In this document: piece after piece, positions 1 to 39,085 of the stretch
Layout: each line of letters starts with the position of its first letter
Numbering within the stretch: the stretch's first letter is position 1
Source of the DNA: a virus
Virus record (IMG/VR): IMGVR_UViG_3300021376_000141
Span: 1-39,085 of that record
Reading direction: 5' to 3' (one strand)
Length of the DNA: 39,085 nt
Translations under genes and position numbers: made by a program
The notes under the pieces: model-generated
What the model saw: the letters and a program-made list of their open reading frames with translations, nothing else
Told to the model about the DNA's origin: nothing
Databases searched by the model: none

Positions 1-150
1 AACTCCTGACGCGTCAAAACCAAGACGCCTTGCATTGCTGGCACCACCGCTTATCGTCGCAGTCCCGCGTAGATTTGATTGACCGTCTACATCGAGAGCA
101 GCCGTCGGCACCACCCCCACGCCAATGCGCCCATTAGCGGCGGTGTAGAG
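1..150. repeat. Left copy of 150-bp terminal direct overlap
   Basis: Bases 1-150 match 38936-39085 at 147 of 150 positions. The only differences are at 127, 133 and 136. Both copies lie in the same reading frame of the tail-fibre gene, and all three differences fall at third codon positions without changing the amino acid. I read this as the overlap left when a circular or circularly permuted genome was assembled, with the two ends drawn from slightly different strains. A true internal duplication of a 50-residue fibre module is the alternative. Confidence 0.9.
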
Positions 151-1770
151 GTAGCCGGAGGAGTCGAGGGTGAGCTTGGTGGTGTCGTTGGTTATGAAAT
201 AGAACGGATGATTGGTCGTCGTTCCCGCGATCAGGCTGTTGTCTGTGTTTGATGTGGCGAACAAGCCAACCGCATTCGGACCACTCACGCGGACAATTCC
301 ACCCGTCGTTCCATGGCAAACAAATGTCGTTCGCCCGTATGCAGGGTTGACCGTCGTTCCGAGAAGCAGGTGGCCGTTGGAGTCGAGAACAACCCGATCA
401 TTGATTCCGTTTGAACCTAGACCAAGATACTTTGAAGTATCAGCAGTCAGTCGCCCATTGCCGGACGCATCGACTGCAACAATCAAATCCCCAACGGTAT
501 TCCCACAAAGAATTCCGCCAACCGCAGCAGTGCTAGATCGGAATGCACCAGAAAACCCAGATGCTATGACGGAATGTAAGTTGTAATTAGGCGACGCCGT
601 CCCAATGCCGAGGCGGTTGTTGGTGTTGTCCCAGAAGAGGTTGGCGCTGAACCCAATCGCCGAGGTGCTGCTGGCAAATGGAATCCGACCCGCCGTGTAG
701 GCACTGCTCTGAGCAAAGCTAAACGCTCCACCCGACAGCACCATGCCGTTGCCGGCAGTGTAGGAACCAGCCTGAGAGAACTTGGTCCAAGTGACTGCCG
801 TGGTGCCCAGAGTGCCGCCAGCGTTGACGTTGCAAACCCAACCGGAATCGGCGTTTGCAGTGCCTCGTTCAACAAACGTGAAGGCAGCAACCAGCTCGTC
901 CCATGTGTTGGCATCCGCCGAACGGGTCATTGCCGCAGCCGGGCCTTGCCAGATGTAGATGCCGTTCTCCGCAGGAGCCGACTGGTCCTTGACCAAGATG
1001 CGGGTGACGCCCGTGGTGAAGTCTGTGGCCGAGTAGACGCCGTCAATAGTGACCGCACCCGGAGCTGAGAGCGTGATGTCGGTGGTGGTGGCAACTAAGC
1101 AGCTCGCCTTGATGTCCAACCCCTGAACCACGCCATCAACATAGTCCTTGTTGGTCGCATCCGAACCCAGCGTTGGAGCCGAGAGTCCAGTGACCGTGGC
1201 CGCTGTGATCGTTCCAGCAGCGAAGTTTCCAGAGGCATCACGCGCAACCACCTTGCTGGCCGTGTTGGCGTCGGTGGCGTCTACAGCGAATGTACGGGCA
1301 ACGGAGCCGTCATAGGTTCCACCAGAGGTGAGGTAGGTTCCCGCTGTGAGGGCGTTGGCTACAGCATTGGCCGTGGTGGCGGTAGTGGCCGACCCGACAC
1401 TCAGACTCGACTGATGCAGCCAGCTCGGAGCACTAGAGCCATTGCTAGCCAGCACCTGACCCGCAGTTCCAGCGGCTAAAAACTGGGTATCATTCGAGCC
1501 GTTCTGATAGACCACCTGACCGGCACCGCCGCCAGCAAGGTCCGTAGCGAGGCCAGAGGTGAAGCTGCTGATGTTGGTGGAGTCGACCAGTGATCGAATG
1601 TTGGCACCGTCCCACCACTTCAGGGTCATTGCCCCGGTGGTGTTCAGCCAGAAGTAGCCATAGTCACCTGCTGATGTCAGTGGCGTCGGATCGCCCGCGT
1701 AGTTGAAGACGCAAAAATCTTGGACCTGATTCTTGCCAAGGGTGATCGAGTTGAGGAACGGGATTGCCAT
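1..1770 (-). CDS. Tail fibre protein, N-terminal part (runs off left edge)
   Basis: The frame is open from the ATG at 1770 to base 1 (590 codons, no stop) and continues off the window. Joined to 37967-38935 across the terminal overlap it gives a 912-residue protein in register. The first part is a Gly/Ala/Ser/Thr-rich fibre stalk containing a segment typical of phage fibres (residues about 230-330: DYVDGVVQGLD, then TRILVKDQ and NGIYIW). Next come head-like blocks of the LGIGTASP / RIGVGVVPTAALDVDG type found in trimeric beta-structured fibres. Likely role: host recognition at the tail tip. There is no Shine-Dalgarno sequence before the ATG, only an A/C-rich leader. The start lies 12 bases from the end of the upstream fibre-like gene. 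The product class is a confident call from composition and repeats; the receptor is unknown. Confidence 0.85.
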   Translation of the reverse strand, partial: MAIPFLNSITLGKNQVQDFCVFNYAGDPTPLTSAGDYGYFWLNTTGAMTLKWWDGANIRSLVDSTNISSFTSGLATDLAGGGAGQVVYQNGSNDTQFLAAGTAGQVLASNGSSAPSWLHQSSLSVGSATTATTANAVANALTAGTYLTSGGTYDGSVARTFAVDATDANTASKVVARDASGNFAAGTITAATVTGLSAPTLGSDATNKDYVDGVVQGLDIKASCLVATTTDITLSAPGAVTIDGVYSATDFTTGVTRILVKDQSAPAENGIYIWQGPAAAMTRSADANTWDELVAAFTFVERGTANADSGWVCNVNAGGTLGTTAVTWTKFSQAGSYTAGNGMVLSGGAFSFAQSSAYTAGRIPFASSTSAIGFSANLFWDNTNNRLGIGTASPNYNLHSVIASGFSGAFRSSTAAVGGILCGNTVGDLIVAVDASGNGRLTADTSKYLGLGSNGINDRVVLDSNGHLLLGTTVNPAYGRTTFVCHGTTGGIVRVSGPNAVGLFATSNTDNSLIAGTTTNHPFYFITNDTTKLTLDSSGYLYTAANGRIGVGVVPTAALDVDGQSNLRGTATISGGASNARRLGFDASGV

Positions 1771-1782
1771 TGTGTCGTGAGG

Positions 1783-2391
1783 TTAGAAATTCAGGTAAGC
1801 TGTTCCGGTTTGCGCTCCGGCTAAATGGATCTTGCAGGTGTTGGCATCGACATACTCGACCTCAACGTATCCACCACGGTTTAGCGGGTTCATCACAAAC
1901 GCAGTCGGGTATGCGTTGAGGTTGTGGTTGATGACCCACGGGTTGGCTGAAGTGCCCTGCGTGTGGACATAGGTGGTTGCCCCCATCGTGGTGCGCTGCG
2001 CAGAGGCCGTGGCATCGTCCAACAGGGCCTTGCCTGCGGTTGTGATGTCTCCACCAAGCTTGGCCGTCGTGACAACCCCATTGGCAATCGTCGTGGCGTT
2101 GCTGTTGGCCGTGGCCGTGACGTCTCCGATGAGCGCAGCACGCTCGAAAGTGACCTGCCCAGCGGTGGCCCAGTTGGCAACCACCGTGGTGGAATCACCC
2201 ACCACACGCTCCAGCGTCAGCGTCCCATTTACAGACTTGACCAGATACTCCGCGTTGACAGGAGCGCCAGCCGCACTGACGAGGTTGTAGAGGTCGGTGA
2301 AGTTGCTGTTCGACTTGATGAAGGCATTGCGAAGGGGATCCCCTGTCCCGTCATTCGCTGCCGTTCCAACGTCGATGACTTGCTGCGCCAT
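1783..2391 (-). CDS. Short tail fibre / baseplate-type structural protein
   Basis: A 202-residue protein. It opens with a DVGTAANDGTGDPLRNAF-type motif followed by NSNFTDLY, a segment that recurs at the N-terminus of many phage tail fibre and whisker proteins. The middle (about 85-135) is a Thr/Ala-rich repeat with VTTAKLGGD. The C-terminal 60 residues (HTQGTSANPWVINHNLNAYPTAF, ending GTAYLNF) match the small beta-domain that caps many phage fibres. A related cap, with DVDHNLNSREVTV, ends the large fibre encoded next to it. It is probably a fibre or fibre connector made together with that gene. The start codon is 4 bases from the preceding stop, and no strong ribosome site is seen. Confidence 0.7.
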   Translation of the reverse strand: MAQQVIDVGTAANDGTGDPLRNAFIKSNSNFTDLYNLVSAAGAPVNAEYLVKSVNGTLTLERVVGDSTTVVANWATAGQVTFERAALIGDVTATANSNATTIANGVVTTAKLGGDITTAGKALLDDATASAQRTTMGATTYVHTQGTSANPWVINHNLNAYPTAFVMNPLNRGGYVEVEYVDANTCKIHLAGAQTGTAYLNF

Positions 2392-2394
2392 GGC

Positions 2395-2766
2395 TCAGTA
2401 CTTCTTGTGGAATCGAGTGTTGGTGGGTGCATATCCGAACTGCAACCGCGTTCCCCCACATTTCACGCGCACCTCAGGGTTGTCCCGCTCCACCTCTCGC
2501 AGGAACCCGTTATCGCGCCAGCACTCGTATCCCAGTTTCTGCCCCCAATGATGGAACAAGGTGGGGTCCACGCGCATGCGAAGCTGACCAACCCCATCTA
2601 TCGACCTATGGATCTTCTCGGACTGCTTGGCGATCCGTTTCTGATGGATCTCCGCATGAACGAGCTCCTTGTTGTATCCGGTCTTGAGTTCCTTGAGCAC
2701 TGCGTGGTGCATGTGTTCAGGGATCCCATCGAGTGCGCTGCTGAGTATTGGGTTGGTGTTTGGCAT
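2395..2766 (-). CDS. Conserved hypothetical small virion-region protein
   Basis: A 123-residue, charged, His-rich protein that I do not recognise with certainty. The N-terminal two thirds look helical (IPEHMHHAVLKELKTGYNKELVHAEIHQK...). The C-terminal third (DPTLFHHWGQKLGYECWRDNGF...) is compact and aromatic, and resembles small conserved phage proteins that lie between capsid and tail genes. The terminator after the capsid gene sits just upstream and its T-run ends three bases before this ATG. Expression therefore presumably depends on read-through or on a weak promoter. No membrane segment or signal peptide is visible. Confidence 0.6.
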   Translation of the reverse strand: MPNTNPILSSALDGIPEHMHHAVLKELKTGYNKELVHAEIHQKRIAKQSEKIHRSIDGVGQLRMRVDPTLFHHWGQKLGYECWRDNGFLREVERDNPEVRVKCGGTRLQFGYAPTNTRFHKKY

Positions 2767-2768
2767 AG

Positions 2769-2805
2769 AAAAAAGGGAGCACCCACCACCTTGGCAGATG
2801 CTCCC
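2769..2805 (-). terminator. Intrinsic terminator after the major capsid gene
   Basis: On the minus strand a GGGAGCA / TGCTCCC stem (2799-2805 with 2775-2781) is followed at once by six T residues (2774-2769). The 17-base loop can form a further small helix. It lies 18 bases after the capsid stop codon and just before the next ATG. It probably lowers transcription of the tail genes relative to capsid. The strength cannot be judged by eye. Confidence 0.7.
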
Positions 2806-2822
2806 CGTCTTGAGATTTAGGA

Positions 2823-3899
2823 TTAGGACGCGCCGTTGAACATGCCAAATCCCTGCGCATTTTTGACGACCAAACCAGCGATGGTCTGGACCAAACGAGC
2901 AGGACCACCGCCAGCGTCAGGCAGGTCCTTGACCTCAGGCAGCTTGCAGTAGCGGATTTCGACCATGTCCATCGGAATCACATAACCCTTGAACGCCTGA
3001 TTGCTGAGGCTCACCGGAGAGGTGCCTGTGTTGCGAGATCCTAAGAAGGTCGTCGGGCTCAAAAGAAGGGTGCCAAAGTCGCCGGTAAAAATATCGATGG
3101 ACGACTTGAACGTGTCGCTGGAGAGGTCCTGATTGAAGGTACGGACCGCGGTCGCAGCGATGGTGTTGCTGTTCAACGTCACCGAGGTGGAACCCGCGGT
3201 GAGATTGGTGAAGGCACGCTTGAGGGTCGTGCCGAGAATGCAATCATACGAACGGAACACGCCGGTCGCACCGTAGATGGCGGTCAGCACATCCTGCACG
3301 CTGCTCTCAGTGAGGGCGGCGCTGGTGACAGAGCTGACGGCGCCGGAGGCCGGTCCGTAGTTGCCGCCGGAGTAGGTGGCAGGCAGACCGACGCTGCCAG
3401 AGGCAGGGGTGCCGGTAAGCCAGTTTCCGAGCGAGGAGGTGAGATAGGCGTTGGTTGAACCGTTGTCCGCCTGCGCCGTCTGATTGGTGCAGAGGAACGT
3501 CGACTCCATGTCGCGCTTGATCTCGATGAGCTTCTTGCTGATGCCGTTGGCGAGCTCGTCGGTGACACCGGCGACGTTCTGGGTCTCGGCGATGAAACCG
3601 ATGCGCAGATCGCGGCGGAACGCCTGAGCGAAGTTGCTCTGACGAGCCCGATTCAGGACAGGGTTGGATGCATTGCCGACAGTGACGTCGGTGCCGTCAA
3701 CAACACCGGCAAGAATCGGCGCGGCGTGAGAGTCAACTTGCCAATCGAACCGCACATTTCCCAAATCCCTCCCCTTCGGAGCTTGGCTCACAAATGCGGT
3801 GGATTTGGCATCGACAATGGCGATGTAGTCGGCGAGTTCCTCGCGGATGGCCGAACCGGAAGAGTTCTGGTTGGCCTGAGTAGGTTGAAGCAGTGGCAT
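2823..3899 (-). CDS. Major capsid protein (SU10 / DUF5309-like)
   Basis: A 358-residue protein forming the icosahedral shell. The order of elements fits the SU10-type capsid family: an early helical region (AIREELADYIAIVD), a region VRFDWQVDSHAAPILAGVVDGTD, then NPVLNRARQSNFAQAFRRDLRIGF, and a long helix ELANGISKKLIEIKRDMESTFL. A Ser/Gly/Thr-rich insertion follows, then the C-terminal half (SYDCILGTTLKRAFTNL ... FGTLLLSPTTF ... MVEIRYCKLPEVKDLPDAG). The gene follows directly after the scaffold gene. Its start has the clearest Shine-Dalgarno in the region (AAGGAAACACC before ATG), with the scaffold stop TAA overlapping it, as expected for a highly translated gene. A terminator follows. Family membership is inferred from this layout. 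Confidence 0.85.
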   Translation of the reverse strand: MPLLQPTQANQNSSGSAIREELADYIAIVDAKSTAFVSQAPKGRDLGNVRFDWQVDSHAAPILAGVVDGTDVTVGNASNPVLNRARQSNFAQAFRRDLRIGFIAETQNVAGVTDELANGISKKLIEIKRDMESTFLCTNQTAQADNGSTNAYLTSSLGNWLTGTPASGSVGLPATYSGGNYGPASGAVSSVTSAALTESSVQDVLTAIYGATGVFRSYDCILGTTLKRAFTNLTAGSTSVTLNSNTIAATAVRTFNQDLSSDTFKSSIDIFTGDFGTLLLSPTTFLGSRNTGTSPVSLSNQAFKGYVIPMDMVEIRYCKLPEVKDLPDAGGGPARLVQTIAGLVVKNAQGFGMFNGAS

Positions 3900-3908
3900 G
3901 GTGTTTCC

Positions 3909-4937
3909 TTATTTTAGCAGTGTGCTCTGAAGCAACTTGGCCAGTTCGGTCGATGAACCAGTCTGCATGAACTTCTGCTTCGCAATTTTGGCCTGAGTCA
4001 CCGCGGCATCGGTACGGACTGGGCTGGCTTTGGGAGCGGAAGGCTGTCTGGGGGCCACCTTGACGGGAGCCTTAGACACCTTGCTGCTCTTCTGGCGTTC
4101 CAATCTCATGCGTCTGCCTTCGAGGAAGTCGCCGATCGCGATCTGATGGTCCGGAAACATCGCAAGCTGCGGCATCTGCCTCAGCACCTGCTGCGCCTCC
4201 GAATAGGTCGGATTCGATCGATCCTTCCACCACGGGTACACTGTCTCAGCAACCGGCTTGACCTGCTTGTATGTCGTCAGGAACTGGTGCCTCGTCGGAA
4301 TGTGGACATCAATCGCGTCCTCGACTTTTCGTCGAATGGCCTTGATGTCCTCCGCGCTGTACTCCTTCCCTGCGACCTCGCAGCCATCGGCATTGTCCTC
4401 GCACCACCGCCGAAGATCTCGAGCCTTACGATACTCATCATTGAGTTTCGCTTCGTCCCAGATATCGGCGAACGGATTGTCGGACTGACCGACTGCTGCC
4501 ACAGGTGGCGCCTGCTGCAGCTCCTCGAGCTTCCTCTGCGCATCATTCAGCTCCCGCTCCAAGGCTTCCGCTTTGGCTGCGGCCTCCTTCTTCTGAGCAA
4601 CCAGCTTGTTGATCCGCTTCTGAACACCCGAAGGGTCTTCGGCAGCTACACCGTCGTCTGACTCTGACTCTGATTGCGAAGCAGCTTCCTGCTCGCCGGA
4701 CTCGTCCACGGTCGTTTCCCCACCGTCCTCAGACGTCTCGGAGGTCTGAGTCTCCTCGGCAACCGGCTCGTCCCCACTCGAGGCTGCTGGCTCCGGTTCT
4801 TCGACGGTTTGTTGGCTCTCCGACATGCGGTTGGCCAACAGTTTTGCCAACGCCGACTCGTCGAAAGTCATCGGGTTGATCTTCGGTGCCGTGTTTTGGG
4901 GGGGTGTCGCTTCCCCGTTCTGTGCTTCGGAGGTCAT
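3909..4937 (-). CDS. Capsid scaffolding protein
   Basis: A 342-residue acidic protein, translated just before the capsid gene. Residues about 40-100 are almost entirely Glu/Asp/Ser/Gln and look disordered. Residues about 104-142 form a strong coiled coil (VQKRINKLVAQKKEAAAKAEALE...). A helical middle follows, and the C-terminus is basic (RRMRLERQKSSKVSKAPVKV...) with a short terminal helix. An acidic low-complexity N-terminus, coiled coil and basic C-terminal capsid-binding tail are the usual features of scaffolds, and the position between portal and capsid is the usual place. It should sit inside the procapsid and leave during maturation. No protease domain is visible. Confidence 0.8.
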   Translation of the reverse strand: MTSEAQNGEATPPQNTAPKINPMTFDESALAKLLANRMSESQQTVEEPEPAASSGDEPVAEETQTSETSEDGGETTVDESGEQEAASQSESESDDGVAAEDPSGVQKRINKLVAQKKEAAAKAEALERELNDAQRKLEELQQAPPVAAVGQSDNPFADIWDEAKLNDEYRKARDLRRWCEDNADGCEVAGKEYSAEDIKAIRRKVEDAIDVHIPTRHQFLTTYKQVKPVAETVYPWWKDRSNPTYSEAQQVLRQMPQLAMFPDHQIAIGDFLEGRRMRLERQKSSKVSKAPVKVAPRQPSAPKASPVRTDAAVTQAKIAKQKFMQTGSSTELAKLLQSTLLK

Positions 4938-4977
4938 GCTGGTTTAAGGCCCTGCAAGTCGGGCGCAGAGTCAGGGT

Positions 4978-5038
4978 TTTAACGTTAAACCCAGAACGTT
5001 GTGAGCCTCAATGCAGTGCTTTAACGCTAGCGTCAAGC
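4978..5038. promoter_or_regulatory. Palindrome-rich intergenic spot with TTAACG motifs
   Basis: The 95-base gap between the scaffold and the preceding small gene holds a perfect 12-base palindrome TTTAACGTTAAA (4978-4989), then GAACGTT (4994-5000). It also holds an imperfect inverted repeat centred on ACGCTAGCGT (about 5023-5034) that carries another TTAACG (5021-5026). CpG-centred palindromes of this kind are typical LacI-family operators, and this phage encodes a LacI-type helix-turn-helix protein. A promoter or operator for the scaffold-capsid pair is an inference, and no clear -10/-35 pair was found. Confidence 0.35.
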
Positions 5039-5281
5039 CTGTTCTTGAGTTTTGTGTTCCAGTGGGAGACCCGAATCGGCCAGAAACGACTTCAGGTCGC
5101 TAACAGAAGCTGCCCTGCCGCAGTTGTATGCCCTTCCCTCCGCTGTGAGGTTGGAATTTATTGCTGCAGACACCTCGTCGGTAATGAAATCGGCGAAGAC
5201 CTGCCGCAGAGCCTGCACGATGGGCTCGTCGGCGCCGAGAGATTTGAGGATCTCCTCGATTTTGGATTCAGACAGTCTCAT
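5033..5281 (-). CDS. Small hypothetical protein between portal and scaffold
   Basis: An 82-residue protein that I do not recognise. It is mostly helical, starting RLSESKIEEILKSLGADEPIVQALRQVFADFI and ending with a polar tail. The start codon overlaps the portal stop by four bases (ATGA), so translation is probably coupled to the portal. Its position suggests a role in head assembly, for example a portal- or scaffold-associated protein, but nothing in the sequence proves it. Confidence 0.65.
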   Translation of the reverse strand: MRLSESKIEEILKSLGADEPIVQALRQVFADFITDEVSAAINSNLTAEGRAYNCGRAASVSDLKSFLADSGLPLEHKTQEQA

Positions 5282-7374
5282 TGGGCTGGAACTCCAAGGC
5301 GTCCGGTGACGGCGTTCTGTTGTTGGGTGACCGAGAACTGCAAATTCTCGATGAACTTCTGCAGGTTGGCTTGGAAGAGCGGATCGCTCTGAGCCTGCTG
5401 CTGGTATTTTGGGTTCGCCTGCAGAATCTGCTGGGCAAAGTTGAGCCTTGCTTGAGCTGTCGGGTCGTTCTCACGCAGTTTCGGCGGGTTACCGAGGCTA
5501 ATCAGACCCAGTTCATCGTTGGTCTCGTCGAACATCTTCTGAGACGCCGGTCCGGCCTGCATGATGAGCTCGTTGGCCAGCGTCGGATCGATCGCACGCA
5601 GCGCCAGCCCGACCAGCTTGGAGCGATCCACGACTCCGACCGAGTCCAGCGGCAGCACCAAAGACGACAACGCCTTGAGCTTCTCGGTGACAAGATCTGT
5701 CTGCAGCTCGCGGACGTCGAACTTCAGGCTGACATCGAAATCCTGCACGTTTGTGGACAGCGGCGTGGGACTTCCAGTGACTCGAACGATCTCTTCAGGG
5801 CCGATGTACTGAAGCGTCAAACTCAACACCTGCCGGAACACCTCGGTCCAGCCGTGCAGCCAGTTGTTGACGATGCGCTGCTGCCGCATCTGGGTCAGCG
5901 CAGGAGGAACCTTCTCTGTCGGCCTTCCAAAGTACCTATCGACCTGCGTCTCGATGGCGGTGATCAAGTTGAAGGCCACGCTTGGCTCACGAGCCGGAGG
6001 CTGCAGGAACGAAATCTCGCCGGGCCTAAGCACCGGAATCTGCACCGCAGGTCCAAGCCGCAGATTTCCACCACGAGTCTTGGGCACCTGAATCGGCGGA
6101 ATCGTGTTCAGGCTGGTGTAGTCGAAGATGCTGTCGCGCTGGGCTTTGATCTCGTTCTGCCACGTCATGCAGACCTCAGGAACACCACGGCTCTCAACGA
6201 TCTTCCGGTGGATGATCTCAGAGCGCCACACGACGAACGGGTACTGGCCATGCTCGTAGTCCAGCAGCTCGAACTTGCCCCACGCACCACCCACCTGCGG
6301 CGAGAACACAGTGCAGAACACGCCGGGAACACCGTCTTCATCCAATGCCTTCTGGTAGCCGTACACTACCTCGATCAGATTCTCACGGTCCAGCAACGCG
6401 TTGTTTGTCAGCCCGATGGTGTAGGTGTAGTCGCTGAAGTTCGAGAACTTGCCGCGAGTCGCAATCGCCTGCTTGGCCCATTCCTCGTCCCACTCGTCCG
6501 TCTCCACATGCTGCATCACTTCCACCTCGGTCATGTAGCAACGGCGAAACACAACCCGCGCACTCTGGATGTCGGTCGTCTCCGGCGGGAACGCAATCTC
6601 ATCGTATGGCGCCAGAGCCGCGATGCTCGGAGCGTTCTTGATCATCGTCGGCACCGGAAAGTCGCACTCACCCTCCTCACGCAGGTCCTTCACGCACTCC
6701 AATGCCTTGCGCTTCTTCAAATTTGGAAACGCAGCCATGAGCAGCTCTGCCATCTGATCGGTGGCCTCAGGATTTGCCAACAGGTTCGGCAGATCCGCCA
6801 GCACACTCCCCTGCGGACTCTGAGCCGCAATGGCCATGAGCTGCTCCACGGTGACGTACTGCTCCTTCTGACCCATCTCCTGCTGCCAGCTCACATGCGC
6901 ACCCGCCCAGCCGTAGGTCCACAGGTACTGACTCAGTAGCTCAACCTCGCGGGTCATGTCGTTGTAGAGCTTCTGGTTCATCACCCAGTCCATCAACGAA
7001 TGCGCCGTCACCGAGGTATCGATCGTGCGCACGTTGGTCGGCGCCACCCGCAGCATCGAACGCCAAAAAGCCGTGGAACACACGTCGACCAATCCATTGA
7101 CCACCTCGTCCGCCAACGGAATCCGCGTGTCCGAAGCCCCGTCCCACGGAAACGCCATCTTCCCGTGCGGCTGGTTGGAACTCCACTTCTTGCCATCCTC
7201 GCTCTGGCCCTGCCAACGGCAGTACCGCGTGTTCTCCGACTGCTCGACCCTCGAGCCAATCCCGTAGTCGGTCGCCGCTCGTCGCAGCTCCTCGGTCAAT
7301 GCCGTCACGTTGGGCTCTGAGCCCACATGGGCCATGATGTCGCCGGAGTTCTTGTAGGTCGTCTCGTATTCCAT
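5278..7374 (-). CDS. Portal protein
   Basis: A 698-residue protein forming the dodecameric ring at one capsid vertex, through which DNA is packaged and ejected. It matches large podovirus-type portals. The N-terminal region has WSSNQPHGKMAFPWDGASDTRIPLADE and then MLRVAPTN. A helical and wing region follows, with YPFVVWRSEIIHRKIVESRGVPEV and a long crown-leading segment EIKAQRDSIFDYTSLNTIP. A clip/stem region comes next (VAFNLITAIETQVDRYFG), and then a Gln-rich helical C-terminus (NFAQQILQANPKYQQQAQ). It lies directly after TerL and before scaffold and capsid. The ATG has a usable ribosome site (GAGG, a few bases upstream). The length fits SU10/P22-type portals, and the C-terminal helices could form a barrel. 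Confidence 0.85.
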   Translation of the reverse strand: MEYETTYKNSGDIMAHVGSEPNVTALTEELRRAATDYGIGSRVEQSENTRYCRWQGQSEDGKKWSSNQPHGKMAFPWDGASDTRIPLADEVVNGLVDVCSTAFWRSMLRVAPTNVRTIDTSVTAHSLMDWVMNQKLYNDMTREVELLSQYLWTYGWAGAHVSWQQEMGQKEQYVTVEQLMAIAAQSPQGSVLADLPNLLANPEATDQMAELLMAAFPNLKKRKALECVKDLREEGECDFPVPTMIKNAPSIAALAPYDEIAFPPETTDIQSARVVFRRCYMTEVEVMQHVETDEWDEEWAKQAIATRGKFSNFSDYTYTIGLTNNALLDRENLIEVVYGYQKALDEDGVPGVFCTVFSPQVGGAWGKFELLDYEHGQYPFVVWRSEIIHRKIVESRGVPEVCMTWQNEIKAQRDSIFDYTSLNTIPPIQVPKTRGGNLRLGPAVQIPVLRPGEISFLQPPAREPSVAFNLITAIETQVDRYFGRPTEKVPPALTQMRQQRIVNNWLHGWTEVFRQVLSLTLQYIGPEEIVRVTGSPTPLSTNVQDFDVSLKFDVRELQTDLVTEKLKALSSLVLPLDSVGVVDRSKLVGLALRAIDPTLANELIMQAGPASQKMFDETNDELGLISLGNPPKLRENDPTAQARLNFAQQILQANPKYQQQAQSDPLFQANLQKFIENLQFSVTQQQNAVTGRLGVPAQ

Positions 7375-7433
7375 CGCGTCCTCGCTATTGGTCAGATGAT
7401 CTCAAAAAGCAATATCCGTGTCCCCTTAGTGAA

Positions 7434-9263
7434 TCAGTATCCGCCGCCGCCTCGACTGTTCAGGCCGCCCGCCTCGATGTGGTCGACCTTGCTCGTCAGC
7501 AGCATGCCCAGACAGTCAATCGGATCCTTGGTGGCCCCCTTCTGCCCGTCCCTGCCGGTGTGCTCCGAGAGGCTGTAGATCAGGTTGTGGCAGTCCTCGA
7601 CCACATAGAGCTTAGGCTGGTTGAACGGCCCCAGAGGCTTGGTGGTGTCGAAGCTCAGATCACTGTTGATCGCCGCAGTCCGCTGGTCCACAGGCACCGC
7701 TGGCGCAGGCACAAACGCCATTCCATCATCGTGGTCGCTGGGTTCCGCCAACAAGTCCACCAAGGTCGTGCCACCCTGATCGCTCAATGCAGGACTACCA
7801 CCGGCACGAGGGTCGATCAAACGCATCACCGGCTCGCCATACCCCAACTCATCCTCAATCTGCCGAAAAAGTTGCCGATATTCTGCGATGCTTCTTCCAG
7901 CCTCCAGCGTTTGCGCTGGACCAGCCTTACCATCCGCCTTCTCAGAGGGAAGCACCCACTCGCCGTACCCACCAAAATCCGGAAACTCACGCACCACAAT
8001 CCGCCTACCGTCCTCGTAAACCATTAGCCACAGGCAGAACCAATTCCTAGCGCCAGCAGGATCGCAGACCATGTAGAGCGTCCCACCCTCCGGTACCTTG
8101 TCCCCGCTGATGCAGTGGCTATCCGCTCTGAATCTCGCAAACGCTTTGCCGATGTTGTCACTGGCCCAACCATAGGCTCTGGTCAGCACCTGCCCCATGG
8201 GGGCACCCACCAGCTTTGACCGCATCTCGTCCCACGGGTTGTAGGGGTTGTCCTCACTGAAGAAGAACACCGTGGACCTGCTCTGCTTCTCCAGCCGCAT
8301 CACCCTAGGCGACTTCCCAACCGGCCACGTCGGCAATCCCTGCTTGCCCTTCAACAACTGACCATCCGCCCACTCGGTGATCTTAGCCCCAGCCACATAC
8401 TCCCTGTAGACACTGGCAACCCCCTCCAGCGGCGTCTGAGTCACCAGTAGCTTACCACGCCGCGTCACCAGCCGGTACCGCAACGTGTCCACCCAGCTCT
8501 GCGGCACCAGCTCGTCGCACCAAATCAGGTCCGCCTCCCGACCCTCGATCGTGTTCTCAGACTGCGTGTAGTTGAGAAAATCACACCTAGAGCCATTCGG
8601 GAGGATGAAGCTGCCGTCCGTGAAGCCGTTCTTCCGGCTGTAGTTCAGGTAGTGGATCTTCCCCTTTTTGGTGCCTCTCAGGGCCACAGGCAGGTAGTTG
8701 TAGATGGCAGGCTGCTGCACCGTCACGCTCGTCGCGTTGCTCGTGTGACAACACAGCACGTTGCAGTTCTCCTTCGACAGCAACGTCTCCACCACCCGAC
8801 GCGCCGCCCACAACGTCTTCCCCGCACGGTTGCCACCGCTGATCAACAGCTCCGCACACTCCGCCCACACCCGATTCGCCAGCTCCCAGTGGTCCGGCAC
8901 AAACCCGTAGTTGTACGGATCCGCCTTCTCGAGCAGACACAACTGCGTCCTCTGGTCTCGCAACTCTAGGGCTCTGGGGTGGTCCGCTCGAACCTTGGGG
9001 ATCACCGGATGCTGGGGCTGCTCGTTCCACCACTTGGTATTGCACGCCTCCTTGCAGAAGTAGCCAGTCTCGCGGTCAGGGGTAAACGAGGTGCCGCAAG
9101 CCAAGCACTTCCGCGGAGCGAATCTCGACTGGCGCAGAGGGCGATTTGGGGATATTTTTTGTTTTGGGCAATGCGTCGGCTTTCGTTCGCCCGCGGACGC
9201 CGAAACCCCCTCCCCCCCTACGTTAACGCTAACGCTGTCATCAGTCTGGCTTATGGTCGGCAT
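7434..9263 (-). CDS. terL: Terminase large subunit (TerL) with N-terminal zinc-ribbon-like motif
   Basis: A 609-residue DNA packaging motor that couples ATP hydrolysis to translocation and cuts concatemers. The ATPase domain shows Walker A SGGNRAGKT (142-150), Walker B ADLIWCDE (244-251) and a coupling TQTP motif (275-278). The RNase-H-like nuclease is marked by VCDPAG (Asp401), RLIDPRAG (Asp484) and KDPIDCLG (Asp580/583). Unusually, residues 53-74 hold CxxC...CxxxC spaced like a zinc ribbon, preceded by about 50 polar residues. The C-terminus is Gly-rich. The leader to the upstream gene is AT-rich, with no Shine-Dalgarno before the ATG at 9263. Headful versus site-specific packaging cannot be decided here, though a circularly permuted map fits headful. 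Confidence 0.9.
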   Translation of the reverse strand: MPTISQTDDSVSVNVGGEGVSASAGERKPTHCPKQKISPNRPLRQSRFAPRKCLACGTSFTPDRETGYFCKEACNTKWWNEQPQHPVIPKVRADHPRALELRDQRTQLCLLEKADPYNYGFVPDHWELANRVWAECAELLISGGNRAGKTLWAARRVVETLLSKENCNVLCCHTSNATSVTVQQPAIYNYLPVALRGTKKGKIHYLNYSRKNGFTDGSFILPNGSRCDFLNYTQSENTIEGREADLIWCDELVPQSWVDTLRYRLVTRRGKLLVTQTPLEGVASVYREYVAGAKITEWADGQLLKGKQGLPTWPVGKSPRVMRLEKQSRSTVFFFSEDNPYNPWDEMRSKLVGAPMGQVLTRAYGWASDNIGKAFARFRADSHCISGDKVPEGGTLYMVCDPAGARNWFCLWLMVYEDGRRIVVREFPDFGGYGEWVLPSEKADGKAGPAQTLEAGRSIAEYRQLFRQIEDELGYGEPVMRLIDPRAGGSPALSDQGGTTLVDLLAEPSDHDDGMAFVPAPAVPVDQRTAAINSDLSFDTTKPLGPFNQPKLYVVEDCHNLIYSLSEHTGRDGQKGATKDPIDCLGMLLTSKVDHIEAGGLNSRGGGGY

Positions 9264-9306
9264 TAGGTGAAGGGCAATTAAATATAATACTTATTGTCGA
9301 GGCACC

Positions 9307-9936
9307 TCACGAGCCATCCGGCATGACCTCGGCGTTGGTTTCGACGTCGACGACCGCGGCGCCCGACTTCGTTCCCAGCTCCTTCATCAGGTCCCTGTGG
9401 CTCGTCGTTACCGTTAACGATGCGTGAATTGAGGTGGGTTGGCCCTTCAAAGTGTTTAACTTGTCAATAGCCACGGCCAGCGAGATGGGTAAGGTTCTCG
9501 CATCAATCTCCTCGATCGCCGTATCGGCTAGTCTTCGGGTTCCCTTCCAGATCGCAACCTCAAGGAAGCCAGTGACATCCGAGCGCCACGCTTCTTCGTT
9601 GTCTGGATAATCTTTGGGGACTTTGACGCCGCGGACCAATTTGAGGGCGGTGGACTGGCACAATCCGGTGTTGTTGGCGATGGTGGCTAGGGACTTGTTG
9701 GTGAGCACGCCTTCGACGACTGTATCGGCGATATCCTGAGTGAGTTTGGAGTTATGGTGTTGGTCTGGGTGGTGGGTGACGCTGTAGTTGTGCTCGTGGG
9801 CCAGCGCCTTGATCTTGGCTGTGAGTGCTGGTGGGCAGCGTGGATCGTCTCTGAGGGCCAAAGACACCATGTTGCGGTCGGTATTGGCCAACTTGGCGAG
9901 AGTGACCTGCGAGACGGCCTTGGTGGGTTTAGCCAT
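9307..9936 (-). CDS. LacI-type helix-turn-helix protein in the small-terminase position
   Basis: A 209-residue protein. Residues 10-52 (SQVTLAKLANTDRNMVSLAL, then PPALTAKIKALAHEHNY) match the LacI-family DNA-binding headpiece, including the hinge-proximal helix. No sugar-binding domain follows. A second helix-turn-helix-like stretch (about 85-110, LTNKSLATIANNTGLCQSTA, then LKLVRG) comes next, then a helical region and a polar C-terminus. It lies between the glycosyltransferase (8-base overlap) and TerL (43-base gap). Small terminase subunits sit here and bind DNA by helix-turn-helix, so it is either a divergent TerS or a late regulator. The gene itself contains a GTTAAC palindrome (9413-9418). 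The DNA-binding call is good; the role is open. Confidence 0.75.
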   Translation of the reverse strand: MAKPTKAVSQVTLAKLANTDRNMVSLALRDDPRCPPALTAKIKALAHEHNYSVTHHPDQHHNSKLTQDIADTVVEGVLTNKSLATIANNTGLCQSTALKLVRGVKVPKDYPDNEEAWRSDVTGFLEVAIWKGTRRLADTAIEEIDARTLPISLAVAIDKLNTLKGQPTSIHASLTVTTSHRDLMKELGTKSGAAVVDVETNAEVMPDGS

Positions 9937-10657
9937 TGCCGAGGGTGTAGTTGAAGTCGCCCCAGTGTTGGAGCGGGGTGGTGGGCTGCATGACGTATTG
10001 TGGGACGTCGCAGAGTGCGAGTCTGGCGGAGGCAGCGTAGTCTTCTGAGAGGTACTCGAGGCCGTCTTGCGAACCTAGGGCGAATGGCATCCAGAGAGTC
10101 GGGAAGCTGCCGACCATACTATCGCTGGTGTGGACGACGCGGAAGGGTTCTGGGGTGGAGGGATCGGAGAGTCGATCGATGGCGTTGACCAGAGCGTTAC
10201 GCGGGATGGCGAGGCAACCGGAGGCGAAGAACAGGATGGGCGTGAGGCTAGGGTCGTTCTCGAGGGGTTGTGCGTCGGTTTTGGGGCGATGGGCTGGTCT
10301 GGGCGGGAGGGCTCTGCAGGGGTATGGGATTTGGACTACGGACTGAAGGGAGTGTGCGAGTGTGGCGGCGCGGACGACGTCATCCATTGAGAACTGGATG
10401 TCGTGATCGATCTGGACCCAGACATCGAGGTTGGACTGTAGGAAGTAGGTGGTGGCTCGGCAGCGGGATCTGGAGATGAGTGCGTCTTCGCGGATGATGC
10501 GGAGCTGGCCTCGAAGGTTGGGTGAGGAAGCGAATCGGGCTGCCAGATCGATCCACGAGGTGAGGACGGCGGACCGGATGTCACCGTAGGCATAGGCGGT
10601 GACGTGGATGGAGGGCTGTTCCTGCGTGTTCTGGCTCACTGTTGGTGTTTGTTGCAC
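9929..10657 (-). CDS. GT-A-type glycosyltransferase
   Basis: A 242-residue protein of a glycosyltransferase-like family found in many phages. Visible landmarks are the nucleotide-sugar region ISRSRCRATTYFLQSN (61-76), the metal-binding DHD of VQIDHDIQFS (Asp84, Asp86), and the acceptor/catalytic part LEYLSEDYAASARL (Glu205, Asp206). A C-terminal LQHWGDF, whose His is often conserved, follows. It likely transfers a sugar from a nucleotide donor in the cytoplasm to an unknown acceptor (virion protein, DNA base or host envelope). It is the first late gene after the control region. The start used is GTG at 10657. A GTG at 10639, preceded by a CAACAAACACCAACA leader like those of other genes here, is an equally good start. 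Confidence 0.75.
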   Translation of the reverse strand: MQQTPTVSQNTQEQPSIHVTAYAYGDIRSAVLTSWIDLAARFASSPNLRGQLRIIREDALISRSRCRATTYFLQSNLDVWVQIDHDIQFSMDDVVRAATLAHSLQSVVQIPYPCRALPPRPAHRPKTDAQPLENDPSLTPILFFASGCLAIPRNALVNAIDRLSDPSTPEPFRVVHTSDSMVGSFPTLWMPFALGSQDGLEYLSEDYAASARLALCDVPQYVMQPTTPLQHWGDFNYTLGNG

Positions 10658-10714
10658 GGTGAGTGGGGGATCGTCAACGGTGTTCCATCGAGGGGCGAGG
10701 TGCCTCCGTGGGAG

Positions 10715-10789
10715 CTTAACGCATACGATCTTAACGCATACCGTGCCTTCAGTTTAACGTTTTGCGTACTCGAGGTTGAGGGTTTAACG
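10715..10789. repeat. TTAACG repeat cluster with an exact 12-bp tandem repeat
   Basis: CTTAACGCATAC occurs exactly at 10715-10726 and 10730-10741, with a 15-base period. Two further TTAACG copies lie at 10754-10759 and 10784-10789, all in the same orientation. The spacing of the four copies is 15, 23 and 30 bases. The cluster lies just upstream of the first late gene. Iterons for an origin, or binding sites for a late regulator such as the LacI-type protein, are the main options. Confidence 0.55.
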
Positions 10790-10890
10790 CGAGGGACGTT
10801 CTAGACTTTAGTGGCAGCGGACGCTCGCCCGTAAAGGCGACTAGCGTTCCGCCTGCCATCTGCAACCGACGCGGAGTGTAGCGGAGCTAG

Positions 10891-10998
10891 GGAGGAGCGA
10901 CTAAGCGAGCGCAGTGAAGCGCAGGAGGAGCGACTGACCGGAGCACAGCGCAGGGAAGGAGGTTCCCTGAAGGATCCGCTGCTGCAGCACAGCGCAGG
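10891..10998. repeat. GC-rich direct repeats and hairpin
   Basis: GGAGGAGCGACT is repeated exactly at 10891-10902 and 10924-10935, and AGCACAGCGCAGG at 10942-10954 and 10986-10998. Between them a perfect seven-base hairpin CAGGGAA / TTCCCTG (10951-10957 with 10963-10969, loop GGAGG) overlaps the second repeat. The plus strand is strongly purine-biased here. This looks like structured non-coding sequence rather than a gene. Confidence 0.55.
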
Positions 10999-11042
10999 CA
11001 GTGGCGCCGAAGTGTGTTGATGATGGTCGGCGATAGACACAC

Positions 11043-11059
11043 CTCTCCTTTAAGGAGAG
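11043..11059. other. Perfect hairpin CTCTCCTT-T-AAGGAGAG
   Basis: An eight-base inverted repeat with a one-base spacer spans 11043-11059. In RNA from the minus strand it would present AAAGGAGAG, a Shine-Dalgarno-like sequence, buried in the stem. No T-run follows on either strand, so it is not a standard terminator. A regulatory hairpin or protein-binding palindrome is possible. Confidence 0.45.
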
Positions 11060-11254
11060 TTAGGGGTGGTCTGCAATGCGCGTCCCTGTTTCCCGCGGGC
11101 TGCTTCAGGCTTTACGGCCACGCGCCCACGGGGGACGGCATACGGTTCGTGCGCCTGTGGCTACGAAGCCGACCACGTTCCGGCTGTGCCGGATTCTACT
11201 CACCTTCCCTGCGCAATTTTCAAGCTCTTCTTTTAGGCTTTTGCGTAAAGCCCG

Positions 11255-11437
11255 TCACATCAGGCAGTTGCTCGAGCACTTTTTGAGCATCTCCGGATGT
11301 TCCGACCATAGGATGGTGGCATGGATGATGTCCGCGATGTGTGCTGGAACGCGTTTCCCGCGTTTGCTGGTGGCGTTGCGGGTGTGTGTGACGATGACGG
11401 TCGAACTGCAGAGGCTGATCGTCAGGGTGGGTGGCAT
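11255..11437 (-). CDS. Small hypothetical protein at the end of the early block
   Basis: A possible 60-residue product (MPPTLTISLCSS ... GKRVPAHIADIIHATILWSEHPEMLKK...). The ATG lies 5 bases after the stop of the small membrane protein gene, with GAAG in a possible ribosome-binding position. The N-terminus is rich in Ser/Thr/Val and the C-terminal half is plausibly helical. No family is recognised. It would be the last gene of the early operon. The short length leaves real doubt. Confidence 0.4.
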   Translation of the reverse strand: MPPTLTISLCSSTVIVTHTRNATSKRGKRVPAHIADIIHATILWSEHPEMLKKCSSNCLM

Positions 11438-11442
11438 GTGCT

Positions 11443-11628
11443 TCAGATTGACAGCAGGAGCCCGACGTAGGCGAGCGTGGCGAGCAGAGTGCCGGGATAG
11501 AGTCCGCACCAGAGGATGAGCTCTCGCGTGTCGGGCTGGAGGCGTTGCTGGAGCAGGAATGCGCTGGCGAGGACCAGACCCGATCCGATGCCACCGACAA
11601 GGTGCAGTGCTGGGGCCGAATCGATCAT
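11443..11628 (-). CDS. Small two-helix membrane protein coupled to the helicase
   Basis: A 61-residue protein with two predicted membrane segments: LHLVGGIGSGLVLASAFLL (about 8-26) and LILWCGLYPGTLLATLAYVG (about 37-56). A short polar turn (QQRLQPDTRE) separates them. The ATG at 11628 overlaps the helicase stop (ATGA), so expression is probably coupled. Small hydrophobic phage proteins of this shape can be holin-like or superinfection-related. Its place among replication genes, far from the lysis cassette, gives no clear function. Confidence 0.6.
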   Translation of the reverse strand: MIDSAPALHLVGGIGSGLVLASAFLLQQRLQPDTRELILWCGLYPGTLLATLAYVGLLLSI

Positions 11629-13532
11629 GCGGTGGGGGTGGCTGGTGTGGTCGGCTTCTGGGAGAGGTCGCCGTCGTTGAGCAGGTCGAGGTTGGCGAGT
11701 TTGTCCTCGACGACGGCTGCGACGCGTTCCTCGACGGTGCCCGCGGCATAGACGAGGCGCTGCAGGGACTTGGACTTGCCACCGGCACGGTGGACTCGGC
11801 CTAGGGTCTGGCGCAGGTCGACGGCGGACCATGTGGGGCTGATGAGAGCCAGTCGTGGGTGGTTGCCGTTGAGGTCGTGGAGGCTGATTCCGACGCCGCC
11901 AGCTTGGATGTTGGCGATGATGACGCGAGCCTTGTCGGACTGGAACGCTTCGATGGCGGCCTGTCGTTCCTCGGCGGTTTGACCACCGTGGATGAGGACT
12001 GGATGTGCGCCGAGGGTGTCGTTGATGGCGTTGGAGAGTGTGTCGATGGAGTCTTGGAAGTTGAGGAAGATGGCGACCGAGAGACCCTGCTCGACGGCGT
12101 CGGTGGTCAGCTCTGAGAGAAGAGGGAGTTTGGCTGCCTCGGAGATCTGACGTGCGCGGAGCATCAGGGTGAGGTGGCTGTCACCGTCGGTGACCTGCTT
12201 GGCGTGGACTCGGTCGATGGCTTCCTGCGCGAGGCGGTAGGCTTCGTTGATGGCGGCGGTCTTGCCGTTGAGCTCGACGGTCTGGACGGTGATCTGGGTC
12301 TCTGGGAAGGCGTCACCCAGCTCGGACACGCGGATGCGGGTGCCCTTGTGTGGAAAAATGCGGGAGTGGATACCTGAGAGGTGGTGTGCGGATCCGGAGA
12401 ATCGGATGCCTCCGAAGTCACCGCGACGGCATCCATTACGTTCGCACCAAGACCAGTGCTCGCCGGGGGCGCCGAACAGGCCGAGAAGGTAGCCTAGGGC
12501 CTTCATCTCGGTGGGGTCGGTGGCGGCGGTGGCTGAGAGCGCTATGGTGGGGATCTGCTGGCGCTTGGCTGCGATGACCAGCTTGCTGTTCAGGGAGGAC
12601 TGGCCTTTGCAGCGGTGAACCTCGTCGAAGATGATGGCGTTGCAGCCGTCGGAGAGTTCGAGGTTGAAAGTAGTGCTGCCGCGGAGGTCGGTGTGCTGCG
12701 TGGCCCACGGAGTTGAGCCGCGGCGGATGAGCTCGTAGTTGATGGCCTCGAGCTGGAGGCCGAAGTGCTTGGCGGCCTTCTTCCACGACGGGACGACTGC
12801 TTTGGGGCAGACGACCAGTGGCTTGAGGTTGAGCTCGCGACAGGCGGCCAGCGCGGAGTAGGTCTTGCCGGTGCCGACATCGGACGCGTCGAGGACGGCG
12901 CCGTGCGCACGCAGGGAGGCCACCAGACGCTGCACAGACGGGATCTGGTAGGCTAGAAGCCCGACGGGGTTGTCGAGGTCCTGCAGGGTAATCGTGGGCG
13001 CCTGCACAGGCTTGGCTGCGGGCTGGCTGGGATTCTTCCAGAGAGAGACCTGCCAATCGCCTCGCTGGCTCTGCGAGACGCTGTAGCCGCGGGCCTTGAG
13101 GTCTTCCTTGTCGCGTTTCCAGATCGACCAGAAAAGGTGGCCGACGGGGATGATGGCCGACGACACGATACGCGGTCCGTGTTTGGTCGACACTGAGCGT
13201 TCGGAGCCCCACGCGAGGCCCCAGCCTTCGATGTTGGCGATGCCCGCGGTGGCGTTCTGGATCTCGGCTTCGGCTGCGGCTTCTGCGGCCTGCTTTGAGA
13301 AGACTGGGATCTCGAGATCTGCGAGCTGGGTGTTGCGATAGATGGAGGCGATTCGCCATGCGAGGCCGAACTGTGCGGGCGTCCAGCGTCCGATCTGGCG
13401 AGCCAGCGAGTGGCCTGCCTCGACGTCGCGGGATGAGAATCCGACCTCGTTCTCGACGCTTGCGTGATCGTGATCGAGATTGGCGAGGCGCTTGATGGCG
13501 ATCTCGAGCTTGTCTTTGAGTTCTGCGTTCAT
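11625..13532 (-). CDS. SNF2-type (superfamily 2) helicase
   Basis: A 635-residue DNA-dependent ATPase. After an N-terminal domain of about 190 residues come motif I SDVGTGKT (217-224), motif II DEVH (303-306), motif III SAT (333-335), and motif V ANIQAGGVGISL (540-551). Motif VI QTLGRVHRAGGKS (575-587) and a short acidic tail follow. This order fits SNF2/DEAD-box helicases found in many phages for replication fork or recombination work. The start chosen is ATG at 13532, behind an A/C-only leader. The frame extends upstream through the previous gene, but that extension is not protein-like. The N-terminal domain (SSRDVEAGHSLARQIGRW, then TPAQFGLAWRIAS) is a zinc-free helical domain often fused to these helicases. 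Confidence 0.85.
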   Translation of the reverse strand: MNAELKDKLEIAIKRLANLDHDHASVENEVGFSSRDVEAGHSLARQIGRWTPAQFGLAWRIASIYRNTQLADLEIPVFSKQAAEAAAEAEIQNATAGIANIEGWGLAWGSERSVSTKHGPRIVSSAIIPVGHLFWSIWKRDKEDLKARGYSVSQSQRGDWQVSLWKNPSQPAAKPVQAPTITLQDLDNPVGLLAYQIPSVQRLVASLRAHGAVLDASDVGTGKTYSALAACRELNLKPLVVCPKAVVPSWKKAAKHFGLQLEAINYELIRRGSTPWATQHTDLRGSTTFNLELSDGCNAIIFDEVHRCKGQSSLNSKLVIAAKRQQIPTIALSATAATDPTEMKALGYLLGLFGAPGEHWSWCERNGCRRGDFGGIRFSGSAHHLSGIHSRIFPHKGTRIRVSELGDAFPETQITVQTVELNGKTAAINEAYRLAQEAIDRVHAKQVTDGDSHLTLMLRARQISEAAKLPLLSELTTDAVEQGLSVAIFLNFQDSIDTLSNAINDTLGAHPVLIHGGQTAEERQAAIEAFQSDKARVIIANIQAGGVGISLHDLNGNHPRLALISPTWSAVDLRQTLGRVHRAGGKSKSLQRLVYAAGTVEERVAAVVEDKLANLDLLNDGDLSQKPTTPATPTA

Positions 13533-13605
13533 GGTGTGTAGTGGTTGTTGGTTACTTGCTACGGAAGACACGATACAGGACCCACAGTCCGCGTCTAGTA
13601 TACTT

Positions 13606-13806
13606 TTACTTTTTTTTACTGCCTCGGCTTCCCTTCCGAAAATTGATGATCGTGCGTGCCTCCATTCGCTGCAGTTCCGCAGCAAAAGCGGGGTCTGTGA
13701 GGCCGCGTCTGGCCAGCCACGCCTTGTATTTCGCGTTGATGTATTCGCTGCTGACCCGCGGGTCTGCGGGCGGGATGTCGGTGATTTGGAGTGGCTGCGG
13801 CTTCAT
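13606..13806 (-). CDS. Small basic hypothetical protein
   Basis: A 66-residue protein beginning KPQPLQITDIPPADPRV and ending in a lysine-rich tail (KGSRGSKKK). The ATG at 13806 overlaps the stop of the transglycosylase gene (ATGA). The middle (SSEYINAKYKAWLARRGL, then TDPAFAAELQRMEART) looks like two helices. It could bind nucleic acid, but no family is recognised. The coding sequence ends in an A-run read as AAA AAA AAG directly before TAA. Confidence 0.6.
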   Translation of the reverse strand: MKPQPLQITDIPPADPRVSSEYINAKYKAWLARRGLTDPAFAAELQRMEARTIINFRKGSRGSKKK

Positions 13807-14153
13807 GGTTTGAGGTGTTTCTTTACTTTGTTGGCGTAGGGAATGGTGGCCGACTTCCGGTGACCGGAGGGTCCCCCGTTCCAGATTCGGGCGGCATCTT
13901 GAGCAGACACTGGGCGTCCAAGTCGAGCTGGAGTCGCGTAGTGGTTGAGATAGATGGTGCAGACTTCCGTGGCCTCGGCGCGGTTGGTCATGCGGCGCCA
14001 CTGGAATGCCTTTCCGGAAATCCGGTTCACATCGGCCACGACCTCCTTGTGGATCTGGAGGGGGCCAATGGCCTTGCCACCGTCGCCGACAGCGAGGTTG
14101 TTGCCTGAGGATTCGACGGCAATAAGAGCCGCAATGAGTGATGCTAGGTTCAT
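13803..14153 (-). CDS. Lytic transglycosylase / lysozyme-like muralytic enzyme
   Basis: A 116-residue enzyme that should cleave peptidoglycan glycan strands. ALIAVESSGNNLAVGDGGKA (8-27, catalytic Glu in AVESSG) and IGPLQIHKEVVADVNRI match the lysozyme-like fold of phage SLT-type proteins. EVCTIYLNHYATPARLG and AARIWNGGPSGHRK, with a final NKVKKHL, also fit. It is about the size of a single catalytic domain. There is no cleavable signal peptide, although the N-terminus NLASLIAALIAV is hydrophobic. The ATG at 14153 follows an A/C-rich leader; a longer start at 14189 is less likely. It lies among replication genes, not in the holin/spanin cassette. It is either the endolysin in an odd place or a virion-associated enzyme. 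Confidence 0.75.
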   Translation of the reverse strand: MNLASLIAALIAVESSGNNLAVGDGGKAIGPLQIHKEVVADVNRISGKAFQWRRMTNRAEATEVCTIYLNHYATPARLGRPVSAQDAARIWNGGPSGHRKSATIPYANKVKKHLKP

Positions 14154-14230
14154 GTGTGTAGTTGATTGCTGCGTTGGGAACCACAGCACACCAACCTACA
14201 CCTAGTCCACCTAAATTTACCTAACGATCC

Positions 14231-16279
14231 CTAGATGAACGTGTAGGTGTTCCACTCCTTGCCGCTCTGCTGCGGGGTCTTTGTCGAGAGTCGAGGCTTC
14301 AGTGCGGTCCATCGGGTCTTGGCTTCGTCCTTCGACATACCGAACCGCTCCTGCATGGCCTTGATCATGTCGACGTAGGAGTGCCATTCGCCCGAAAGGC
14401 TGTTCAGATAGTCATCCTCGTCGAACGGGGTCCGTGGTTTGCTGGCCGAGGACTTGCCGAGCTTGACGGTGATCTTCGGCTTGTCGTCCTCCTTCGGCGG
14501 TGGCGGTGCGCACGCGGTCCACGTCTGCAGGCCGTTGCGTCCCCGATCGACGTAGATCGACTCCGACACGTTGCCCTCGTGGTCGACGGCCTCTGCCCTG
14601 CTGCCGCGTTTGAGGAATCGAAGTCGGTACACGTTGTCGGATGGACTTTCAAGGTACACGACGGCGCGTGCCCAGTTGACGAGCTCGGCGGAACCCGACG
14701 CGAGATACTGAAGGTCGGTGGAAGATTTGGAATCGTTCTGACTCGGCTTGCGAACGTGATGCACGACCATCAGGACGACACCAGTGCTCTCTAGGAGCGG
14801 TCCGAGCCAGTTGCGAAGGAACTCGGAGGCCACGCGTTGTTCGCCGATGTCGTCGCCGATGTAGGACAGGAGCGGGTCGATCCAGACCATGTCGGGCTTG
14901 TGCTGGTCGATGAGCGTTTGAAGCCGGTCCACAAAATTCCTCCCTGTATGAACCGTGTCTCGAACGAAGACCATGTTCTCCTGAAGCAGCTTGGCCATGT
15001 CTGGGTCCTTCGGTAGGTGCCCCATCACAGCACCGCGGAACTGCTCCGAGAGGTCTCCGATGTCGTTCTCGGCCTGAATCACCAGAGTCTTTAGGGCCTT
15101 GGACGGCTTGATGCCAAACGGTGATCTGCCCACGGCCCACCCGACTGCAAGCTGCATGGTCAGCGTGCTCTTGCCGATGCCGGACGCCCCGACGATCAGA
15201 CACGAGTGCCCTTTGCAGAGCCACCGGCGTCCGAGGATCTGGTTGGGGTCGGTGGATGGATCGAAGTCCAGAAGGTCCTTGATCCGATACTCGTTGGTGC
15301 CGGTGCTCGCTTGGACCGCCTTCCACTCTGTCCAGCTCTTGGCCCCGACGTGCAACGCCAACAGGGACTGCACGCCTTCGCCACGCTTCATTCCTGCCAA
15401 TCTGGCGAAGCGGGATGGGTTCTTGTTCTTTGCGTCTGGACCGTAGCCTTCAAGGCTCTTCAGGAGCTCGGTGACCCTCGTTGAGTACTCGATGCGGTCC
15501 TTTGCATCGACCTTGACCCACGCATGAAGGCTTTTGCCACCGCTGTAGACGACCGCAGTCGCGGGTATCTGGGAGTGGCTGATGACCTTCCACTGTTCGT
15601 CCAGACTGATGCCATCGAACTCCAGCAGTGCATGCCGGAATGCTGTGACGTCGTTGTCGGTCGACCCTCCGACCTTCATCGGGTTGACGCGGATGTAGGC
15701 GCCGGGATTGCCCTCGCACGACCAGATCTTGTTGGGGTCGCCGTCGCGTGCGTCCAGTTTTGCCAGCCACTCCTCCCTTGATAGGACCAGCCCCTGACCT
15801 GCTGGGATGGCTCGTGGTTCCTTGTCGTCGGTGAAGACAGCCTCGGAGATCGCAACGCCTTCACCCTCGAGGAATGCGGCACGCAGCAGCTTACGGCATC
15901 CGTCCTCCAGTGGCTGGGGGATGGTCTGCTTGGATTCCTGATCCGCGGTGTCAGGAGCCTGTTTGAGCACCACCTTTGTGATCGGCGATGGGAACTGAAT
16001 CGAGTCCTTGTTCGCGTTGATCATGTGGCCCTTTGGCTTCTGATAGTCGGCAGCCTTGGCGATGGCCTGCTCGATCTTGTGATTCAGTTCACGGGGCTTC
16101 CACGGCGGCGTGCAGCGTCGATTCCACTCGTGCATGAGTCCGAGCGCTTCGTTGCCGCCCAGCAGCCAGCCATGGATCAGTGTGTTGGCGACGTAGAAGG
16201 TGTGGTTGTGCCCGCCTTGGTTCTCGACGGCGCCCGGAGTTGCCTCCAGCCACAGTCTTGCTCTTTCGATGATGGTCAT
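14231..16279 (-). CDS. Primase-helicase (AEP-like primase with RecA-like ATPase)
   Basis: A 682-residue replication protein. Residues 1-80 form a helical domain seen in phage and plasmid primases (NQGGHNHTFYVANTLIHGWL, then CTPPWKPRELNHKI). Residues about 185-310 look like an archaeo-eukaryotic-type primase: LLEFDGI (Glu220, Asp222) and VVYSGGKSLHAWVKVDA (His252). Residues 355-545 are a RepA/AAA_25-type ATPase with Walker A GASGIGKST (364-372), Walker B VWIDPLLSY (465-473) and VVHHVRK (505-511). The last 65 residues look like a winged-helix domain. It should prime and unwind DNA for a host polymerase, since none is encoded here. The ATG at 16279 sits behind a leader of only A and C and directly downstream of a terminator-like hairpin. 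Confidence 0.85.
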   Translation of the reverse strand: MTIIERARLWLEATPGAVENQGGHNHTFYVANTLIHGWLLGGNEALGLMHEWNRRCTPPWKPRELNHKIEQAIAKAADYQKPKGHMINANKDSIQFPSPITKVVLKQAPDTADQESKQTIPQPLEDGCRKLLRAAFLEGEGVAISEAVFTDDKEPRAIPAGQGLVLSREEWLAKLDARDGDPNKIWSCEGNPGAYIRVNPMKVGGSTDNDVTAFRHALLEFDGISLDEQWKVISHSQIPATAVVYSGGKSLHAWVKVDAKDRIEYSTRVTELLKSLEGYGPDAKNKNPSRFARLAGMKRGEGVQSLLALHVGAKSWTEWKAVQASTGTNEYRIKDLLDFDPSTDPNQILGRRWLCKGHSCLIVGASGIGKSTLTMQLAVGWAVGRSPFGIKPSKALKTLVIQAENDIGDLSEQFRGAVMGHLPKDPDMAKLLQENMVFVRDTVHTGRNFVDRLQTLIDQHKPDMVWIDPLLSYIGDDIGEQRVASEFLRNWLGPLLESTGVVLMVVHHVRKPSQNDSKSSTDLQYLASGSAELVNWARAVVYLESPSDNVYRLRFLKRGSRAEAVDHEGNVSESIYVDRGRNGLQTWTACAPPPPKEDDKPKITVKLGKSSASKPRTPFDEDDYLNSLSGEWHSYVDMIKAMQERFGMSKDEAKTRWTALKPRLSTKTPQQSGKEWNTYTFI

Positions 16280-16300
16280 GTGTGTGTTGGTTGTGTGCAG

Positions 16301-16364
16301 AAAAGAAAAACGCCGGACCCTGCCTTTCATCCACACATTAGGAGGGGGATGGAGGCCCGGCGTT
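16301..16364 (-). terminator. Terminator or attenuator upstream of the primase-helicase gene
   Basis: On the minus strand AACGCCGG (16364-16357) pairs with CCGGCGTT (16314-16307), and the T-rich run TTTTTCTT follows. Inside, GGATG/CATCC (16347-16351 with 16328-16332) extends the structure. It lies between the 62-residue gene and the primase start at 16279, so it should cut early transcripts or act as a conditional attenuator. Confidence 0.65.
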
Positions 16365-16366
16365 CA

Positions 16367-16380
16367 CCACCGCTCGGTGG
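16367..16380. other. Compact hairpin CCACCGCTCGGTGG
   Basis: A perfect inverted repeat, CCACCG / CGGTGG with a two-base loop (or CCACC / GGTGG with four). It lies two bases beyond the larger terminator stem and just downstream of the 62-residue gene. It may act with that stem as a transcript 3' end or as a processing or protein-binding structure. Confidence 0.5.
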
Positions 16381-16389
16381 CTAAAGGGT

Positions 16390-16578
16390 CTAGCGCCGCA
16401 TCAGATTGTCGATCTGAGCAGAGGTCAGCTTGTACTTCGGCGGAGTGATCCAGCCGCGCCGGATGGCATCTGCGACGATGCGTGGTGCCTCTTCGAGCAG
16501 CTCTTTGATCTCATTGTGGGACAGCTTCTGGTCCTGCTCAAGCGGCACCTTCCAGCCGAAGCGTTGCTTGTGGTTCAT
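16390..16578 (-). CDS. Small hypothetical protein
   Basis: A 62-residue charged protein (NHKQRFGWKVPLEQDQKL ... EIKELLEEAPRIVADAIRRGW ... SAQIDNLMRR). It is probably helical with no membrane segment. Its ATG overlaps the stop of the upstream nuclease-like gene (ATGA). No family is recognised. The two hairpins that follow make it the last gene of its transcript segment. Confidence 0.6.
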   Translation of the reverse strand: MNHKQRFGWKVPLEQDQKLSHNEIKELLEEAPRIVADAIRRGWITPPKYKLTSAQIDNLMRR

Positions 16579-17033
16579 AGCATGTGAAACTTGTCTATCT
16601 TGTAGTGGCCGACGACTCCGTAGTCTTTGGGATCTCCTCGGTCAGTACGTCCGCTTCTGGTGTAGAAGTCCGGCTTGATCCGACTGAAACGCAGCCAGCC
16701 GATCTTGTCATCAGACCAGTGAACGAACAGGTCGACTGGGAGGCCAGCGGTCTCGCAGCAGTGCGCGTTCATAATCTTCTTCTGGTTCAGGTAGTAGGTC
16801 GCGTACTGGTCGCTGCGGCAGGTGCGTGTCTTGATCTCCGCCAGCGATGTGACCTTGTTGTCTTCGACAACCTCGTAGTCGAATATCGAATACTGCGCGA
16901 GCCGGTAAAATTTGCCGCGGATTCTGGCTTGGATCTTTTGAGCGACAGCAGCCTCGCGTCCGCGATCGCTCTCGGTCTCGTAGAGCGGGATCGCGTTGGC
17001 TTTTGCAAATCCAGACCAGCTCAGGTCATCCAT
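16575..17033 (-). CDS. PD-(D/E)XK-like nuclease candidate
   Basis: A 152-residue protein with a pattern typical of small restriction-endonuclease-fold nucleases. It has an N-terminal helix (REAAVAQKIQARIRGKFYRL), then FDYEVVEDNK (Asp52) and SLAEIKTRT (Glu66-x-Lys68). YYLNQKKIMNAHCCET follows, as a helix carrying a Gln/Lys, and then more strands (VDLFVHWSDDKIGWLRFSRI). It may process recombination or replication intermediates, in line with its neighbours (RuvC-like resolvase, annealing protein). The upstream gap of 37 bases holds no clear promoter. The fold call rests on motif spacing only. Confidence 0.6.
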   Translation of the reverse strand: MDDLSWSGFAKANAIPLYETESDRGREAAVAQKIQARIRGKFYRLAQYSIFDYEVVEDNKVTSLAEIKTRTCRSDQYATYYLNQKKIMNAHCCETAGLPVDLFVHWSDDKIGWLRFSRIKPDFYTRSGRTDRGDPKDYGVVGHYKIDKFHML

Positions 17034-17070
17034 GTGGCTAGACCGATTTTCTTGGCGTCACCAATATAAT

Positions 17071-17253
17071 TCACGGCTTGGCCTCCTTCACTCGCTCAAA
17101 CTTTGCGCAAAATTCCTCCCACTTGCGGACGAACAGCTTGTCCTTGCGATAGTACACGACGACGCGGTGCTTGATCTCTCCGATGCGCAGCTCTGCATGA
17201 GCGTCAAACACGTCGACCGTCTTGGTCGGCTCGCCCTTGATGTGCCACTTCAT
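17071..17253 (-). CDS. Small hypothetical protein coupled to the resolvase
   Basis: A 60-residue protein (KWHIKGEPTKTVDVFDAHAELRI ... VVVYYRKDKLFVRKWEEF...). It looks like a small beta-sheet followed by a basic helix. Its ATG overlaps the resolvase stop (ATGA). No family is recognised. It could be an accessory factor of the resolvase, but only its position suggests this. Confidence 0.6.
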   Translation of the reverse strand: MKWHIKGEPTKTVDVFDAHAELRIGEIKHRVVVYYRKDKLFVRKWEEFCAKFERVKEAKP

Positions 17254-17717
17254 CGTCCACCTCCCATCCCAAAGTGCGCGATCAAAAGCGCATCCGCGGT
17301 CTTCAAGGTTATGCCTTCAACGCGAGGGAACAGTTCCTCAGCCTTGGCCTTGAGCTTCCTCTTCCACTCGTTCTGGTTCTCGCAGCTCTTGCGACCTCCG
17401 AGCCCTAGGGGCGCCTGCCAGACGGTCGGGGCGACGCGGTGCAGCGAATAGCCGATCGCAAACGCGATCCCCTCGATGCGCCCGACGTTCTGGAATAGGA
17501 CGCTGGTGCTGCTCGATGGAATGTTTTTGCCAGCGAACCGAGGCACTTCCTCAATCCACATCTCAGAGTCTTTGTACCGGATCGACGTCAGCAGCTTGTA
17601 GATGTCTGGAAGACTCTCAGGCATCGGGTACAGGGTGATCTCACCGGCTGGATCAACGCAGCAGATTCCGCCGCTGGCGCCGGGGTCGACTGCGACCAGA
17701 TTGAAAAGTCGTGGCAT
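17250..17717 (-). CDS. RuvC-like Holliday junction resolvase
   Basis: A 155-residue RNase-H-fold nuclease expected to cut four-way junctions, for example before packaging. VAVDPGASGGI supplies the first catalytic Asp (Asp11). WIEEVPRFAG supplies the Glu pair on the second strand. The final helix LKTADALLIAHFG carries the C-terminal acidic residue. The ATG at 17717 is preferred; a GTG four codons upstream (17729) is possible. The 100-base gap before it is free of genes. It belongs with the annealing protein, nuclease and SSB encoded upstream. Confidence 0.8.
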   Translation of the reverse strand: MPRLFNLVAVDPGASGGICCVDPAGEITLYPMPESLPDIYKLLTSIRYKDSEMWIEEVPRFAGKNIPSSSTSVLFQNVGRIEGIAFAIGYSLHRVAPTVWQAPLGLGGRKSCENQNEWKRKLKAKAEELFPRVEGITLKTADALLIAHFGMGGGR

Positions 17718-17830
17718 GACGTGATACACTTGAAGATTGGAATGTCGGGTTCTACGCGCTTCCCCGACGGGGTTTTAACCTAACCAGCCAGCTACACACT
17801 TGGCCGACGCAATCCCCAAAGGTTTGTTGG

Positions 17831-18232
17831 TCAGTCGTCGCTGAGGAAGTCATCCATTGTTCCCGGCTTGTAGGCCGAGATCCGATTTACGGTGATCTTC
17901 CCATTCTTCCCATCCACCTCCTCTTGGATGAGAGTCACGATGCACGAGAGCTTGACGACATTCTCAGGGGTCAGCTCCACCTCCTGCCCGACTTTGCCAA
18001 CGCGGGTGGCTTCGACAAAGCGGGTCAGCTTCCAGTGCATGCTGGGCGCCCAGATGAGGTTGTCGCGGATGGTGTTCTGGTCTGCAACTCGCCAGTGCAG
18101 CTCCATCTTCTCACAGCCGGTGTGTTTGCCGTTCTGCACGAGGCCGACGGCGGCCTTTGTGATCACGGCGGGATAGTCGCCAGCAGGCAACAGTGTGTTT
18201 TCCTCGAGGGGCTGAACGATGAATTTTGGCAT
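17831..18232 (-). CDS. DUF669-like single-stranded DNA-binding protein
   Basis: A 133-residue protein with the outline of phage DUF669 proteins. It starts with an N-terminal LPAGDYPAVITKAAVGL strand pair and KMELHWRVAD. A motif WAPSMHWKLTRFVEATRVGKVG follows, then VVKLSCIVTLIQEEVDGKNG. It ends in a short acidic tail (MDDFLSDD) of the kind that lets SSBs contact partner proteins. It lies 2 bases after the Cas4-like nuclease gene, next to the RecT-like gene, which fits coating of single strands for annealing and replication. No ribosome site is seen; the leader is A-rich. Confidence 0.75.
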   Translation of the reverse strand: MPKFIVQPLEENTLLPAGDYPAVITKAAVGLVQNGKHTGCEKMELHWRVADQNTIRDNLIWAPSMHWKLTRFVEATRVGKVGQEVELTPENVVKLSCIVTLIQEEVDGKNGKITVNRISAYKPGTMDDFLSDD

Positions 18233-18234
18233 GG

Positions 18235-19239
18235 TTACTTGTTTTTTGAGAGGTAGCGGATCGCAGGTTTTGTCTCAACCAGTCCGAGCAGGCGATCGTT
18301 GACTGTCTCGTTGGCTTGTTTCCTAGGCATGCCGGTCTTGGCCATAGCGTCGACCAGTTTTGTGATGCTGACCTTGCAGGCGGACAGGAAGACTCCCTGA
18401 GGAAGTCCGAGCCGCTCGAAGGCGTGATTGATGAGTGAGGGGTCGATCTCGCGGGCGCCTGAGCGTTCCTTGAGAGTGTAGCCGGGAATCTTGAAGCCCT
18501 GCACTGCAAGGTCACGCGCCTTGTCCTGCACTGCACTGGCCCACTCCGAGGCGATGTGTGCGAGGTTCAGTGCCGCCGCGACGTTGTCGAGCGTGGCTAG
18601 GTGGAAGTCTTCCAACGGCACCATCTGGAGCCCCTTGGCGACCGTGTTGACGTGGCCGACGATGACCGGACATGTCGCATGGTGCTTGCACCACGAGCAG
18701 TACTCGCTGGCCTTGCACGGAGTGTTCGGGTTGGCGACGGCATCTAGGATCGGGTAAACCAGCCCCTCAGCCTCTTCCCTCGTGATGTCATATCGCTGCA
18801 CCCGACGGGTGTCTCCGTACATGATGTGGACGGTGACCTTCTGGAACCCTTGTAGCTGCATGACGCCCAAAGCGTAGGAGGCCATCTGCTCGCTGTAGTT
18901 GCGCTCGGTCCACTTCAAGTCGAACAACTGATCACCCACCACAACATCAGCAGTCCCGCGAAGCACAAGAGCAGCCCCACGACGCACTTCGAGACCGAAC
19001 TCGGTGTGGATGGTCGCGCCCGGCGTGATGACCGACCGGACGTAGTCGAAGGCCCATAGGACCGCCTCCTGCTCGTGTTCTGGGAGTAGCTCATAGACCT
19101 CGCGCTTGTTGTGGAACAGTTCCTCGAGAGCCGTGTGACGGTCGTTGCCAGCCTCCGTGACCGCGGACGGCCCAGAGGATTCCCACCGCGGGGACTTAGC
19201 CTGCGCCGGTAGGGATGAGGGTCGTGTGACAAAGGTCAT
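18235..19239 (-). CDS. Cas4/RecB-like PD-(D/E)XK nuclease with cysteine cluster
   Basis: A 334-residue exonuclease candidate. The nuclease core shows His35 (GNDRHTALEE), Asp98 (LRGTADVVV), Asp107-x-Lys109 (LFDLKW) and the Tyr115/Gln118 motif (NYSEQMASYALG). Four cysteines follow at 175, 181, 184 and 190 (C-x5-C-x2-C-x5-C), placed like the iron-sulphur cluster of Cas4 and AddB. A C-terminal domain of about 130 residues has PLEDFHLATLDNVAAALNLA and KVSITKLVDAMAKTGM. Its ATG overlaps the stop of the RecT-like gene (ATGA). Exonuclease plus annealing protein is the standard phage recombination pair. There are no adjacent CRISPR genes. Confidence 0.8.
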   Translation of the reverse strand: MTFVTRPSSLPAQAKSPRWESSGPSAVTEAGNDRHTALEELFHNKREVYELLPEHEQEAVLWAFDYVRSVITPGATIHTEFGLEVRRGAALVLRGTADVVVGDQLFDLKWTERNYSEQMASYALGVMQLQGFQKVTVHIMYGDTRRVQRYDITREEAEGLVYPILDAVANPNTPCKASEYCSWCKHHATCPVIVGHVNTVAKGLQMVPLEDFHLATLDNVAAALNLAHIASEWASAVQDKARDLAVQGFKIPGYTLKERSGAREIDPSLINHAFERLGLPQGVFLSACKVSITKLVDAMAKTGMPRKQANETVNDRLLGLVETKPAIRYLSKNK

Positions 19240-20090
19240 TCGGATTTCGGTTCAATGTTCACAGACGACTTGACGGTGGCGATGAAGGACTCCGGCTTGG
19301 CCAGAATCTTCGCAGCACGGGCATCCGAGAGCATGCTGAGATTGCCGTCGGCAGGAATCCAGTTCTTCGACTGGAGGAATGCGCGACCTGCGTGCAGCAG
19401 ATCCGCGTCGGTGAGCAGCTTGAGGATTTGTTTCTGCGGCGTCAGACCCTCCTCTTCGGCAGGCACGACTTCGACGTCGGCGACGTTGACCTCGACAGCG
19501 ACCGCAGCCGGTGCTGGGGCTGTGACAGCGGACGTCGTCACCCCGACGGCAACTGTGGTCGGCGCTGGACGCTGAATGTCTTCGAGCTCCTCCGGAGTGT
19601 AGGTGCCGGTGCAGACTTCCGGCGCGATCATGCGCACGGCCTTGCTGATCAAACGCGCCCTCATCATCTCAGCGGGGAACTTCGCCCATCCCGACCCAGC
19701 CCGCGGAGGCATGAACCCAGCCCGCTTGGCGTCTTCCACAGTGTACGAGAGCTCGATGTCGTTTCCGTCATAGGTCCATCGGGCCTTGGCGCCGTTGTCG
19801 TCAAACTGCAGCCAGCGCACCTTGCCTCCCCTTTCGCGGTAGAGGGCGAGCATCGCGTCGGCCCGAAGGCTGAGTTTGCCGCCGATGATGTGATAGTGCT
19901 TCGCGAGCTCGAGCGGAGCCTTGCGCTCGACTAGGCACTGCATGGCTAAGATGGCGCCCTGCTCAATGCGTTCGCACCCAAACATTCCGGAACGTGCGAT
20001 CCACTCACCCAATTGGGTGGCGGCAGTCATTGGGTCGCTCACCTTGTCATAGGTGCTGACGACGAGACTTTGGTTCTGTTGTGTAGTCAT
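19236..20090 (-). CDS. RecT-like single-strand annealing protein
   Basis: A 284-residue protein resembling phage RecT-type annealing proteins. The core shows ERKAPLELAKHYHIIGGKLSL and RADAMLALYRERGGKVRW. GFMPPRAGSGWAKFPAEMM (about 130-148) then RARLISKAVRMIAPEVCTG and TYTPEEL follow. A Val/Ala/Pro-rich linker and a small C-terminal helical domain (LLHAGRAFLQSKNWIPADGNL) complete it. It should pair complementary strands for recombination-dependent replication and repair. It is flanked by the nuclease downstream and the ribbon-helix-helix gene upstream, both by ATGA overlaps. Family placement is by sequence pattern, so Bet- or Erf-like relatives cannot be excluded. Confidence 0.75.
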   Translation of the reverse strand: MTTQQNQSLVVSTYDKVSDPMTAATQLGEWIARSGMFGCERIEQGAILAMQCLVERKAPLELAKHYHIIGGKLSLRADAMLALYRERGGKVRWLQFDDNGAKARWTYDGNDIELSYTVEDAKRAGFMPPRAGSGWAKFPAEMMRARLISKAVRMIAPEVCTGTYTPEELEDIQRPAPTTVAVGVTTSAVTAPAPAAVAVEVNVADVEVVPAEEEGLTPQKQILKLLTDADLLHAGRAFLQSKNWIPADGNLSMLSDARAAKILAKPESFIATVKSSVNIEPKSE

Positions 20091-20236
20091 GGTTGCTTCT
20101 TGATGTGTTGTTCGATCAGGTGTGAGACGAAGTGACCAACTTTGTAGCCGCGGAGCCTACAATAGGCGGCGAGCATGTTGTGGGTCTCTTCCGAGATGTT
20201 GACCGTCTTGGTCTTGGTCGGAGCTTTCCGTGCCAT
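20087..20236 (-). CDS. Ribbon-helix-helix (Arc/MetJ-like) regulator
   Basis: A 49-residue protein. After a basic start (ARKAPTKTKT) comes VNISEETHNMLAAYCRLRGY, then KVGHFVSHLIEQHIKK. This is the strand-helix-helix pattern of Arc/CopG-type dimers, where TVNIS would form the DNA-contacting strand. The ATG at 20236 lies about 14 bases from a perfect palindrome, and the stop overlaps the RecT-like start (ATGA). It is the first gene of the early block, so it likely represses its own operon. The gene is short, but the fold pattern and tight coupling make it convincing. Confidence 0.75.
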   Translation of the reverse strand: MARKAPTKTKTVNISEETHNMLAAYCRLRGYKVGHFVSHLIEQHIKKQP

Positions 20237-20240
20237 GACC

Positions 20241-20273
20241 TAGATAGTGGCTCCCTAAATCTAGGGAGGTCAA
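20241..20273 (-). promoter_or_regulatory. Early promoter with palindromic operator
   Basis: A perfect 7-base inverted repeat, CTCCCTA-AATC-TAGGGAG (20251-20268), lies in the 48-base gap before the ribbon-helix-helix gene. On the minus strand TTGACC (20273-20268) abuts it, matching the -35 consensus at five of six bases. Candidate -10 boxes are CACTAT (20249-20244, 18-base spacer) and TATCTA (20246-20241, 21-base spacer). An operator between -35 and -10 fits steric repression by the small regulator encoded just downstream. The -10 assignment is weak. Confidence 0.5.
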
Positions 20274-20284
20274 GCACTTTTTTG

Positions 20285-20884
20285 CTAGTCGGGCTTCAGT
20301 CGGTTCAACCGCGTGATCTCCACGCATCCGTACTGCTCCGGCACGTCAGGGAAGTCGGTGGCCTGTCCTAAGCCGTCATTGGCTCGCTCATTGGAGACCT
20401 GATAGCGGATCTGATAGGAGGTCTTCTTCTTGGGCCTGACGATCGCGTTGATGTCCAGCACACCCTGCACGTTATGCGCAAAGTTACCGTTCAGGCCGTA
20501 GCATTCGGTGACTCCGTCAGTACCGTTCCAGAGCTGTAGCCGAGTCTCGTCGGTGTGATGGAAAACGAAGACCGCCTTGATTTTGTAGATGCCGGGATCG
20601 AGCGTGAACACGCTACCAGACAGCATGTCCACCGTCTCGCCATCATCGTAGGTGACCGTATTGAGCGGCCTAGGTGACCACGTCGTGTTGGTCTGGTCTG
20701 CGGTGACCGAGGTGAGGTCTGCGGTGTACTCGGTGGAATCTGCGGTGATCGTGTGCGTGGCCGACCCGCCATCAGTTCCGGTGGGATACTGGACCTCAAG
20801 GATAGCCGACCGAATCAGCAACCCATCGACGTCGGACCGCAGCTTGTTGGTCAACGAGGAGCTTGTCTTCGGATCGTAGGCCAT
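20285..20884 (-). CDS. Hypothetical virion-associated beta-rich protein
   Basis: A 199-residue protein at the end of the late block. After an N-terminal helix region the rest is strand-rich (GSVFTLDPGIYKIKAVFVFHH, then TDETRLQLWNGTDG ... YQIRYQVSNERANDGLG). This is reminiscent of jelly-roll or C1q-like domains of phage surface proteins. It ends in EQYGCVEITRLNRLKPD. It is separated by three bases from the large polyvalent gene. A head decoration or receptor-contact role is possible. I do not recognise a named family. Confidence 0.6.
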   Translation of the reverse strand: MAYDPKTSSSLTNKLRSDVDGLLIRSAILEVQYPTGTDGGSATHTITADSTEYTADLTSVTADQTNTTWSPRPLNTVTYDDGETVDMLSGSVFTLDPGIYKIKAVFVFHHTDETRLQLWNGTDGVTECYGLNGNFAHNVQGVLDINAIVRPKKKTSYQIRYQVSNERANDGLGQATDFPDVPEQYGCVEITRLNRLKPD

Positions 20885-20887
20885 GGG

Positions 20888-23800
20888 TTAGCGGGTCTTA
20901 CGTTGGATCATGCGCTGCGCCTCGTCGGTGGAGGATGCGATGCCCAGCAGGCTGCCAGAGGGTGAGTAGATCCGCAGCTTGAACTTCTCCCGGCCCGGCA
21001 GCACACGGTAGCCTCTCATGGAGTACGCACCCGGCATCGAGGCGTCTGGCGTTAGGGAAAGCATGTAGCGAGGTTGGTCGGCTTGCCTGACAGCCGACTT
21101 GTACCCAATGCTGTTTTTGATTTGGTCTATACTGTTTTTGACTCCGTCTATCTGGGACTGAATGTTTGCTGCTTTTTGGTTTTTTCCTTGAGCAATTCGT
21201 TTGTCCCTGTATGTTTCTAATTCTATGATTAGTTGCTCGTAATTTCTGACTTCGGACAGGACTTTTGAGTGCAACCACTCTTCACGTTTTTTCTGATCGA
21301 CCTTTGGAGGATTGTCTATGGTTTCTCGTTTCTTGCGAAGCCAAGCAATTGCCGCTTCAAGGTTTAGATTTCCAACCTGCTCAAAATTTGGTGCTGCATG
21401 CTGTGTTATGGAGCTGAGTTGACGCTCGTGATCTGAAAACCGCATCTTCCATTCACGGTTCGACTCTGGATCTCTGATCGTAACGTATTCACTTCCAAAT
21501 CTGCTGGAGTGTTCATTGGCAATCTCAAAGCCTAGCTTGTTGGCCTCAGAGATAACGCCCTCAACAACTGATTGAACCTCCTCGGAGGGCATGAAGCGGG
21601 GCTCGGCTACTGTGGCTCGGGCTTCTGCAGGATTCGCTGCGCCCACTGCAACATCGGGTCCCCCTCCCCCGACTGCTCGAATTCGTCCTGCAGATCCTGC
21701 ATAGACGCTAGATGGTCGTCCAACCACCCGTTCATAGAGGTGGGCTGCTGCTGAGGCGTAGTCGGAGTCGCCGGGTTTGGCCCGGTAGTTGAGTTTGTCA
21801 TAGAGTTCCTTTTCTAAGTACCACAGCACCGCCTGGAGATCCGCGTTCTCGAGCTCGATGCCTCTCGACTTAAGCTCGGACTGAACCTCAGCGATGCGTT
21901 GCCGAATCCACCTGCGATGCCGTCCGTTGACCGGGGCTTCGACGAGTGGGCTTTGAATTTTCTTGAGGGCATTGGAACGCTTTCGGACCTCCTCCATGAA
22001 GGGGCGGCCTTCAGACTCCAACTGCGCGGCTCGGTCTCTGGTCTCCTTTTTCGAGAATCGAGTCGAGATCGATTTTGCTGCTGCGTCGATGTTGTCGCCC
22101 TTGATCTTGTCGCTGGAGATCTTGAGAAACTCCTTCTCGGACGGCGTCATCTTGCTGATTGATTCTCTCAACGCAGCCCGAAGCGACCGGACCTTCTTGA
22201 AGGCGGACGTGTCCACCTGAGTTCCAGTGAGCCTCCCCATCGTCCGCATGAACCACCTGTCCATCGTGACCGACGAGAAGTCTCCGTAGAGGTTGTTGAA
22301 GAACGATCCGAGCTTCGGTCCAAGGACGATCGCATATGGAACCACCTCGTCAGCGAGCTCAGATGTTCCGACCTTTGCGGCGTCTTGCTTTGTGAATCCA
22401 AATTCTTTGACGAGAGCTTCTCGGATTTCAGAGACGGTCCCTTTCTTGGTCAGGAAATCTCGAGCCTTCTCCCATCCGACCGTTTGAATCATTGCCTCCA
22501 CCTTGAGAAGATTCTTGCGGATATTGCTGACACGATCACCAGACACAAATTGACCGCTGATTTTTCCGGTATTCTTCCAGTTGGTGTATTCGTCCCATGA
22601 CTGCAGGAACTGCGGCCTGACCTTGTTTCCGTCAGACGTAGCCGCCAGAAGGATCTTGAAGATAAAGTCGTTCTCAGGCCTTGCGATATCGGGATCGAGT
22701 TCCTTGAGAACGTCCACAGTGAGCTTGATGTTCTCGTCGTACCATCCCTTGGCTTCTGGATGAAGTCCGACGGCCCGGACAGCTTCCTGAGCAACAGCGT
22801 TCCGAAGCATCTTGTTTTGAGCCTCGGTCGACTTTTGCCAATCGATTGGCTCTCCAAACCTGTCTTGGAGCGCGGTTGCGATCTCCATGACCGTCGGACG
22901 TTTCGGGAGGTTGAGCTGCAGGTCTCCGTCTAGGATCGCCAGCCCGTCTGTTTTGTTTACATCCCCCTCTTGTCGAACCTGCCCGAGTGCTTGCCTGCCT
23001 TCTTCTCCGCCTTGCGTGCGACTGACAACGCGATTGCGACCGCCTGCTTCTGGGGTTTGCCCGACTTCATTTCCTTGCTGACGTTGGAGCTGATCGACCT
23101 CTGGCTGTAGCCTTGCTTGAGTGGCATCTGCTTTCCTTTCTGCTTGTTGTTGTGTGTCGTAGATCCCGATCAGTTTCCCGTCGGGTCCGTAGAGTCTGTG
23201 TTTGTCCTTGGCGACGATGCGGTAGCCTTCCTCGGAGTTGACCACCCTCGTGTCTCCGACTTGTTCGTCGGGCATCCACCGGAGCTTGGAAAACTGGATC
23301 GCTTCTTCGGACACCTTCGCCCTGAAGTTGCGAGGGTCCACGGAACCCATCCGATCGAGCCGAAAGTCGCGGATGAATTTGCGACCATCCATCTCCTGCT
23401 GGTTGAAAACGTCCGCAAGAATCTTGGCCTTCTCTTCGCCAAACAGCTTCGCGCTCGGCTCCCGCATTCCAGAGTCGAGGTTGGTCAGGTATCGAGCGAA
23501 GTCCGACATGAACCCGTCGATGTTCTGCCACTGACCAGAAACGGTGCCGTCGCTCGCGGTCATCCGTTCCAACGTCCTCCTCATCTTGGTGATGTCGATC
23601 GCCTTGATGACCGGATTGTCGGCTTGGCTAAAGTAGAACGCGTACGGAAGCACCTCGCGCTGAGACAACCGGATCCCGCTGGAATACTTGGACTGGTACT
23701 TGCCAGTCAGCTTGTTGAGTACGCGTCTGGTTGCGGCGCTGTAGTCGATGAAGATCGAGTTCCCGTTTTCAATCGCAGCCGCAACGGCACGGATCTTGTC

Positions 23801-26098
23801 CTTGGCTCTCGATGAAACCTGCTGAGACTGCTCGATTGCCGAAAGCTGCTCAGGTGACAGCCGTCCGTAGATCGCACCGTCGATGAGGCGAGCGCCGGGA
23901 CGTGTCAACAGAATGTCTTGGATCGCTGTGTTGTCTCTGTTGTTCCTAAGGTTGATGACCTCATCACTCAGCCACCGCGTGACTCCGTTTTCAGTTTCAG
24001 CCAGCCCAAAGTCTTCGGCGATTTTTGCTGAGATCGGGTTGCCCATATCGCCGGGCCTAACCGCACGGGTCACATCGTTGTCTCCAGCGAGAATTCGTTG
24101 GTCCAGCTTTTCACGAGCTCGCACCAGATCTCGCAGCATTGCGTTAAGCTGCGGACTGGCTTTCTTGATCTCTGGAAACAGAACTGAGCCGATCGGCTTT
24201 GTGCCAAACGTCTGCTCGAGCTTCTGGGCGATTCTGTTGAGCGTGCTGTCGGCGTTCTTCATCAGAACGCTATCCAACAGACTTCGCGTCACGCCCGTGA
24301 AACCGCGCAGCATTGCATCTGGCTTTTGACCGGCCAGCAGTGCGCCCATGTACTCACCAGCAATCTCGGATGCGATGAATCGACCTCGTTTTTCGGTCGT
24401 GTCGTACTGCGCTAGGTTGGCGGCACGTTCTGGAGTGAGTTTGTCTCGGTACTCATTGAATCTTCGATCGACTTCCGCGTCGTCGAACATCCCGTTGGTC
24501 ACCTTGGTGACGACACCGTCCTTGGTCACATAACTGCCAACCAAGGCATCCTTCACTTCGCTGGCCCTGTCGGCTAGTTGCTGCGACGACTCAAACGCGT
24601 GGAACATTTCATGTCCGAGCGTGTAGAGAGGATTGTCACCTCGCCCCTTCCCGTAGATTTCGGCATTGATGTAGACCGCTGGCGTCTCGGCCTCAACAAC
24701 CTGAACCCCGCGAGATCCAACCCCGAACTTCTTCCTGAAATCTTCTGACGACAGCAGGTTGACTCCAACATCACCAAGCACTCCGCGCACCACTCCGGTG
24801 GCGTCCATGAACGACGATGCCACATCCAGTCCGTGACGAGCTTCCAGATCCAATAGCAATCCAGCCGTCTTCTCGTCCTGTGCCGCGACGTACCGATCAA
24901 AGTCTTCCTTGCGAGCCGCTCTGGCCTGCTGACCCGTCAATTTCTGAAGACCACGAGCACCAAGAGAGCCAAGAGCACCAGATACGCCACCGGATCCAAT
25001 TCCCGCAGCAGTTCCTTCCTCTCCACCAGAAAGATAACCAAGAACGCCACCAACAGCGGCACCCTCAAGAGATCCAGTAGTTCCGACAAGCGCAGCATTA
25101 AGCGCAGCATCTCCTCCATATTGTCCGATGGTTCCGATGATTCGTTGCCGCAGATTGGCCTCTGGAATCTTGCCTACAGCCTCCAAAGCACCGATGCGGG
25201 TTGGGGCGCGTCCTAGTTGAGATCCTGCAGCTTCAAGTGCTGTTCCCACGTCGACTGCGGTCCGAGCCAGTGTAGGAACGGCGCCGACACCAGCAGCAGC
25301 CGGTGCGATTCCCGTCGCAGCCAAAACGCCAGAGGTCGCTGCCGCACTCCGAATCGCTTCCGGTGTCAAGCCAGTGGCTTGAGTGACAAACCCTTCAGCA
25401 GCTTCACCCAGTCGAACAAAAGGACGAGCCGCAGCTTGAACTCCTCGGCCAGCGATCTCAGCCCCACGTCCAACTGCTCTTGCGGCCATCTTTTCGATTC
25501 CCAAAGCCTGACCAAAGCCGGGAACAAGCATGGTCGGATCTGCGATCATTGCCACACCCTGCACGAACTTAGGGTTGACCATCTCTTCCGGCAGCATGGT
25601 GGTCTGCCCAGTCTCATACCGAAGAGATTGCTCGTTGAAATCACGAGCCTGATTGAACTGCTCGCGTCTGGACTGAAGTGTTCCAGTGCCAGCGACAAGA
25701 TCCTTGAACTTGAACAGCGGTGAATCTGGAGCCTGAGATTCGTTCAAGAATCCGTAAAGCTGACGTATTCCTTGTCCAACACCTTCGAGATAGTTCAGCG
25801 GGTTGAGTGCTGCTCCCTGAACACCTTCAGAAACTGCCGTGGCTGCTGTCTGAACCAATGAGTCGACACCTGCTGCGATGTTGTTGCTCCAATCGGTCTG
25901 CTTGTTTTTGGAATACTCCTCGAAGAGTTCGTACTCCCTGTCATTGAGACGGTAGGTTGGATCCTCAGCTAGCCGATCGGCGATATCTTGACCACTGGGC
26001 GGAAACTCTTTTGAAACGATTGAGTCTATCTCCGTCTCCGGCGTGCCATCCGGCAATTCGATCCTGCCACGATTGGAAACCTCAACGACGATAGGCAT
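20888..26098 (-). CDS. Very large internal virion / polyvalent protein with HExxH motif
   Basis: A 1736-residue protein, the largest here, in the place where podoviruses encode ejection proteins. Residues about 240-380 are an Ala/Gly-rich hydrophobic region able to cross a membrane. Residues 493-502 hold [10 protein letters not shown], an HExxH zinc-metallopeptidase motif (496-500). Residues about 965-990 and the extreme C-terminus share a module of the type YxxPxGxLxGI. RWMPDEQ, RFMPSEE and RYMLSL (about 941, 1501 and 1678) look like repeated linkers. A conserved helical domain (about 1090-1260, [20 protein letters not shown], and later [20 protein letters not shown]) occurs in other phage polyvalent proteins. 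It is likely packaged and injected with DNA. Confidence 0.75.
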
Positions 26099-26101
26099 GG
26101 T

Positions 26102-27733
26102 TCAGTATTTCTGGATCTGGTATGTGGTGCCGGATGTGGATCTTCTGGTCTGAACGGGCTGCGCAGCTTGCTGATCCGGCTTAGCAGCTCCGATGATCTG
26201 TTGCAGATAGGAAGAAGCGTTGTCACCGCCCTTGGCAAGCTCTCCGCGGTACTGCTCTTCGCGGGCCTTAGCCTTGGCCTTGATGACGGCACGGCTATCA
26301 CCTGCGACCGGGAAGTACTGTCGCTCAGCCGCAGGATATTCTTCTTTCGTGATGGCCGCACCAGACCGACCGCGAAGAAAGTTCTCGATCCATCGATCTC
26401 GAGCGGCTTCGTACGCCTTACGGTCATCTGTCTTGAGGCGCTCTGGAATCCACTGCGACACGGTGACGCCTCCGGGTGAGTAGCCTCCCTCGATGATTTG
26501 GTTCACTGTGTCGTTGTTGGCCCGCATTGCAGCAGCGAACTGGATCGCCTTTCCTTGTGCGTCAGTCAGTGGTTTACCTTCAACAGGCTTTGCTGGGGGC
26601 AGGATTTCAACCTTGCCGTCTGCTCGTATGACCTGAGCACCGCTGGCAAGCTGCATCTGGTCAACCTGCAATGCCTTTCGCTGACCAGCCATCGCCAGCA
26701 GCGGTTCGATTGCCTGAACAGCTTCCAGACTCATGCCCCGCTCGGCTGCAATCTTGAGAAGATTTGCCCTCGTTTCCTCGTACGGAATCGGAACCGTCCG
26801 TTTCATCGTCACAGGCTCGACAGGAGCGGTCTCTGCAACGGGTTGAGGAGCTGGCTGTGCCGTGGGCTCTACAGGCGTCACAGGCACTGTTGATGCAGCC
26901 ATTCTTGCGATCTGAGATGGAGATCGCTGCGCAAACTGCATGGCGCCACCAACTGGGATTCCTGTGTTCATCATCCCCTGAGGAGGCTGTGTTGGAGTGT
27001 ATTGCCGACGAACAGGACCAGCCGAAACAGGAGGTAGACCAGCAGGCCATTCTCCTGTCCCTCCTGCGCTGACAGGAACCGGAGCAGCAGGCGCCTGTGG
27101 TGCAGTCGGAGCAGGAGCCGCTTGAAGATCAGGCTGAACGAAGACCGTTTCTTCACGAGTTGTCGGCATCCCTACAAACGTTTTGATCAGGTCCTGAATG
27201 TCGGCGCGTTCTTTCTGCGACTGAGCAAGCGCATTGACACTCAACTCCAACTGCCTGCGCTTGAGATCCTCCGTGGCCCGATTCTGATACTGACCTAGCA
27301 CCATGGCCATGTCCCCGATGGCAGCCTTCTTCTTGGCGAGGCTCATGTCTCCGAACTTCTCACCAATTCCAGCCATCTTGTTAAGCATCGACCTGTCGGC
27401 GTTCACCTTAAATGAGAACCGATTTAGATCCGACTCGGTAACACCCTGAGGTAGCTCTCCGGTTTTGTAGTAACGCTCCAAAGCCTGATATTGAGGGTCC
27501 GTTTGCAACGCCTGCTGCGCCATTCCAACCAGCGTCTCATAGGTCTGCGTGGCTGCCTCGGTCTCTGCCTTGTTGGCCTGATAGCGTTGGATCGTCTGCC
27601 CCAAACCCGCAGCGAACTGCTGTATCCCAGCCGCAATGTTGCGACCCGGAGCGGTAGCCGCCTCCATATAGCCCGGAGGCAGGGTGGGCTGGCGTTGCCC
27701 AGTGTAGGGCGTGGAGTATCCGTAGGTGGCCAT
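26102..27733 (-). CDS. Internal virion (ejection) protein, Pro/Gln-rich
   Basis: A 543-residue protein. The N-terminus (ATYGYSTPYTGQRQPTLPPGYME) is followed by a long helical, coiled-coil-like part to about 200 (FAAGLGQTIQRYQANKAETE ... KRRQLELSVNALAQSQKER). A Pro/Val/Ala-rich disordered linker comes next (about 220-350, with runs like APAPTAPQAPAAPVPVS). A globular C-terminal half follows, ending with a basic tail. It lies between small virion genes and the polyvalent protein. The composition fits a protein that uncoils to pass through the tail during ejection. The ATG at 27733 is preferred over an upstream in-frame start within the previous gene. Confidence 0.65.
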   Translation of the reverse strand: MATYGYSTPYTGQRQPTLPPGYMEAATAPGRNIAAGIQQFAAGLGQTIQRYQANKAETEAATQTYETLVGMAQQALQTDPQYQALERYYKTGELPQGVTESDLNRFSFKVNADRSMLNKMAGIGEKFGDMSLAKKKAAIGDMAMVLGQYQNRATEDLKRRQLELSVNALAQSQKERADIQDLIKTFVGMPTTREETVFVQPDLQAAPAPTAPQAPAAPVPVSAGGTGEWPAGLPPVSAGPVRRQYTPTQPPQGMMNTGIPVGGAMQFAQRSPSQIARMAASTVPVTPVEPTAQPAPQPVAETAPVEPVTMKRTVPIPYEETRANLLKIAAERGMSLEAVQAIEPLLAMAGQRKALQVDQMQLASGAQVIRADGKVEILPPAKPVEGKPLTDAQGKAIQFAAAMRANNDTVNQIIEGGYSPGGVTVSQWIPERLKTDDRKAYEAARDRWIENFLRGRSGAAITKEEYPAAERQYFPVAGDSRAVIKAKAKAREEQYRGELAKGGDNASSYLQQIIGAAKPDQQAAQPVQTRRSTSGTTYQIQKY

Positions 27734-27735
27734 AG

Positions 27736-28161
27736 CTATTCCTCGTGCTGAGAGTGGTAGGCGGTTTCCCGCAGTTTCAACGAAATTGACCGCATATGTG
27801 ACCAACCGCCCACGATCCAAGCAACGGTCAGGATCATGTCATTGCCACACTGCCGGATGACGTCAGCCACACGGGCCTTCCACGGTTCCTGAGAGGTTTC
27901 CCACGCCACACTGTCCGCGTAGGTATTTGTGGTGATGGCAACCACCGGCTGCAGCCTCCAAGCGTTAGACAGGTAGAACGGCGTCGAGTAGAGCGCGTTG
28001 GCCTGCATCAGCACCCGCAACAGGTTCTCTGGGTTGTAGGCCACGTCACCGTCAATGAGGTCGTCGATCTGATGGCAGTAGCCGTGAAACGCCACCACAA
28101 AGGCCAGCGCGTCACTATTGCCAAGACAGGCGTCCGAATAGATGGACAGGATCTCCTTCAT
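27736..28161 (-). CDS. Conserved helical hypothetical protein with DDLID motif
   Basis: A 141-residue, probably all-helical protein. It contains FHGYCHQIDDLIDGD near residue 25-40, an acidic motif like that of some metal-dependent enzymes. A later part reads WRLQPVVAITTNTYADSVAWE. It ends polar (LKLRETAYHSQHEE). Its ATG overlaps the stop of the cupin gene (ATGA). The acidic motif recalls the aspartate-rich site of isoprenoid-synthase-fold proteins, but the protein is too short for one, so no activity is claimed. It may be a virion or accessory protein. Confidence 0.6.
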   Translation of the reverse strand: MKEILSIYSDACLGNSDALAFVVAFHGYCHQIDDLIDGDVAYNPENLLRVLMQANALYSTPFYLSNAWRLQPVVAITTNTYADSVAWETSQEPWKARVADVIRQCGNDMILTVAWIVGGWSHMRSISLKLRETAYHSQHEE

Positions 28162-28487
28162 GCTGGCTGGTAATCCACTGCCGCACTGGTCGGCTTGGCA
28201 CTCCAAATCTCTAGGTTAGAGAAGACCGCAAAACTGTGGCACTTCGCTCCATGGACGTGGCCTGCGGGGACGTGTCGGGTCCAGCCTAGGTTCCGGCTAG
28301 AGAGCGTGCGCCTACGATTTCCCAGCATCCATTCGACGTTGCCCAACCAATGCGTGATACGGGAATCGCACTGCTCGTGAGTGTGCAGCGGAATGATTTC
28401 ACCCTTAGGGCAGAACCACACCTCCAACTGCCAGCGCCAGAGCCGAAACAGTTTCAATCCTACGCATCGCTGGAACCGTACGATCAC
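28158..28487 (-). CDS. Cupin-fold protein
   Basis: A 109-residue single-domain cupin. The first motif region reads GEIIPLHTHEQCDSRI, with paired His in PLHTHE. The second reads HVPAGHVHGAKCHSFAVFSN, with His residues suited to metal binding. The strands between them (GNVEWMLGNRRRTLSSRNLGW) fit the barrel. Small cupins can bind metals or sugars, or serve as structural parts. The gene sits between small virion genes and is coupled by ATGA overlaps on both sides, so it is made with the ejection proteins. The substrate is unknown. Confidence 0.7.
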   Translation of the reverse strand: MIVRFQRCVGLKLFRLWRWQLEVWFCPKGEIIPLHTHEQCDSRITHWLGNVEWMLGNRRRTLSSRNLGWTRHVPAGHVHGAKCHSFAVFSNLEIWSAKPTSAAVDYQPA

Positions 28488-28828
28488 AAGGCTTTGCCGA
28501 GATACTTTGCACCGCTTTCAATGCCGGAGATGACGTCCTTCTGGAGATCCTGCCGCATGCTATCGCGCTGATTGAGCAGGCCGCCGTAGGCACCCATCAG
28601 GCCACGTCCCATCTCTGGGTCCAGACCCATCTTCTTGATCTCCTCATCGCTGAATCCCTGCTCCTTGAGGAATTGGATCTCTCCGTAGCTCTTGTCCAGA
28701 CCCTGAGAGTATCGCTGCAGCCCAGAAGGACCGGACGGCCCAGCCATCATGGGAGGCTGATACATTGGTGCAGGCTGCGAGTACCGACCGAACCCGCCAC
28801 CCATCTGTTGCGAGTATCCGTAGTTCAT
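28484..28828 (-). CDS. Small Gly/Pro/Tyr-rich virion-region protein
   Basis: A 114-residue protein. Residues 1-45 are rich in Tyr, Gly, Pro, Met and Gln (YGYSQQMGGGFGRYSQP...). The rest is helical (YGEIQFLKEQGFSDEEIKKM, then GLDPEMG ... RDSMRQDLQKDVISGIESG). Disordered N-terminus plus helical C-terminus is common among internal virion proteins. The gene is coupled by ATGA overlaps to the internal virion gene upstream and to the cupin gene downstream. Confidence 0.6.
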   Translation of the reverse strand: MNYGYSQQMGGGFGRYSQPAPMYQPPMMAGPSGPSGLQRYSQGLDKSYGEIQFLKEQGFSDEEIKKMGLDPEMGRGLMGAYGGLLNQRDSMRQDLQKDVISGIESGAKYLGKAL

Positions 28829-29619
28829 AGCGATCCAGCGGCACCGATACCGGCACCGATCAGAGCAGTCGTGTTGGCAGCAGAGGCCGTTCTAGCCGCT
28901 AGTTGAGCCTGCATATTGCCACCATAAATATCCGCAGCGTACTGACTCTCAGGCTGGAACAACATACCCGGAGCCATGCCCTGCCCCTGACCGAACACTC
29001 CCTGCGCCATCCCAAACGCTTGAGAAGGCCGACCCAGCACCTGCTGGAACACGTCACCGTAGACACCCTGTTGGGCTGCGATTCCCTGCATAGCCTGCTG
29101 CTGACGCTGCTGCTGGAGACCAGCACCCATGAGCTGAGAGCGCACCGCCTCCTCCACCACGCCCCTAGGACTCTCTGCCAGACCACGAGCCGCCATGCCT
29201 GCCCTAGCCTGCTGTTGAGCCATCCGCTGTTGTTCAGGAGTCAAACGTGTTCCAGCCGCAAGCCCTGACTGAGCCTGAGCCGCCAGCGTGTCCGCGAGCC
29301 TAGCAGCTTCTGGGGAGGACGCCCGAACAGCCTCACGCGCACGAGGCCCTAGCTTCTCAATGTCGGCAATGTCACCGGCACGAGCGATACCACGGGTCTG
29401 CACCTCGGTCTGCGCAAGTTGCGGTGCGATCTGTCCGTAAATGGACGCAACCTCCGGGGCAAGCTGACGAGCGATCTGGGCGTTTAGGGCCGCGTACTTA
29501 GGCGCATACTCGGCCTCTGAGGCGTACCTCTGCGGCGCTAGATCAATTTGTGCCTGCAGCGTGTCCCGAGTCTCCTTGGCATAGTCCCTAGGAGGAGGTG
29601 CATTGATGCTAGTTCCCAT
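28825..29619 (-). CDS. Internal virion protein, helical, Ala/Gln-rich
   Basis: A 264-residue protein typical of podovirus ejection proteins. It starts GTSINAPPPRDYAKETRDTL and runs as a long helical Ala/Gln/Arg-rich body (APKYAALNAQIARQLAPEVAS ... RAGMAARGLAESPRG). It ends in a Gly/Ala stretch able to enter a membrane (TALIGAGIGAAGSL). The N-terminal proline motif and glycine-zipper end are common in this class. Its ATG overlaps the preceding gene by eleven bases, and its stop overlaps the next gene (ATGA). Confidence 0.7.
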   Translation of the reverse strand: MGTSINAPPPRDYAKETRDTLQAQIDLAPQRYASEAEYAPKYAALNAQIARQLAPEVASIYGQIAPQLAQTEVQTRGIARAGDIADIEKLGPRAREAVRASSPEAARLADTLAAQAQSGLAAGTRLTPEQQRMAQQQARAGMAARGLAESPRGVVEEAVRSQLMGAGLQQQRQQQAMQGIAAQQGVYGDVFQQVLGRPSQAFGMAQGVFGQGQGMAPGMLFQPESQYAADIYGGNMQAQLAARTASAANTTALIGAGIGAAGSL

Positions 29620-30016
29620 AAATCTCTTGTCCTTTCTGGTAAATCTTTATGACCGGCTTAAAAGCGCGAACCTTGCCATGACGGACTCCGTAGGATCGAA
29701 GCGAGCTAGAGTCGGGTCGTCGATAAAAGAACTCCGCAATCCCCACCATGAATGCCTCAGGCGAGTTGGCGGCCAACTGATCCCAATACCAAAACCGCCC
29801 GTGCTTGGTTGGTTCCTGCCAACGAAAGGACTCCACCTGCATCTCCTCAGTGGGCCAGCCCACCAGTACCGCCTGAATCTCCCCGTCATTGGTCACGGCC
29901 AAGAGCTGGTTGCGCTCAATGTTCCACATGACGTAGTCCTCTAGCGCCTCACGCGTCCAACCCTTGAAGCTCTTCGCCAGCTTCTCCTGCAGGTAGTCTG
30001 TGATCTGTTGGACCAT
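29609..30016 (-). CDS. Conserved hypothetical, weakly acetyltransferase-like
   Basis: A 135-residue protein. It reads IERNQLLAVTNDGEIQAVLVGW in the middle, then FRWQEPTKHGRFWYWDQLAA, and FFYRRPDSSSLRSYGVRHGK near the end. The alternation of strands and helices hints at a partial GNAT fold, but the acetyl-CoA P-loop (R/Q-x-x-G-x-G/A) is not visible. It is therefore more likely a structural relative or an unrelated small virion protein. It sits between fibre and ejection genes. Confidence 0.55.
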   Translation of the reverse strand: MVQQITDYLQEKLAKSFKGWTREALEDYVMWNIERNQLLAVTNDGEIQAVLVGWPTEEMQVESFRWQEPTKHGRFWYWDQLAANSPEAFMVGIAEFFYRRPDSSSLRSYGVRHGKVRAFKPVIKIYQKGQEIYGN

Positions 30017-30897
30017 TAGTTCCAGAGGCTAAGGGTTAGTCCAAGAGCGTTGAAACTGACGCTGGAAGTGTAGCTGGGGTTGTATCGCTGGAGCCTATAA
30101 TAGACGGTAGAAGGAGTGCCCCCAATCGTGATGGATCCACTGGTGTGTCGATATCCAGCAGCGCCACGCACGTCCCAGTTTGCAACATCAGACCATGTCG
30201 AGAAATTGGTTGAGTACTGCAGGGTCAATCCCACCGGAGTCGTTATGGGCTGCGTCTGGTCATTCGCCAGCGTGACTGTGAGCTGGTAGTTGGTGGGAAC
30301 GAACTGGGTCTGGAATGCTGTGAAGATTGTCTCCTCGATGAATGGCCAGTAGACGTTGTCGGTGACTGTACTTGCAGGCAGGGAGAGCGCCGATGCCGCA
30401 TCACCGCGACAGAACTGGAAGTCCGCCCGATACTTGCCAGCACCAGTGTTGACCAGTGCGCCGCCCTGAAAGGCCAAGCCTGTGCCAAGCGGTATCTCGC
30501 TGACGTTGGCCGAACTGCCGGTGGGATTGCCAAGCAGCCTGCTCGCTACAACCTGCTGCACCTTACCGTATGTCACCTGATTGTTGGCAATCTCGATGCC
30601 ACCAGCGTTGGTGAATCCAAGGCCGCCACCCACGGTAAGCTCTTCGACATCACCAGAACCATTAGTGTCCCGTCCTAGAATCTTGTCGGTTCCGATGTTC
30701 TGCAGCTTTGCAAACGTGACCGATTCATCCGCAAGAGCAGAGGTCGTCACAGATCCCGGCGCAAGACTCAGCGACCCGCCGTCCACGGTGCCATTTATGT
30801 CAATGGAGGGGTTCCCTAACAGGTTCAAGGCAGTCGGATCCAGCACGGTGGAGTTGGTCACCGTTGTGCCGGGAGTGACTGTTATGAACAGGGGCAT
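30016..30897 (-). CDS. Tail fibre paralogue B
   Basis: A 293-residue fibre-like protein. Residues 1-155 (PLFITVTPGTTVTNSTVLD, then VDGGSLSLAPGSVT ... VGGGLGFTNAGGIEIANN) align almost without gaps to the neighbouring upstream gene. The C-terminal 140 residues differ completely and look like a beta-sandwich (YQLTVTLANDQTQ ... STVYYRLQRYNPSYTSSVSF). A shared stalk with a different head is the usual design of duplicated receptor-binding proteins. Start and stop overlap the adjacent genes by one base (TGATG style upstream). Confidence 0.7.
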   Translation of the reverse strand: MPLFITVTPGTTVTNSTVLDPTALNLLGNPSIDINGTVDGGSLSLAPGSVTTSALADESVTFAKLQNIGTDKILGRDTNGSGDVEELTVGGGLGFTNAGGIEIANNQVTYGKVQQVVASRLLGNPTGSSANVSEIPLGTGLAFQGGALVNTGAGKYRADFQFCRGDAASALSLPASTVTDNVYWPFIEETIFTAFQTQFVPTNYQLTVTLANDQTQPITTPVGLTLQYSTNFSTWSDVANWDVRGAAGYRHTSGSITIGGTPSTVYYRLQRYNPSYTSSVSFNALGLTLSLWN

Positions 30898-31757
30898 CAG
30901 GAAGGGAATGCAGTGACAGGGCTAAACAGGATCGCGCTCACCTTTACGGCCCATTTGCTCTTATCGAGTAATACATAAAGCCTCTGTGGCCCTGCTGTTT
31001 TCGCCATGATTATGGGGCCGGGATCTTGACCTGCAGTCGTTTTCATCACTGTGATCTGTGAAGAGTCAGCAGTCAGACTTATTGGATTTACTTCACCCGT
31101 ACCAGTGGTGAGAAACTCTATCGGAACCTCATCTCCCGCTGTGTAGCTAGTAGTTGGGTCGTTCGTTGTGCAAACTGCGTGAGCCTTGAAAATGTGAGGA
31201 ACCTGAGCAAATCCATGACTGATGCTGTACCTTCCATTACCACTGTACAGCGTGTCCATTGGGGTGTTTGCGGTGACTTGCTTAAAAGTGGTCGAATTGA
31301 CAGATGTAAGCACCCCACCATCACTGAGGCTGAGACCAGTTCCAACCTCGATCTCACCAACCGTCCCAGCGGCCACCGCAGCCCTTCCAATCAAACGCTT
31401 CCCAGCAGCCGTGTCCTGAATCTTGGCGTAGGTGACCAGTCCGTTTCCGATCTCGATGGCATTGCCTCCGGTGAACTGCAGCCCTCCGCCCACGCTGATC
31501 TGAGTAGGATCGCCACTGCCAGCATCGTCCCTACCTATGAGCCTGTCCCCGTCGATGTTGTCTAGCTTTGAAAACGTAACCGCATTCTCTGCGATTGTTA
31601 GCGTTGTGACAGACCCAGCCGACAGTGACAGCGATCCGCCATCTACAGTGCCGGTGACATCCACCGATGGAGTGCCCAGCAGATTGAGCACTGTGGCGTC
31701 GAGCGTCGTGCTGTTGGTGACAGTGGTGCCGGGAGTTACAGTGACAAAGAGTGGCAT
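30897..31757 (-). CDS. Tail fibre paralogue A
   Basis: A 286-residue fibre-like protein. Its first 155 residues (PLFVTVTPGTTVTNSTTLD, then VDGGSLSLSAGSVT ... VGGGLQFTGGNAIEIGNG) match paralogue B, encoded just downstream. The rest is unique, with a YSISHGFAQVPHIFKAHAVC segment resembling small phage fibre caps and a final LYVLLDKSKWAVKVSAILF strand pair. Both genes lie directly after the tail nozzle gene, which suits tail-tip or tail-side fibres that recognise host surfaces. The start is ATG at 31757, 6 bases after the nozzle stop. Confidence 0.7.
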   Translation of the reverse strand: MPLFVTVTPGTTVTNSTTLDATVLNLLGTPSVDVTGTVDGGSLSLSAGSVTTLTIAENAVTFSKLDNIDGDRLIGRDDAGSGDPTQISVGGGLQFTGGNAIEIGNGLVTYAKIQDTAAGKRLIGRAAVAAGTVGEIEVGTGLSLSDGGVLTSVNSTTFKQVTANTPMDTLYSGNGRYSISHGFAQVPHIFKAHAVCTTNDPTTSYTAGDEVPIEFLTTGTGEVNPISLTADSSQITVMKTTAGQDPGPIIMAKTAGPQRLYVLLDKSKWAVKVSAILFSPVTAFPS

Positions 31758-31763
31758 GGTAGG

Positions 31764-34541
31764 TTAGACGTCGTTCTTGCCGTAGAGTCGGAAAGGAATC
31801 CCAACCACTTTGACATTGGCCACGATCAACGAGCCCCTATCGGTGGTCAGTATGGGTTGAGCCGCAGCAGCATGACCCTTGAGACGAGCCTTGTGCGCAT
31901 AGGACTGATGCAGACCAGCGGTCCAGCCATTGGCTCCGCACTGTAGCACTGGAAGCGTCGAATAGTCCTGCCGATACGGAGCGCGGAAGTTGTCACCGCT
32001 GTTGGTCGTGTTGTAGGCGGTCGATCCGTAGCGGTAGTAGAGCGTCCGGTCCTTGGTTGTGTCCGTTGCCAGCACGATCTCCTCGTCCACCCCATCGAAT
32101 GCCACGCTGAGATCATACCTCGTGTTCCAGTTGCGGACCTCGATATGCAGGTCAGTCCACTGCTTGTGTTCAATAGCATCACCTGTGTAACCACGGAACT
32201 CTACACGGGTCTCGATCTCATACCTCGTGCCGGTGGCGTTGCGGTCGAACAGGGCATCCTTGTCGAAGTTGTGGACGAACCCGCTCTCGTCAGCGAACAC
32301 AAGACGCTCAGTGCCCGAGATCACAAGACGCTCGAAGAACTTCGGGTTCAGCAGCTCACCTTCCCAGTACCCCTCCCACGCTTGATTGAGGAAGTTGTAG
32401 ACCAGCACGCGGTCATTGGTTCCATCTCCACCCTCGGTTGGATGCGCCAGCAGATAACGGTTGTCGAAGTAGGCCGCACAGCTCTTGGACCAGTTCACCT
32501 CGTCGATGTCGTCCACCAGATTCTGAATGCTGTCAGAGAGCGGAAGAATTACCGACTGGCTGATTCCGTACTCGGTCTGTTTGAGGCTGATGATCCCGCG
32601 CTGGGACAGGAAGATCAGGTCAGAGCCGGTGTTGACCACCGAGTTGGGAGCCACGCAGCCATACTCCCGCGTCACCTCGGTCAACCGCACAGTGCTTAGG
32701 TCACCGTATAGGTTCTCGATGGCAAGGATGGAACGCTGCTTGAAGACGACGAGCGTGGTATTGTTAAAGGCCGCAATGGTCACCACACGGTCATTGGCAC
32801 CCGTGTTGAGCTTGAAGTCGTTGATGACGCGGCTGTAGTGCAGCGGATCCAGAATGTCCGACACGGCCAAGAAGTCGTTGCCGTAGATCATCAGCAGCCG
32901 GTTCTGGAAGTAGAGGCCATCCCGACCAGCAGGAATGTTGGCTCCAGAGGATGCACTTTTCTGAATCGTACCAGTACCGGAGGCAACGATGTCCACCAGC
33001 GTGGTCGGCATCCCAATCGTGATCGTCGGCGCAGAACTGTAGCTGCCCGGATTCACTACGTTGATCGCCGTGACCTTGCCGTCAGTGATGGTCGTGGTGG
33101 CCGTAGCCGCACCGCTAGAGAATGTAACGCTAGGTGCCGTTCCGTATCCGCTGCCCTGATTGCGTATCGAGATCGTGGCAATGCCTGTCGGAGGCGATCC
33201 AGATGCCAGATTGACCTCTCCAGTTGCACGCTCTGCATCGTTTAGCGAGTCCAGCTCCTCGGTGTCACCACGGAATAGGCGCAGCGTGTTCTCATCGACC
33301 GGGAACACATAGTAGATGCCATCCAGAGGACTTGGAGATGCTCCGGTGACAGTGCTCGTGACCGTGCAGTTGCTGATCGTGACTTGATCGCCGGGAACGA
33401 AGTTGTGGTTTGGCACCGTGATGGTGTCCAACGTGGGGTCAGCCGCCACAATCGACCGGGAGAACGGCACCCGATCAAACCCCTTGTCGAGCGCAAGCTG
33501 TTGTTCACCGCCCGAATAGGACGCCTGCATGATGAGTGGCAGGCCATCGTTCTGATAGCTCTCCAGCCCCTGCGTTATATCGTAGGACGTCGTGTTGTTC
33601 TGCAGCTCAAGGTAGAACCCGTTGGCCGAGGTCAGGCCGGTGCGCAGGTCCAGCTTGTTGGTGGCCGCCAGAGCGTTTCCTTGAGTCAGGTGCAGCGTGA
33701 TAGCACTCCCAACCACGTTGACATAGAGAGCGAACCCCTGACCGCTGGAGGTTGCCCCAGTCCACAACGGAGTCTGCGTACCAGTCTGCCCCACGATCAC
33801 CCGATCCCCAGTCTGCAGGTCAGGCGTGACGTTGAGCGTTATGGTGTCCGTGGATCCGTTGACGTCGGTGCCGTTGAAGTAGTACCGCGCTGGTCCCGGC
33901 CTGAGCATCACCACAGAGTCCCCGCACTGGATCAGCCTGACATCATCGTAGAAGTCGTGGCCGTTCATCGAGATCTCTAGGTGCCCCTGATTCGGACGCA
34001 GCAGATACACCCGACCCTGTCCACCGTCACTGCGAGCCACATTCGATGCAACAAGCAGGCCCTGCTTCCCGGTTGTCTTGTCCCGATATTTCAGGATGGC
34101 CACCACGTCTGTTATTGCGCTGGTTGACGAGTAGTAGGTAAACGTCTGCGGATTCGGATTGCTGAACGTGTACGCACTCGTAGACATCACCGCGTTGGAG
34201 TTGTCTATGCTCTTGGATAGAAGCCGAGTGCCGTTCTTGAAGACGAGTTCAGGGGTGACCTGATTGCATGAGAGGATGGTGTTGACCGCAACCTGACTCA
34301 GACCGCTTGCAGTGTTTACCGTAGAGCTGTTGGCCGTGACGTTTGCTGTGAACGTGGCCGTGTTCCAGATGCCAGCCCACTTAGGCCGAACCACGCCCCA
34401 GCGATTCTTGATGTTCTTGTCCTGAAACCTCCGATTGACTGCCAGCGAGACATAGCCCGGAGGCAACAGGTCGGCATTGATCCGAGAGTTCATCCCAGTG
34501 AACCCATCATCCTGAGCAACAAGCTGTGGAATGTCTGGCAT
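31764..34541 (-). CDS. Tail nozzle / tubular B-like protein
   Basis: A 925-residue protein. The opening DGFTGMNSRINADLLPPGYV, then SLAVNRRFQDKNIKNRWG, is the signature start of large podovirus tail nozzle proteins. The body is strand-rich, with Gly/Thr-rich repeats around 440-530 (SIRNQGSGYGTAPSVTFSSG). A propeller-like region follows (SVVNTGSDLIFLSQRGIISL, KQTEYGIS ... ILAIENLYGDLSTVRLT, KSCAAYFDNRYLLAHP). The nozzle closes the tail until ejection. The gene overlaps the adaptor gene by one base (TGATG). The call rests on N-terminal motif, size and position. Confidence 0.75.
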   Translation of the reverse strand: MPDIPQLVAQDDGFTGMNSRINADLLPPGYVSLAVNRRFQDKNIKNRWGVVRPKWAGIWNTATFTANVTANSSTVNTASGLSQVAVNTILSCNQVTPELVFKNGTRLLSKSIDNSNAVMSTSAYTFSNPNPQTFTYYSSTSAITDVVAILKYRDKTTGKQGLLVASNVARSDGGQGRVYLLRPNQGHLEISMNGHDFYDDVRLIQCGDSVVMLRPGPARYYFNGTDVNGSTDTITLNVTPDLQTGDRVIVGQTGTQTPLWTGATSSGQGFALYVNVVGSAITLHLTQGNALAATNKLDLRTGLTSANGFYLELQNNTTSYDITQGLESYQNDGLPLIMQASYSGGEQQLALDKGFDRVPFSRSIVAADPTLDTITVPNHNFVPGDQVTISNCTVTSTVTGASPSPLDGIYYVFPVDENTLRLFRGDTEELDSLNDAERATGEVNLASGSPPTGIATISIRNQGSGYGTAPSVTFSSGAATATTTITDGKVTAINVVNPGSYSSAPTITIGMPTTLVDIVASGTGTIQKSASSGANIPAGRDGLYFQNRLLMIYGNDFLAVSDILDPLHYSRVINDFKLNTGANDRVVTIAAFNNTTLVVFKQRSILAIENLYGDLSTVRLTEVTREYGCVAPNSVVNTGSDLIFLSQRGIISLKQTEYGISQSVILPLSDSIQNLVDDIDEVNWSKSCAAYFDNRYLLAHPTEGGDGTNDRVLVYNFLNQAWEGYWEGELLNPKFFERLVISGTERLVFADESGFVHNFDKDALFDRNATGTRYEIETRVEFRGYTGDAIEHKQWTDLHIEVRNWNTRYDLSVAFDGVDEEIVLATDTTKDRTLYYRYGSTAYNTTNSGDNFRAPYRQDYSTLPVLQCGANGWTAGLHQSYAHKARLKGHAAAAQPILTTDRGSLIVANVKVVGIPFRLYGKNDV

Positions 34542-35464
34542 CAGCGTGTCGGTACAACGATCTGGCGTGTCTGCATCTCCTGTCGGGAAACCTTGTCCAC
34601 CTCATCAGACAAAGCGGACTCACCCAACTGCAGAAACTCGTTTCCGAGATCCACCTTACCATCCACACGCAGCATCTGACCGGCGGACCTGTAGGCACAG
34701 ATCTCAGCGAACCTGTACGGGATCGTAGACGGATCTGATGTGTAGATGGGCGGCAGCAGGCGAGCCTCAATCCAAACGTACGGAAGCTGGTCGAGCACAA
34801 GCATCCCGTCCGGTCCAAACGAGTAGGCAACGTCCCTAGACTGGAATCGATTTGCCCTAGGATCCTGCTGTAGGACCACAAAGATTTCACCAAGCTCCTG
34901 AGAACGTGTCGAACCGTCAGGGTTCTGCTGCTGGTTGACGTAGCGGAAGAAGGGATTCAGCACACCCCAGTAGGTCGTGTTGGTCGGCACTGTTCCAACG
35001 CTGGGAGTGGCCACACACTGGTAGTACTGCTGATTGGCCTCATAGAGAACGATGTCACCTAGGACATACGCTGTTGTAGAACTCCAGCTAGCCCCGACAG
35101 TGCCCTGATAGGAAGGCAGAGCTTCGGCCCAGTAGGCTGCGTTCAAGGTTCCGTTGGGGCCACTCGTCGTCGGATCATTGCCAGCGGTTCCAGACGCATT
35201 GACCACCTGATAGTACTTCTCCTCTGTCGGGAAGTAGACCACGGCGCCTACGGAGTACGTTGTCGCTGCGTTGTAGGTGCGAGCAAAGAACTCCTGTTGA
35301 ACCACCGTCTGCTCAGGCCAGTCGAATGCCTCCCACGCCTGACGCAGCGCCGAGTTGATGAACGTGCGGAAGAAGCTGGCCTCCTCAGTGGTCGGTGGAT
35401 AGACCCGGCCAGTCAGCTCGCAGGCTTTCTCCAAGACGTAGGTGTATGTGACGGTCTTAGCCAT
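34541..35464 (-). CDS. Tail adaptor (tubular A-like) with two CBM5/12-like inserts
   Basis: A 307-residue protein. Residues 1-60 (TYTYVLEKACELTGRVYPP ... FINSALRQAWEAFDWPE) and 190-307 (QELGEIFVVLQQDPRA ... LPYVWIEARLLPP ... IPYRFAEICAYRSAGQML) look like the helical adaptor that joins portal and nozzle. Between them are two repeats shaped like chitin-binding carbohydrate modules. One is at 67-115 (TTYSVGAVVYFPTEEKYYQV ... AAYWAE) and the other at 127-170 (TAYVLGDIVLYEANQQYYQC ... TTYWGVL). Such inserts would project from the tail and may bind glycans. The gene is followed by the nozzle, as expected. Confidence 0.75.
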   Translation of the reverse strand: MAKTVTYTYVLEKACELTGRVYPPTTEEASFFRTFINSALRQAWEAFDWPEQTVVQQEFFARTYNAATTYSVGAVVYFPTEEKYYQVVNASGTAGNDPTTSGPNGTLNAAYWAEALPSYQGTVGASWSSTTAYVLGDIVLYEANQQYYQCVATPSVGTVPTNTTYWGVLNPFFRYVNQQQNPDGSTRSQELGEIFVVLQQDPRANRFQSRDVAYSFGPDGMLVLDQLPYVWIEARLLPPIYTSDPSTIPYRFAEICAYRSAGQMLRVDGKVDLGNEFLQLGESALSDEVDKVSRQEMQTRQIVVPTR

Positions 35465-35467
35465 AGG

Positions 35468-35713
35468 TCACCAGCTTTTACACGCCCAATAGCGAGCCTT
35501 GAGTTTGCTCCCCGGATCGTCGCAGTTCATCCGTGCGCGGAAGTTGGCCCTGCGCTCTGGAATGTGCTTTTTGATGCTCATGTTCGGATCGCCGAACCGA
35601 ACGAGCCGGACCGTGTCACCTTCCTTGGCGAGCACCGCGGATTTCTTCGATGCTCCCGGCGTGCTCTTCGGCTTGTTGTAGCCGGAGAACTTCTGGCCCT
35701 TGTAGTTGATCAT
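35468..35713 (-). CDS. Conserved small head/structural protein (RFGDPNM family)
   Basis: An 81-residue basic protein with the highly recognisable run VRLVRFGDPNMSIKKHIPER, then RRANFRARMNCDDPG and KARYWACKSW. This C-terminal block is widespread in environmental tailed phages, where it lies among structural genes. Its role is not established; a head or packaging part is likely. Its ATG overlaps the stop of the preceding 49-residue gene (ATGA), and it ends 3 bases before the adaptor gene. Confidence 0.75.
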   Translation of the reverse strand: MINYKGQKFSGYNKPKSTPGASKKSAVLAKEGDTVRLVRFGDPNMSIKKHIPERRANFRARMNCDDPGSKLKARYWACKSW

Positions 35714-35859
35714 TCTGCGGGCGCGTCTTCTTGAGCCTGCGGGAAGATGATCTGGACAGACTGGACAGGGTTTCCATCCGAGTCAGTGACGCTGACCACG
35801 TCACTCTGAGCCTCGACCTGCGAGACAGTCCCATCTGCGTTCACGACATTGACGATCAT
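35710..35859 (-). CDS. 49-residue acidic hypothetical protein
   Basis: A short gene starting at ATG 35859, one base after the lipoprotein stop (TAA C ATG), and ending in an ATGA overlap with the next gene. The product is strand-like and acidic (IVNVVNADGTVSQVEAQSDV, VSVTDSDGNPVQSVQ..., ending QEDAPAE). Tight packing on both sides and a regular codon pattern support it. No family or function is recognised. Confidence 0.55.
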   Translation of the reverse strand: MIVNVVNADGTVSQVEAQSDVVSVTDSDGNPVQSVQIIFPQAQEDAPAE

Positions 35860-35860
35860 G

Positions 35861-36085
35861 TTAGTCCTTTGGAAGTGCGTACCAGCCCTCTGGCAGCAGC
35901 ACGCGGTTTGAAGATCTTATGCTCTGCCCTTTTGAGTCCAGCACCCAGACCCGAACTTTGACAGGCTCGGCGAGTCTCACAGGTTCACCGTTGGGCACCA
36001 GCACCACCCTTGTCGCGCACCCGCTGCTCATGCTGGCGAATGCGATCCAAGAGACGATCACGCAGAGCTGGATCACGTTTTGCAT
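35861..36085 (-). CDS. Lipoprotein, candidate outer-membrane spanin
   Basis: A 74-residue protein with an N-terminal hydrophobic stretch (LCVIVSWIAFASM) and a lipobox-like SSGC, with the predicted lipid-bearing cysteine near residue 23. The rest (RVVLVPNGEPVRLAEPVKVR, VWVLDSKGQ ... VLLPEGWYALP) matches a small family of phage lipoproteins next to holin genes. The first third of the gene lies in another frame inside the preceding helical gene, as in Rz/Rz1. It should sit in the outer membrane and help disrupt it at lysis. The lipobox lacks the usual leucine, so processing is less certain. Confidence 0.65.
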   Translation of the reverse strand: MQNVIQLCVIVSWIAFASMSSGCATRVVLVPNGEPVRLAEPVKVRVWVLDSKGQSIRSSNRVLLPEGWYALPKD

Positions 36086-36161
36086 CTTCGCTGGTGGTAT
36101 CTCTGCGCAGCAGATGCTCGATGAACTTGAGCACTGCCAACAGGATCTGCTCGATGATCAC
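35985..36161 (-). CDS. Candidate inner-membrane spanin-like protein
   Basis: A 58-residue product beginning GTG at 36161, which overlaps the stop of the holin-like gene (GTGA). It has an N-terminal hydrophobic/amphipathic helix (IIEQILLAVLKFIEHLL), then a charged helical tail (ALRDRLLDRIRQHEQRVRD). It overlaps the lipoprotein gene by 101 bases in another frame. Order and overlap resemble i-spanin/o-spanin pairs. The N-terminal segment is short for a full membrane anchor, so the role is tentative. Confidence 0.5.
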   Translation of the reverse strand: MIIEQILLAVLKFIEHLLRRDTTSEDAKRDPALRDRLLDRIRQHEQRVRDKGGAGAQR

Positions 36162-36337
36162 TTAGGAGCCTCGACCGACTTCTTCTTTGAGACGTAGCCC
36201 CACACCGCTGCAGCGATCGTGATGATGGCGCCGACGACCTCAGGCAACTGGTCGGCACTCACCAGCCCCTTGGCGACGAGATAGCCACCGCCAGCGGACA
36301 GGACGTGTCGGATCAGACTCTTGATGGATTCATTCAT
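36158..36337 (-). CDS. Holin-like small membrane protein (Pam3 gp28-like)
   Basis: A 59-residue protein (NESIKSLIRHVLSAGGGYLV, AKGLVSADQLPEVVGAIITI, AAAVWGYVSKKKS...). The pattern is short helix, Gly-rich segment, LV-AKG turn, hydrophobic helix VVGAIITIAAAVWGYV and basic tail. It matches small phage proteins annotated as putative holins. The start overlaps the preceding membrane gene by eight bases. It lies just upstream of the spanin-like pair. Confidence 0.65.
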   Translation of the reverse strand: MNESIKSLIRHVLSAGGGYLVAKGLVSADQLPEVVGAIITIAAAVWGYVSKKKSVEAPK

Positions 36338-36530
36338 TGGATTTGGGGTCGTTGTCGGATGGTTTCTTGAAGAACGTCTTCCAGAACGCGTACACGGCCA
36401 GAATGAAGCCGAGCAACGCGGTTGAGAACTGCATGTACATCGTCAGCGCAGGAATCAACGACAGGATCGTTGAGACGCCCGCGGCTGCGAGTATTCCAGT
36501 TGGCGTGTTGTTGTCGTGGCTCGTGTGCAT
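36330..36530 (-). CDS. Small two-TM membrane protein, holin candidate
   Basis: A 66-residue protein. A polar N-terminus (HTSHDNNTPT) is followed by GILAAAGVSTILSLIPALTM and FSTALLGFILAVYAFW, with a positively charged then acidic tail (KTFFKKPSDNDPK). Two membrane segments with a charged end fit a class II holin or antiholin. It directly precedes the Pam3-like gene, with which it overlaps. Confidence 0.6.
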   Translation of the reverse strand: MHTSHDNNTPTGILAAAGVSTILSLIPALTMYMQFSTALLGFILAVYAFWKTFFKKPSDNDPKSNE

Positions 36531-36778
36531 CAGTAGCGACGATTGTGTGCGATGAATGTGCCCCCTGAAGCTGCGACCGAAGTGAACACACCGTCGATCT
36601 CAGTACCGGCGCCGATGGATACTCCGGTCGGGAAGTTGGTGATGTTGCCGGTGACAGCGCTGAACGTGCAGGCAGTGATGCACTGGATCTTGCGGAAGGT
36701 TCCGGTCACTGCGCTGGTGTCCGTGTTTGCTGTTCCGCCGTACTCACCGGCGAGTTGAAGATTGGCTCCTACGTTCAT
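36530..36778 (-). CDS. Small beta-rich virion-region protein
   Basis: An 82-residue protein starting NVGANLQLAGEYGGTANTDT, with SAVTGTFRKIQCITACTFS and IGAGTEIDGVFTSVAASGG. It is strand-rich and Gly/Thr-rich. Similar small proteins occur in phage structural regions, possibly as decoration or fibre-associated parts. The start is preceded by an A/C-rich leader with no ribosome-binding purines. The end overlaps the holin-like gene (TGATG). Confidence 0.6.
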   Translation of the reverse strand: MNVGANLQLAGEYGGTANTDTSAVTGTFRKIQCITACTFSAVTGNITNFPTGVSIGAGTEIDGVFTSVAASGGTFIAHNRRY

Positions 36779-36811
36779 GGCGCGTCTGTTTTGGTGGTTG
36801 TCTGTAAAGGA

Positions 36812-37153
36812 TCAAGGCTGGTTTCCGGTATTCGCCCACGGCAATGGCGGCGTGATGATCGGCGGGTTGATCGCCTGCTGGATCTGCTGCTGCACAGCGG
36901 CCTCGGTGACAGCCCGATCCACGCCAGAGGTCCAGCACCACTGGAGCACCTCGTTCAGGGTGAGGTCGGCGTACTCGATGAAGGCGCTCGGATCAGGAGG
37001 CGAGAAGGACACCGTTGAGAAGGTGGTTCCGCTGTACTCTTTGCCACCGGATGTTTCAGTTCCGGAGCAACGCCAAGCGGCGGTGACCACTACGTTTGTG
37101 AGATCGCCTTCGGTGGGTTTGACCCAGAGGGCGTCGATGGACCAATTAATCAT
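36812..37153 (-). CDS. Conserved small phage protein (DUF7936-like)
   Basis: A 113-residue protein with the pattern WSIDALWVKPTEGDLTNVVV, AAWRCSGTE ... FSPPDPSAFIEYADLTLNEV, LQWCW ... PPLPWANTG. This combination of a WV-P-x-x-G-L-x-N-VV start, a DP-x-FI-Y-DLT middle and a PLPW end is a recurrent small phage protein near tail genes. Its function is unknown. Confidence 0.65.
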   Translation of the reverse strand: MINWSIDALWVKPTEGDLTNVVVTAAWRCSGTETSGGKEYSGTTFSTVSFSPPDPSAFIEYADLTLNEVLQWCWTSGVDRAVTEAAVQQQIQQAINPPIITPPLPWANTGNQP

Positions 37154-37156
37154 AGG

Positions 37157-37312
37157 TTATTCGGGTTGGGGTTGCTGCTTCGAGGATTCTGCGAGGATCT
37201 TCTCGGTGAGGATGACACCGGCCTTGGCGACTTGGATGCCGCCGCTTTTGATTGCGATGTCGATGAGTTGCAGGAGCGCGTTGGCCTCCTCCTTGGTGAG
37301 TTCAATGGTCAT
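37157..37312 (-). CDS. 51-residue conserved helical phage protein
   Basis: A short gene with ATG at 37312 and stop at 37157, just before the DUF7936-like start. The product (TIELTKEEANALLQLIDIAI, KSGGIQVAKAGVILTEKILA) is a helical hairpin of a type seen in many phages beside tail genes. The leader is CACCAAACCAAAAC, A and C only. Function unknown. Confidence 0.6.
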   Translation of the reverse strand: MTIELTKEEANALLQLIDIAIKSGGIQVAKAGVILTEKILAESSKQQPQPE

Positions 37313-37327
37313 GTTTTGGTTTGGTGA

Positions 37328-37963
37328 TTAGCTCCAGAAATTGATTACAAACGATCTAAGCGAAATTTCGGCGTCACTAGCAGACGATGACAGGTCGTTC
37401 ACCTGCAATGTCCTGATGTAAAACAATGTGTCAGTGCCTGAAATTGATAGAGTTCCATTGATGCTTGCGATGTCACCTATGGTCTTGCCTTTGAAGTTGA
37501 GCGTTCCGATGTCGGTCCAATCACCGTCGCTTGTTGAATTTGTAGTCGCCCTTTGAAACTTAATCCCAAAGTTTCCGCCAGAGGGTTCTGATCCAGCGGA
37601 GTATGCAGGAGCCGTCACGCAAACAGCAGAGATTCTATAATTTGCAGGCTTAAATGGTATGACGAACTTGCAGCCCCTTAACTTGCTATCGGCCTGATCC
37701 CCGATGCCGTCCCATGGCCATCCATAGTTGCTTTTGCCCGTGTTTACAGATACTACTTCGGCTGTTCCTGTTCCGTTTGCTCCAAAGATTGTTGCCAGAA
37801 AATCCCTAGGGGCCGTCGTCCCACCACCAGCAGAAACGATGTCGTCTACGGTGCGATACTTGACCGTGTTGTTGGCCCCCTCCAGAACAGCGACCTTGGT
37901 GGAGCCGGTTGGGCTGGCACCTAGAGCCACATTCTTGAGATCAGGATTTACGAGGAACTCCAT
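37328..37963 (-). CDS. Tail fibre-associated / receptor-binding candidate
   Basis: A 211-residue protein whose ATG lies 3 bases after the stop of the large tail fibre. The N-terminal 45 residues (EFLVNPDLKNVALGASPTGS, ending TVDDIVSAGGGTTAP) resemble a fibre stalk or connector. The rest looks like a beta-sandwich (CKFVIPFKPANYRISAVCVT ... FYIRTLQVNDLSSSASDAEI). It may be a fibre tip or chaperone-like partner. No named family is recognised. Confidence 0.6.
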   Translation of the reverse strand: MEFLVNPDLKNVALGASPTGSTKVAVLEGANNTVKYRTVDDIVSAGGGTTAPRDFLATIFGANGTGTAEVVSVNTGKSNYGWPWDGIGDQADSKLRGCKFVIPFKPANYRISAVCVTAPAYSAGSEPSGGNFGIKFQRATTNSTSDGDWTDIGTLNFKGKTIGDIASINGTLSISGTDTLFYIRTLQVNDLSSSASDAEISLRSFVINFWS

Positions 37964-37966
37964 AGA

Positions 37967-39085
37967 TCAGCCGATGACGGTGACAGTATAGTCAGCTCCA
38001 GAAACTGTGGAAGCAAAGACAACCTGAACCTTGTTTTCTGTGGTCATCTTCACATCTGTGAACACCTGATCGTAGGGGCTGGCAGTCTTGCGGACCGTGA
38101 CTGTGACTTCCCTGCTGTTGAGATTATGGTCCACATCAAACGTGGTGTTCGATCCAGCAAGCGCGGTGAAGTACTTCCTAGGGAACGTCTGCCAAGCCGT
38201 GTCGTAGTACTTGAAGGCCCCTGCCGTAGAATTGTAGTAGACGTCACCAGCCGCCGCTCCCGCCGGATCCGCAGCCAAGCCGGCGAAGTTGAGCTGGCCG
38301 CCTGATTTGATGCGGAGGCGTTCGGCTGCGTTGACTTCAAATGTAATCGGCACTTCAGAGTATAGGCACGAGAGCTGATCTACAGTGCCTCCAAGGATTG
38401 TGGCTCTATCTCCAACTGCAAAAAGAGTTGCCGCGCTACCAGCCTTTGTGATGTAGACCGCACTTCCTTGGGTTGATCCACTTCCACCCTTGAGCCGAAG
38501 AATCGCCGGACCAGCGGAGTTCTGGATGTCCGCTCGGAAGGATGCTGTTGCTGTTCCAAGAGCCAGATTCCCGCTGGCATCCAGCGTCATCTGGGTGTTC
38601 CAAGAGATGGTGCCGTCGATGGCTCCAGAATTCAGCGACGCGCCCCAGATATGCTTGCCGTCCGTCTGGTCGTAGTAGCTCGCCCACCCAGCGCTGATGT
38701 ACTTGTATGCCGATCCGTCGTTGTACCAGTTGTTTCCGAGGAACGCGTCGCCACCTGTGACGGCCAGAATCTGACGGCTCACTTGTGCCACCTTCCAATA
38801 GCTACCCCACGCACTCGGCGTAACCCCGAGGCCGAGGTTGCCGGAGGAGTCTATCCGCATTTTCTCATTATTCCCGACAGCAAACCTCATGTATCCAGCA
38901 CCTACCGTTCCATCAGACTCGATCCAGTTGTAATAAACTCCTGACGCGTCAAAACCAAGACGCCTTGCATTGCTGGCACCACCGCTTATCGTCGCAGTCC
39001 CGCGTAGATTTGATTGACCGTCTACATCGAGAGCAGCCGTCGGCACCACCCCCACGCCAATTCGCCCGTTCGCGGCGGTGTAGAG
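37967..39085 (-). CDS. Tail fibre protein, C-terminal part (runs off right edge)
   Basis: The frame is open at 39085 and ends at 37967 (372 residues visible). Its first 50 residues duplicate the last 50 of the left-edge fragment, and joining them gives one 912-residue fibre. Blocks of the type GNLGLGVTPSAWG and GNLALGTATASFR, with GDAFLGNNWYNDGSAYKYIS between, are common in beta-structured phage fibres. The C-terminus (TFDVDHNLNSREVTVTVRKT, then YTVTVIG) is a small cap domain like that of the 202-residue fibre protein. GTG codons near the right edge are internal, not starts. Confidence 0.85.
   Translation of the reverse strand, partial: LYTAANGRIGVGVVPTAALDVDGQSNLRGTATISGGASNARRLGFDASGVYYNWIESDGTVGAGYMRFAVGNNEKMRIDSSGNLGLGVTPSAWGSYWKVAQVSRQILAVTGGDAFLGNNWYNDGSAYKYISAGWASYYDQTDGKHIWGASLNSGAIDGTISWNTQMTLDASGNLALGTATASFRADIQNSAGPAILRLKGGSGSTQGSAVYITKAGSAATLFAVGDRATILGGTVDQLSCLYSEVPITFEVNAAERLRIKSGGQLNFAGLAADPAGAAAGDVYYNSTAGAFKYYDTAWQTFPRKYFTALAGSNTTFDVDHNLNSREVTVTVRKTASPYDQVFTDVKMTTENKVQVVFASTVSGADYTVTVIG
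38936..39085. repeat. Right copy of 150-bp terminal direct overlap
   Basis: This matches bases 1-150 with three mismatches at the far end (opposite positions 127, 133 and 136). The changes turn GCT to GCG, AAT to AAC and CGC to CGA on the coding strand, so Ala, Asn and Arg stay the same. This fits natural strain variation in a population-derived assembly. Confidence 0.9.

Follow-up and report, generated by a model that had tools for sequence, protein, structure and literature searches.

The locus and its first gene

The window, that is, the whole stretch of 39,085 nucleotides that was analysed, carries a run of minus-strand genes headed by a 49-codon open reading frame (Table 1). The strand of this small gene, for which a ribbon-helix-helix (RHH) product is predicted, was not given by the initial annotation, and its description there as the first gene of a replication operon was borne out by the gene order and by the annotations of the genes that follow. 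After RecT and the exonuclease these are, on the same strand, a small protein without an assignment, a Holliday junction resolvase-like protein, a PDDEXK endonuclease and the primase/helicase. The structural genes lie upstream of the RHH promoter and no tyrosine integrase was recognised in the phage. The major head protein gene is closely followed by a strong terminator-like 15-pair stem with a T run behind it (window 2774-2806, minus strand), and about 1 kb between a helicase-like gene and the gene preceding the terminase genes (window 10658-11640) holds no clear long minus-strand gene.

Table 1. Positions of the features at the locus, in window coordinates.
Feature	Position	Strand	Remark
RHH protein gene, 49 aa, ATG start	20087..20236	minus	ORF; probable autorepressor
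-35 hexamer TTGACC	20268..20273	minus	CTTGAC unchanged across the four closest loci
Inverted repeat CTCCCTA-GATT-TAGGGAG, probable operator	20251..20268	minus	perfect 7-base arms, 4-base spacer
-10-like CACTAT	20244..20249	minus	18 bases after the -35; CA[C/G]TATCT common to the four closest loci
7-base gap, -10 to ATG	20237..20243	minus	without conserved Shine-Dalgarno
64-base block identical in L001	20186..20249	minus	-10 to codon 17
RecT-family annealing protein	19236..20090	minus	ATG overlaps RHH stop codon (ATGA)
PD-(D/E)XK exonuclease	18235..19239	minus	DUF2800 / phrog_69
Primase/helicase	14231..16336	minus	same gene block

Searches of public phage records found no DNA similarity to the window. 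The RecT protein of phage P8625, a lytic siphovirus (Verrucomicrobia phage), matched the window RecT at 52% over 56% of the length, and in P8625 the RHH gene is absent from the position before RecT. A genome scan for relatives of RecT brought up no more than two metagenome bins, one Opitutae and one Planctomycetia, which leaves the host uncertain.

Read on the minus strand, the upstream region is TTGACC-TCCCTAGATTTAGGGAGC-CACTAT-CTAGGTC-ATG followed by the 49-codon ORF. This confirms the earlier assignment of a TTGACC -35 hexamer and a perfect CTCCCTA/TAGGGAG palindrome before the ATG. The inverted repeat shares one base with the -35 hexamer and lies between it and the -10-like CACTAT. A standard sigma-70 scan did not report a promoter before the RHH gene because the -10 element matches the consensus at only 3 of 6 positions. 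The pattern CTTGAC-N19-CANTATCT-N4/5-ATGGC was found in only three contigs of IMG/VR, in every case directly before an RHH gene. Taken alone the 7-base repeat is weak evidence, as about 4% of shuffled upstream regions hold a repeat as good (P about 0.04), and the window contains 23 perfect 7-base repeats with a spacer of 0-8 bases, two of them with a spacer of 4. The palindrome was also considered as an intrinsic terminator and rejected since no T run follows it. A further inverted repeat, CCTAGAT/ATCTAGG, lies across the -10 and is confined to the window and L001.

The secondary structure predicted for the 49-residue protein consists of a strand at about residues 8-15 and helices at 16-29 and 33-47. 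Its sequence matches, all sub-threshold, were mostly to RHH families, namely ParG, the RepB regulator (RepB-RCR_reg, RepB/CopG-type), the Omega repressor, HicB, SvtR and MazE7. A monomer model built from six homologues (mean pLDDT 79, pTM 0.45) formed both helices and left the N-terminal strand unformed. Almost all structural matches of the model were RHH chains, the top ones including Arc, CopG, PutA, AmrZ and ParG, with residues 7-49 superposing on Arc, PutA and CopG chains at Z 4.8-5.6. The weak but consistent sequence matches and the structural matches of the monomer model together support the RHH fold that the initial annotation had claimed, and the fold prediction it proposed as a check, made here for a single chain, gave the same answer. 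Arc was among the best structural matches and residues 7-47 of the model aligned with Arc 7-47. Thr9, Thr11 and Asn13 of the window protein correspond in this alignment to the known DNA contacts of Arc, namely Gln9, Asn11 and Arg13.

The plasmid RHH regulators CopG, Omega and ParG have the predicted fold and a weak sequence similarity in common with the window protein. Their operators are series of short repeats, whereas the window offers a single inverted repeat in a phage context. A type II antitoxin with an RHH domain was considered and set aside, as no toxin gene was found beside the RHH gene: RecT lies downstream, and the upstream gene encodes a protein of 199 aa that matched no family. 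The MazE6 antitoxin, whose 49-residue RHH domain binds an 18-bp site in its own promoter (PMC9477884), resembles the window protein in the size of 49 residues and the window's candidate site in its 18 bp, but the window RHH gene has RecT as its neighbour instead of a toxin partner.

The inverted repeat in related loci

Relatives were gathered by RecT searches in IMG/VR as loci where a small RHH gene immediately precedes RecT. The apparent RHH relatives L008-L011 were discarded because the matching stretch is part of a large helicase-like ORF. The window, L001, L002 and L003 all keep the blocks CTTGAC and CA[C/G]TATCT and the 6-7 bases up to the ATG, and the intervening 19 bases from one block to the other differ. 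In this interval the window and L001 have TCCCTA-GATT-TAGGG[A/G], and L002 and L003 have CTGTAA-TTTT-TT[A/G]CAG, the centre of the inverted repeat and its 4-base spacer being identical in position in all four loci. The L002 repeat is perfect with 6-base arms, and the L003 version has one mismatch. Between the window and L002 five base pairs are altered on both sides with complementarity retained. The probability of the L002 palindrome at this fixed register is about 5.5e-5. Given this perfect repeat of other letters in L002 at an unchanged register, the repeat of the window stands above chance.

The altered letters of the repeat coincide with a change in a predicted DNA-contact residue. Residue 13, which corresponds in position to Arc Arg13, is Asn in the window and L001 and Gln in L002 and L003. 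The symmetric change of letters and the change at residue 13 have the look, in these sequences, of a changed repressor-operator pair. The evidence is good but not overwhelming because the change of symmetry represents one event between two pairs of loci.

In the same four loci 6-7 bases separate the end of the -10 from the start codon, and no conserved Shine-Dalgarno sequence precedes the RHH gene among the relatives compared. As transcription usually starts 6-7 bases after the -10, the transcript would begin at the RHH start codon. From this arrangement the RHH operon transcript is probably leaderless or near-leaderless.

The positions of the L001 and L003 repeats that depart from Watson-Crick pairing are T-G in the sense orientation, and such deviations would also be tolerated by an RNA stem. 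The repeat might then act as RNA, with a stem in transcripts reading through from the upstream structural genes hiding the RHH start codon and translation proceeding only from the leaderless transcript. RNA folding of the region was better than that of shuffled sequences in all four loci (z -2.0 to -3.4), and in these folds a stem includes or adjoins the RHH start codon. However, the design of the outer stems is not the same in one pair of loci as in the other, there are only a few T-G deviations and chance would often produce them, and a repeat located between the -35 and the -10 is missing from the transcript of the RHH promoter. A role as RNA is distinctly improbable.

Beyond these nearest relatives no palindrome was seen at the register of the window in L004, L005 or L024-L033, all of which keep the RHH gene before RecT. 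Conservation of the palindrome, for which the initial annotation had proposed a search upstream in relatives, held for the nearest three only. The operator in the L004/L005 and L024-L033 clades may be of another form, and most of L025-L033 keep a GGTATCT block near the start codon. L028 has a different perfect repeat, AAGTACA-N6-TGTACTT, overlapping CTTGAC, which is suggestive and cannot be aligned to the other loci. Group 2 has a conserved upstream CTGTAG element, and the more distant L125 (L125:1450-1500) carries the reverse complement, CTACAG, instead. Direct-repeat operators were looked for by eye in the other clades and were not established.

The gene just upstream of the promoter (window 20285-20884) occurs in exchangeable types. 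In a comparison taking in the window, L001, L002, L003, L025 and L026, similar RHH genes carried different versions of this gene. Since the upstream genes differ beside very similar RHH genes, the boundary looks like a module junction.

Probable autorepression of the early operon

The above results indicate that the RHH protein is likely to be an Arc-like autorepressor with its candidate operator in the early promoter. A symmetric site is present by position inside the promoter of the protein's own operon, between the -35 and the -10. That its letters change symmetrically together with Asn13 to Gln is good evidence for the operator of a dimer and hence for autorepression of the Arc or MobC kind. 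Autorepression through the palindrome, an early suggestion for this locus, is supported indirectly by the compensatory change in the relatives' sequences rather than demonstrated. The RHH dimer would bind the inverted repeat by inserting a two-stranded beta-sheet into its major groove, and would block RNA polymerase there, between the -35 and the -10. At the start of infection the repressor would be absent and the promoter open. The RHH gene would be transcribed first and translated from its leaderless start, and as dimers accumulated the promoter would close, capping expression of RecT, the exonuclease and the replication genes.

The operator of the Arc repressor of phage P22 lies between the -35 and the -10. 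Arc resembles the window protein in being an RHH protein of about 50 residues encoded by the first gene of the operon it controls, with this same placement of the (here putative) operator. The two proteins share only about 15% identity, and the target of Arc is the antirepressor operon, in a temperate phage, whereas the operon of the window protein is RecT/exonuclease/replication in a phage where no tyrosine integrase was recognised. Youderian 1982, a paper cited in PMC2629481, names autogenous regulation by arc in its title. MobC of plasmid RA3 is an RHH protein that autorepresses its own operon from an imperfect palindrome between the -35 and the -10, and promoter conservation among MobC relatives is lost around the operator (PMC4175270). 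The window locus is alike in its RHH protein, in the location of its palindrome and in the break of promoter conservation around the candidate operator. MobC also aids conjugative transfer (PMC4175270), whereas the window locus is without a relaxase.

The MobC precedent for two roles in one RHH protein (PMC4175270) also bears on a reading in which the window protein, like MobC or ParG, would serve replication or recombination as an auxiliary DNA-binding or architectural factor, its binding at the promoter being incidental or secondary. Its closest sequence matches are to plasmid partition and replication proteins (ParG, RepB regulator) and its gene adjoins RecT in the relatives found. Against this, the palindrome coincides exactly with the promoter spacer and in the relatives is altered together with the predicted contact residue, and the auxiliary role is very unlikely.

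The initial annotation had further proposed that the phage may use the protein as its early-late switch. In such a role it would be a wider regulator, shutting the early operon and acting at other promoters. The RHH gene does lie at the junction of the structural and replication blocks, all on one strand, where a switch could sit, and no other early regulator was recognised. However, the window contains no second operator within 3 mismatches, the records of two relatives contain no second good copy of their own operator, and no late promoter carrying such a site was found. The more distant relatives, moreover, keep the RHH gene without a palindrome at that register. The proposed switch is therefore without support and its likelihood is slight. 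A single candidate site per genome, in the window and two relatives, fits local autoregulation and favours negative feedback on the early operon over a late-gene switch.

The Arc-type control loop is itself already familiar. What is unusual is that close relatives keep the place of the repeat and change its letters. The loci would offer a natural repressor pair with matching, symmetrically different putative operators in otherwise similar phages, and such a pair would be a clean system for how RHH proteins change specificity. They also mark a likely early-gene control point in a group of uncultivated phages whose RecT is distantly related to that of Verrucomicrobia phage P8625.

Conservation of the first 17 codons

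The 64-base block running from the -10 to codon 17 is the longest identical run between the window and L001 in 16 kb of alignable DNA, which aligned at 79%. Codons 1-17 of the RHH gene correspond to window 20186-20236 and L001:1415-1465. In nine loci of group 2 (L024-L033 without L028) these codons never vary, and in the same nine loci 60% of the residue-invariant RecT codons vary synonymously. Adding the more distant L125 gave synonymous variation at 2 of 15 codons versus 133 of 188 (Fisher p 1.6e-5), a figure of the kind that shared ancestry inflates. In two separate clades, the start of the RHH gene lacks synonymous change, in contrast to RecT and to the remaining part of the RHH gene, which vary.

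This pattern in the sequences could be caused by a nucleotide-level function or by exchange of a small cassette. RNA structure in the first 61 bases of the gene was tried as the cause and rejected, with z near 0 in L002 and L025 and -2.0 in the window. A further reading, which is unlikely, is that promoter, operator and DNA-reading arm form a compact specificity cassette of about 100 bp. It would reach from the -35 to codon 17, with the operator letters changing along with the contact residues and with codons 1-17 also held synonymously for a second function, e.g. an intragenic binding site or a leaderless-translation signal. A separate 63-base run, not conserved likewise in group 2, is identical between the window (19181-19243) and L001 and takes in the RecT end together with the initial ∼18 codons of the exonuclease gene.
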